The translations under genes were made by a program, and so were the position numbers. The notes under the pieces were generated by a model. That model saw only the letters and a list, made by a program, of their open reading frames with translations. It was not told the origin of the DNA and searched no databases. Shown piece after piece: positions 1 to 33,484 of a stretch of DNA of 33,484 nucleotides. This DNA comes from a virus: the IMG/VR virus record IMGVR_UViG_3300029957_000027, positions 1-33,484 of that record. The stretch is one strand, 5' to 3'. How positions within the stretch are numbered: position 1 is the stretch's first letter; each line of letters begins with the position of its first letter.

Positions 1-72
1 GTCCGGGTACGGGTACGGGTACGGGTACGGGGACGGGTACGGGGACGGGTACGGGTCCGGGTACGGGGACGA
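1..72 (+). repeat. Degenerate GGGTAC/GGGGAC hexamer tandem repeat
   Basis: About a dozen copies of a six-base unit, mostly GGGTAC with GGGGAC and GGGTCC variants, run from the window edge to about position 72. Read in the frame of the gene that continues to 337, each unit encodes Gly-Tyr, Gly-Asp or Gly-Ser. The unit length keeps the frame, so copy number can change without breaking the protein. The array is cut by the window edge and its full length is unknown. Confidence 0.9.
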
Positions 73-337
73 TCTAGTTCGTTGCACTCCGGTCGCATCG
101 CTCGTAACGAAGAACGACCTCCACGCAAAGAGCGCCTGCGCCGATCAACTGAAGCTGTTCATCAAGACGTTTCCCGACGGGTGCAACTGGCCCACGGACG
201 CACAGAGGGCGAGGGACATCGGCCTTGACGTGAACTGGGCGCGAACAAACCTCGGGCTGTTGTTCCCCGTCGGCGTTGAGTTCAAATCCGCTCGCCGCAC
301 GGCACCCCCAGAGAGCGGGGAGGGCGGGGAAAAGTGA
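2..337 (+). CDS. C-terminal part of a Gly-Tyr/Gly-Asp repeat protein
   Basis: An open frame enters from the left edge and stops with TGA at 335-337. It encodes a low-complexity Gly-Tyr/Gly-Asp stretch of about 24 residues, then about 87 residues of ordinary sequence with two cysteines (RCTP, SACAD) and a charged tail rich in Gly and Glu. The N-terminus lies outside the window. Similar Gly-Tyr-Gly-Asp runs occur in uncharacterised phage proteins, but I do not know a function. The stop overlaps the GTG of the methyltransferase gene (GTGA at 334-337), so the two are probably co-translated. The frame choice rests on that overlap and on absence of stops. Confidence 0.7.
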   Translation, partial: SGYGYGYGYGDGYGDGYGSGYGDDLVRCTPVASLVTKNDLHAKSACADQLKLFIKTFPDGCNWPTDAQRARDIGLDVNWARTNLGLLFPVGVEFKSARRTAPPESGEGGEK

Positions 338-1071
338 GGAGCGTGGAGCTTGGGTGTGGTAACGCCGGGATGCTGTCTCTGCCAGAGGGCTCGGCTGGCC
401 TCATTCTGTCCGACCTGCCGTCAGGGGAAACGCAGGCCGACTTCGACAAACAGGTGGACCTCTTCGACTTCTGGCGCGCTGCATGGGCATGCCTTCGGCC
501 GAGGGGAGCGGCGGTCCTGTTCGCATCGTCGCTCAAGTTTGCCGCAACGCTTCGGTCGTCGTCGGACGCGTTTCGCTACGACATGGTTTGGGCCAAGACG
601 CTGGCAACGGGGCACCTCAACGCCAGCCACCGGCCGCTTCGCGCCCACGAATTCATCCTGGTTTTCTTCCGCACACGAGGCGTATACAACCCGCAGATGT
701 CCGCTGGGCACGGGCCGATCCACCGGGCGCGGCGAGTGAGCCACGGGGAGAATTACGGCAAGTTCACGCGCGCGACGGACAGCCGCGCTGGCGCGACGGA
801 CAGATTCCCGACCTCGGTGCTCAACTTTGCGAGCGTCGGCACCAGCAGCAAGTCGCGAAAACATCCACAGCAGAAGCCGGTCCCATTGCTGCGCTGGCTG
901 ATTCGAACCTTCTCGGCGCCCGGGGACCTCGTTGTCGACCCATTCGCCGGGAGCGGAAGCTGCGGAGACGCCGCTGCAGCCGAAGGTCGAGATTGGCGCG
1001 GCTGGGATTCGTCCCCCCGGTTCGCCCGCCCCACCCCAGAGCCCACCCCCGGGAAGGAGCCGACGACGTGA
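334..1071 (+). CDS. Beta-class DNA methyltransferase (N4-cytosine or N6-adenine)
   Basis: A 245-residue protein with the layout of a beta-class amino-methyltransferase: the catalytic motif comes first (SDLPSG, residues 26-31, a variant of DPPY), a target-recognition stretch follows (about 90-175), then HPQQKP (177-182) and the AdoMet-binding motif DPFAGSGS (202-209). It would transfer a methyl group from AdoMet to an exocyclic amino group of DNA. Family knowledge does not decide between N4-C and N6-A. The Ser in place of Tyr in the catalytic motif is unusual; DLPYG is the common phage variant. The GTG start overlaps the upstream stop by four bases, and its own TGA overlaps the next GTG. No restriction enzyme lies beside it, so an anti-restriction or regulatory role is more likely than a restriction-modification pair. 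Confidence 0.85.
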   Translation: MRSVELGCGNAGMLSLPEGSAGLILSDLPSGETQADFDKQVDLFDFWRAAWACLRPRGAAVLFASSLKFAATLRSSSDAFRYDMVWAKTLATGHLNASHRPLRAHEFILVFFRTRGVYNPQMSAGHGPIHRARRVSHGENYGKFTRATDSRAGATDRFPTSVLNFASVGTSSKSRKHPQQKPVPLLRWLIRTFSAPGDLVVDPFAGSGSCGDAAAAEGRDWRGWDSSPRFARPTPEPTPGKEPTT

Positions 1072-1250
1072 CTGAGTTGATCGCAGCGGCGGCAATCTAC
1101 TGGGCCTATTCGTTTCATGAGCACCACGGGGGCGCCAGGGGGGATGAAGTGATGAGCTGCCCATACTGTGGCTGCGCGTCGCCCCTTGGCTCTCATTTCG
1201 TTTGGTGTGCTCGCCCCGCGGGCGCTCCTACACCAGGAGGGGAGCGCTAG
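1068..1250 (+). CDS. Small zinc-ribbon protein
   Basis: A 60-residue protein with CPYCGC followed about 15 residues later by WCARP, a four-cysteine arrangement typical of a small zinc ribbon. The GTG start at 1068 sits in a GTGA overlap with the methyltransferase stop; an internal ATG at 1152 is an alternative that would keep only the ribbon. Its stop at 1250 abuts the next start at 1251. Function unknown; such phage ribbons may bind nucleic acid or a host protein. Confidence 0.6.
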   Translation: MTELIAAAAIYWAYSFHEHHGGARGDEVMSCPYCGCASPLGSHFVWCARPAGAPTPGGER

Positions 1251-1688
1251 GTGGCTGATCTCAGCCTCCAGCGATCATTCCGGGTCCCGGTCCCCGTCGA
1301 GCCCGAGGACGAAAACGCCAAGCAGCAGGTGGCCCGCGAGGCGACCAAGGTGGCGTCCCGCCAGTCCCCCCACGGCTACGAGCTCTTCGGGCCAGACGGT
1401 CGCATCTCCCCTTGGATCCTGACCTGGGACCGGATGTCCCCGGAGGCTCGAGCTACGGCGGCCGGGCTGGCGCTGGACCTTCGGTTCAGGCTCGACACCC
1501 GGATCCTCTACTTCGACGAACGCACCAGGATTGTGTTCGCGGTCCAGCCCGATCCAAACGTCGAGGGAGTTAGAAAGGGGACGGGGAGGCCGGTGGCGAA
1601 GACGGTCGAGGAGGCGGTGGTGCGCGCGTCGGCAGGGCACGGCGAGGCTGGCGCGGCGATCCGGCAGTTCATCAAGCGCCGGAAATAG
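1251..1688 (+). CDS. Hypothetical phage protein
   Basis: A 145-residue protein starting with GTG directly after the previous stop, with a good Shine-Dalgarno (AGGAGGGG, about 1235-1242) inside the upstream gene. The middle (residues 48-105) looks like a compact alpha/beta unit and the tail is basic. I do not recognise a family. It is the last gene before a promoter-like box at 1695-1708 and so probably ends the transcript entering from the left. Confidence 0.65.
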   Translation: MADLSLQRSFRVPVPVEPEDENAKQQVAREATKVASRQSPHGYELFGPDGRISPWILTWDRMSPEARATAAGLALDLRFRLDTRILYFDERTRIVFAVQPDPNVEGVRKGTGRPVAKTVEEAVVRASAGHGEAGAAIRQFIKRRK

Positions 1689-1694
1689 CACCCA

Positions 1695-1708
1695 CCCGCG
1701 TAGTATCT
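1695..1708 (+). promoter_or_regulatory. CCCGCGTAGTATCT promoter box, leaderless geometry
   Basis: Exact 14-base box. TAGTAT (1701-1706) sits 7 nt before the ATG at 1714, where a -10 element would place the transcription start at or near the A of the start codon. No -35-like TTGAC sequence is visible 15-19 nt upstream. The same box recurs at 7570 and 18039, with close variants at 14346, 30891 and, on the minus strand, 6679-6692. Confidence 0.7.
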
Positions 1709-1713
1709 CAGGC

Positions 1714-1986
1714 ATGACCGACATGACCACGAAGGGAAAGGGGCGCGGCTTCGCCGGGATGGACCCCGAGAAACGACGGCAGATCTCCTCCGCTGGCGGG
1801 AAGGCCGCGCACGAGAAGGGGACGGCGCACGAGTGGGATTCGTCGGACGCCCAGCATGCGGGGCGGAAGGTCGGCGCCGTCTCCGGTGCTCGGCGGCGCT
1901 CGGCGGGAAAGATCGCCATTCAGACCACGGGCCACATCGGTGATCGGCCGAGCCTCGGGTCCGAACTGATAGATAGGGGGCGCTGA
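1714..1986 (+). CDS. KGG-motif (YciG/Con-10-like) small basic protein
   Basis: A 90-residue protein with repeats typical of the KGG stress-protein family: RGFAGMDPEKRR, a GGKAAHEKGTAHEW segment, then AGRKVG. Bacterial relatives are general stress proteins of unclear mechanism, usually very hydrophilic and basic. The start is set by the promoter box 7 nt upstream and by family resemblance beginning just inside it; a longer upstream extension in the same frame is overlap with the previous gene. The stop overlaps the next start (TGATG). Confidence 0.75.
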   Translation: MTDMTTKGKGRGFAGMDPEKRRQISSAGGKAAHEKGTAHEWDSSDAQHAGRKVGAVSGARRRSAGKIAIQTTGHIGDRPSLGSELIDRGR

Positions 1987-2216
1987 TGGCCGAGAGTACC
2001 GAGTTGACGATTCATATTTGCGGCCGAGGCCAGCCTTCGGCAGAATGCAGCGAAAGCGGATGCCGAACGCGAGCCAGCGGGAAGTGCAGCGTACCCCTCA
2101 GGGGGCGGAAAGAGGGGCAGACCTGCGACCGCCAGCTCTGCAAGAAGTGCGGTGGCAAGCAGATGATCTGCCCGCCGCACCAGCGCTTGGCCGAGAAGCG
2201 AGCGGTCCGGTCGTAG
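1986..2216 (+). CDS. Cys-rich zinc-binding phage protein
   Basis: A 76-residue protein with at least seven cysteines. Its ending, CDRQLCKKCGGKQMICPPH, matches the first half of the protein at 15756-16403 (CSAKLCTGCR, then CPPHARL). Both share the order Cys pair, a CD/CS-x-x-LC-x-x-C knuckle, then CPPH followed by a basic helix. Zinc binding is inferred from the Cys/His spacing. The gene is joined to the KGG gene by a TGATG overlap. In the 15756 protein the module continues in frame into another domain; here the frame stops at 2216 and a DUF3850-like domain follows in another frame. Confidence 0.7.
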   Translation: MAESTELTIHICGRGQPSAECSESGCRTRASGKCSVPLRGRKEGQTCDRQLCKKCGGKQMICPPHQRLAEKRAVRS

Positions 2217-2554
2217 CGGCCGCCCCCGAAATCAAGACCCACATCCTCAAGGCCTACCCGGGTCCGTTCCGCGCGGTGAAGCGGGGCAGGAAGCGCTTCG
2301 AGTTCCGGCTCGACGACCGCGGGTTCCGCGAGGGTCACCGGCTCCGCCTGCGCGAGTGGAACCCAGAGGATCGGAAGTACACCGGGGACGAGCTACTCCT
2401 CGAGATCCTCCAGCTCTCCCGCGGCCCCGACTGGAACATCCCCCGGGGCTACGTGATCATGTCGGTCGCCCCGATCATGGTCGAGGCCGAGGTGAAGGGG
2501 AATGTGACCGAGAGCCGGCGCCGGCGCGACGGGCTGGGTACCGCCGCTCTGTAG
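2147..2554 (+). CDS. DUF3850 / ASCH-PUA-like domain protein, start uncertain
   Basis: The recognisable domain runs from about 2232: KTHILKAYPGPFRAV, RKRFEFRLDDRGF, a basic strand with LREW, YTGDEL, and IPRGYVIMSV. This is the pattern of the DUF3850 family, an ASCH/PUA-like beta barrel expected to bind RNA or modified nucleotides. No ATG, GTG or TTG lies near the domain start. The nearest in-frame candidate is the GTG at 2147, which adds about 28 residues overlapping the Cys-rich gene. A frameshifted product with that gene is an alternative. The tail after about 2500 is basic and low in complexity. Confidence 0.7.
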   Translation: MRWQADDLPAAPALGREASGPVVAAAPEIKTHILKAYPGPFRAVKRGRKRFEFRLDDRGFREGHRLRLREWNPEDRKYTGDELLLEILQLSRGPDWNIPRGYVIMSVAPIMVEAEVKGNVTESRRRRDGLGTAAL

Positions 2555-2570
2555 CGGGACCCCCGCTCGC

Positions 2571-2599
2571 TTGACGGACGGGCTCGCGGCCCCGATCCT
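2571..2599 (+). promoter_or_regulatory. Promoter with -35 TTGACG, -10 GATCCT, leaderless geometry
   Basis: TTGACG (2571-2576), a 17-nt spacer and GATCCT (2594-2599) lie just after the preceding stop and 6 nt before the ATG at 2606. The -35 is near the bacterial sigma-70 consensus and the spacer is ideal; the -10 is weak. It would drive the tail module. Confidence 0.65.
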
Positions 2600-2605
2600 C
2601 GGACG

Positions 2606-3007
2606 ATGGATCGCGATATTTACGTCCAGATGCCCACCGCAATGCCGGTGGCAGGTGACAACGTCCTCTATTCAACGCGGCCGTTCGTCGATCACACCAA
2701 TGGCCGGCCGTCGATCGCGGGCCCCGTCCAGCCAGACGAGCGCCTCATGCGACGTGTCAGCGGGACATTCCAGGCGAACCAGGACGCGATCGTCAAGTTC
2801 CAGTTCTGGGACGTGGTCACCAAGGTGTGGGTGACGATGGACAACAACGGGGCGGGCACCTCGGCACCGCACGCGAATGGCCCGGCGAACTTCTTCTACG
2901 ACATCCCCCACGCTGGGGACGTCCAGGTGGTGGCGAACTTCGTGGTCCCGCCCACGGCGTGGCAGGTGCCTGCGAACCTCCGGCTCTCCCAGCAGGCGTC
3001 TTCCTGA
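2606..3007 (+). CDS. Probable virion or tail-fibre-associated beta protein
   Basis: A 133-residue protein with alternating polar/hydrophobic strands (for example VKFQFWDVVTKVWVTMD and VQVVANFVVPP) and no obvious helix or catalytic motif. It is followed without a gap by the tail-spike gene (TGATG at 3005-3009), suggesting a structural or accessory role in the tail. The start is set by the promoter 6 nt upstream. No specific family recognised. Confidence 0.65.
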   Translation: MDRDIYVQMPTAMPVAGDNVLYSTRPFVDHTNGRPSIAGPVQPDERLMRRVSGTFQANQDAIVKFQFWDVVTKVWVTMDNNGAGTSAPHANGPANFFYDIPHAGDVQVVANFVVPPTAWQVPANLRLSQQASS

Positions 3008-5022
3008 TGAGCCCACGTACCAAGGGGGCTCTCAACTTCGTTCTGACGATCGCCTGTACGACGGCCATTGCGTATGGCGTCTCACGTCCGAAGGCTGTCC
3101 CAACCTGCCATCGCGTCGGAACGGACATTCACTTCCCGCAGGATTCCGGTGGTGGTAGTGGCGGCAGCGGCGTCACGGGTGTCGCGCGCCCCATCTTCAA
3201 CGTCCTCGACTTCGGAGGCGTCGGCAACGGGACGGCGAACGACACGACCGCCGTCCAGGCGACCCTGACGGCAGCAGCGGCTGCTGGTGGCGAAGCATTT
3301 CTGCCAGCTGGGACCTGGCGCGTGGAGCCGGGCGTGCTCGCAATAACGAATGCCTTCGGCGTGGAGCTCGACGGGGTCGGCGTGGATGCGACTCTGCTCG
3401 ACGTCGACGACACTCTCGGAAACTCTGGCGCGGTCGGCTACGCGATCACGAACTGCCAGGGCTGGGGGATCCACGGCCTGACGATAACATCGCCAACTCA
3501 GCGCTCCGCCAGTAGTTGGCAAGTTCGGGTGATCGGGGGGAACGGCACCGGAACCCGCGCAAGCGCTCCGACTATCGCCTCGACCATCACCGCGACAGAC
3601 GGCCTTATCGAGCGAGTCAACTTCAATAACTCAGGTGGTGCCGTCGATCAAACGGACGCGGACGGCGGCTATCCTGGTGGTGCGTGGATCATCGTCATCG
3701 AAAACGTGTTCGTCTACAACCCGGCGACGGGCGCGACGATCTTCCACGTCTACACCTGGGGCGGTAACCAGGACTTCCGGAACGTCTGGATCTCGGGAGT
3801 GTCAACGCTCGACACCGCAGCGTCCGGCCTGACGATCGAAGGTTCGGGCGGCTTCAGCCTCTACAAGTTCGATACGTTGTTCTGCGATACCGGGCTCCTC
3901 GTCGACGGGAACCCTGGGAAGTTTGGCCGCGTACAGGCTGGTCAGATCTCGTCCTGCTACTTCGACTCCGGCAACCTCAGCAACGTCATCATAAAGGCCG
4001 AGATCGGGGCCAATGTTGGTAACATCACCTTCACGAACGACTGGTTCGCGACCAACCATCCTGGCGGCGGCGGGCTGCTGGTTATCGGTGATGGCATCAC
4101 CAATGTCGACGACATCCAGGTGATCGGGAGTCGGTTCGTCGCTTCAAGATCGATCGGCTTGCTCGTCAACAGAGCGACGAATGTTCTGCTCTCCGGTGAT
4201 TTTATCTCAGGCGCCGCGACCACGGGCGTGACGATCTTGAACGCCTCCGACGTCGGCCTCAGCAACGTCAAGGTGGGGACTTACAACCTCGGCAGTACCA
4301 CGACGCCTGTTGGCCTTACCGTCGACGGCACATCGACGATCAGCATGGATGACTCAAGCAACTTCGGCGCCTGCACGGCGACCTACGTCTCCGATCCGAA
4401 GTGGCAACGGCCCTTCGTCAGCCGCACTGCGAAGGTCGCTGGCTACGGGACGCCGACTCTGACCAACCGGGCCTTCTACACGCCGTGCGTGAACTTGTCC
4501 GATATCACCGTCGTCTCAGGATCGGTGACGGCAGTGTCCTCCAACGGAGGCTGGTACCAGGTCACTGGAGCGTCGGGAACGTACGGGACGGGGCGCTTCC
4601 CGGCATCAACGACCCTTGTCACCAACGTTCGCACGCAGAAATGGTCGATCGGCGCGCACGCCAAGATCACGGTCCCAGCGCCGTCGCCCGCGGGATCGAT
4701 CATCCGCGTCACCAACATGACCGACGGCTCCACGGCTGACTGCTATCTCGGTATGGTCGGAGCTTCGAGCACCACGAACTGGGCTGCGCAATGCGGAGCC
4801 ACGGTCGTCGTCACGTCCGTTGCTGTCGACTCGAACGAGCACGACGTTCAGGAACGCGCTGACGGGACGAACGTGAAGTTCTACATCGACGAGACTCTGG
4901 TCGCGACCATCGCGCAGAGCAATGCGGCCAACGCGGCTGGGTTCGCGCAGATCGCCGCCGGTACCCAAGGCGCGGGGCCGGCGACGTTTCTGATCGGCGA
5001 TTGGGCCGCGTACACCGAATAG
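3007..5022 (+). CDS. Pectate-lyase-fold tail spike
   Basis: A 671-residue protein. Residues 66-77 (VLDFGGVGNGTA) followed by a DTTAVQATL helix and FLPAGTWRV form the classic N-terminal signature of the pectate-lyase-3 superfamily of parallel beta-helix tail spikes. Residues about 100-470 are repetitive beta-helix sequence rich in Asn, Gly, Thr and Val. From about 480 a separate beta-rich region (WSIGAHAKITV, VKFYIDETLVATI) resembles a concanavalin-like lectin fold. Such spikes bind and often cleave host surface polysaccharide. Oddly, the N-terminus carries a hydrophobic stretch (about 8-26) rather than a normal head-binding domain, followed by a Gly/Ser linker (48-55). Start chosen by the TGATG overlap. 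Confidence 0.85.
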   Translation: MSPRTKGALNFVLTIACTTAIAYGVSRPKAVPTCHRVGTDIHFPQDSGGGSGGSGVTGVARPIFNVLDFGGVGNGTANDTTAVQATLTAAAAAGGEAFLPAGTWRVEPGVLAITNAFGVELDGVGVDATLLDVDDTLGNSGAVGYAITNCQGWGIHGLTITSPTQRSASSWQVRVIGGNGTGTRASAPTIASTITATDGLIERVNFNNSGGAVDQTDADGGYPGGAWIIVIENVFVYNPATGATIFHVYTWGGNQDFRNVWISGVSTLDTAASGLTIEGSGGFSLYKFDTLFCDTGLLVDGNPGKFGRVQAGQISSCYFDSGNLSNVIIKAEIGANVGNITFTNDWFATNHPGGGGLLVIGDGITNVDDIQVIGSRFVASRSIGLLVNRATNVLLSGDFISGAATTGVTILNASDVGLSNVKVGTYNLGSTTTPVGLTVDGTSTISMDDSSNFGACTATYVSDPKWQRPFVSRTAKVAGYGTPTLTNRAFYTPCVNLSDITVVSGSVTAVSSNGGWYQVTGASGTYGTGRFPASTTLVTNVRTQKWSIGAHAKITVPAPSPAGSIIRVTNMTDGSTADCYLGMVGASSTTNWAAQCGATVVVTSVAVDSNEHDVQERADGTNVKFYIDETLVATIAQSNAANAAGFAQIAAGTQGAGPATFLIGDWAAYTE

Positions 5023-5027
5023 GCCGC

Positions 5028-5450
5028 ATGCCATCCCGGACGGAGCTGCTGTTTGTTGACCCCATCCAGGGGGGGCCGGTACCCGATCCGAGCCCCCGGT
5101 CGTCGACCTTCTTCCTCGGCCAAGGGAACCAGCTTCCGATCCTGACCGGACAGTTTCTCCAGGCCGATGGGTCCGGTCGGCGCTGCCCCTTCGACCTCAC
5201 CGGCTGGACGGTCACCTTCCGGATGATGGGCGGCGGTCGCTGCGGTGGCGTGCTCGTCGGGACCGCCGGGACGATCGCCATCCTCAACGCGCGCGCCGGG
5301 ACCTTCACCTACGCATGGGCCGCCCACGACGCCGACAGGCCCGGGACCTACCGCGCGGTCGCCACGGCGACGAAGGGCGGCCAGTCGATCGACTTCCCCA
5401 ACGACGACTACGCGACCGTGATGATCCGGCCCGCGCTCGGCGGCTGCTAG
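5028..5450 (+). CDS. BppU-like Ig-fold baseplate/fibre protein
   Basis: A 140-residue protein with the pattern FDLTGWTVTFRM, then a strand pair, GTFTYAWAAHDADRPGTYRA and FPNDDYATVMI. This matches the N-terminal Ig-like domain of upper-baseplate (BppU) type proteins and similar phage tail accessories. It lies directly downstream of the tail spike. The ATG at 5028 is 6 nt after the spike stop. The TAG stop at 5448-5450 lies on a CTAG palindrome that also supplies the stop of the opposing minus-strand gene. Confidence 0.7.
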   Translation: MPSRTELLFVDPIQGGPVPDPSPRSSTFFLGQGNQLPILTGQFLQADGSGRRCPFDLTGWTVTFRMMGGGRCGGVLVGTAGTIAILNARAGTFTYAWAAHDADRPGTYRAVATATKGGQSIDFPNDDYATVMIRPALGGC

Positions 5451-5626
5451 GGAAGTGGAATCTTCACGCCGACCGTGACCGTCGGCCTACCGTCCTGGTC
5501 GACTTGAACGTCGGCGTCGATCGAGACGCCACGGCCGATCTCCTGCTCGATCTCCGCTTCGACGCTCGCCTTCCCGGTTGGGTCGACGTGCAGGGTCAGG
5601 TCGATCTCGCCCGACTTGCCGGGCAT
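5447..5626 (-). CDS. Small acidic hypothetical protein
   Basis: A 59-residue acidic protein (Asp/Glu-rich, with GEIDLTLHVDPTGKASVEAE) starting at ATG 5626, which overlaps the lysozyme stop by one base (TGATG on the minus strand). It has no signal peptide or membrane segment, so it is not a typical holin or spanin. It is the last gene of the lysozyme cassette and converges with the plus-strand gene ending at 5450. Family not recognised. Confidence 0.6.
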   Translation of the reverse strand: MPGKSGEIDLTLHVDPTGKASVEAEIEQEIGRGVSIDADVQVDQDGRPTVTVGVKIPLP

Positions 5627-6270
5627 CAGGTCGCGGTCCCAGATACCCAGGCCTGCAGCGCAGAGCGGGGCCCATGGAAGCGACTGGCGTCGCAGGGACC
5701 GACGCCCGGGCACGAATAGGGATCGCCCATCTGGCCGCCATCAGTCCATTGCCAGATCTTCCAGTCGGACCACTGCGGCGGGAGCTTCGGCGGAACGCCC
5801 GCGCTCTTGTACCGCGGAGCCCACAGCCCGAGCCGCGCCGCCCGGGACCAGGGCGGGTTCCCCATGAGGGACATGACGCCGGCCGATCCGTAGTAGTGGT
5901 CGAACGGTTTGGCCAGACCGAGCTGCTTGAGGCGCGCGTAGAACGCCTCCAGGTACCCGATGTCGACCAGGGCGCTCCTCTCGCTGTCGGCCACGATGCA
6001 CTCGTTCGGCGCCAGCGGGCCGACGATGTTCGCGCAGCGCTCGGCGTCCGCGGCCCCGTCGCCCGGCTCGCACACGTGGTAGTAGGCCACCAGGTCGAAG
6101 CCGCGAGCGCGGGCGCCGGTGCGATGGGCGGCAAGCGTTGGATCGGTGAAGTCGCTCCCCTGGCTGGCCTTCGCCGCGAACATGACGATGTCGGGAGGGA
6201 TATCCCCGAAGCTCTTCACCGGATCGTGGTGGCTGACGTCGATTCCTTTGGCCCACGTCGGATCGATCAT
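5626..6270 (-). CDS. GH25 (N,O-diacetylmuramidase) endolysin
   Basis: A 214-residue single-domain glycoside hydrolase family 25 lysozyme, which would cut the MurNAc-GlcNAc bond of peptidoglycan. Visible signatures: GIDVSHHDP (9-17, catalytic-site Asp11), FAAKASQGSDFTDP (31-44), VAYYHV (61-66), VADSE (93-97, the acidic pair Asp95/Glu97), GLWAPRY (148-154) and IWQWTDGG (172-179). There is no signal peptide or cell-wall-binding repeat, so export needs a holin or another route. The ATG at 6270 overlaps the stop of the upstream minus gene (ATGA) and also has a TACCCT -10-like box 7 nt upstream. Longer starts would run through the upstream gene. Confidence 0.9.
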   Translation of the reverse strand: MIDPTWAKGIDVSHHDPVKSFGDIPPDIVMFAAKASQGSDFTDPTLAAHRTGARARGFDLVAYYHVCEPGDGAADAERCANIVGPLAPNECIVADSERSALVDIGYLEAFYARLKQLGLAKPFDHYYGSAGVMSLMGNPPWSRAARLGLWAPRYKSAGVPPKLPPQWSDWKIWQWTDGGQMGDPYSCPGVGPCDASRFHGPRSALQAWVSGTAT

Positions 6271-6671
6271 GCGGCCGAGGGTACACCCGACGCGGTCAGG
6301 CGGCAGCCTTCGCCGGCTCCGAGTACCCGTTCGCCACCCAGGCTGAGGACGAGCGTCAGGGTCTGGAGGATCCGCAGGCTGAGGTCCCCGTCCATCATCT
6401 CGCCGGAACAGCAGGCGGCGACCTCTGTGGTTCCGGACACCAGGATCGCCCTCTCGATCGAGCTGAAGAAGTCCTCCTCGAAGTGGGGCCCCGGCCAAGC
6501 GTGGTAGGCCGGCTCGCCCTTCGAGCGCGCCCAGCAGCTGATCCCCAGTCGCCCGGGGCCGCTCTCGACGCGGATCATCACCTGCCGCTCCGCGCCGCCA
6601 GGTTGCGCCCGGAGGAAGACCGACAGCTGGGCGACCCCCGGGGACTGCTTCGAACACCTGACCATTCTCAT
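6267..6671 (-). CDS. Hypothetical protein, first gene of lysozyme cassette
   Basis: A 134-residue protein with strands around VAQLSVFLRA and RQVMIRVESG, and a helical end near LRILQTLTLVL. The ATG at 6671 is chosen because a TAGTAT box lies 8 nt upstream; an upstream in-frame ATG at 6704 would place the promoter inside the gene. It overlaps the lysozyme start by four bases. Its position suggests a partner in lysis, but it has no clear signal or membrane segment at the N-terminus. Function unknown. Confidence 0.6.
   Translation of the reverse strand: MRMVRCSKQSPGVAQLSVFLRAQPGGAERQVMIRVESGPGRLGISCWARSKGEPAYHAWPGPHFEEDFFSSIERAILVSGTTEVAACCSGEMMDGDLSLRILQTLTLVLSLGGERVLGAGEGCRLTASGVPSAA
6278..6283 (-). 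promoter_or_regulatory. TACCCT -10-like box before lysozyme
   Basis: On the minus strand TACCCT lies 7 nt before the lysozyme ATG at 6270, inside the end of the upstream gene. It fits the leaderless spacing seen elsewhere in the window. No convincing -35 is present, and the gene may simply be translated from the longer message. Confidence 0.4.
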
Positions 6672-6678
6672 CGACGGC

Positions 6679-6692
6679 GATACTACGCGCGG
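6679..6692 (-). promoter_or_regulatory. CCGCGCGTAGTATC promoter box, minus strand
   Basis: Minus-strand variant of the recurrent box. TAGTAT (6685 to 6680) is 8 nt before the ATG at 6671. It occupies the 44-nt divergent gap between the lysozyme cassette and the terminase gene. Confidence 0.65.
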
Positions 6693-6698
6693 GTCCGG

Positions 6699-6704
6699 TA
6701 TCAT
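6699..6704 (+). promoter_or_regulatory. Possible TATCAT -10 box before terminase ATPase gene
   Basis: TATCAT lies 11 nt before the ATG at 6716, slightly longer than the spacing elsewhere. It is back-to-back with the minus-strand box, so about 20 bases would hold two divergent -10 elements. No -35 is clear. Confidence 0.4.
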
Positions 6705-6715
6705 GGGCGGCCGGG

Positions 6716-7558
6716 ATGCGCTCCGCCGCCGTCGCCCAACGCCACCAGATCCTCGTCAACCAGGCCCGCGCCGCCTATCGGCTATCGGTCCTTCGGGCGC
6801 GGGAGAGTTTGGCCGACTTCATCGAGCTCTGCGGGCGGGACGAGGACGGCAACCGGATCCAGCTCCACTTCCTCCACCGCTGCTGGATCTGGCACGTCAA
6901 TTACGCCTGGAGCCGGGGGAAGCACGCGATGATCATGGCGCCCTTCAACTCTGGAAAGACGAGCTCGCTCGCCATCCCGATCGCGGCCTTCCTCATCGGC
7001 CAGAACGTCCAGAACCGGATCAAGATCGTCTGCGCCGGCGACGGCAACGCGAAGCTCCGCCTGGCGGCGGTCAAGAGCATGATCGAGTCGTACGAATACC
7101 GATCGGTGTTCCCCCACGTCCGGCCCGGCCAGAAGTGGGACACGACGGAGGCGTTCGTCGCTCGAGAGGGCAACGCCGTCGATCCGACCCTCCACGCTCG
7201 GGGGGTGCTCACCGAGGGCATCGGCGGTCGCGCGGACGTGGTGCTCTTCGACGACGTCTGCACCCAGAAGAACAGCGAGCAGGAGGCGAACCGCCACAAG
7301 ATCACGAAGTTTGGGCGCGGCACCTGGCTCTCCCGCCTCGACGGCGACGCCGCGCGCGCGATGGCCTTCGCCACCCCGTGGGCCCAGGACGACTTCTCGG
7401 CCGACCTCAAGAACGACCCAAACTGGGTGACCCTGGTCCAGCGGGTGCGAGTGCCGGACCTCGGGGCCTACGAGCAGGAGGTCTTCGGCGCCGGCTCCGA
7501 CTACGCCGAGCTCTTCGCCGACTTTATCGACAGCATCGGCGCGAGAATGGCCGCCTGA
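6716..7558 (+). CDS. Large terminase, ATPase domain only
   Basis: A 280-residue protein corresponding to the N-terminal motor half of a phage large terminase, which powers DNA translocation into the prohead. Visible: LHFLHRCWIWH (50-60, region before the P-loop), Walker A APFNSGKTS (75-83), Walker B VVLFDDV (175-181, with Asp179/Asp180), and the coupling-type motif FATPWAQDD (218-226). Family members are normally 450-600 residues with an RNase H-like nuclease domain after the motor. Here the frame ends after VRVPDLGAYEQ and a short helical tail with no nuclease motifs. The missing half matches the gene at 22840-23592. The sequence after the stop carries a new promoter and gene, so a simple local frameshift is unlikely. 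Confidence 0.85.
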   Translation: MRSAAVAQRHQILVNQARAAYRLSVLRARESLADFIELCGRDEDGNRIQLHFLHRCWIWHVNYAWSRGKHAMIMAPFNSGKTSSLAIPIAAFLIGQNVQNRIKIVCAGDGNAKLRLAAVKSMIESYEYRSVFPHVRPGQKWDTTEAFVAREGNAVDPTLHARGVLTEGIGGRADVVLFDDVCTQKNSEQEANRHKITKFGRGTWLSRLDGDAARAMAFATPWAQDDFSADLKNDPNWVTLVQRVRVPDLGAYEQEVFGAGSDYAELFADFIDSIGARMAA

Positions 7559-7569
7559 CGCGCCCCGGA

Positions 7570-7583
7570 CCCGCGTAGTATCT
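7570..7583 (+). promoter_or_regulatory. CCCGCGTAGTATCT promoter box, leaderless geometry
   Basis: Exact copy of the 14-base box, with TAGTAT at 7576-7581, 8 nt before the ATG at 7590. It starts 12 nt after the terminase stop. CTGACG at 7555-7560 could be a poor -35 with a short 15-nt spacer. Confidence 0.7.
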
Positions 7584-7589
7584 GCGCCC

Positions 7590-7952
7590 ATGAAGGTTGA
7601 CCCCTACGACGTCCAGGAGCTGATCACCGAGGTCCGCAAGGTCTGCCCCTTCTTCGAGAGCGTGAACGACAAGGCGCTGGGGCAGCTGGTGGGCCAGTCG
7701 CTGATCGAGACCGTGACCACCGCCCAGGCGGTGGAGAAACGGACCGAAGAGGCGGGAGTGATCCCGGGCGACATCGCCGGTGTCTATCTCCACTACGGCG
7801 CCTTCGTGCACATCACCAAGGACCTACCACCGTCCGCGCACCAGCGTCAGCTGATCAACGCCGGGGAGGAGATCGGAAAGCTCATCGTCCGGAAGTTCGG
7901 TGAGAAGATCCGCGAGAAGCTCGAAGAGAAGACCACCAAGGAGAGGAGCTGA
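7590..7952 (+). CDS. Hypothetical helical protein
   Basis: A 120-residue, mostly helical and charged protein with a coiled-coil-like tail (from about residue 95, rich in Lys and Glu). There is no signal peptide or metal motif. The start is fixed by the box 8 nt upstream. The next gene begins 4 nt after its stop, with a strong Shine-Dalgarno inside the end of this gene, so the two form an operon. Family not recognised. Confidence 0.65.
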   Translation: MKVDPYDVQELITEVRKVCPFFESVNDKALGQLVGQSLIETVTTAQAVEKRTEEAGVIPGDIAGVYLHYGAFVHITKDLPPSAHQRQLINAGEEIGKLIVRKFGEKIREKLEEKTTKERS

Positions 7953-7955
7953 GAA

Positions 7956-8513
7956 ATGGCCAAAGGAACACCACCCAAGAATGGGAAAACCAAGCAGGGC
8001 GGCAACATCGAGGTCGGCGAGCGCTTCAAGCGCATGCTGCCGGTCCCGATCAACGCCAAGCGGACCCAGGAGAAGCGGGACCGCTGCTTCGACATCGACG
8101 AGGAGATCCTGGTCGAGCAGGAGAAGATGGAGCCATACAAGACGCGGGTCCGCGAGCTGCAGGCGGAGAGCCGGCAGCTTCACGAGGACGTGAAGAGCCA
8201 GACCGAGGAGCGCGAGGTCCCGTGCGTCGAGGAGCGCGACTATGCCCGCCGAGAGATCCGAATCATGCGGATCGACACACGCGCGGTGGTCGAGGCGCGG
8301 ACCATGACGGACGCCGACCGGAGCCCGGAGCTACCGACGCTTCCGAAGGGCGACAAGCGCCCGCCGACGCCGGGCGAGGCGATCTCCGAGGCGCGCAAAA
8401 AACCGCCGACGCTGAAGAGCGTCCCGCACGCGAAGGAAAAGAAGGAACCGCCGGTGGCAGTTCCCGAGCCCGAGGTCGACGACGAACACGACGGAGCCGG
8501 CGCGCCCGGTTAG
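7956..8513 (+). CDS. Hypothetical coiled-coil protein
   Basis: A 185-residue highly charged protein. Residues about 45-90 are Glu/Lys/Arg-rich and look like a coiled coil; the C-terminal half is Pro-rich and probably disordered. It starts at ATG 7956 with a Shine-Dalgarno AAGGAGAGGAG (7938-7948), one of the clearest ribosome sites in the window. Position after the terminase motor could suggest a packaging or scaffold role, but nothing in the sequence proves it. Confidence 0.65.
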   Translation: MAKGTPPKNGKTKQGGNIEVGERFKRMLPVPINAKRTQEKRDRCFDIDEEILVEQEKMEPYKTRVRELQAESRQLHEDVKSQTEEREVPCVEERDYARREIRIMRIDTRAVVEARTMTDADRSPELPTLPKGDKRPPTPGEAISEARKKPPTLKSVPHAKEKKEPPVAVPEPEVDDEHDGAGAPG

Positions 8514-8580
8514 ACCACCCCAACCAGGGTCCCGGCTGGGCGCGCGAGGGGAGAGGCCGCCCGGCCGGGACGCGATCTGT

Positions 8581-8611
8581 CTGTCACGACCGCCGCCCGT
8601 TCACGTAGGAT
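8581..8611 (+). promoter_or_regulatory. Promoter-like CTGTCA, then TAGGAT, before zinc-knuckle gene
   Basis: TAGGAT (8606-8611) is 9 nt before the ATG at 8621. CTGTCA (8581-8586) gives a 19-nt spacer, longer than usual. The 107-nt gap from 8514 to 8620 also holds CCAGGGTCCCGGCTGG, a short GC-rich near-palindrome, but no U-tract terminator. Confidence 0.5.
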
Positions 8612-8620
8612 GATCCAGCC

Positions 8621-10528
8621 ATGGCGAAGAAGCCTCCTTCGATCGCCGAGCAGATCCGGGCCGCGCTGAACGCGGTATTCGGCGAGCGGCGCCAGCGCGC
8701 CAAGCCGAAGGCGAAGAAACCGAAGCCACCGGCGAGGGCTCCTCGCGGTCGGCGCACATATAAGAATCGGGCGAAAAGGCGGGCAAAGGTATATGTGAAG
8801 CCGCCCCGGTCTCCCGCCCGCCCGCGCCGCTCCGCGCAATTACGACCAGCTGCTGGTAATAAATCAGGCCCGCCGGGTGAGAGCGATCTGGGGCCGGTGC
8901 TGGACGAGGCGCCGCTCCCGGACGAGCCCCATGTCGTCACAGAGGTCCCGAGCGCACCTCCCGCGCCACCAGATCCGCCCGCAGCCCCAGCAGAAGGCGA
9001 CCCAGCAGGGCGGGAGGTGGAGGCAGCAGGGGGCGTCGCCGAAGACGTCGAGGGGCGCAGTCTTGCACCCGCGACAGAGCCGGACCTTCGCCCAGAGGTT
9101 CACGGCTCTGATACTGCGCGGAAGCGCGGCCCCAGGCGCTGCAAGGTCTGCGGCGAGCTCGGGCACGATCGGCGGACCTGCCCCTCTGTCGCGATTATTC
9201 CGGACGCCGCCGCCGACGGTGAGGTGGTCAAAACAGCGGAAAAATATTCCGAAACCATTCCGCCAGCCGAGCCCAACCCGGCGCACGAGGCGCGCATCGC
9301 CGAATTCCGACGCCTGGCCGTGTACTTTCCCGCGCTCGCTCCGCGCGCCCGCTCCGTCGCGCTGCTGGTCGCGCAGGGCTACGACCCAGGGGCGATCGCC
9401 GGGGACCTGCAGATCAAGCGCTTCGACGTCTACCAGCTGATGGAGTGGGCGACCACGGAGCTGCGTGCGGCGGAGGAGAGGCGCCCAACGCCAGCGCCGG
9501 TGCTGCCATCGCTGCGCCCGCCGGCCGCGATCGGGGTCGAAAAAGAGGAACAGTCGCTCCCGCCCGCGCGGCGTCCATGCAGGGTCTGCGGCGCCACCGA
9601 TCACGACGGCCGGCGACACCGCTTCGACGGGAAGAGAGCGGCGGACTTTTCCCCAAAGCCGCCCACCGTTACCCAGGAGCACCGCGAAGAGCCCGAGATC
9701 GCTGAAGAAGCACCGCCCGCCGTTGCCCAACCCCGCCCGTCCAGGAGCACCGGGGTTGGGCGCGGACGCGGGCGCTGCCGGCGTTGCGGTCAACCTGGCC
9801 ACCGGGTCACCACCTGCCCGCTCGACGAGAGCGACATCGCCGCCGCGCGCTTGCAGGACATCGCCGCCGCGTGCGTGCGTCTCGGGCTGTCGGCCGCGCC
9901 GCCGCCGCGCGCGCCGCTGCCGATTGTGGAGGCGCCGATCGCGCCGGAGATCGAGCGGCCCACCTGGGACCCAGCGGACCTGGACGCGATCGCCGAAATG
10001 GTCCCGGGCCAGCCGGAGCCGCCCCCGCCACCTCCCCCGCCACCGGAGCCCGAGCCGGAGCGCTTGGTGAAGGTATCCGACATCAAGGACCGGCACCGAT
10101 CGCGCACGATGAAGTCGCCGTACCGCCTGACGGTCAAGGAGCGGCGGGCGGGAGAGCTGCTCGAGGTGCCCGAAGATCTTGAGATGCCGCTAACCCGAGG
10201 GGAATGCCAGGCTGACCCCGGGCGTCCCTGCCCCTGGGTTCGGTGCAAGGCGCACCTCTTCCTCGACGTGAACGAGGAAACCGGGGCGATCAAGCTGAAC
10301 TTTCCCCATCTCGAGGTCTGGGAGATGAAGGAGACCTGCTCGAACGATGTCGCAGATCGCGGCGGGCATACGCTCGAAGAGGTCGGTGCGCTGGTTAATC
10401 TAACGCGGGAGCGCGTGAGGCAGATCGAGACCGGGGCCGGTCGGAACCGGGCGGCGAAGAAGATCGCGGAGGACGTCGAGTTCATCGACCACGACGACGA
10501 ATCCCCGCTGGCCTCGGCCATCGGCTGA
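8621..10528 (+). CDS. Zinc-knuckle protein with sigma-70 region-4-like HTH
   Basis: A 635-residue modular protein. Residues 1-75 are very basic. A CCHC zinc knuckle lies at Cys174-Cys177-His182-Cys187, a CCHH variant at Cys320-Cys323-His328-His333, and another CCHC at Cys386-Cys389-His394-Cys399. Residues 235-283 look like a LuxR/sigma-4-type helix-turn-helix. After a poly-Pro linker (467-476), residues 524-610 match a bacterial sigma-like module: [40 protein letters not shown] and [20 protein letters not shown], the last being a sigma region 4.2-type HTH that would contact a -35 element. I know this module mainly from Myxococcota-type genomes. The joining of knuckles to it is unusual. Likely a DNA- or RNA-binding regulator; it lacks sigma region 2, so it is not a complete sigma factor. 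Confidence 0.75.
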
Positions 10529-10538
10529 CGCTCTCCCC

Positions 10539-10568
10539 TTGCGTACCGCCTGCGGCCGCGCCTATCCT
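10539..10568 (+). promoter_or_regulatory. Promoter TTGCGT, N18, TATCCT, leaderless geometry
   Basis: TTGCGT (10539-10544), an 18-nt spacer and TATCCT (10563-10568) lie in the 47-nt gap, 7 nt before the ATG at 10576. It would drive the exported-protein island. Confidence 0.6.
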
Positions 10569-10575
10569 CGCCGTC

Positions 10576-10788
10576 ATGGAGCGCAACCACCCGCTGGCCT
10601 ACCTGGCAACGCTGGGGGTGCTGCTCGCGATGGCGCTCGGGGGCTGCTCGTTCATCCAGAAGCCCTGTCAGGACCCGAACAGCTGCGAGTGCGCGTCGAA
10701 TCAGAACCCCTCGTGCGCGCCGTTCCCGAACGACAACGGGGACAACCCGTCTCAGATGGCCAAGAAGCCCGATGGAGGATCTCGATGA
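10576..10788 (+). CDS. Small lipoprotein
   Basis: A 70-residue protein with a lipoprotein signal peptide: basic start (MERNH), hydrophobic core about residues 8-20, and lipobox LGGC with the modified Cys near position 24. The mature part is about 46 residues with four more cysteines ([17 protein letters not shown]). Size and type would fit an outer-membrane spanin subunit or a superinfection-exclusion lipoprotein, but no partner identifies it. The stop overlaps the next ATG (ATGA), and GGAGG at 10774-10778 serves the next gene. Confidence 0.75.
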
Positions 10789-11438
10789 AACGCCTATTGA
10801 TGCCCGCCCTGTTCGCCCTACTGACCGTCTCGCTCGCTGCGCCAGGCTGCGCCGGCAAGTTCCCCGGGGACATCTGGCCCGCGCTGAAATCGTGCGGTGC
10901 CTCGGACGTCACCTGGGCTGCGGCGACGGAGGTCTTCGGCGACCTCGTCGAGATCGTGGACGGCAACCTTGCGGGGGAGACCGACCTCCTGGCGATGCTG
11001 GCCAACGACGTCGGGGGCGGGATCCCCTGCCTCGTGAACTACTTCGAGACCCAGGGCGGGACCATCGGCGCCGCGGCGACGAAGTTCAAGGTCGGGCACG
11101 CGAAGGAGATGAAGGCGGCCGAGGCGCGCGGGCCGGTCTCGCTGCGCTGCCCGACGCTCGAAAAGATTTCCAAAGCCGAGGGGGGAGGCGTTGCCCGCGC
11201 GAGCGGGGATGCTGCGGACGAACGAGCCGCTCTTGCCGTTGATCCTCGTGAGGGAAGCGCGTCGGCCCCGCCTGCAGCGGGTGTCGCGCCGGGGGAGAAG
11301 CACTCGGCCTCCCCGGCGAATCCGACCTTGGCGTCCTGCGATGTCGTCTGCGGGAGCGCGAACAGCCTCGCGCCTCCGAGCGGCTGTCTCTGCCAGCGCA
11401 AGGTCGACGGCCAGCTTCGGTGGGTCGCCTCGAGGTGA
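10785..11438 (+). CDS. Exported Cys-containing protein, probable lipoprotein
   Basis: A 217-residue protein with a signal peptide ([19 protein letters not shown]) followed by APGC, an imperfect lipobox. The mature part has helices around residues 40-120 and a disordered Ala/Pro/Gly-rich stretch about 130-180. It ends in a Cys-rich patch ([19 protein letters not shown]) that could form disulfides outside the cytoplasm. Start supported by the ATGA overlap and GGAGG 6 nt before. Function unknown. Confidence 0.7.
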
Positions 11439-11641
11439 CCCGCCTCTACGCTTCGTTCGCTCTCGCGGCGCTTGCCCTGATGGCGGCGCCGCACGTCGTC
11501 AGCGCTGGTCGAGCGACCATTCGCGTGACGAACGCGATCGTGGCGACTGCTGCCGCCGACCTACTGGACGGCAAGAAAGAGTGGGCGTTGGATGCCGTCT
11601 CGTGCGGTGTCGAGTTGATCAGCAAGGAGACGAATCGATGA
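11435..11641 (+). CDS. Small exported protein
   Basis: A 68-residue protein starting at GTG 11435 in a GTGA overlap. The N-terminus is a clear secretion signal (LYASFALAALALMAAPHVVSA) with a likely signal peptidase I cleavage after VSA near residue 21. The mature 47 residues have a single Cys and no recognised domain. The stop overlaps the next ATG, so it belongs to the same operon. Confidence 0.65.
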   Translation: MTRLYASFALAALALMAAPHVVSAGRATIRVTNAIVATAAADLLDGKKEWALDAVSCGVELISKETNR

Positions 11642-12927
11642 GCACCGAGGAACAGACGGAAGGGTCCGGACCGATCGAGCCGATCGGGGGTGACATGCCG
11701 CAGATCACCGATCCGCCGGTGCCGTCCGATCCGCCGCCGGGCAACGACGGGACGCCGACTTTCCCGCCGCCGGCGCGGCGCCGCTGCATGGGGAAGAAGC
11801 CGGTCCGGCATGACCCGCGCACGCTCATGCTGCGGCGCTACCTGCCGACCTCGCTGCCGCCGCCGCCGGTCTCGGTCGACTGGACCAAGGCTGCCACCCC
11901 GCGCTGGGGGATGATGAAGAACGACGAGCTCGGCGACTGTACCGGCGCCGCCGTCGGCCACGCCGAGCAGGACTGGACCGCGAACAACGGGTCCGAGTTC
12001 ACGGTCACCGACGCCGATGTCGTCGCCTTCTACTCGGGATCGACGGGCTACAACCCGGCCGACCCGAGCACCGACCAAGGGGGCGTCGAGCTCGACGTCC
12101 TGAACTACTGGCGCAAAACCGGCATGGCCGGGCGGAAGATCCGCGCGTTCGTCGCGCTCGAGCCGAAGGACCGCACCCACGTCCAGCAGTCGGTCTTTCT
12201 CTTCGGCGGGTGCTACATCGGCCTCGCCCTCCCGGCATTCGCCGAGAACCAGGGGACCACCTGGACGATCCCAGCCGGCGGCGACGAGGGAAGCCTTGAG
12301 CCCGGAAGCTGGGGCGGGCACGCCGTCTGGGTGCTCGGCTACGACCAGAACTGGGTCTACTTCATCAGCTGGGGCGAGGTCTACAAGATGTCGTGGGCGT
12401 TCTGGAACGCCTACTGCGATGAGAGCTACGCCTGTCTCTCGGACGACTGGTGTTCCTCGGGGGAGGCCCCCAGCAAGTTCGACCTCGCGACGCTCGAGGC
12501 GGACCTGAACCAGGTCACCAACCCGGCGTCGAGCTCGAACCCCGCCACCGCGGCTGCCGCCCAGCAGGCGCGGCGCGAGAAGGAGCACCGCCTCCGCGAG
12601 GGGACGGGCACTGACGAGGACCACGCGCTCACGGTGACAAAGAACGTCAACGAGAAGGCCGGTGTCGGGTCGGTCACGGCGGTCAACGACGCGGGCGACG
12701 AGCTCGGCGTGACCATCCTGTCGGCACCGGACGAAGACCCGACCGATGCGCACGTCCAGCTGCGCCTCCTGTTGAGCGGCAAGGGCTCCGTGGTGACGTT
12801 CTCGGCCAAGTGGCTGGGCGAGTTCGTCCAGGGAGTGAGCGAGATCTGCGACGTGCTCCTGCGCCCGCGGCGCCCGGCGGAGCAACCGGAACAGCAACCG
12901 CCCACCGACCCGCCGACGGCGACCTGA
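11638..12927 (+). CDS. Papain-like (C1-type) cysteine peptidase-fold protein
   Basis: A 429-residue protein. After a Pro-rich N-terminal tail (1-80), NDELGDCTGAA (95-105) places the probable nucleophile Cys101. GGHAVWVLGYD (226-236) supplies His228, and ISWGEVYKMSWAFW (243-256) follows where papain-type enzymes have their Asn-Ser-Trp segment. Related phage and bacterial proteins of this subfamily also have Thr or Ser there. The region after 290 is partly disordered, then a beta-rich C-terminal domain (about 325-410). No signal peptide is visible although its neighbours are exported. Possible roles are virion maturation or host interaction. The ATG is set by the ATGA overlap plus AAGGAGA upstream. 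Confidence 0.75.
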   Translation: MSTEEQTEGSGPIEPIGGDMPQITDPPVPSDPPPGNDGTPTFPPPARRRCMGKKPVRHDPRTLMLRRYLPTSLPPPPVSVDWTKAATPRWGMMKNDELGDCTGAAVGHAEQDWTANNGSEFTVTDADVVAFYSGSTGYNPADPSTDQGGVELDVLNYWRKTGMAGRKIRAFVALEPKDRTHVQQSVFLFGGCYIGLALPAFAENQGTTWTIPAGGDEGSLEPGSWGGHAVWVLGYDQNWVYFISWGEVYKMSWAFWNAYCDESYACLSDDWCSSGEAPSKFDLATLEADLNQVTNPASSSNPATAAAAQQARREKEHRLREGTGTDEDHALTVTKNVNEKAGVGSVTAVNDAGDELGVTILSAPDEDPTDAHVQLRLLLSGKGSVVTFSAKWLGEFVQGVSEICDVLLRPRRPAEQPEQQPPTDPPTAT

Positions 12928-13277
12928 TGGACCGGCGCTGGCAGCATGCCCTGGCGGCGATCGTCCTGACGGTCGCCCTCGGGGCCCACCTCACCGGGTG
13001 CCCGAAGCCCCCCATGCCGCCGGTGGTGAATCCGCCCGACGCCAGTGATGCCGCTCCGCCACCGGGACCGGTCAATTGCACTGCGGCGACCAACCACCGC
13101 GCGCAGCTCGGATGCGCCAGTCAGGGGGGCTTCCTGGGCATCTGCCTGAGCGTGAACGACCAGCGGTTCTCCGACTGCGTCGCCGCCGAGCCCAGCTGCG
13201 CGGCAATGGATAGCTGCGACCCGGCGCTCCTCGGCACGGCGCCGCAGACCGGCGCTCCCCACCCGCACGGCCGGTGA
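12927..13277 (+). CDS. Lipoprotein
   Basis: A 116-residue protein with a lipoprotein signal: basic MDRRWQH, a hydrophobic core (9-20) and lipobox LTGC with Cys at about 25. A Pro-rich linker follows, then a domain with six cysteines (VNCTA, GCAS, GICLS, DCVAA, SCAA, SCDP) likely to be disulfide-bonded. It starts in a TGATG overlap with the peptidase gene. This is the third exported or lipidated product in the island. Confidence 0.75.
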   Translation: MDRRWQHALAAIVLTVALGAHLTGCPKPPMPPVVNPPDASDAAPPPGPVNCTAATNHRAQLGCASQGGFLGICLSVNDQRFSDCVAAEPSCAAMDSCDPALLGTAPQTGAPHPHGR

Positions 13278-13282
13278 GCCCC

Positions 13283-13411
13283 ATGGGCTACCTCTACGCC
13301 TTCCTCGCTGGCTCCGCCTTCGTGGTCGTGGTCCTGGTGGTGGTCGACGACTGGCGGCGCAACCGGAAGGCCCGCGAGAACATCAAGCGGGACCTCGGCG
13401 GCAAGCGGTGA
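13283..13411 (+). CDS. 42-residue single-span membrane protein
   Basis: A short protein with one hydrophobic helix (residues 6-21, rich in Val) followed by a strongly basic tail (RRNRKARENIKRD). It lies 5 nt after the lipoprotein stop and overlaps the next gene by GTGA. This topology fits small holin-like or inner-membrane accessory proteins, but it is too short for a normal inner-membrane spanin. Support comes from the overlap pattern, not from family recognition. Confidence 0.6.
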   Translation: MGYLYAFLAGSAFVVVVLVVVDDWRRNRKARENIKRDLGGKR

Positions 13412-13647
13412 GCCTCCCGCTGATCCAGATCCGTCGCTCCCCGGTGAGCGCCCTGGTCTCTCTCGGGACCGCCCGCGTCAGGGTGAGGGCTCACCTCGTC
13501 GGCCGTCTGAGCCGGACCGGCGGGGCGCCCACGTTGGCCGAGGTCGAGGTCGACGGGACCGATCGGGTGACGCTGGTGCCGGCGTCCGACGTGGAACCGT
13601 TGACGCCCGAAGCACGCCAGCAGATGCTCGACGTCGGACACCCGTAG
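13408..13647 (+). CDS. Hypothetical small beta protein
   Basis: A 79-residue protein beginning at GTG 13408 in a GTGA overlap. The sequence alternates as short beta strands (ARVRVRAHLVG, LAEVEVDGTDRVTLVP) and ends in a short helix. No motif recognised. The next gene starts 12 nt after its stop behind GAGGAGAT, a good ribosome site. Confidence 0.6.
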   Translation: MSLPLIQIRRSPVSALVSLGTARVRVRAHLVGRLSRTGGAPTLAEVEVDGTDRVTLVPASDVEPLTPEARQQMLDVGHP

Positions 13648-13659
13648 AGGAGATCGCCC

Positions 13660-14337
13660 ATGTCGTTCGACGAGTTCGCGAAGAGAACCGCAGGCACCCC
13701 CGAGGCCGTCGCCGGCGCTGCCGCTCGCGCCGCGGAGCTCGCGCGCAAGCCGTTCGCCGAGGCGTTCGTGAACGACGTCTACCCGCACTGGCAGGGGCCC
13801 CTCAAGAGCATCTCCGGGAAGCAGGGGGTCGAGTTGGTGACCCACGGCCACGTCCCCGGGTTCCTTCCGATGGGCCGCGCCGTCCAGCCGATCGACGCCC
13901 CGGTGCTCTCAGAGGTCCTGACGGTCACGACCCACGTCGGCGTTCGCGCCGTTGTGGCCTACGCCTTCGCCGGTGACGCGACAGACGGGTCGGTGACCCG
14001 GGTGGCCGGCTTCGCGGAACATGGCCCCCTGGTGCTCGCCACGGAGGGCCCGGCGTCGCCCGTGGTCCTCGCCCGCGGGCCGCTGGCCAAGCTGACGGAG
14101 GCGCTGGTGGCCGACGTCGACCAGGCGATGCAGCTCTTCCCCCTCATGCTCATCGACGCCCTCAACGCACGCCAGGACCGCCTGGTACGCGAGGAGGCGG
14201 AGCGCGAGGCTGCCGACAAGGCGAAGGCCGAAGCCGAGCAGAAGGCCAAGGACGAGGCTGCCGCCAAGGAAGCCGAGCGCATCGAGGCCGAGGCCGCCGC
14301 GGTCCGGGCGCGCAAAGAACCGCCCCCCGCCGGGTAG
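13660..14337 (+). CDS. Hypothetical protein with C-terminal coiled coil
   Basis: A 225-residue protein. The first 150 residues look like a mixed alpha/beta domain (LTVTTHVGVRAVVAYAFAG; VVLARGPLAKLTEAL). Residues 165-215 are a long Ala/Glu/Lys-rich helix that should form a coiled coil. The Shine-Dalgarno GAGGAGAT precedes the ATG. It is the last gene before the promoter box at 14346. Function unknown. Confidence 0.65.
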   Translation: MSFDEFAKRTAGTPEAVAGAAARAAELARKPFAEAFVNDVYPHWQGPLKSISGKQGVELVTHGHVPGFLPMGRAVQPIDAPVLSEVLTVTTHVGVRAVVAYAFAGDATDGSVTRVAGFAEHGPLVLATEGPASPVVLARGPLAKLTEALVADVDQAMQLFPLMLIDALNARQDRLVREEAEREAADKAKAEAEQKAKDEAAAKEAERIEAEAAAVRARKEPPPAG

Positions 14338-14345
14338 TCGCCCTC

Positions 14346-14359
14346 CCCGCGTAGTATCG
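14346..14359 (+). promoter_or_regulatory. CCCGCGTAGTATCG promoter box, leaderless geometry
   Basis: A 13-of-14 match to the recurrent box. TAGTAT at 14352-14357 is 8 nt before the ATG at 14366. It fills the 28-nt gap and heads the small-gene cascade running to 16403. Confidence 0.7.
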
Positions 14360-14365
14360 GCGGGG

Positions 14366-14707
14366 ATGAAGATCGTTTATATCGCGGGGAAGTTCCGGGG
14401 TCCGAATTCCTGGGCGGTCGAACAGAACATCCGCGAGGCGGAGCTGCGGGGCTTCCAGGTCGCCCAGTCGGGGGCGATGCCGCTCATCCCCCACACGATG
14501 ACGCGGTTCTTCGACGGGACGCTGACCGACGAGTTCTGGCTGCTCGGGACGCTGGCGCTCCTCGAACGCTGCGACGCCGTGCTCATGGTCTCGGGCTGGG
14601 AGTATTCGGTCGGGGCGAAGGCGGAACGCGAGCACGCGAAGGCGCGCGGCCTGCCGGTCTTCGACCTCTTCGGCCAGTTCGCCGACTGGCTGAGGCTCAA
14701 CCCGTAA
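14366..14707 (+). CDS. DUF4406-type nucleoside deoxyribosyltransferase-like protein
   Basis: A 113-residue protein with YIAGKFRG near the N-terminus, a helix beginning EQNIREAE, AMPLIPH, a WLLGTLALLERCDAVLMVSGWE segment and a final SVGAKAEREHAKARGLPVF. This is the pattern of the DUF4406/nucleoside 2-deoxyribosyltransferase-like fold common in phages. Relatives are thought to act on nucleotides or nucleosides, but the substrate cannot be read from sequence. Start supported by the box 8 nt upstream. The stop joins the next gene in a TAATG overlap. Confidence 0.75.
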   Translation: MKIVYIAGKFRGPNSWAVEQNIREAELRGFQVAQSGAMPLIPHTMTRFFDGTLTDEFWLLGTLALLERCDAVLMVSGWEYSVGAKAEREHAKARGLPVFDLFGQFADWLRLNP

Positions 14708-14988
14708 TGGACACGAGCCCTCCCGATCCAGAGAAGCGCGCCGGCGTCGACCGGATGTCCCGCCGAGACCGGGCCTACGCCTGCTGGCTGGCGCTGCGCG
14801 CGGGCTTCCCCCTCGTCCGCTCGACCTGGGGCGTCGTTCCAGAGACCGGCCAGGTGGTGGTCGACATCCCCCGGGTGGGGGTGACCTTCGCCATGGCCGC
14901 AGGGACGGAGGAGCTGATCCTCGCGGCGATCGAGTTCCGCTTCGGGCAGGACGCGCGGCGGCGCGTGGAGGGAGGGATCGGTGGCTGA
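14707..14988 (+). CDS. Hypothetical small protein
   Basis: A 93-residue protein in TAATG overlap with the preceding gene. A basic helical start (MSRRDRAYACWLALRAGF) precedes a short beta region (GQVVVDIPRVGVTFAM) and a helix. No known motif. It overlaps the next gene by 8 nt. Confidence 0.6.
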   Translation: MDTSPPDPEKRAGVDRMSRRDRAYACWLALRAGFPLVRSTWGVVPETGQVVVDIPRVGVTFAMAAGTEELILAAIEFRFGQDARRRVEGGIGG

Positions 14989-15280
14989 CAAGCACCCGCC
15001 GGGCGACCATCCTCCCCCGTGGAGCGTCTGCGACAACGTCCATGGGGGGAACGGCGTGGTCGATGGTGCCGGCGTCCTGGTGATCGGGGTCGACGACCCC
15101 TGGCAGAATATCGAGTTCATGGACGACTACGCGCGGGAGATCGTGCTCGCCGCGCCCGAGATGGAGGCACTGCTGCGGGAAATCGTCGCCAGCGACCCTT
15201 ACGACTGCCTTGACGCAGTGGATAGACAGAAAGAAGTGGCCGCCATGATCGCCCGCCTCGACGAGGCTCGCCGTGGCTGA
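14981..15280 (+). CDS. Conserved-type small phage protein (AAPEM helix)
   Basis: A 99-residue protein starting at GTG 14981. The segment ending LAAPEMEALLREIV, followed by a C-terminal helix AMIARLDEA, matches a recurring type of small phage protein of unknown role, often with a beta-hairpin before the AAPE helix as here (VLVIGVDDPWQNIEFM). It sits in the overlapping cascade and its stop overlaps the next GTG by 8 nt. Confidence 0.6.
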   Translation: MADKHPPGDHPPPWSVCDNVHGGNGVVDGAGVLVIGVDDPWQNIEFMDDYAREIVLAAPEMEALLREIVASDPYDCLDAVDRQKEVAAMIARLDEARRG

Positions 15281-15560
15281 GCGCTGCGAGTTCTGCGCCT
15301 CCGGGAAGTGGATCGGCCCGGGAGACCCAGCACCGGCCAGGTGCCACACGCGCGGCTGTCCCGGGAACCCGGAGACCGACAGCGAGGAGGACCCGCTCCT
15401 GCTGGTCGCGATCCGAGACGCGGTGGTGGCCGAGGCGTGCGCCTACCAGGGGATCGAGAAGCCGAGGACCGACGGCGAGTACACCCGGATCCACGACATC
15501 TTCCGCTACGCGCAGGCGGCGCTGAAGGCGATCCGGAAGTTCGAGGCCGACCGTGGCTGA
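15273..15560 (+). CDS. Small Cys-containing protein
   Basis: A 95-residue protein starting at GTG 15273. The N-terminal 32 residues hold CEFC and CHTRGC, a possible zinc-binding arrangement; the rest is helical (PLLLVAIRDAVVAEACAYQG; YAQAALKAIRKFEAD). It shares 8-nt overlaps on both sides, the same spacing as its neighbours. Family not recognised. Confidence 0.6.
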   Translation: MAERCEFCASGKWIGPGDPAPARCHTRGCPGNPETDSEEDPLLLVAIRDAVVAEACAYQGIEKPRTDGEYTRIHDIFRYAQAALKAIRKFEADRG

Positions 15561-15756
15561 CGGTCGCCCGGTCCTCCGGGTCCTCGCCACCAGGCGGATG
15601 GGCCAGCTGGGCGGCCACACGATCCTGGTGCTCGACAGCGGTGGACCGACCGTGGTGGCGGTGATCTGGGGCCGCCACCTCACGATGACGCGGAAGCTGA
15701 TCGAGGACGAGTTCACGGTGGTCGCGACACTCGAGGACGAGGAGGCGCCGGTCTGA
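15553..15756 (+). CDS. Hypothetical small beta protein
   Basis: A 67-residue protein starting at GTG 15553, mainly short beta strands (PVLRVLATRR, HTILVLDSGG, TVVAVIWG) and an acidic C-terminus. The stop joins the next ATG as TGATG. Nothing identifies its role. Confidence 0.55.
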   Translation: MADGRPVLRVLATRRMGQLGGHTILVLDSGGPTVVAVIWGRHLTMTRKLIEDEFTVVATLEDEEAPV

Positions 15757-16403
15757 TGGCCTGCTACCCGCTGAAGACCTCCACGGTCACCGGGATGGTC
15801 TGCACCGGCCGCCAGCGCCGCTCGAAGTGCATGACGCCCAACTGCGGGAAGCTGGTCGAGGCGCTCTGCGACTACCCGGTCACCCGCAAGGGGAAGCGGA
15901 CCACCTGCAGCGCGAAGCTCTGCACCGGCTGCCGCGTCCAGAAGGACGACGCCACCGACTACTGCCCGCCCCACGCCCGGCTGGTGGACGCTCGGCAGCG
16001 CCAGCCGGAGCGCGGCGACGTTCGGATCCACATCGAGACGGGGTTTCGCCTCTGGGTTCTAGGGGTGACCGACGGCGCCGTGACCTTCGCCCGGAATCCT
16101 CCCGATCGGAGCAGCAGGTGCGTCGGCGTGCGGCAGACCGTCGAGGTCGACAAGTGGATCGCGAAGACCCGCCCAGCGGGAGCCGCCGGCAAGTGCAAGG
16201 GGTGCGAGGCGCCGATCGAGTGGTTCAGGAGCGCGGACGGGAAGAACATCCCGCTCGACACGGTGGAGCACCCCGACGGCAACATCGTGATCGACCACGA
16301 TGGCGTCGCCCTCTACGCCGAGCGGGGGAGCTTCCCGCTGATGTTCCTCTCGCACTTCGCTACGTGCGTCGAGGCCGATCGGTTCCGGCGGAAGAAGACC
16401 TGA
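15756..16403 (+). CDS. Two-module Cys-rich zinc-binding phage protein
   Basis: A 215-residue protein. Module 1 (about 1-80) has a CTGRQRRSKC start, CMTPNC-like spacing, LCDYP, CSAKLCTGC and CPPHARL, paralogous to the protein at 1986-2216. Module 2 (about 150-215) has CKGCEAPIEW, NIPLDTVEHPDGNI, then LSHFATC and DRFRRKK, another recurrent phage zinc-binding unit. Both are expected to bind zinc; neither has an assigned function. This ends the cascade from 14366 and converges, 4 nt apart, with the minus-strand gene ending at 16408. Confidence 0.75.
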   Translation: MACYPLKTSTVTGMVCTGRQRRSKCMTPNCGKLVEALCDYPVTRKGKRTTCSAKLCTGCRVQKDDATDYCPPHARLVDARQRQPERGDVRIHIETGFRLWVLGVTDGAVTFARNPPDRSSRCVGVRQTVEVDKWIAKTRPAGAAGKCKGCEAPIEWFRSADGKNIPLDTVEHPDGNIVIDHDGVALYAERGSFPLMFLSHFATCVEADRFRRKKT

Positions 16404-16407
16404 CCGC

Positions 16408-16680
16408 CTACTGCACGTAGCGGACGTCGGGCTCGTCGTACTTGTGGGCCAGCGCCACCCATTCGGCGCGCACGTCTGTCGGGACGTGTTCGCCGCAGGA
16501 AGCGACGCGCGTGCAGAGCGACTCGACCACCCGCTCCATCGTCGCCAGCCCAACGAAGACGCTCATCTCCCCGTTGGGGTGGATCATCTGCAGTCGGTAG
16601 GGGGCGCGGGTTCCGATCATGGGAGAGACGAACGCGCGGTGGTGGGCGTGGCCGAGCTCTAGGACCCAGGGGGAGATCAT
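16408..16680 (-). CDS. Hypothetical protein, minus-strand cluster
   Basis: A 90-residue protein with a mixed alpha/beta look (APYRLQMIHPNGEMSVFVG, then a helix MERVVESLCTRVASC). Its ATG overlaps the stop of the sulfotransferase-like gene by four bases (ATGA), which supports it as real and last in the minus-strand operon. Family not recognised. Confidence 0.55.
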   Translation of the reverse strand: MISPWVLELGHAHHRAFVSPMIGTRAPYRLQMIHPNGEMSVFVGLATMERVVESLCTRVASCGEHVPTDVRAEWVALAHKYDEPDVRYVQ

Positions 16681-17249
16681 GGGCGTGACTCCATGATTAG
16701 CCGTTCTTCGAGCATGTACGGCAGCACGTCGGAGCCGGTCTCGCGTTGGCGCTTCTCCCTCAACGCCGCGTCGATGTCGAGCGGTTCACCGACGAACTCG
16801 GCGATCCTGTCGAGCGCAGCGCCGGTGTCGCCGATCAGGTCCTCGAACATGAGCCGCAGGACCGGTCCGCATGCCGCCAGCACGGCGCAGGCGCGCGGAG
16901 CGTCCTTCTCGAACGACTTCGCGATCACGCGCCACTTCGCGCCGTCGATCGGGAGCCCGACGGCCTGCCCGAACTTCACGAAGGACTTCGCCTGTTGCTT
17001 CGGGTCTCGGGCGAGGAAGATGGAGCCGCGGATGGCGTTCGGCGGGTGGAATACCTGCGGGTCGAGCCACTTCATGATCCCGGTCGCTCCCTTCGGAAGA
17101 CGCCCGCGCCCCTGGTTGATCGGATGCTCGAACGCGGGATAGAGCGAGATCTTCGGGTCGAACACCGGCCAGCCGCCCGCAGCGAGCATCTGCATGGTCA
17201 GCGACGACCCCGAGCGCGTGAGCCCCGACACCAACACGAGTCCGGTCAT
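16677..17249 (-). CDS. Sulfotransferase-like P-loop protein
   Basis: A 190-residue protein. VLVSGLTRSGSSLTMQML (5-22) resembles the PAPS-binding P-loop of sulfotransferases, and FLARDPKQQAKSF (78-90) resembles their 3'-phosphate-binding Arg and Ser region. A late EFVGEPLD segment is also typical. The protein is shorter than most such enzymes (250 or more residues). It could modify a surface molecule or a nucleotide; a non-enzymatic or kinase-like P-loop role cannot be excluded. It overlaps the next upstream minus gene by four bases. Confidence 0.6.
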   Translation of the reverse strand: MTGLVLVSGLTRSGSSLTMQMLAAGGWPVFDPKISLYPAFEHPINQGRGRLPKGATGIMKWLDPQVFHPPNAIRGSIFLARDPKQQAKSFVKFGQAVGLPIDGAKWRVIAKSFEKDAPRACAVLAACGPVLRLMFEDLIGDTGAALDRIAEFVGEPLDIDAALREKRQRETGSDVLPYMLEERLIMESRP

Positions 17250-17878
17250 CGAATCACCCTCCTTGCGATCTCGTCCACTTCCCCGATCGTCTTCCTCGCC
17301 TTGACCGCCTCGACGAGCTGCCGCCAGGTCTCGTCACTCGGCGCATTGGCCCCCGCCACCTTGGCGAAGATGGCCCGCTCTGGGACGGACATCCGGGTGA
17401 GCCAATCCGCGCAGACCTCGTTCTCCGCGTTGCTCCCCGCCATCGGGACGAAGGCCAGCAGCTTGAGCACCTTGCGGCGGCGGGCGGAATCCTCGAACGG
17501 TCCGACCCCGTTGGATTGGCGGGCCCGGATCCACCTGACCTCGTCTGGGGTGAGCGCCTCCCACGCGGCATCAATGCGCGCGCGAAGGTCGGCGGACGCT
17601 CGGCCCTCAGACTCCTCGGCGAGCCGCTCCAGACCCAGGTAGGCGCTGACGCGGGGCGAGTTGGCGGGCGTCGCGCGGAGGACCCGCACGAACGTCCCGT
17701 ACTCGTCCTCCCCCTTCTCGCCGATCACCACGTCCCAGGCGGCGCAGATGGCCTCCAGGGATTTGTAGGTGATCGCCGAGCTGGAGGTGCCGGTCTCCTG
17801 CTTGTTCATGAGGGCCCAGTGGCCGGCGCTCAGCGGGCGGGCGACGGTGTCTTGGAGCAGGTGGTTCTTGGTGGGCAT
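17246..17878 (-). CDS. Hypothetical helical protein, first gene of minus cluster
   Basis: A 210-residue, largely helical protein. The ATG at 17878 is chosen over one at 17941 because AAAGGAA lies about 5 nt before it; the longer version would use up most of the upstream control region. Segments such as ITYKSLEAICAAWDVV and RKVLKLLAFVPM look globular. No motif recognised. It heads a three-gene minus operon opposite the promoter at 18039. Confidence 0.55.
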   Translation of the reverse strand: MPTKNHLLQDTVARPLSAGHWALMNKQETGTSSSAITYKSLEAICAAWDVVIGEKGEDEYGTFVRVLRATPANSPRVSAYLGLERLAEESEGRASADLRARIDAAWEALTPDEVRWIRARQSNGVGPFEDSARRRKVLKLLAFVPMAGSNAENEVCADWLTRMSVPERAIFAKVAGANAPSDETWRQLVEAVKARKTIGEVDEIARRVIR

Positions 17879-18087
17879 GGAGTTCCTTTGGGGAGTGGTG
17901 AAGGTCACCCGAAGGAAATGCACGACCGGGGCCAGCGGCAAAGGGCCGATAGGGTGCCGGACTTAACGCAGCCGGACCGGGCCGCCAGCGCCACAGTGGG
18001 CCGGAAATCGTGCCCGGCATTCACAGGCGCCCAGCCCGCCCGCGTAGTATCTCGGCAGACGGCGCGGACTTGAACCTGGCCCCAAGA
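17879..18087. other. Divergent intergenic region
   Basis: This 209-nt gap separates the minus-strand cluster from the plus-strand operon. It contains the minus gene's Shine-Dalgarno next to 17879 and the plus-strand CCCGCGTAGTATCT box at 18039-18052. No convincing minus-strand promoter could be picked. A longer plus-strand frame opens from a GTG at 18010, but it would run through the promoter box, so I treat it as non-coding. Confidence 0.5.
18039..18052 (+). promoter_or_regulatory. CCCGCGTAGTATCT promoter box without leaderless spacing
   Basis: Exact copy of the 14-base box, with TAGTAT at 18045-18050. Unlike the other copies, the first ATG in the downstream frame is 37 nt away (18088), so the transcript should carry a leader of roughly 30 nt. 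No clear Shine-Dalgarno precedes that ATG. Confidence 0.65.
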
Positions 18088-18789
18088 ATGCACAACCCCC
18101 CAAGCATGAACAACCTCAAAACGACCCCGGCTTCCTTCCCTTCCTCCTACCCCCTCGGCGCCCTCGTCGAGACACCGCCCGAGTGGATGATCGACCTCCT
18201 GGCGGACCTCTATGCCGCCGAGATCGTCGGCACCCACGGTTTCGGCATTCGCCACCCCCGGGCCGCTTGGCTCAACCTGGTGGTCAGCAGCGTGACGGAG
18301 TGCTTCTGCTGCGAGGCCCCGGCGCGCTGGGAGGAGGACTACCAGACGGCATACTGCTCGCGCTGCGCGGAGGCGGAGATCGCGGTGGCGGCGGCGCGCG
18401 GGGCGGTTCCGCGCCACGCCCCGGCCTACGAGACGGAGCCGACGAAGGTCGAGCCGTTCCTCCCGGACGCGCAGCTCCCGCCGCTGCGGACCGCGTCGCT
18501 GCTCTGCGCGCTGGTGGTCGCGGTGCTCTCGATGACCTCGGGCTGCGCCACGGCCCGCCCGCCCGCCGCTCCGCCCGAGACGGTGGGGACGCTCGCCCCG
18601 TCGTACGCGAGCATTGCGGTCGCCCCGCTCAAGCACGACGCGCCGCCGGATCTTGGTGGCGTGGCCGGGACTGACGACGACGCCCCCGCCACCACCAGCC
18701 TGGACGTGCTCCACCAGGAGGCGGCGCAGGCGGGGGCGGTCGACGTGGCGCCCAAGACGGACGGCGTGACGGTCGGAGGTGGACGGTGA
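18088..18789 (+). CDS. Zinc-ribbon protein with internal lipobox-like segment
   Basis: A 233-residue protein; another ATG at 18106 is an alternative start. Residues 72-93 carry Cys72, Cys74, Cys75, Cys90 and Cys93, a cytoplasmic-looking zinc ribbon. Residues 134-150 are a hydrophobic helix ending in LSMTSGC (Cys153), a textbook lipobox, followed by a Pro/Ala-rich region like a lipoprotein tether. Either the protein is anchored by one helix, or a second lipoprotein starts inside this frame, although no strong start codon is seen before the helix. It begins an operon running to 20558. Confidence 0.55.
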   Translation: MHNPPSMNNLKTTPASFPSSYPLGALVETPPEWMIDLLADLYAAEIVGTHGFGIRHPRAAWLNLVVSSVTECFCCEAPARWEEDYQTAYCSRCAEAEIAVAAARGAVPRHAPAYETEPTKVEPFLPDAQLPPLRTASLLCALVVAVLSMTSGCATARPPAAPPETVGTLAPSYASIAVAPLKHDAPPDLGGVAGTDDDAPATTSLDVLHQEAAQAGAVDVAPKTDGVTVGGGR

Positions 18790-19028
18790 AGATCACCAAG
18801 GTCTCGAAGATGACCGGCGTCGAGCACACCCGGGAGATCGCCATCTCGGACGACCAGCTGGCCCTCTGGAGGGACGGCGGCTACATCCAAGACGTCGCGC
18901 CGATGCTGTCCCAGGATGACCGGGAGTTCCTGATCTCGGGGACGACGCCCGAAGAGTGGGCCGAGGCGTTCGGCGATCCGGTCGAGGACGCACTCGAAGG
19001 CCGCGCGGCGATGGAGCGAGCGAAATGA
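18786..19028 (+). CDS. Conserved-type small phage protein (TPEEW family)
   Basis: An 80-residue protein starting at GTG 18786 in a GTGA overlap. The order KITKVSKMTG, a middle ISDDQLALW.DGGYIQDV segment and DREFLISGTTPEEWAEAF is one I recognise as a recurrent small phage protein. Its function is not known to me. The acidic DDQL and PEEW segments suggest a small helical fold. It overlaps the next gene by ATGA. Confidence 0.7.
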   Translation: MKITKVSKMTGVEHTREIAISDDQLALWRDGGYIQDVAPMLSQDDREFLISGTTPEEWAEAFGDPVEDALEGRAAMERAK

Positions 19029-19249
19029 GCGAACTTCAGCTGACGCCATACCAGCAAGCGTTGATCGAGCAGGGAGCGATCGCGCTCGGCAGGATCGCGG
19101 CGGCCTCAGAGCGGTTCGTTCAGATCGTCGAGATCGCCGCCTCCGGATGGCTCAACGCCTGTCCGCCTCGCGGCGATTACCGACCCGACATCAACGCCAA
19201 CGTGCGCTGCCCAGGCGACCCGATGCCCGAAGAGGATCCGCGAACATGA
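19025..19249 (+). CDS. Hypothetical small protein
   Basis: A 74-residue protein that starts at ATG 19025 and is linked by ATGA overlaps on both sides. The first half is helical (YQQALIEQGAIALGRIAAAS), the second half polar with two cysteines (NACPPRGDY; VRCPGDP). No family recognised. Confidence 0.55.
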   Translation: MSELQLTPYQQALIEQGAIALGRIAAASERFVQIVEIAASGWLNACPPRGDYRPDINANVRCPGDPMPEEDPRT

Positions 19250-19626
19250 GCAACCTCAGCTTCACCTACCCGAAGCCGATGCCCGACCTCACCATCGAGA
19301 CGACCGGGGGCGGCTCCCTCGGCAACTGCTACTCCTCGACGACCTGGCGGGTGACCTCGCTCCACCGCCTCTCCGTCAAGAAGCTGGAGGCGCTCAACGA
19401 GGCCGGCGTCCTGGGGTTCGGGCAGGAGTTCTACATCCGGTCCCAGGCCGACGGGAAAGAGGCGCCAGCGGGAGAGAAGGAATCGGCGTGCGTCGCGGTC
19501 GACCGGAACACCGGGAAGCCGACGGCGGACCCCGCGATCAACCAATACAGCGGGAAGCCCTACGAGCCGCACAAGTACCCGTTCTTCGTCTACGAGTGCG
19601 AGAGCAGGTGCGACAGTGGCGACTGA
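19246..19626 (+). CDS. Hypothetical phage protein
   Basis: A 126-residue protein with a beta-rich start (TIETTGGGSLGNCYSSTTWR) and several short strands. No catalytic motif is visible. It is linked upstream by an ATGA overlap, and its last 11 nt overlap the start of the methyltransferase gene at 19616. Function unknown. Confidence 0.55.
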   Translation: MSNLSFTYPKPMPDLTIETTGGGSLGNCYSSTTWRVTSLHRLSVKKLEALNEAGVLGFGQEFYIRSQADGKEAPAGEKESACVAVDRNTGKPTADPAINQYSGKPYEPHKYPFFVYECESRCDSGD

Positions 19627-20155
19627 GCCGTTCCGATTGATCACGAGCGACCCGCCGTGGCGCTTCGGCGACGCGCTCCCCGGCAAGTCCCGCGGCGCCG
19701 GCAAGAACTACAAGACGATGACCATCGAGGAGATCTGCGCGGTCCAGCTCCCGCCGCTCGCCGACGATTGCTACCTCCTCCTCTGGCGGGTGGCGGCGAT
19801 GGTGGAGGAGGGCTACCGGGTCGGGCGCGCCTGGGGCTTCACCCCCAAGAGCGAGGTGGTCTGGGAGAAGACCACGAAGAACGGGCTCCCTCATTTCGGC
19901 ATGGGACGGCACGTTCGAGCTGCTCACGAGACCGCGATCCTGTTCGTGCGCGGGAAGCCGAAGCCGGCGAGCAAGTCGGTGCGCAGCCGGTTCTCCGCGT
20001 CGCTTCCGATGGATGAACGTGGCCGGCCGATCCACTCGGCCAAGCCTGAATTTTTCTACCGCGAGATCTGCGAGCGCCTCTCGCGCGGCCCCTTCGTGGA
20101 ACTCTTCGCCCGCCGCCCCCGGGAGGGGTGGACCACGATCGGGGACGGCCTCTGA
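19616..20155 (+). CDS. MT-A70-like N6-adenine methyltransferase
   Basis: A 179-residue protein with SDPPWRFGD (11-19) as the catalytic DPPW motif of the MT-A70/Dam-like adenine methyltransferases. A YKTMTIEEICAVQLPPLADD segment and LLLWRV, GFTPKSEVVWEKTT, HETAILFVRG, KPEFFYREICE and FVELFARRPREGW follow in the order usual for phage and bacterial members. It would methylate adenine in DNA or RNA. It starts at GTG 19616, overlapping the previous gene by 11 nt, and ends in a TGATG overlap. Confidence 0.85.
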   Translation: MATEPFRLITSDPPWRFGDALPGKSRGAGKNYKTMTIEEICAVQLPPLADDCYLLLWRVAAMVEEGYRVGRAWGFTPKSEVVWEKTTKNGLPHFGMGRHVRAAHETAILFVRGKPKPASKSVRSRFSASLPMDERGRPIHSAKPEFFYREICERLSRGPFVELFARRPREGWTTIGDGL

Positions 20156-20334
20156 TGGAGGTCGCGGCAGCCGTGATCGCCGCCCTCATCCGCAAGCAGT
20201 GGAACGAGCGGCGCGCGCGGGAGCGATGCTGGTGTGACGCGCTGGATCCAGTCGGATGCAGCAACCTGAAGGTCGGCGGAGCGCCTGGCGCGGCATGTTC
20301 GTGTCGGTGCCACGGCAACGGTGTGTACCGGTGA
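20155..20334 (+). CDS. Small Cys-rich protein
   Basis: A 59-residue protein starting at ATG 20155 (TGATG). A helical N-terminus (EVAAAVIAALIRKQWNE) precedes a Cys/His cluster (CWCDALDPVGCS; CSCRCHG), possibly zinc binding. Its stop overlaps the next GTG. Function unknown. Confidence 0.55.
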   Translation: MEVAAAVIAALIRKQWNERRARERCWCDALDPVGCSNLKVGGAPGAACSCRCHGNGVYR

Positions 20335-20558
20335 TCCGCTGGCTGCGCCACCTCTTCCGCCCCGCGCCGCCCCCGGTCGCCCCCAACGCCCGCCCCCGCA
20401 ACCACCACCTCTCCGACGGCCGGCAGATGCAGCCCGCCTGCGGCGTCCCCTGGTCCCCGGCTGACCCGGTGACGATAGAGACGAAGGCCGTCGACTGCAT
20501 CGCCTGCCGGCGACTGGCGAAGCGGCTGGACGTCGACCGTCTGTTCAAGCGACGGTAG
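20331..20558 (+). CDS. Small zinc-binding phage protein
   Basis: A 75-residue protein starting at GTG 20331. It begins with a short basic/aromatic segment (IRWLRHLFRP), then HHLSDGR, a Cys near ACGVPW and DCIACRRLAK. The HLS...C...CxxC order is common in small phage proteins of unknown role and probably binds one zinc. It is the last gene of the operon from 18088. Confidence 0.6.
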   Translation: MIRWLRHLFRPAPPPVAPNARPRNHHLSDGRQMQPACGVPWSPADPVTIETKAVDCIACRRLAKRLDVDRLFKRR

Positions 20559-20677
20559 GTTGTAGCGGCGGGAGGCGGCGCGCGCCCGGGATGGTGCGGC
20601 GGGAGATCCGCCGCCGCCGGGTGATGGTCATGAAACAAACGGGCGCGCGCCGCGCCTGCGTTATGCTGGGGCCTGCA
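20559..20677. other. 119-nt gap with hairpin and -10 box
   Basis: The gap contains a perfect inverted repeat, GCGGCGG (20596-20602), loop GAGAT, CCGCCGC (20608-20614), without a following T-run, so it is a weak terminator candidate. TATGCT (20662-20667) lies 10 nt before the HNH-AP2 start at 20678 and may be its -10 element. An ATG at 20591 in the same frame as the HNH gene is not used here, because the family N-terminus begins at 20678. Confidence 0.45.
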
Positions 20678-21379
20678 ATGGCCGCACGGGAATTCATCGA
20701 CAGAACCGGACAGCGCGTTGGCCGGTTGCTGGTGCTCACCAGGACTGGCGTCGCCGGTCGATGGCGTTGTCGCTGCGACTGCGGTCGCGAGACCGTGCGG
20801 CGTGGCTGCGATCTCACCAATGGACATACGAAGTCGTGCGGCTGCCTGAAAACTGGAGTCAAGCGCCAGGCCGTCGTTGATGGCGATGTCGTGCGCATCG
20901 CATTGACGCGCGGGTTATTCGCGACGGTCGATCTGGTCGACGCCGATCTGCAGCTGTTCAACTGGGCGGCGCATCGAGGGAAGAAGACCTGGTACGCGAT
21001 CCGGAGCATCGAACGCGGCCCACGCGGAGCGAGCAAGAAGACGTGTTTCCTTCTTCATCGCGTGATCGCGGAACGCGCGGGATATGCGATCGACGGGATC
21101 GAGTTCGACCATCACGACGGTGACGGACTCAATTGCCGCCGGCTGAACCTGAGGCCGGCCTCAGACGAGCAGAACGCGCAGAACTGCCGCAAGCGCAGCG
21201 ACAACACGAGCGGGGTCAAGGGCGTTCACTGGGACACCGCGCGCCGCAAATGGGTCGCCCAGATCGTGGCCTCGGGCAAGTACCACACACTCGGGAGGTT
21301 CGAGAGCAAGGGCGTTGCCGCCAGCGCATATGCCGTCGCTGCCAAGGAACTACACGGAGACTTCGCGAGGACCGAATGA
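20678..21379 (+). CDS. HNH endonuclease with AP2 DNA-binding domain
   Basis: A 233-residue homing-type endonuclease. The N-terminal module (MAAREFIDRTGQRVGRL, then CRCDCG and SCGCL, residues 1-57) is a zinc-binding unit often fused to these enzymes. The HNH core has LLHRVI (125-130), DHHDGDGLNCRRLNLRP (144-160) and NCRKRSDNTSG. The C-terminal AP2 domain (178-232) shows SGVKGVHWD, KWVAQI, GKYHTLGRF and AASAYAVAAKELHGDFA. It would nick or cut DNA at a recognised site and may be mobile. It lies just before the SOD/peptidase and terminase nuclease genes. Confidence 0.9.
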   Translation: MAAREFIDRTGQRVGRLLVLTRTGVAGRWRCRCDCGRETVRRGCDLTNGHTKSCGCLKTGVKRQAVVDGDVVRIALTRGLFATVDLVDADLQLFNWAAHRGKKTWYAIRSIERGPRGASKKTCFLLHRVIAERAGYAIDGIEFDHHDGDGLNCRRLNLRPASDEQNAQNCRKRSDNTSGVKGVHWDTARRKWVAQIVASGKYHTLGRFESKGVAASAYAVAAKELHGDFARTE

Positions 21380-22836
21380 CGCGGACGGGTTCATGGACGA
21401 CCGGGAAGAAAAAGAGGATCGAGCCGATCGCTGTCGGTGCTCTCAGCTTTCCTAACCTGGCGCAAGGACTCGTTGGGGTGAGCGACAAAACGTTGCAGGA
21501 CCACCTGACCCTCTACCAGGGCTACGTGGCCGAGCTCGCCGCCCTCGACGCGGCCCGCGCGCAGCCGACGCGCTTCCCGCCGTCCATCCCATCGGGCGAG
21601 CTCGCCGCCCTCCTGGCCTCCCCCGTGCGCGATCTGGCGCTCACCGTGAACGACGGCCAGCTCGGGGAGGCGGTCGCCCAGGTCGAGGGGGAGCTGACCG
21701 CGCGCGGGATCGTGTGGCGGCCGCTCTGGTACATCGGCGAGCCCGACTTCTGGACGACCGACCAGGCGACCTCGATCAACCTCCCCTGGTACTTGGCGAG
21801 CGATCGGATCTGGGAGCTCGTGAACGAGCAGGACCAGCGCTACACGCGGGAGGAGGTGGTCTCGATCCTGCGGCACGAGGTCGGTCACGCGCTCGGCTAC
21901 GCCTTCGAGATCTGGCGGGACGGCTACTGGAAGCGGACCTTCGGCGACTTCTTCGCCCCCTACCTCGACGAGTACACCCCCGACCCCACCAGCACCGACT
22001 ACGTGCGCCACCTCCACGGGATGGTCTCGGCGGCCAACGCCCACTACGCCCAGAAGCACGCGGACGAGGACTGGGCCGAGACCTTCGCGACCTGGCTCGA
22101 TCCCGGCTCCCGCTGGCGCGAGGAGTACGCCGAATGGCCCGGCGCGCTGGCGAAGCTCGAGACGGTGGAGACGCTCCTCTCGAGCTGGGGACGGGCCTAT
22201 GGGCCGCCGGTCAACACCATGGTCGGGCGCCGCGTGCCGTACACGACGCTCGACTACACGGTCGGCGAGTACCTCGGGGTGAAGGCTGGCCCCGACCCAG
22301 CCGAGGCGCTCCTGCGGCGGGCGCCAACCGTTTACGACGCGGTGGTCCTGCACGAGCTGTTCTTCGGCGGGCTCGCGCGCGGCGCCGGCGTCGCTGGCCC
22401 TGGGCCCGCCTTCACCGCCGCAGTCGGGCCCGGCGGCTTCGACGGCTGGTGGGCGGACTTCCGCGCCGTCGCGCGCGCGTCGACTGGCTGGGCGCTGGCG
22501 GTCTGGGACGCTCGGGCGGGGCGCGTGCGCAACGTCCTGGTCGACGGCCACGCGAACGGCGTCCCGGCTGGCTGCCAGGTCCTGGTGGCGCTCGACTGCT
22601 TCGACCACGCCTTCGCTGGCGACGTGGGGATCCGCAAGGACGTCTATGTCGCGAGCTGGGCGCGGAACGTGAACTGGGGCCTCGTCGACCTCCGCGTGCT
22701 GCAGGCGGCGCCGGGCTTCGGGCTCACGCTCCCGGTCCCGCCGCTCTCCACGCCAGCGCTCGTTCCGACGGTGAGTCTGGTCCTGCCCCTTCGCACGGAA
22801 GACCCGACCGTCGAAGACCAGGAGCCGCTGGTCTAA
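21376..22836 (+). CDS. SOD-like / zinc metallopeptidase chimera
   Basis: A 486-residue protein starting at ATG 21376 (ATGA overlap). Residues 31-60 (GLVGVSDKTLQDHLTLYQGY) resemble the first helix of Fe/Mn superoxide dismutases, with His43 as the candidate ligand. Residues 110-245 carry a zinc metallopeptidase signature: SILRHEVGHALGYAFE (His167, Glu168, His171) and DEDWAETFATW (Glu235 as third ligand). Residues 318-440 match the rest of a Fe/Mn SOD: VVLHELFFGGL (His326), GFDGWWADFRA, GWALAVWD, LDCFDHAF (Asp407, His411) and WARNVNW. So three canonical SOD ligands remain, and the peptidase sits where the SOD helical hairpin turns. Location before the terminase nuclease suggests a virion or assembly role. 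Activity of either half is unproven. Confidence 0.75.
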   Translation: MTRTGSWTTGKKKRIEPIAVGALSFPNLAQGLVGVSDKTLQDHLTLYQGYVAELAALDAARAQPTRFPPSIPSGELAALLASPVRDLALTVNDGQLGEAVAQVEGELTARGIVWRPLWYIGEPDFWTTDQATSINLPWYLASDRIWELVNEQDQRYTREEVVSILRHEVGHALGYAFEIWRDGYWKRTFGDFFAPYLDEYTPDPTSTDYVRHLHGMVSAANAHYAQKHADEDWAETFATWLDPGSRWREEYAEWPGALAKLETVETLLSSWGRAYGPPVNTMVGRRVPYTTLDYTVGEYLGVKAGPDPAEALLRRAPTVYDAVVLHELFFGGLARGAGVAGPGPAFTAAVGPGGFDGWWADFRAVARASTGWALAVWDARAGRVRNVLVDGHANGVPAGCQVLVALDCFDHAFAGDVGIRKDVYVASWARNVNWGLVDLRVLQAAPGFGLTLPVPPLSTPALVPTVSLVLPLRTEDPTVEDQEPLV

Positions 22837-22839
22837 TCG

Positions 22840-23592
22840 GTGGCGAACTTCGGCATCCCGCTCCCGGCGATCCCCATCTGGCCGGTCAAGCACAGCTTGG
22901 AAAAGCTGCGCGAGGTCCAGAGCGATCCCTTCACCTTCAGCCACGGGTACCGGCTTGAGGCCGTCACCCCCGGCGAGCGGAAGTTCCCCAGCTTCGAGAA
23001 GTGCGTCCAGACCGGGTTGATGGCCGCCGAGCTCGCCGCGCGCCGCATGCCGGTGTACGTGGGGGTGGACCTCGCGGGGAAGAAGCGGAAGGGCAACGCG
23101 ATCTTCGCGCTGGGGCTCGACGCCAACCTTCGCCGCTGCCCGGTCGAGATCCGCTGCGGCCATTGGACGTCCCCCGACACGGCCCGCAACCTGGCCGAGG
23201 TGGTGCAGAACCACGACGTCCGCTTCATCCAGGTCGAGAACAACGGGTACCAGCAGGCGCTGATCGATTGGGTGAAGGAGAGCAAGTACGACTTCTGGAT
23301 GAAGATCGAGTCGTTCACCACCGGCTCGAACAAGACGGACCCCGACGTGGGTCTGCCGGCGCTGGAGGTCGAGTTCTTCAACGAGGGGTGGATCATCCCG
23401 GGCGGGGAGTTCGAGGGGCACCCGCCGGCGTGCGCCTGCGATTGGTGCAGGTTCCGCGACGAGTTCGTGAACTACCCGAAGGGGACCAGCACCGACGTCG
23501 TCATGGCCGCCTGGATCTGCCGCGATGCCGCCTCGAAGTGGGCGCCCAAGCGGTCGACGCCGTTCAAGGGTCGGAACTTCAGCAGGCGGTGA
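22840..23592 (+). CDS. Large terminase, nuclease (RNase H-like) domain only
   Basis: A 250-residue protein starting at GTG 22840, 3 nt after the previous stop. Residues 11-45 (IPIWPVKHSLEKLREV; DPFTFSHGYRLEA) look like the hinge between terminase motor and nuclease. Then YVGVDLAGK (73-81, Asp77), FIQVENNGYQQAL (129-141, Glu133) and GTSTDVVMAAWI (215-226, Asp219) form the acidic triad of the terminase RNase H-like nuclease, which would cut concatemers and genome ends. There is no Walker motif. A Cys cluster (CACDWC, 198-203) is an odd insertion. It complements the ATPase-only gene at 6716-7558. Confidence 0.8.
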   Translation: MANFGIPLPAIPIWPVKHSLEKLREVQSDPFTFSHGYRLEAVTPGERKFPSFEKCVQTGLMAAELAARRMPVYVGVDLAGKKRKGNAIFALGLDANLRRCPVEIRCGHWTSPDTARNLAEVVQNHDVRFIQVENNGYQQALIDWVKESKYDFWMKIESFTTGSNKTDPDVGLPALEVEFFNEGWIIPGGEFEGHPPACACDWCRFRDEFVNYPKGTSTDVVMAAWICRDAASKWAPKRSTPFKGRNFSRR

Positions 23593-23603
23593 CCGACCTC
23601 GGG

Positions 23604-23609
23604 TAGCAT
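23604..23609 (+). promoter_or_regulatory. TAGCAT -10 box, leaderless geometry
   Basis: TAGCAT lies in the 25-nt gap after the terminase nuclease gene, 8 nt before the ATG at 23618. No clear -35 is visible. Confidence 0.5.
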
Positions 23610-23617
23610 CCGGGGCC

Positions 23618-23896
23618 ATGCCCAAGCCGCGCGCCGTCGACGTGATCGAGATCGAACGGGCCGACGTCGGTCCCCTGAAGCAGCTGGCCAACGTGGCGAT
23701 CAAGCTGCGGCTCGGGGGAGCGCGGAGGGGCTACGTGTTCACCATGACGAGATCGGCGTACGAGGCGAAGACGCCGGACCTTCGGATGCGGGAGGCGCAG
23801 GCGCTGGGGAACCTGGTGCACCCCCACCCGTGCACGCTGATCATCATGCCGGACGAGGCGCCGGACCTTCGCGCCTACCAGATCGTGGCGAAGTGA
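23618..23896 (+). CDS. Hypothetical small protein
   Basis: A 92-residue protein with a beta/alpha look (VDVIEIERADVGPLKQLANV; RGYVFTMTRSAYEAKTPDLR). The start is set by the TAGCAT box 8 nt upstream. Its stop overlaps the GTG of the ParB-methyltransferase gene. No family recognised. Confidence 0.6.
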   Translation: MPKPRAVDVIEIERADVGPLKQLANVAIKLRLGGARRGYVFTMTRSAYEAKTPDLRMREAQALGNLVHPHPCTLIIMPDEAPDLRAYQIVAK

Positions 23897-25461
23897 GCGC
23901 GCGGAAGAAGAAGGCGGCGGGGCCAGCGCTGGCGCCGCTTCCGGTGGTCGATGGGCCGCGCCGCCAGAGGATCCAATACATGGACCTCGACGAGCTGCTG
24001 AAGCGGAAGCACCCCGACAACAGCAAGCTCCACGACCAGGCGCTGATCGAGGAGATGATCGCCGACAACGGCTTCGTCTCGCCGCCGCTCCTCGATGAGC
24101 GGTCCGGGCTCCTCGCGTTCGGCCACGGCCGGCTCGACCAGCTGGCGGCGATGAAGGCGGCGGGCGCGCCGGTGCCAGAAGGTGTCGAGGATCTCGACGG
24201 GGCCTGGATGGTTCCGGTGATCCTGGGCGTCAGCTTCGCCAGCGACGAGGCCCTGCTGAAGTACCTCGTCGGCGACAACCGAGCGGTCGAGAAGGGCGGC
24301 TGGGACAACAAGAAACTGGTCGAGGCGCTGTCGCGGATCGGGAAGGAGAACCTGCGGGCGACGGGGTTCGCGTCCTCGGACCTGGTGACCTTCCTGGCGC
24401 GGCTGAAGAACACCGAGCCGCGCGGGCGGGGAGACGCAGAGGCGGTCCCCGATCTCCCGAAGCGGTCGGTCACCAAGCCGGGGCAGCTCTGGCAGCAGAC
24501 GCTCGTCATGATCCACGCCGATCCACCCTACGGAATGGGGAAGGAGGCCGAGGGAATCGAGAACGACAACCTCTACGAGGCGAAGCTCGACGCCTTTCAG
24601 AACGAGTGGTGGGCGGCCTGGCGCAAGCACCTCTCGGAGGTCGGCAGCTCCTACGTCTGGGGGAACGCCCCGGACCTCTGGCGGTGGTGGTGGCGGCACC
24701 TCGAAGCTGCTGGTGGGCTCGTCATGCGGAACGAGATCGTCTGGGAGAAGGGCCACGGCCACGGAGAACGGACCGCCTCGGCCCATTCGTACCCGCCGGC
24801 GTCGGAGCGCTGTCTCCTCTTCATGCTCGGCGGCCAGCAGTTCCTCGGCAACCAAAACCAGGACGACTACTCCGCCGGCTACGAGCCGCTGCGCGCGTGG
24901 ATGGAGGCGGAGCGCGACAAGGCCGGCTGGGACAACCCGGCGATCAACCGGCTGACGAAGACGAAGATGGCGAGCCACTGGTTCACGCGCTCCCAGTTCA
25001 TGCCGATCAGCGAAGGACACTACGAGGCATTGCAGAAGGCGACGAAGCCGTCCGGCATCCCCTCCTTCGTCGAGAGCTACGGCGCGATCTCGAAGCGATT
25101 CTCGAAGTCGTTCAAGCACCGGCGCGAGCTGACCGCCGCCCTCCGCGAGACCCGCAGCTACTTCGACAACACCCACGACGCGATGACGGACGTGTGGAGC
25201 TTCCCTCGCGTGGTCGGAGAGGAGCGCTTCGATCACGCCACGCCCAAGCCGGTCGCGCTGGTCGCGCGCGCCATCAAGACGAGCGCCCCGCCGGGCGCTG
25301 CGGTCGGCGTCCCCTTCGCCGGCACGGGCCCAGAGTTCGTGGCGGCCGAGCAGTGGGAGCGGCGCGCGTTCGGGGTCGAGATCACCCCGGCCTATTGCGA
25401 CGTAATTGTTCAGCGCTGGCAGGATTTTTCAGGAGGCCGCGCGAAGAAGCTGGCAGGCTGA
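23893..25461 (+). CDS. ParB-like / DNA methyltransferase fusion
   Basis: A 522-residue protein. Residues about 25-125 are a ParB/sulfiredoxin-like domain (PDNSKLHDQALIEEM, then a Leu-rich stretch and FGHGRLDQLAAM), common at the front of phage methyltransferases. The methyltransferase carries DPPYGMG (210-216), EIVWEKG (281-287), a long target-recognition region, TPKPVALV (450-457) and VGVPFAGTG (471-479). Two oddities: the AdoMet motif has Val where DPF normally has Asp, and the usual segment between PGQLW and DPPYG is shortened to about ten residues. Either could lower activity. It starts at GTG 23893 in a GTGA overlap. Confidence 0.8.
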   Translation: MSARKKKAAGPALAPLPVVDGPRRQRIQYMDLDELLKRKHPDNSKLHDQALIEEMIADNGFVSPPLLDERSGLLAFGHGRLDQLAAMKAAGAPVPEGVEDLDGAWMVPVILGVSFASDEALLKYLVGDNRAVEKGGWDNKKLVEALSRIGKENLRATGFASSDLVTFLARLKNTEPRGRGDAEAVPDLPKRSVTKPGQLWQQTLVMIHADPPYGMGKEAEGIENDNLYEAKLDAFQNEWWAAWRKHLSEVGSSYVWGNAPDLWRWWWRHLEAAGGLVMRNEIVWEKGHGHGERTASAHSYPPASERCLLFMLGGQQFLGNQNQDDYSAGYEPLRAWMEAERDKAGWDNPAINRLTKTKMASHWFTRSQFMPISEGHYEALQKATKPSGIPSFVESYGAISKRFSKSFKHRRELTAALRETRSYFDNTHDAMTDVWSFPRVVGEERFDHATPKPVALVARAIKTSAPPGAAVGVPFAGTGPEFVAAEQWERRAFGVEITPAYCDVIVQRWQDFSGGRAKKLAG

Positions 25462-25462
25462 C

Positions 25463-25492
25463 TGGACCCACCCCCGCCCCGGGAGGTAGGCT
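25463..25492 (+). promoter_or_regulatory. Promoter TGGACC, N18, TAGGCT, leaderless geometry
   Basis: TGGACC (25463-25468), an 18-nt spacer and TAGGCT (25487-25492) fill the gap after the methyltransferase, 7 nt before the ATG at 25500. The promoter at 25891 has the same layout. Confidence 0.6.
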
Positions 25493-25499
25493 TTCGTCC

Positions 25500-25880
25500 A
25501 TGGGTGCAGGAGAAGGATCGCGCGGCGGCAAGGTCGTCGGGCACACGAGCTCGGGGCGTCCGATCTATGCCAAGGAGGCGACGGCGAAGGCGGCGATGGG
25601 GATGGACCCACACCCGGGGGTGAGGCAGACGACAGCGCACGCGCCGTTCCATACCGCCCAGGTCCAGAAGCTAGAGAAGGGCGCGGCGACCGGATACGGG
25701 CGGACTCTCCCGCGCGAGCCGACCATGCTTGAGAGAGCAGGGGCGCATGCCGAAGCGCCGCACGTCACGAACCTCACGAAGATTAAAGAGCGGGTCGTCT
25801 CCGAGGATCGTCCCCTCCGTCCGCGAGGGAATCTCGATCGCCCCGCTGTCCTGAACAAGCCCGGCTACAACCCCCGCTGA
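25500..25880 (+). CDS. Hypothetical basic disordered protein
   Basis: A 126-residue protein rich in Gly, Lys, Arg and Pro with few hydrophobic stretches, probably disordered (for example SSGRPIYAKEATAKAAMG). The start is set by the promoter 7 nt upstream. No family recognised. It has its own promoter on each side, so it is probably a single-gene unit. Confidence 0.55.
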   Translation: MGAGEGSRGGKVVGHTSSGRPIYAKEATAKAAMGMDPHPGVRQTTAHAPFHTAQVQKLEKGAATGYGRTLPREPTMLERAGAHAEAPHVTNLTKIKERVVSEDRPLRPRGNLDRPAVLNKPGYNPR

Positions 25881-25890
25881 CCGTTTCCGG

Positions 25891-25920
25891 TGGACCCCGC
25901 CCCCATCGCGGTGGCAGGCT
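25891..25920 (+). promoter_or_regulatory. Promoter TGGACC, N18, CAGGCT, leaderless geometry
   Basis: TGGACC (25891-25896), an 18-nt spacer and CAGGCT (25915-25920) lie 7 nt before the ATG at 25928. Apart from the first base of the -10, the hexamers and all spacings equal those at 25463-25492. Confidence 0.6.
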
Positions 25921-25927
25921 GTTCGCC

Positions 25928-26239
25928 ATGCCCAAGCCCGACGAGTCGCCCGGCGCGGAAGACGACCTCTGGTATCCACGGACCCAGAGCTTCGACGTGG
26001 TGATCTTGAAGAAGAACGTCAACACGGTCACGGCGAAGCCCGAGGACTTCAAGCGGGTGCAGGTAAGGGCCGACAGCGTCTCGGAGGCGGAGAAGAGCCC
26101 CGAGGTCCTGGCCGCGCTCAGCGGCGGCTTCATCGTCCACAAGTTGGTCCCGCCCGGGTACACGACCGAGGCGGAAGTCGACGCCCGCCGGCGTGAGCAC
26201 GAGGAGCGGCACGGCGGCGGCGACAGGTCGAAGGTCTGA
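25928..26239 (+). CDS. Hypothetical small protein
   Basis: A 103-residue protein with a beta/alpha core (SFDVVILKKNVNTVTAKPED; FIVHKLVPPGY) and a charged helical tail. Start chosen by the promoter 7 nt upstream. A ten-base stretch near its start (ATGCCCAAGC) also occurs at 23618, but the proteins are not alike beyond that. Function unknown. Confidence 0.6.
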   Translation: MPKPDESPGAEDDLWYPRTQSFDVVILKKNVNTVTAKPEDFKRVQVRADSVSEAEKSPEVLAALSGGFIVHKLVPPGYTTEAEVDARRREHEERHGGGDRSKV

Positions 26240-26242
26240 CCC

Positions 26243-26320
26243 ATGCACCCCGCCGACTTTGGATGGGCTCTCGGGTGCCTCCGCAACGGCCAGCGGATGC
26301 GCGCGCGCCAGGGACGCTGA
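26243..26320 (+). pseudogene. 25-residue DUF2829/Tad2-like N-terminal fragment
   Basis: A short frame from ATG 26243 to TGA 26318-26320. The segment DFGWALGCLRNGQRMRAR closely resembles the opening of DUF2829 proteins (FGxAL..L..G..V.R), the family that includes the Thoeris anti-defence protein Tad2. The family's following GWNGKG segment is missing because the frame stops. It is either a decayed gene or a tiny peptide. Reading the other frames downstream does not restore the family sequence. Confidence 0.4.
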
Positions 26321-26322
26321 CC

Positions 26323-26745
26323 GTGGGCTTCATCGAGAAGGCCGCGACCGGCGCCTACGAGGCGACCATGGACCGAGTCGTCACCAAGCTCGACTACGGC
26401 GTTCAGGACCAGCGGCCCGGGATCGACGAGCAGCAGCGCCGGGAGTTCCTGGCCGAACACAGCGACGGCAAGACGGACGAGAGCTTCCGCCAAGCGCTCA
26501 GCTACCACGGGTTTGTCTGGTGGCCGGTCGAGCGGCTGGCGCTCCTGCCGGGCCCGCTCAAGACGGAGGGCGAATGGAGGAACGACAAGCTGAAGCTGGC
26601 CTACACCCCGAGCGACCTGACGACGGGGTGGCCGGGGGGGCCGGAGGCGTTCGACCGGTACATCCGGGAGGAGAAGCTGAAGCGGCAGGCCACGAAGGGG
26701 AAGGTCACCAAGCAGGACCTCGTCCGCGCGCGCCAGCGCAGGTAG
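26323..26745 (+). CDS. Hypothetical protein upstream of portal
   Basis: A 140-residue protein starting at GTG 26323, 2 nt after the short DUF2829-like frame. It is mixed alpha/beta with aromatic segments (YHGFVWWPVERLALLPG) and a charged helical C-terminus (FDRYIREEKLKRQATKGKV). No family recognised. It could be a small packaging or head protein by position only. Confidence 0.6.
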   Translation: MGFIEKAATGAYEATMDRVVTKLDYGVQDQRPGIDEQQRREFLAEHSDGKTDESFRQALSYHGFVWWPVERLALLPGPLKTEGEWRNDKLKLAYTPSDLTTGWPGGPEAFDRYIREEKLKRQATKGKVTKQDLVRARQRR

Positions 26746-26911
26746 TCTGGCTGCCCTTCTCCACGCGCGCGCTCGAGGACGAGACCAGGTCGCTCGTCGC
26801 CCTGCAGCCTCCACCGCCCGCCCCGCCTCGCCGCGGCCCGCTCCGCCGCTTCCTTCGCTGGTGGTGGCGGACCACGTTGATGTATCTCGGTCGCCCGGAG
26901 TAGGCTGACCC
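26746..26911 (+). other. 166-nt gap with promoter and unstarted open frame
   Basis: An open frame runs from about 26751 to TAG 26901-26903 and would encode a Pro/Arg-rich peptide ending in RFLRWWWRTTLMYLGRPE. It has no ATG, GTG or TTG before its last third, so I do not call it a gene. TTGATG (26877-26882), an 18-nt spacer and TAGGCT (26901-26906) form a promoter 5 nt before the portal GTG at 26912. Confidence 0.5.
26877..26906 (+). promoter_or_regulatory. Promoter TTGATG, N18, TAGGCT, before portal gene
   Basis: The -35 TTGATG is close to consensus and the 18-nt spacer equals that of the promoters at 25463 and 25891. The distance from TAGGCT to the GTG start is 5 nt, near the lower limit for a leaderless start. 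Confidence 0.55.
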
Positions 26912-28690
26912 GTGGCCGCAACGACGATCAAGGGCGCCCCAGCGCCGACAGCGTTCGTCCCCACCGACCAGCAGGTGGTGCAGCTCCTCCAGCAGCGGGC
27001 GGTCTTCGACGTCACCGAGCGTTACGCGAGGCTCGACCGGAAGGAAGCCTTCGCCCGCGCACTCGAGTACGACCACCAGAAGACCGACTGGTGGGGGGAC
27101 CGCGCCGACGCGCTGGAAACGATCTCGCCCGAGGTTCTCTTCCCCGCCGGCACCCAGCCGAGCGGCGGCGAGTCGCCGAAGAAGACCGCGCGCGAGAAGC
27201 GCCCGACCGCCCCCACCCGGAAGGCGAAGACCACCACCCAGCGCTTCACTGACATGCTCTTCAGCTCCCAGCGAATCCCCAAGGTGAAGGTCGAGCAGGA
27301 CGCGGACACCGAGGACTACCTGGACGCGGTCAGGGAGGCGGGCCGCTTCTGGCGATCGATGCGGATCGCCCGCAACAAGGGCGGCGGCATGGGCTCGGTC
27401 ATGATGACCGTCCACGTCGTCGAGAGCCGCTGGGTCTTCGAGGTCCACAACGCCAAGTACGTCGCGGTGAAGATCTGGAAGGACAAGCGCAACTGGAGCC
27501 TCCGCGGCGTGCTGCTCATGTATCGGACGCTCCGCACGGAGCCCGGCGCTGACGACGACGGCAAGCCCGACGGGAGCATCCGCCAGGTCGAGTACCTGGT
27601 CCGTCGGATCATCACGGAGAACGACGACATCCGGTACACCGAGATCACGGTCGACGCCGCCAAGGCGGACCCGGCGAACGCATGGACGATCGATCCCCAG
27701 CTCTCCCTGCACCACGGGCTCGGCGTCTTCCCCGGCACCTGGATCCAGAACATCGCCGATGAGGAGGACGAGGACGGCGGCGGCGCCGACTGCGAGGGGG
27801 CCTTCGAGACGATCGACACGAACGACCGCCTGATCTCTCAGGCGAACTACGCCACCCTCGCCAACTGCGATCCCACCGTCATCACCTCGACGGATCCCCA
27901 CGTAGTCGACGGCAATGGGGCGATGGTGAAGGGATCCGACTTCGCGATGGAGGTCGGCCTCCAGGGCTCGGCCCGGTACATGGAGATGACCGGGTCTGGC
28001 ATCGAGATGGCGCTCAAGGTCTCCGACAAGCTGGAGAGCCAGATCGACGAGATCACCGGCGCCGTCTTCCCCGACGACCAGGACATCGCCAACAGCCAGA
28101 GCGCCAAGGCGATCGAGCTCCGCTATGCCCCGATGATCTCCCGCTGCGACGACCTCCGCGGCCAGTATGGGGACGCGATCGTCGAGGTGATGAAGATCGT
28201 GGTGCTCATCGGGAAGAAGGCCGAGGCCCCGGTGCAGCTCCCGGACGGCGAGGACGGGCAGACGCGGATCGGGAAGTTCAAGCTGGACATGCCGATGCGC
28301 CGCGCGCCCGCAGCAGACGGCCAAGCCACCGACGAGCTCGTACCCCAGAAGCTCGGCGCCGGCGGGTACATGAGCCTCAAGTGGGGGCCCTACTTCCCCC
28401 CCACCGAGAACGACATCAAGGACATGATCCAGAACAGCACCGCGGCGAACGCCTCGCGGCTCATCACCCAGGTGACGGCCGCCACCCGCGTGGCTCCCCT
28501 CTTCGGCGTGACCGACGTGGAGGCAGAGGTGGCCGGCGCCAACGCCGAGAGCCAGGAGCAGGCGGAGCGAGCGCTGGCCGGGTTCGAGGGCGGCGTAAAA
28601 ATGGAGCGCACCGTCGTCGAGGGGACGCAGTCGGAGCAGGACGGGGACGGCCAGAACAGCCCCGGCGCCGGCCAGGGCGGCCAGCCGTGA
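26912..28690 (+). CDS. Phage portal protein (SPP1 gp6-like)
   Basis: A 592-residue protein with the features of a portal, the dodecameric ring through which DNA is packaged. A helical N-terminus and a basic linker (about 75-110) precede RFTDMLFSSQRIPKV, a wing-type alpha/beta region (about 150-290), then ETIDTNDRLISQANYATLA, IEMALKVSDKLESQIDEITG and ANSQSAKAIELRYAPM, which resemble the crown and stem helices of SPP1-type portals. The C-terminus is a disordered Gly/Gln tail. It starts at GTG 26912, and the stop overlaps the next GTG. It lies about 3 kb after the terminase nuclease gene, the usual order. Confidence 0.8.
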   Translation: MAATTIKGAPAPTAFVPTDQQVVQLLQQRAVFDVTERYARLDRKEAFARALEYDHQKTDWWGDRADALETISPEVLFPAGTQPSGGESPKKTAREKRPTAPTRKAKTTTQRFTDMLFSSQRIPKVKVEQDADTEDYLDAVREAGRFWRSMRIARNKGGGMGSVMMTVHVVESRWVFEVHNAKYVAVKIWKDKRNWSLRGVLLMYRTLRTEPGADDDGKPDGSIRQVEYLVRRIITENDDIRYTEITVDAAKADPANAWTIDPQLSLHHGLGVFPGTWIQNIADEEDEDGGGADCEGAFETIDTNDRLISQANYATLANCDPTVITSTDPHVVDGNGAMVKGSDFAMEVGLQGSARYMEMTGSGIEMALKVSDKLESQIDEITGAVFPDDQDIANSQSAKAIELRYAPMISRCDDLRGQYGDAIVEVMKIVVLIGKKAEAPVQLPDGEDGQTRIGKFKLDMPMRRAPAADGQATDELVPQKLGAGGYMSLKWGPYFPPTENDIKDMIQNSTAANASRLITQVTAATRVAPLFGVTDVEAEVAGANAESQEQAERALAGFEGGVKMERTVVEGTQSEQDGDGQNSPGAGQGGQP

Positions 28691-28977
28691 GCGAGCGCGT
28701 CGACATCGGCCACGGCGTCACGATCTCGATCTGCTACTACCCGACCGAGAAGGACGCTCCCGGGATCGACCCATCGCTGGCGGGGAAGCTGTCCGGCTTC
28801 GACTATTGGCACTCGTGCAAGGACGGGAAAGAGGCGCTCGGGTTCATCCCGCTCGACGACGGAGCGCGCGGATGGACGCTCGATAAGCTGGAGCCGCTGA
28901 CGGTCTCGCCGTCGTTGCTCTGCCGGGCCTGCGGCCACCACGGCTTCGTCAAAGACGGCCGCTGGATCCCCTGCTGA
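28687..28977 (+). CDS. DUF6527-like small zinc-binding protein
   Basis: A 96-residue protein starting at GTG 28687 (GTGA). It has FDYWHSCKDG, a GWTLDKLEPLTVSPSLLC segment and RACGHHGFVKDGRW. The SPSL...C.AC..H.F...GRW pattern matches small phage proteins of the DUF6527 type, probably one zinc site. Function unknown. It ends in a TGATG overlap with the HAD gene. Confidence 0.65.
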   Translation: MSERVDIGHGVTISICYYPTEKDAPGIDPSLAGKLSGFDYWHSCKDGKEALGFIPLDDGARGWTLDKLEPLTVSPSLLCRACGHHGFVKDGRWIPC

Positions 28978-29456
28978 TGCCCGCGCCCGACGGCACCATC
29001 TCCCTCGCCCTGGACCTGGACGGCTCCCTCGTCGAGAAGGACGTCACCCCGCTGCGCTGGCGCCCGAAGGCACGCGAGTTCGTGGTGGCCGCAGCCGCCG
29101 CCGGGATGAAGCTCTGGCTCTTCTCCTGCCGCTGCGCGGTCGCCTGCGTGCTGGTCGACGCCGAGCCGTGGGACGCCGACGACTTCTGGCGCAGCGGCCG
29201 CGCGAGCCCAGACGTCGAGAAGAGCTGGGCACTCTGGGAGGAGGCTCGGTCCTTCCTGATTGCGGAGGGCGTCTGGCACCTCATGCAGCCCTGGACATCC
29301 CCGGGTAAACCCATGGTCGACGCCTTCGTGGATGATCGCAGCGAGGTCCCAGACTGGGGTCGACTCGCGCAGGAGTTGGGGGTTACCCTGAGCCATGCCT
29401 ACCCGGGAACAAGTCGCCAGTATGCTCAGGCGGGGGCCGTCGTCGCGGCCCGGTAG
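28977..29456 (+). CDS. HAD-superfamily phosphatase-like protein
   Basis: A 159-residue protein with ALDLDGSLVEKD (11-22), holding the catalytic Asp13/Asp15 of HAD phosphatases; LWLFSCRC (47-54) as motif II; and GKPMVDAFVDDRS (110-122) with the motif III/IV Lys and Asp pair. The cap is minimal, as in small phage HAD enzymes. The substrate could be a nucleotide or a DNA/RNA end phosphate. The last 62 nt overlap the next gene and contain its promoter. Confidence 0.75.
   Translation: MPAPDGTISLALDLDGSLVEKDVTPLRWRPKAREFVVAAAAAGMKLWLFSCRCAVACVLVDAEPWDADDFWRSGRASPDVEKSWALWEEARSFLIAEGVWHLMQPWTSPGKPMVDAFVDDRSEVPDWGRLAQELGVTLSHAYPGTSRQYAQAGAVVAAR
29360..29389 (+). promoter_or_regulatory. Intragenic promoter TCGACT, N18, TACCCT
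   Basis: Inside the end of the HAD gene. TACCCT (29384-29389) is 5 nt before the ATG at 29395, and TCGACT (29360-29365) lies 18 nt upstream of it. It would give the next gene its own leaderless transcript. Confidence 0.5.
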
Positions 29457-29988
29457 CGCTCCCGCCCCAGCACCAGCGGCCGCCGCGCCGTCACCCGCCA
29501 CGCTCCCGCCGCCCCCCGACGGCTACGCCTACGCCTGGAACGAGACGCACCGGCAGTTCCTGCTGGTCCAGGTGGCGCTCCCGCTCGCGGCCGCGCCGCA
29601 GCCGTCCCGCCTCGTCGGGCCCGGCGGCCAGCCCCTTGGCTCCCCCAGCGGCGCCCCGGGCTCGATGGCCAACGGGCTCCTCCGCCAGGGTGTCGACAGC
29701 GAGGGGAACGCGGTGGACAAGTATCACGAGTACCTCGCTGGACTGAGGGATCTCGATCCGTCTGGAACGGACAGCAGCGGCAGGCCGCTCCTGTACCTGC
29801 TGCCCCCCGTCGAAGAGGCCGAACGTCTCTACCCCACGCCGCGCGCCATGGTGCCCGAGTACGACGGCCAACGGGACCCGTTCGGCGGGCGCCAGGCGAA
29901 CCTTCGGATCGGGGCAGATGGGGCGCCGGTTCCGCCCGGTCCCTCCACCAACCCGAACGCCCCCCCCGTCGTGGCCTCGGGGGAGTAG
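29395..29988 (+). CDS. Pro/Ala/Gly-rich hypothetical protein
   Basis: A 197-residue protein with disordered ends (APAPAPAAAAPSPA near the start; a Pro/Gly-rich tail) and a middle region containing YAYAWNETHRQFLLVQVALP and DKYHEYLAGLRDLD. Composition fits a scaffold or decoration-type phage protein, but that is a guess. The start at 29395 overlaps the HAD gene by 62 nt and is supported by the promoter 5 nt upstream. It stops just before the HNH start. Confidence 0.6.
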   Translation: MPTREQVASMLRRGPSSRPGSAPAPAPAAAAPSPATLPPPPDGYAYAWNETHRQFLLVQVALPLAAAPQPSRLVGPGGQPLGSPSGAPGSMANGLLRQGVDSEGNAVDKYHEYLAGLRDLDPSGTDSSGRPLLYLLPPVEEAERLYPTPRAMVPEYDGQRDPFGGRQANLRIGADGAPVPPGPSTNPNAPPVVASGE

Positions 29989-30453
29989 GTGGCGACCCGA
30001 GCAGCCGTCGCGTCCTGGTCGGCGGCGCGCAAGCGGGCGGGCGGGCGCAACCGGCGGGCGGACGCCGCGGTCGTGCGGCAGATCCAGCGCGAGGCCCGCG
30101 AGCACGGCGCCACGCTGGCGAACGGGGGGAAGGGCGGATTGGATCCCAGGCTGGCAAGGGCGGTTTTCCGCCGGGACGGGTACCGCTGCACGAACAAGCA
30201 CTGCCCCACGCCCAAGCGGCGGGTAACGCTTGATCACATCAGCGGCCATCCGAAAGAGATCCGGGAGGACAGCGAGGCGCGGAAGCGGAAGGACCTGAAG
30301 CGCGGCGTGAAGATGGGCCACGTCAACAAGCTGGACGCCCTCCACACGCTCTGCGAGGACTGCCACACGGAGGCGAGCAACAGCGTCCACGCCCGAGAGA
30401 ACGCCATCGAGGCCGGCAAGAAACCGCCCCCGATGCGCGGCGATCGGAGGTAG
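29989..30453 (+). CDS. HNH endonuclease
   Basis: A 154-residue protein starting at GTG 29989 directly after the upstream TAG. The HNH core is VFRRDGYRC (59-67), NKHC (69-72), RRVTLDHISGHP (77-88), then LHTLCEDCHTEASN (118-131). The two CxxC-like pairs should bind a structural zinc, and His83 with the later His/Asn residues would form the metal-binding catalytic site. The N-terminal 50 residues are basic. HNH proteins near head genes often support cos cleavage or packaging; it could also be a homing enzyme. Confidence 0.8.
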   Translation: MATRAAVASWSAARKRAGGRNRRADAAVVRQIQREAREHGATLANGGKGGLDPRLARAVFRRDGYRCTNKHCPTPKRRVTLDHISGHPKEIREDSEARKRKDLKRGVKMGHVNKLDALHTLCEDCHTEASNSVHARENAIEAGKKPPPMRGDRR

Positions 30454-30456
30454 CGT
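30451..30456 (+). promoter_or_regulatory. TAGCGT -10 box overlapping upstream stop
   Basis: The TAG stop of the HNH gene forms the first half of TAGCGT, 8 nt before the ATG at 30465. No -35 recognised inside the HNH gene. Confidence 0.45.
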
Positions 30457-30464
30457 TCCGGCCC

Positions 30465-30899
30465 ATGGCCGATGAGCTGATCGTCCCGCCTGGGTATCCG
30501 AAGATCTCCACGCTGTGGGATTGCATCGTCGAGACCGAGGCGATGATCGACGCGACCGCGCGCGCCGCCGCCGAGCACTTCAGGCAGCGCCGGTCCTGGC
30601 GGGTTCGACTCCACCGCAGACTGCGCTGGTGGGCCGTCCTCCTCGGCCTCGCTCCCTTCGCCCCGGCCAAGAGCAACTATTTTCCGTTCACGCCCGACAT
30701 CACGCCAAAGCAGATCCGGAAGCTCCCGTTCTTCGAGGGGCTGGCGATCGCCATGGTCATCACCGACCTGGTGATCCGCGAGGAGCTGGTCATCTGGCTG
30801 AACAAGAAGCAGCCGCGCGCCAAGAGGATCTCGGTCGCGCTGGACGACTGGGACGGCACCCGCCACGACGTTTCCTCGGTCCCGCCCGCGGGCGCGTAG
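30465..30899 (+). CDS. Hypothetical protein, possible membrane contact
   Basis: A 144-residue protein. Residues 43-68 combine a basic patch (RVRLHRRLR) with a hydrophobic segment (WWAVLLGLAPFA), perhaps amphipathic or membrane-associated. Residues 93-112 (LAIAMVITDLVIREELVIWL) are hydrophobic but carry charges. No family recognised. The start is set by the -10 box 8 nt upstream. Confidence 0.55.
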   Translation: MADELIVPPGYPKISTLWDCIVETEAMIDATARAAAEHFRQRRSWRVRLHRRLRWWAVLLGLAPFAPAKSNYFPFTPDITPKQIRKLPFFEGLAIAMVITDLVIREELVIWLNKKQPRAKRISVALDDWDGTRHDVSSVPPAGA

Positions 30900-30904
30900 T
30901 ATCT
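30891..30904 (+). promoter_or_regulatory. GGCGCGTAGTATCT promoter box overlapping upstream stop
   Basis: Variant of the recurrent box. TAGTAT (30897-30902) begins with the TAG stop of the upstream gene (30897-30899) and lies 7 nt before the ATG at 30910. Confidence 0.65.
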
Positions 30905-30909
30905 GCCGC

Positions 30910-31266
30910 ATGAGCGTCCACGGGAGCACCGACGGGGGAGAGACATCGGTCTGCGGCAAGACGAGGGCCGAGCTGGCCTTCGAGTACGTGAGGACCAAGG
31001 CGCTCGAATCCGGCGACTTCACTGGCGAGCCGTGCGGGCGATGCCTGTCCCTGATCAACCAGAGGGTCTCGACCTACGTCGGCGCCAACCCCGACCACCT
31101 CCAATCGGCCACCATTCGTTTGTTCGATGCCACCGGGCGCGAGATCACCAGCCTGCAGATCAACACCCGCGAGTACGAGATCGAGGCGACATCGGAGACC
31201 GGGTACGACGAGGAGAAGAAGCGCAGCACCATCAAGTTCAAACTGATGGCCGTCGCAAGAAAATAA
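30910..31266 (+). CDS. Hypothetical protein
   Basis: A 118-residue protein with three cysteines near the N-terminal third (SVCGKT; PCGRCLS), then a beta-rich region (ATIRLFDATGREITSLQI; YEIEATSETG) and a C-terminal strand (STIKFKLMAVA). No motif recognised. Its start is fixed by the promoter box. It is followed by the longest non-coding gap of the right half. Confidence 0.6.
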   Translation: MSVHGSTDGGETSVCGKTRAELAFEYVRTKALESGDFTGEPCGRCLSLINQRVSTYVGANPDHLQSATIRLFDATGREITSLQINTREYEIEATSETGYDEEKKRSTIKFKLMAVARK

Positions 31267-31440
31267 GACTCGGCCCGCTCGGGACCGGGACCTGCCGGCC
31301 ACCCCCTCGAGCGGCGCGGTCCGCGAGCTGACACTCGCGGCGGCCCGCGATCGGAAGCCCCCCTGTCACCGGGCAGGGAAATTCGGCAGATCGGTCGCCT
31401 GACCCTCGTAAGGGGTCACGTAGTTAAACCGGAGGCCACG
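31267..31440 (+). other. Structured 174-nt non-coding gap/leader
   Basis: The gap contains several inverted repeats: CCGCGAG, loop CTGACA, CTCGCGG (31321-31340, perfect 7-bp stem); CCCTG (31361-31365) with CAGGG (31374-31378); and GACCC (31401-31405) with GGGTC (31413-31417). A possible promoter follows: CTGACC (31399-31404), a 16-nt spacer, TAGTTA (31421-31426). Unlike most unit starts here, the downstream ATG (31441) has a Shine-Dalgarno, GGAGG at 31431-31435. No T-run marks a standard terminator. Confidence 0.5.
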
Positions 31441-31734
31441 ATGCTCGACAAGCTCAGCGAAGACTTCACCGGGGACCGGTCGCTCTCGCGGTGCGGGATC
31501 TGCTTCACCAAGGCGACGCCCAAGAACCCGATCTTCCAGCTCAGCTGCGCGCGCCCCCTCTGCGTGAAGAAGCACACCGACACGGACGGCGAGGTGATCG
31601 ACTGCGCGGAGCACGGGCCGATCGTGACGCACTTCAACGTCACCCGGTGCAGGAAGTGCGGGGGCTCGCGTGCCGTGGCCAAGGCGATGAAGGAGCACCA
31701 GCAGGCGCACCACCCGAAGGCGCTGCCGGCATGA
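31441..31734 (+). CDS. Zinc-binding phage protein
   Basis: A 97-residue protein with CGIC (18-21), SCARPLC (35-41), DCAEHG (54-59) and RCRKCGGS (69-76), enough ligands for two zinc sites. The spacing resembles a double zinc-ribbon or FYVE-like crossover, but no known family is certain. Start supported by GGAGG 5 nt before the ATG. It overlaps the next gene by ATGA. Confidence 0.65.
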   Translation: MLDKLSEDFTGDRSLSRCGICFTKATPKNPIFQLSCARPLCVKKHTDTDGEVIDCAEHGPIVTHFNVTRCRKCGGSRAVAKAMKEHQQAHHPKALPA

Positions 31735-31967
31735 CCGTCCGCGGGCTGATCGGGTTCATCATCGCGACCGGCTGCACGGTCCTCTACGTCTGGGCGATCA
31801 CCGGCCTACTGGCACACGGAACGCACTGGAACCCGGCGACCGGCTACCGCGAACGGTGCCTGATGGGGCTCGGCTGCACCTTCGCCCTCGATCGACTAAA
31901 GGCGCTCGCCGGTCACCTGCGCGCCGCGATCCGCGAGGAGAGAGCCGCCCGCCGGCGACCGCGGTAG
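31731..31967 (+). CDS. Small membrane protein, holin-like
   Basis: A 78-residue protein with a hydrophobic N-terminal segment (LIGFIIATGCTVLYVWAIT, about 6-24), a short loop and a weaker second hydrophobic stretch (CLMGLGCTFALD, about 43-54). The tail is very basic (EERAARRRPR). Size, one or two spans and a basic tail fit a holin or other small inner-membrane protein. It is far from the endolysin gene, so the call is tentative. Confidence 0.55.
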   Translation: MTVRGLIGFIIATGCTVLYVWAITGLLAHGTHWNPATGYRERCLMGLGCTFALDRLKALAGHLRAAIREERAARRRPR

Positions 31968-31970
31968 ACT
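31965..31970 (+). promoter_or_regulatory. TAGACT -10 box overlapping upstream stop
   Basis: The TAG stop of the membrane-protein gene (31965-31967) starts TAGACT, 6 nt before the GTG at 31977. No clear -35. Confidence 0.45.
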
Positions 31971-31976
31971 GCCGCC

Positions 31977-32909
31977 GTGGCCGTCAGCCCGCTCATCCGC
32001 GAGATCGTGGCGCTCCACCGCGCCCAGCTGGCCGGCATCATCGAGGTCCGCGGCGTCGGGCGCCTGCGCGGCATCTACGCCTCCTCCCGGACCGAGCTCG
32101 AAGACCGCCTCGCCTCCCTCAAGCGGGACGGCAAGGGCCAGACCTTCGCCGCCGTCCACCTGCAGCTGGTGCTCGCCCAGGTCGTCGAGGCCCTCCGCAA
32201 CTTCGAAGCCCCCTTCCGCGAGCACCTCCACCAGACGGGGCAGCTCGCCGGGGTAGTGGCGCCGCGCCAGGTGGCGCAGATGATCGGCAGGGTCGAGACG
32301 GCCCGCGGCGCCATGACCCCCGTCATCGCTGCCGAGCAGGCTGCGGTGGTCCGCGGCGTCTACCCCAGCGTCGCCCCCACGCTCCTCCAGCGCTACCGCG
32401 ACAGCGCCAAGCGCTACGGGCCCCAGGCGCTCCTGTCCATCCGTGACGGGCTCTCCCGGTCCCTGGTGCAGGGGGAGACGGTGGACCAGGCGGTCGACCG
32501 ACTGGTGAAGGCGGGAGGGACGTTCGATGGGCAGCGTTGGCGGGCAGAGAGGGTATGCAGGACCGAGCTCTCGCACGCAGCCGGGGTGACGACGCAGAGA
32601 GCGATGGAGGGCTTTCGGATGTCCATGCCGAAGCTACTCAAGCGCTGGGTCGAGACGCGGGACGATCGGGAGGGGGACGACTCCAAGGATCTGGACGGCC
32701 AGACGGTGCCGGTCGACCAACCGTTCGTGTGGGTCGTGAAGGATTCGAAGGGGCGCCCGACCGGCAAGATCGTCCGAATGATGCAAGGACCAAACAGACC
32801 AAACGACAGAAGCCTCTGCATTCCCTGGCAATCGGCGTGGGGCAACCCGGAGACGGTGGCACCGGCGGGCCCCGTGAAACCCACGACAAGAGGACTGGCG
32901 TCCTCGTGA
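31977..32909 (+). CDS. Mu gpF-like minor head / head morphogenesis protein
   Basis: A 310-residue protein. A helical N-terminal half (1-180) precedes the Mu F-type domain: RAERVCRTELSHAAG (189-203, with the conserved Arg-Thr-Glu), KRWVETRDDREGDD (222-235), LDGQTVPVDQPFVW (239-252) and RPNDRSLCIPW (274-284). Such minor head proteins bind the portal/prohead and act in head assembly or DNA ejection. It starts at GTG 31977, 6 nt after the -10 box. It follows the portal by about 3 kb of small genes, a wider gap than usual. Confidence 0.8.
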   Translation: MAVSPLIREIVALHRAQLAGIIEVRGVGRLRGIYASSRTELEDRLASLKRDGKGQTFAAVHLQLVLAQVVEALRNFEAPFREHLHQTGQLAGVVAPRQVAQMIGRVETARGAMTPVIAAEQAAVVRGVYPSVAPTLLQRYRDSAKRYGPQALLSIRDGLSRSLVQGETVDQAVDRLVKAGGTFDGQRWRAERVCRTELSHAAGVTTQRAMEGFRMSMPKLLKRWVETRDDREGDDSKDLDGQTVPVDQPFVWVVKDSKGRPTGKIVRMMQGPNRPNDRSLCIPWQSAWGNPETVAPAGPVKPTTRGLASS

Positions 32910-32930
32910 TTCGCTCCGCACTATACAGGC

Positions 32931-33281
32931 ATGCCAGCGCGAATCGACATCGACGTCAGTGCATTCGTCGAAGACTACTCGGCGGGTAAGACCCTCGAAC
33001 AGATCGGCGCCAAACACGGCGTGTCGGCCAACCTGGTGTGGAAGCGAATCGTGGCGGCCGGCGTGACCATCAGGCGGAGGATCAGGAACCGAAAGCGCGT
33101 CGCGGTCGACGTAAATCAGCTGGTCGTCGAGTATGTGACGGACGGGTTGCCTCTCATGGCCATCGCCAAGAAGCACGGGCTCGGGTTTCGGGTCGTCCGC
33201 GATCGGCTCGACGAGCTCGGTTACGTTCGCATCTACGCCCCCGATCACCCGAACGCTCAGTGCGGCGGCTACGTCCTCTAA
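32931..33281 (+). CDS. Protein with two helix-turn-helix repeats
   Basis: A 116-residue protein. Residues about 10-42 (FVEDYSAGKTLEQIGAKHGV, then LVWKRIVAAG) and 60-95 (LVVEYVTDGLPLMAIAKKHG, then VVRDRLDELG) form two similar resolvase- or sigma-like HTH units, suggesting an internal duplication. It is likely a DNA-binding regulator. A possible -10 (CACTAT or TATACA, 32919-32927) lies just before the ATG at 32931. Its TAA stop is shared with the next -10 box. Confidence 0.7.
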   Translation: MPARIDIDVSAFVEDYSAGKTLEQIGAKHGVSANLVWKRIVAAGVTIRRRIRNRKRVAVDVNQLVVEYVTDGLPLMAIAKKHGLGFRVVRDRLDELGYVRIYAPDHPNAQCGGYVL

Positions 33282-33284
33282 CAT
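33279..33284 (+). promoter_or_regulatory. TAACAT -10 box overlapping upstream stop
   Basis: The TAA stop of the HTH gene (33279-33281) is the first half of TAACAT, 9 nt before the ATG at 33294. Confidence 0.4.
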
Positions 33285-33293
33285 CGGCTGGTC

Positions 33294-33484
33294 ATGGAGA
33301 AGCGCCTCGGCCGATACCTCACGGCCGACGAGGTCGTCCATCACCTGAATCACATCAGGAGCGACAACAGGGACGAAAATTTGGAACTTCACGGATCGAA
33401 CGGCGAGCACGTCCGGGCGGAACATGGTCGGGGCGTCTGCTCCGTCCCCGGGTGCGGGAAGCCCCACAAGTACCGCGGCTACTG
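33294..33484 (+). CDS. HNH endonuclease, N-terminal part (cut by window end)
   Basis: The visible 63 residues carry MEKRLGRYLTADEVVHHLNH, a DNRDENLELHGSNGEH segment, then CSVPGCGKP. VVHHLN...DNR.ENLEL is the HNH signature common in phage homing enzymes; the later Cys pair begins a zinc site. The gene runs off the right edge. The start follows from the -10 box 9 nt upstream and from typical N-terminal GR.L...E motifs. Confidence 0.75.
   Translation, partial: MEKRLGRYLTADEVVHHLNHIRSDNRDENLELHGSNGEHVRAEHGRGVCSVPGCGKPHKYRGY

Follow-up and report, generated by a model that had tools for sequence, protein, structure and literature searches.

Fe/Mn superoxide dismutases (SODs; PF00081/PF02777) and zinc metallopeptidases are both known enzymes, and domain nesting is a known habit of proteins; among the papers listed in the literature searches, as judged from titles and the openings of abstracts, we found no description of an SOD that hosts a peptidase. 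Among phage proteins, the main text of PMC5512222 describes the polyvalent proteins as likely packaged in the capsid, with zincin peptidases as their commonest domain, which peptidases are also fused to ADP-ribosyltransferase (ART) domains and are proposed to process or to accompany effectors; the words superoxide and dismutase are absent from that main text. The MuF toxins of temperate phages, according to the available text of PMC5576092, carry variable C-termini and lie near portal and terminase genes.

The window analyzed here—the whole stretch of 33,484 nucleotides of the IMG/VR record IMGVR_UViG_3300029957_000027—encodes a 486-residue protein whose sequence reads as Fe/Mn-SOD helix 1, an HExxH…E peptidase, and then SOD helix 2 with the C-terminal SOD domain (Table 1). 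With the Fe/Mn SODs, among which the bacterial L101 and L102 are the closest, it shares the predicted whole fold, the four metal ligands, the spacing of the helix 1 motif, the second-shell His, and, in the window protein, the Tyr gate; it differs from them in having an enzyme of about 250 residues in place of the helix 1–helix 2 turn, and in the alteration of ligands in 3 of 14 family members. Peptidase_Mx (PF15887) and its standalone chromosomal relatives have in common with the phage protein the HExxH and YAQKHPDEDWAETFA-like motifs, and the seven best bacterial copies are 46–52% identical to it; the chromosomal copies that were read, however, stand alone at some 320–370 aa, end in a different C-terminus, and lack an SOD, whereas the phage copy is nested. 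The likeness to the polyvalent proteins, as far as the main text of that study describes them, lies in the zincin-type motif of a phage protein, an ART-like domain in one member, and the packaging-gene context; but the domains are in tandem there and nested here, and 11 of the 14 members have no added domain. The MuF polymorphic toxins, as presented in the available text, resemble the family in the variable C-terminal regions of some members and in the proximity to portal and terminase, whereas the MuF-like protein of this phage is a separate one. We rejected membership in the MuF group, no Phage_Mu_F match being present in the window protein or in the 8 members of A2.

What emerges is, apparently, one enzyme nested by nature inside another: a pair of unrelated metalloenzymes that a lineage of uncultured phages has kept. 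Both predicted folds would survive the nesting, as would, to judge from the residues conserved, both active sites in most members. The arrangement constitutes a natural test of the tolerance of the SOD fold to insertion, brings an SOD into an apparent phage packaging or effector setting, and gives an uncharacterized metallopeptidase family a testable biological context.

The two SOD segments and the family that carries them

The ATG at 21376, which overlaps by 4 bases with the end of an upstream HNH/AP2 ORF, is an inferred start; the reading frame stays open 5' of it, back to a TTG at 21133.

Table 1. Features of the fusion gene and of the packaging genes in the window, with the basis for each assignment.
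Feature	Coordinates	Strand	Basis
Nested SOD/metallopeptidase gene, 486 aa	21376..22836	+	ORF and translation
SOD helix 1 segment, residues 21–62	21436..21561	+	L102 alignment, HMM test, two models
His43 codon, predicted first SOD metal ligand	21502..21504	+	Invariant in 14/14; His–Tyr spacing of L101 and L102
Inserted zinc metallopeptidase domain and linkers, residues 63–305, borders approximate	21562..22290	+	Peptidase_Mx, bacterial copies
HEVGH zinc-binding motif, residues 167–171	21874..21888	+	H167, E168, and H171 in 14/14
DEDWAE motif with Glu235, likely third zinc ligand	22063..22080	+	E235 in 14/14
SOD helix 2 and C-terminal alpha/beta SOD domain, residues 306–446	22291..22713	+	L102 alignment, Sod_Fe_C, family profile
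His326 codon, SOD ligand	22351..22353	+	14/14
Asp407 codon, SOD ligand	22594..22596	+	13/14, Cys in L114
His411 codon, SOD ligand	22606..22608	+	12/14, Asp in L128 and L129
C-terminal tail, short and variable, with stop codon	22714..22836	+	Extended here in L110, L111, and L112 by ~390–550 residues
Terminase large subunit, nuclease half; conserved downstream neighbor	22840..23592	+	phrog_38, 2e-14, profile 483–700
Portal protein	26912..28690	+	SPP1_portal, 5e-7
Separate MuF-like minor head protein	31977..32909	+	Phage_Mu_F, 5.3e-6, just below cut-off

The Pfam family Sod_Fe_C matched residues 353–438 of the window protein at 8.2e-10, over its cut-off, and also matched all 8 members of A2 as well as L110, L111, L112, and L114, to which members the scan extended, with L128 and L129 outside it. 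The best solved relative was the Aquifex Fe-SOD 1coj, recovered by phmmer with the window protein at 1.1e-13 over residues 320–445 and by the family profile at 4.6e-24; a second collinear stretch, of residues 30–57 against SOD residues 14–42, was weak and alone not significant. When the uninterrupted bacterial SOD L102 was aligned with the window protein, its residues 1–35 fell on residues 18–53 (44% identity, E 1.1e-5) and its residues 55–191 on residues 306–441 (35%, 7e-23), these being two-sequence E-values. Both segments are thus collinear with L102, so that approximately 19 residues of the helix 1–helix 2 turn appear to have been replaced by about 250. The sequence-only reading had depended on a link of residues 318–440 to SOD, which link the searches do make, residues 306–441 matching SODs.

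The motif DHLTLYQGYV of the phage protein reads NHFTLYQGYV in the standalone bacterial SODs L101 and L102. The spacing from His43 to Tyr50 is one residue below that of the Aquifex SOD and identical to that of L101 and L102, which common spacing, along with the invariance of His43 in all 14 members, indicates that this residue is the likely fourth SOD ligand, as had been suggested; the other three ligands named in the sequence-only reading (His326, Asp407, and His411) were present in the window protein in the alignment of the 14 members. An HMM of SOD helix 1 was built from L101, L102, and L103, picked after the resemblance had been noticed, and was run against 3,712 decoy ORFs, read from stop to stop in all six frames of L016–L095 with a minimum length of 100 aa: 11 of the 14 members outranked every decoy with a match at the N-terminus, while L009, L015, and L114 did not stand out. 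The reverse tests used 8 SODs, a ninth SOD locus (L104) being left out. There the C-terminal HMM of the family recovered 8 of 8, and the family helix 1 HMM placed two above every decoy—L102 and L101 came first—with L103 among the decoys and the other five outside the top 14.

The identical protein (100%) occurs in two other IMG/VR contigs, L001 and L002, and IMG/VR contains 13 further distinct members at ~39–85% identity to the window protein. The 14 distinct members are the window protein, L003, L009, L010, L011, L012, L014, L015, L110, L111, L112, L114, L128, and L129; repeats were left out, namely L004 (on the contig of L015), L008 (as L003), L013 (protein equal to that of L014), and L113 (equal to that of L112), and L119, where a contig end lies inside the gene and the SOD half alone is visible, was not counted. 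The order of SOD helix 1, peptidase, and SOD helix 2 with the C-domain is common to all 14, and its recurrence in the 13 further members argues against an assembly artefact; an assembly chimera was ruled out by those members together with the identical proteins.

At the limits used, the INPHARED phages included no relative of the window protein (P0001) or of P0002. A search of viral contigs for standalone SODs of the L102 type, whose query reaches close relatives only, returned 12 pattern matches and 0 relatives, and when the SOD halves of six members served as queries, 15 loci were returned—12 already known, the fusions L128 and L129, and L119—with no standalone SOD among them. Plasmids gave 41 matching records, the 20 matches listed covering the SOD part only, and SOD-like sequences were present in 27 phage-collection records, a few of which were named as bacterial strains and many of which were unannotated. 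As a separate observation, L003 (93–170) and L009 (5929–6000) start with a short basic motif, ASxxQRRxxxxxxPxxA, which is absent from the N-terminus of the window protein.

Predicted fold and conservation of the two active sites

A first AlphaFold2 model, obtained from A3 (8 family rows and 17 bacterial peptidase segments, with no SOD), had a pLDDT of 71.5 and a weak SOD part, with Z values of 9.5–10.5 to SODs among the 50 matches listed and a best Foldseek E of 1.4e-3. That model was superseded by a second, from A5 (14 family cores and 17 peptidase segments, likewise with no SOD), in which model residue 1 is protein residue 17 and for which the pLDDT was 89.7 and the pTM 0.58, the latter being low enough to render the placement of the peptidase relative to the SOD uncertain. 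Helix 1 spans residues 37–61/62 in the two models. In VIA-align the second model matched 1coj with a Z of 24.2 over 195 residues at 2.5 Å and the Fe-SOD of M. tuberculosis with a Z of 24.0 over 191 of 198 residues at 2.0 Å; all 50 matches listed were SODs, with Z values of 22.4–24.2 and alignments from chain start to chain end, and the SOD structures were covered over 191–195 residues of chains of 198–211 residues at 1.9–2.5 Å. The best Foldseek E was 4.2e-8. Since the SODs were matched over the whole chain, helix 1 is predicted to dock at the SOD helix 1 site, and the two-domain SOD fold, including the N-terminal helix hairpin, is complete in the predicted model. The earlier suggestion that the fold could still close is therefore upheld in the prediction, where whole SOD structures are matched at Z 24 and helix 1 is placed inside the SOD fold, contrary to a packing on the peptidase only. 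Because SODs are included among the structures on which AlphaFold2 was trained, the second model is not wholly independent evidence.

The collinearity with L102, the HMM test, and this model together back the description of the chain as SOD helix 1, metallopeptidase, and SOD second half with which the sequence-only reading had begun, and its siting of the peptidase at the turn of the SOD helical hairpin agrees with both the L102 comparison and the prediction. A fold search in BFVD gave as its best match A0A6J5L953 (E 1.2e-3, 143 columns), a phage protein of 501 residues annotated as superoxide dismutase; judged by that annotation and the fold match, it is possibly a relative, or else an earlier unrecognized record of something similar.

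The HExxH and the distal Glu of the peptidase were present in every member, and Glu235 is the likely third zinc ligand, to go by the gluzincin pattern. Two of the SOD ligands were equally invariant and the other two were replaced in L114, L128, and L129 (Table 1), so that the set of His, His, Asp, and His, as sequence positions, is held by 11 of the 14 members, the window protein included, and is kept down to ~40% identity. Tyr50 is retained in 4 of 14 members, and His392, which aligns with a His of L101 and L102 at what is presumably the second-shell site (Gln or His in SODs), in 6 of 14. In the window protein the four SOD ligands, Tyr50, His392, and the full peptidase motif are found together. 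The Fe/Mn site thus likely works in the four-ligand members, such as that of the window, and is altered in some branches, if the aligned residues are a guide.

A side observation concerns L114 (5959–7389), L128, and L129, in which residues that could also bind metal stand in for SOD ligands (Cys for Asp in the former, Asp for His in the latter two), which swaps hint at a changed metal preference.

The dN/dS ratios of the three close pairs, in the order peptidase, SOD C-domain, and helix 1, were 0.11, 0.30, and 0.44 for P0001–L003; 0.11, 0.08, and 0.05 for L012–L014; and 0.05, 0.11, and 0.08 for L128–L129—that is, 0.05–0.30 for the peptidase and SOD C-domain and 0.05–0.44 for helix 1 (n = 3). 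Two more distant pairs were less clear, with 0.55, 0.55, and 0.30 for P0001–L009 and 0.51, 0.90, and 1.02 for L010–L015. The short C-terminal tail looked unconstrained in P0001–L003 (1.71, over 28 codons).

The peptidase and its chromosomal relatives

Peptidase_Mx matched residues 162–241 of the window protein at 5.1e-4, under the cut-off (20 bits, versus the 27 needed); the gathering score was reached by L110, L111, and L114, and not by L112. A sequence search of the PDB found no solved relative of the peptidase, the best E, of 0.17, being a chance match to a ribosomal protein. A search of bacterial genome contigs matched 97 loci, of which 80 were kept; the seven best standalone peptidases were 46–52% identical over residues ~51–315 of the window protein, and four of these seven were labeled Myxococcales or Myxococcota. 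In 20 bacterial loci, 19 ORFs were readable, each of which encoded a standalone peptidase of ~320–370 residues from the start of the match, with no SOD half visible by eye in any of the 19, as Pfam confirmed for L016. The phylum of G008, the Myxococcales MAG that contains L016, gave matches in 157 of 235 genomes; at no more than 7 candidates scored per genome, the matches listed included none with peptidase and SOD together, each covering one part. Within the matches listed, then, the fusion was not seen in chromosomes, the bacterial matches being of either peptidase or SOD only.

A peptidase tree that combined 14 phage sequences with 56 bacterial ones, the latter being those gene-called among the 80 loci, placed the phage peptidases on one side of a weakly supported branch (77/94), and their neighbors were four bacterial rows—three labeled Myxococcales—in a joint group at 80/99; the tree tool issued a long-branch warning. 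A Myxococcota link of the peptidase, and also of the host, is thus suggestive.

We also observed that the standalone chromosomal peptidase (e.g., L023 1920–2900) often adjoins an opposite-strand gene for an ATP-grasp protein like D-Ala–D-Ala ligase, which gene lay within 300 bp in 14 of the 16 loci where both were called, the L023 copy being assigned by Pfam.

Gene neighborhood and possible roles

The position of the fusion gene beside the terminase nuclease gene, which had been pointed out from the window, recurred widely: 13 of the 14 members have a nuclease-half gene in the same orientation downstream of the fusion gene, at distances from immediate adjacency to ~4 kb; the exception is L111, near whose fusion gene none was found. 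Within the flanks available, a conserved small gene follows the fusion gene in 9 of 14 members and the portal gene does so in 5 of 14. The contig G001 encodes a MuF-like protein and a major head protein; the MuF-like protein of the window also matches phrog_2468 (head morphogenesis, 9.5e-12), and a family that bears the name head maturation protease matches the MuF protein at 8.7e-5. A scan of 10 G001 proteins encoded from MuF to the tail genes showed no clear prohead protease, and one of the 10 had a weak peptidase-family match (0.027).

Long C-terminal extensions are found in L110, L111, and L112, all after a common RMAG(K/R)E motif, the remaining 11 of the 14 members being without one. That of L110 is a DRAT-type ADP-ribosyltransferase (Pfam, 9.4e-8, over the cut-off); that of L111 has, by eye, a HEAMH motif, a second HExxH, and no Pfam match; and that of L112 is PI3/4-kinase-like (8.6e-5, under the Pfam cut-off). 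PADLOC found nothing for P0001, L110, or L111; the kinase-like region of L112 gave it weak matches to candidate models. Gene context and these extensions, in 3 of 14 members, are a suggestion of a virion or assembly role.

We are close to certain, on the alignments and the predicted model, that a zinc metallopeptidase was inserted—probably once, the support in the tree for a single insertion being weak (77/94)—in the helix 1–helix 2 turn of an Fe/Mn SOD, and that the fold closes, which closure would leave two metal sites on one chain. The insert would be a peptidase related to the standalone chromosomal enzymes, with its closest known copies in Myxococcota-type genomes. That the similarity arose by chance or the gene by misassembly is practically negligible as an explanation: helix 1 is indeed short on its own, and only 2 of 8 SODs outranked the decoys in the reverse test; yet the identical protein stands in two other records, the order is common to 13 further distinct members, and the predicted structure matches SODs at Z 24. 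The reading that we favor as a whole—a peptidase nested in an SOD, in a protein of early infection that is probably carried in the virion—is on balance probable. The peptidase would be the activity that every member needs, its motif never varying while the SOD ligands do; the SOD would be a redox-capable, compact frame that probably dimerizes. It is about an even chance that the protein is made with the head and packaging genes, is virion-carried or early-acting, and is functionally a polyvalent protein whose peptidase may release or accompany C-terminal regions. The ADP-ribosyltransferase-like, kinase-like, or second HExxH region of the few members that have one may be the part so released or accompanied, and SOD activity might protect the infecting DNA or the cell, or might tune the peptidase.

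The protein might instead stay outside the virion as a bifunctional enzyme in which an auxiliary phage SOD shields the infected cell from superoxide and the peptidase is a tethered helper, for which the four ligands, Tyr50, and His392 of the window protein speak, as do the SOD-like sequences of the phage collection; but the conserved position in a packaging module, the alteration of SOD ligands in 3 of 14 members against a peptidase motif that never changes, and the effector-like C-terminal regions of three members make this reading somewhat unlikely. Those altered ligands (D407C in L114; H411D in L128 and L129) would fit an SOD that is dead or a metal-binding scaffold, the protein then being a dimerized, metal-stabilized peptidase, and so would the lack of Tyr50 in 10 and of His392 in 8 of the 14 members and a C-domain less constrained than the peptidase (0.30 vs. 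0.11 in P0001–L003, 0.90 vs. 0.51 in L010–L015). The retention of four ligands in 11 of 14 members, down to ~40% identity, and the low C-domain ratios of L012–L014 (0.08) and L128–L129 (0.11) nevertheless render a dead scaffold unlikely. We consider it improbable that a virion-injected bifunctional enzyme has its nested peptidase gated by the metal or redox site of the SOD, with the oxidative state of the host triggering the cutting of host targets or the release of an effector. Finally, a metallopeptidase encoded near terminase and portal could process capsid or scaffold proteins during assembly, a clear prohead protease being absent among the 10 G001 proteins scanned from MuF to the tail genes. 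Only those 10 were scanned, however, with one weak peptidase-family match among them; the MuF protein itself matches the head maturation protease family; and the SOD and the extensions would be left unexplained, so that this role is very unlikely. To our knowledge, the known prohead proteases are serine-type, which also counts against it.

Further features of the locus deserve mention. The terminase large subunit is apparently split, with an ATPase gene at 6716–7558 and the nuclease gene ~15 kb apart from it, the phrog_38 profile being matched over positions 252–471 in the former and 483–700 in the latter; relatives in the family likewise have separate terminase nuclease-half genes. The alignment of G001 (87,737 bp) with the window falls into two segments, 99.99 and 100% identical, that share 126 bp (window 1–2580, L105–L109), and from this overlap G001 is probably a complete genome, circularly permuted or terminally redundant. 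Between terminase and portal, at 23893–25461 of the window, a DNA N6/N4 methyltransferase occurs in fusion with a ParB-like domain. In L010 (2692–5989) and L015 (2271–6010) the fusion gene is immediately preceded by what we take to be QueC, FolE, QueD, QueE, and DpdA-like genes, suggesting a 7-deazaguanine DNA modification.
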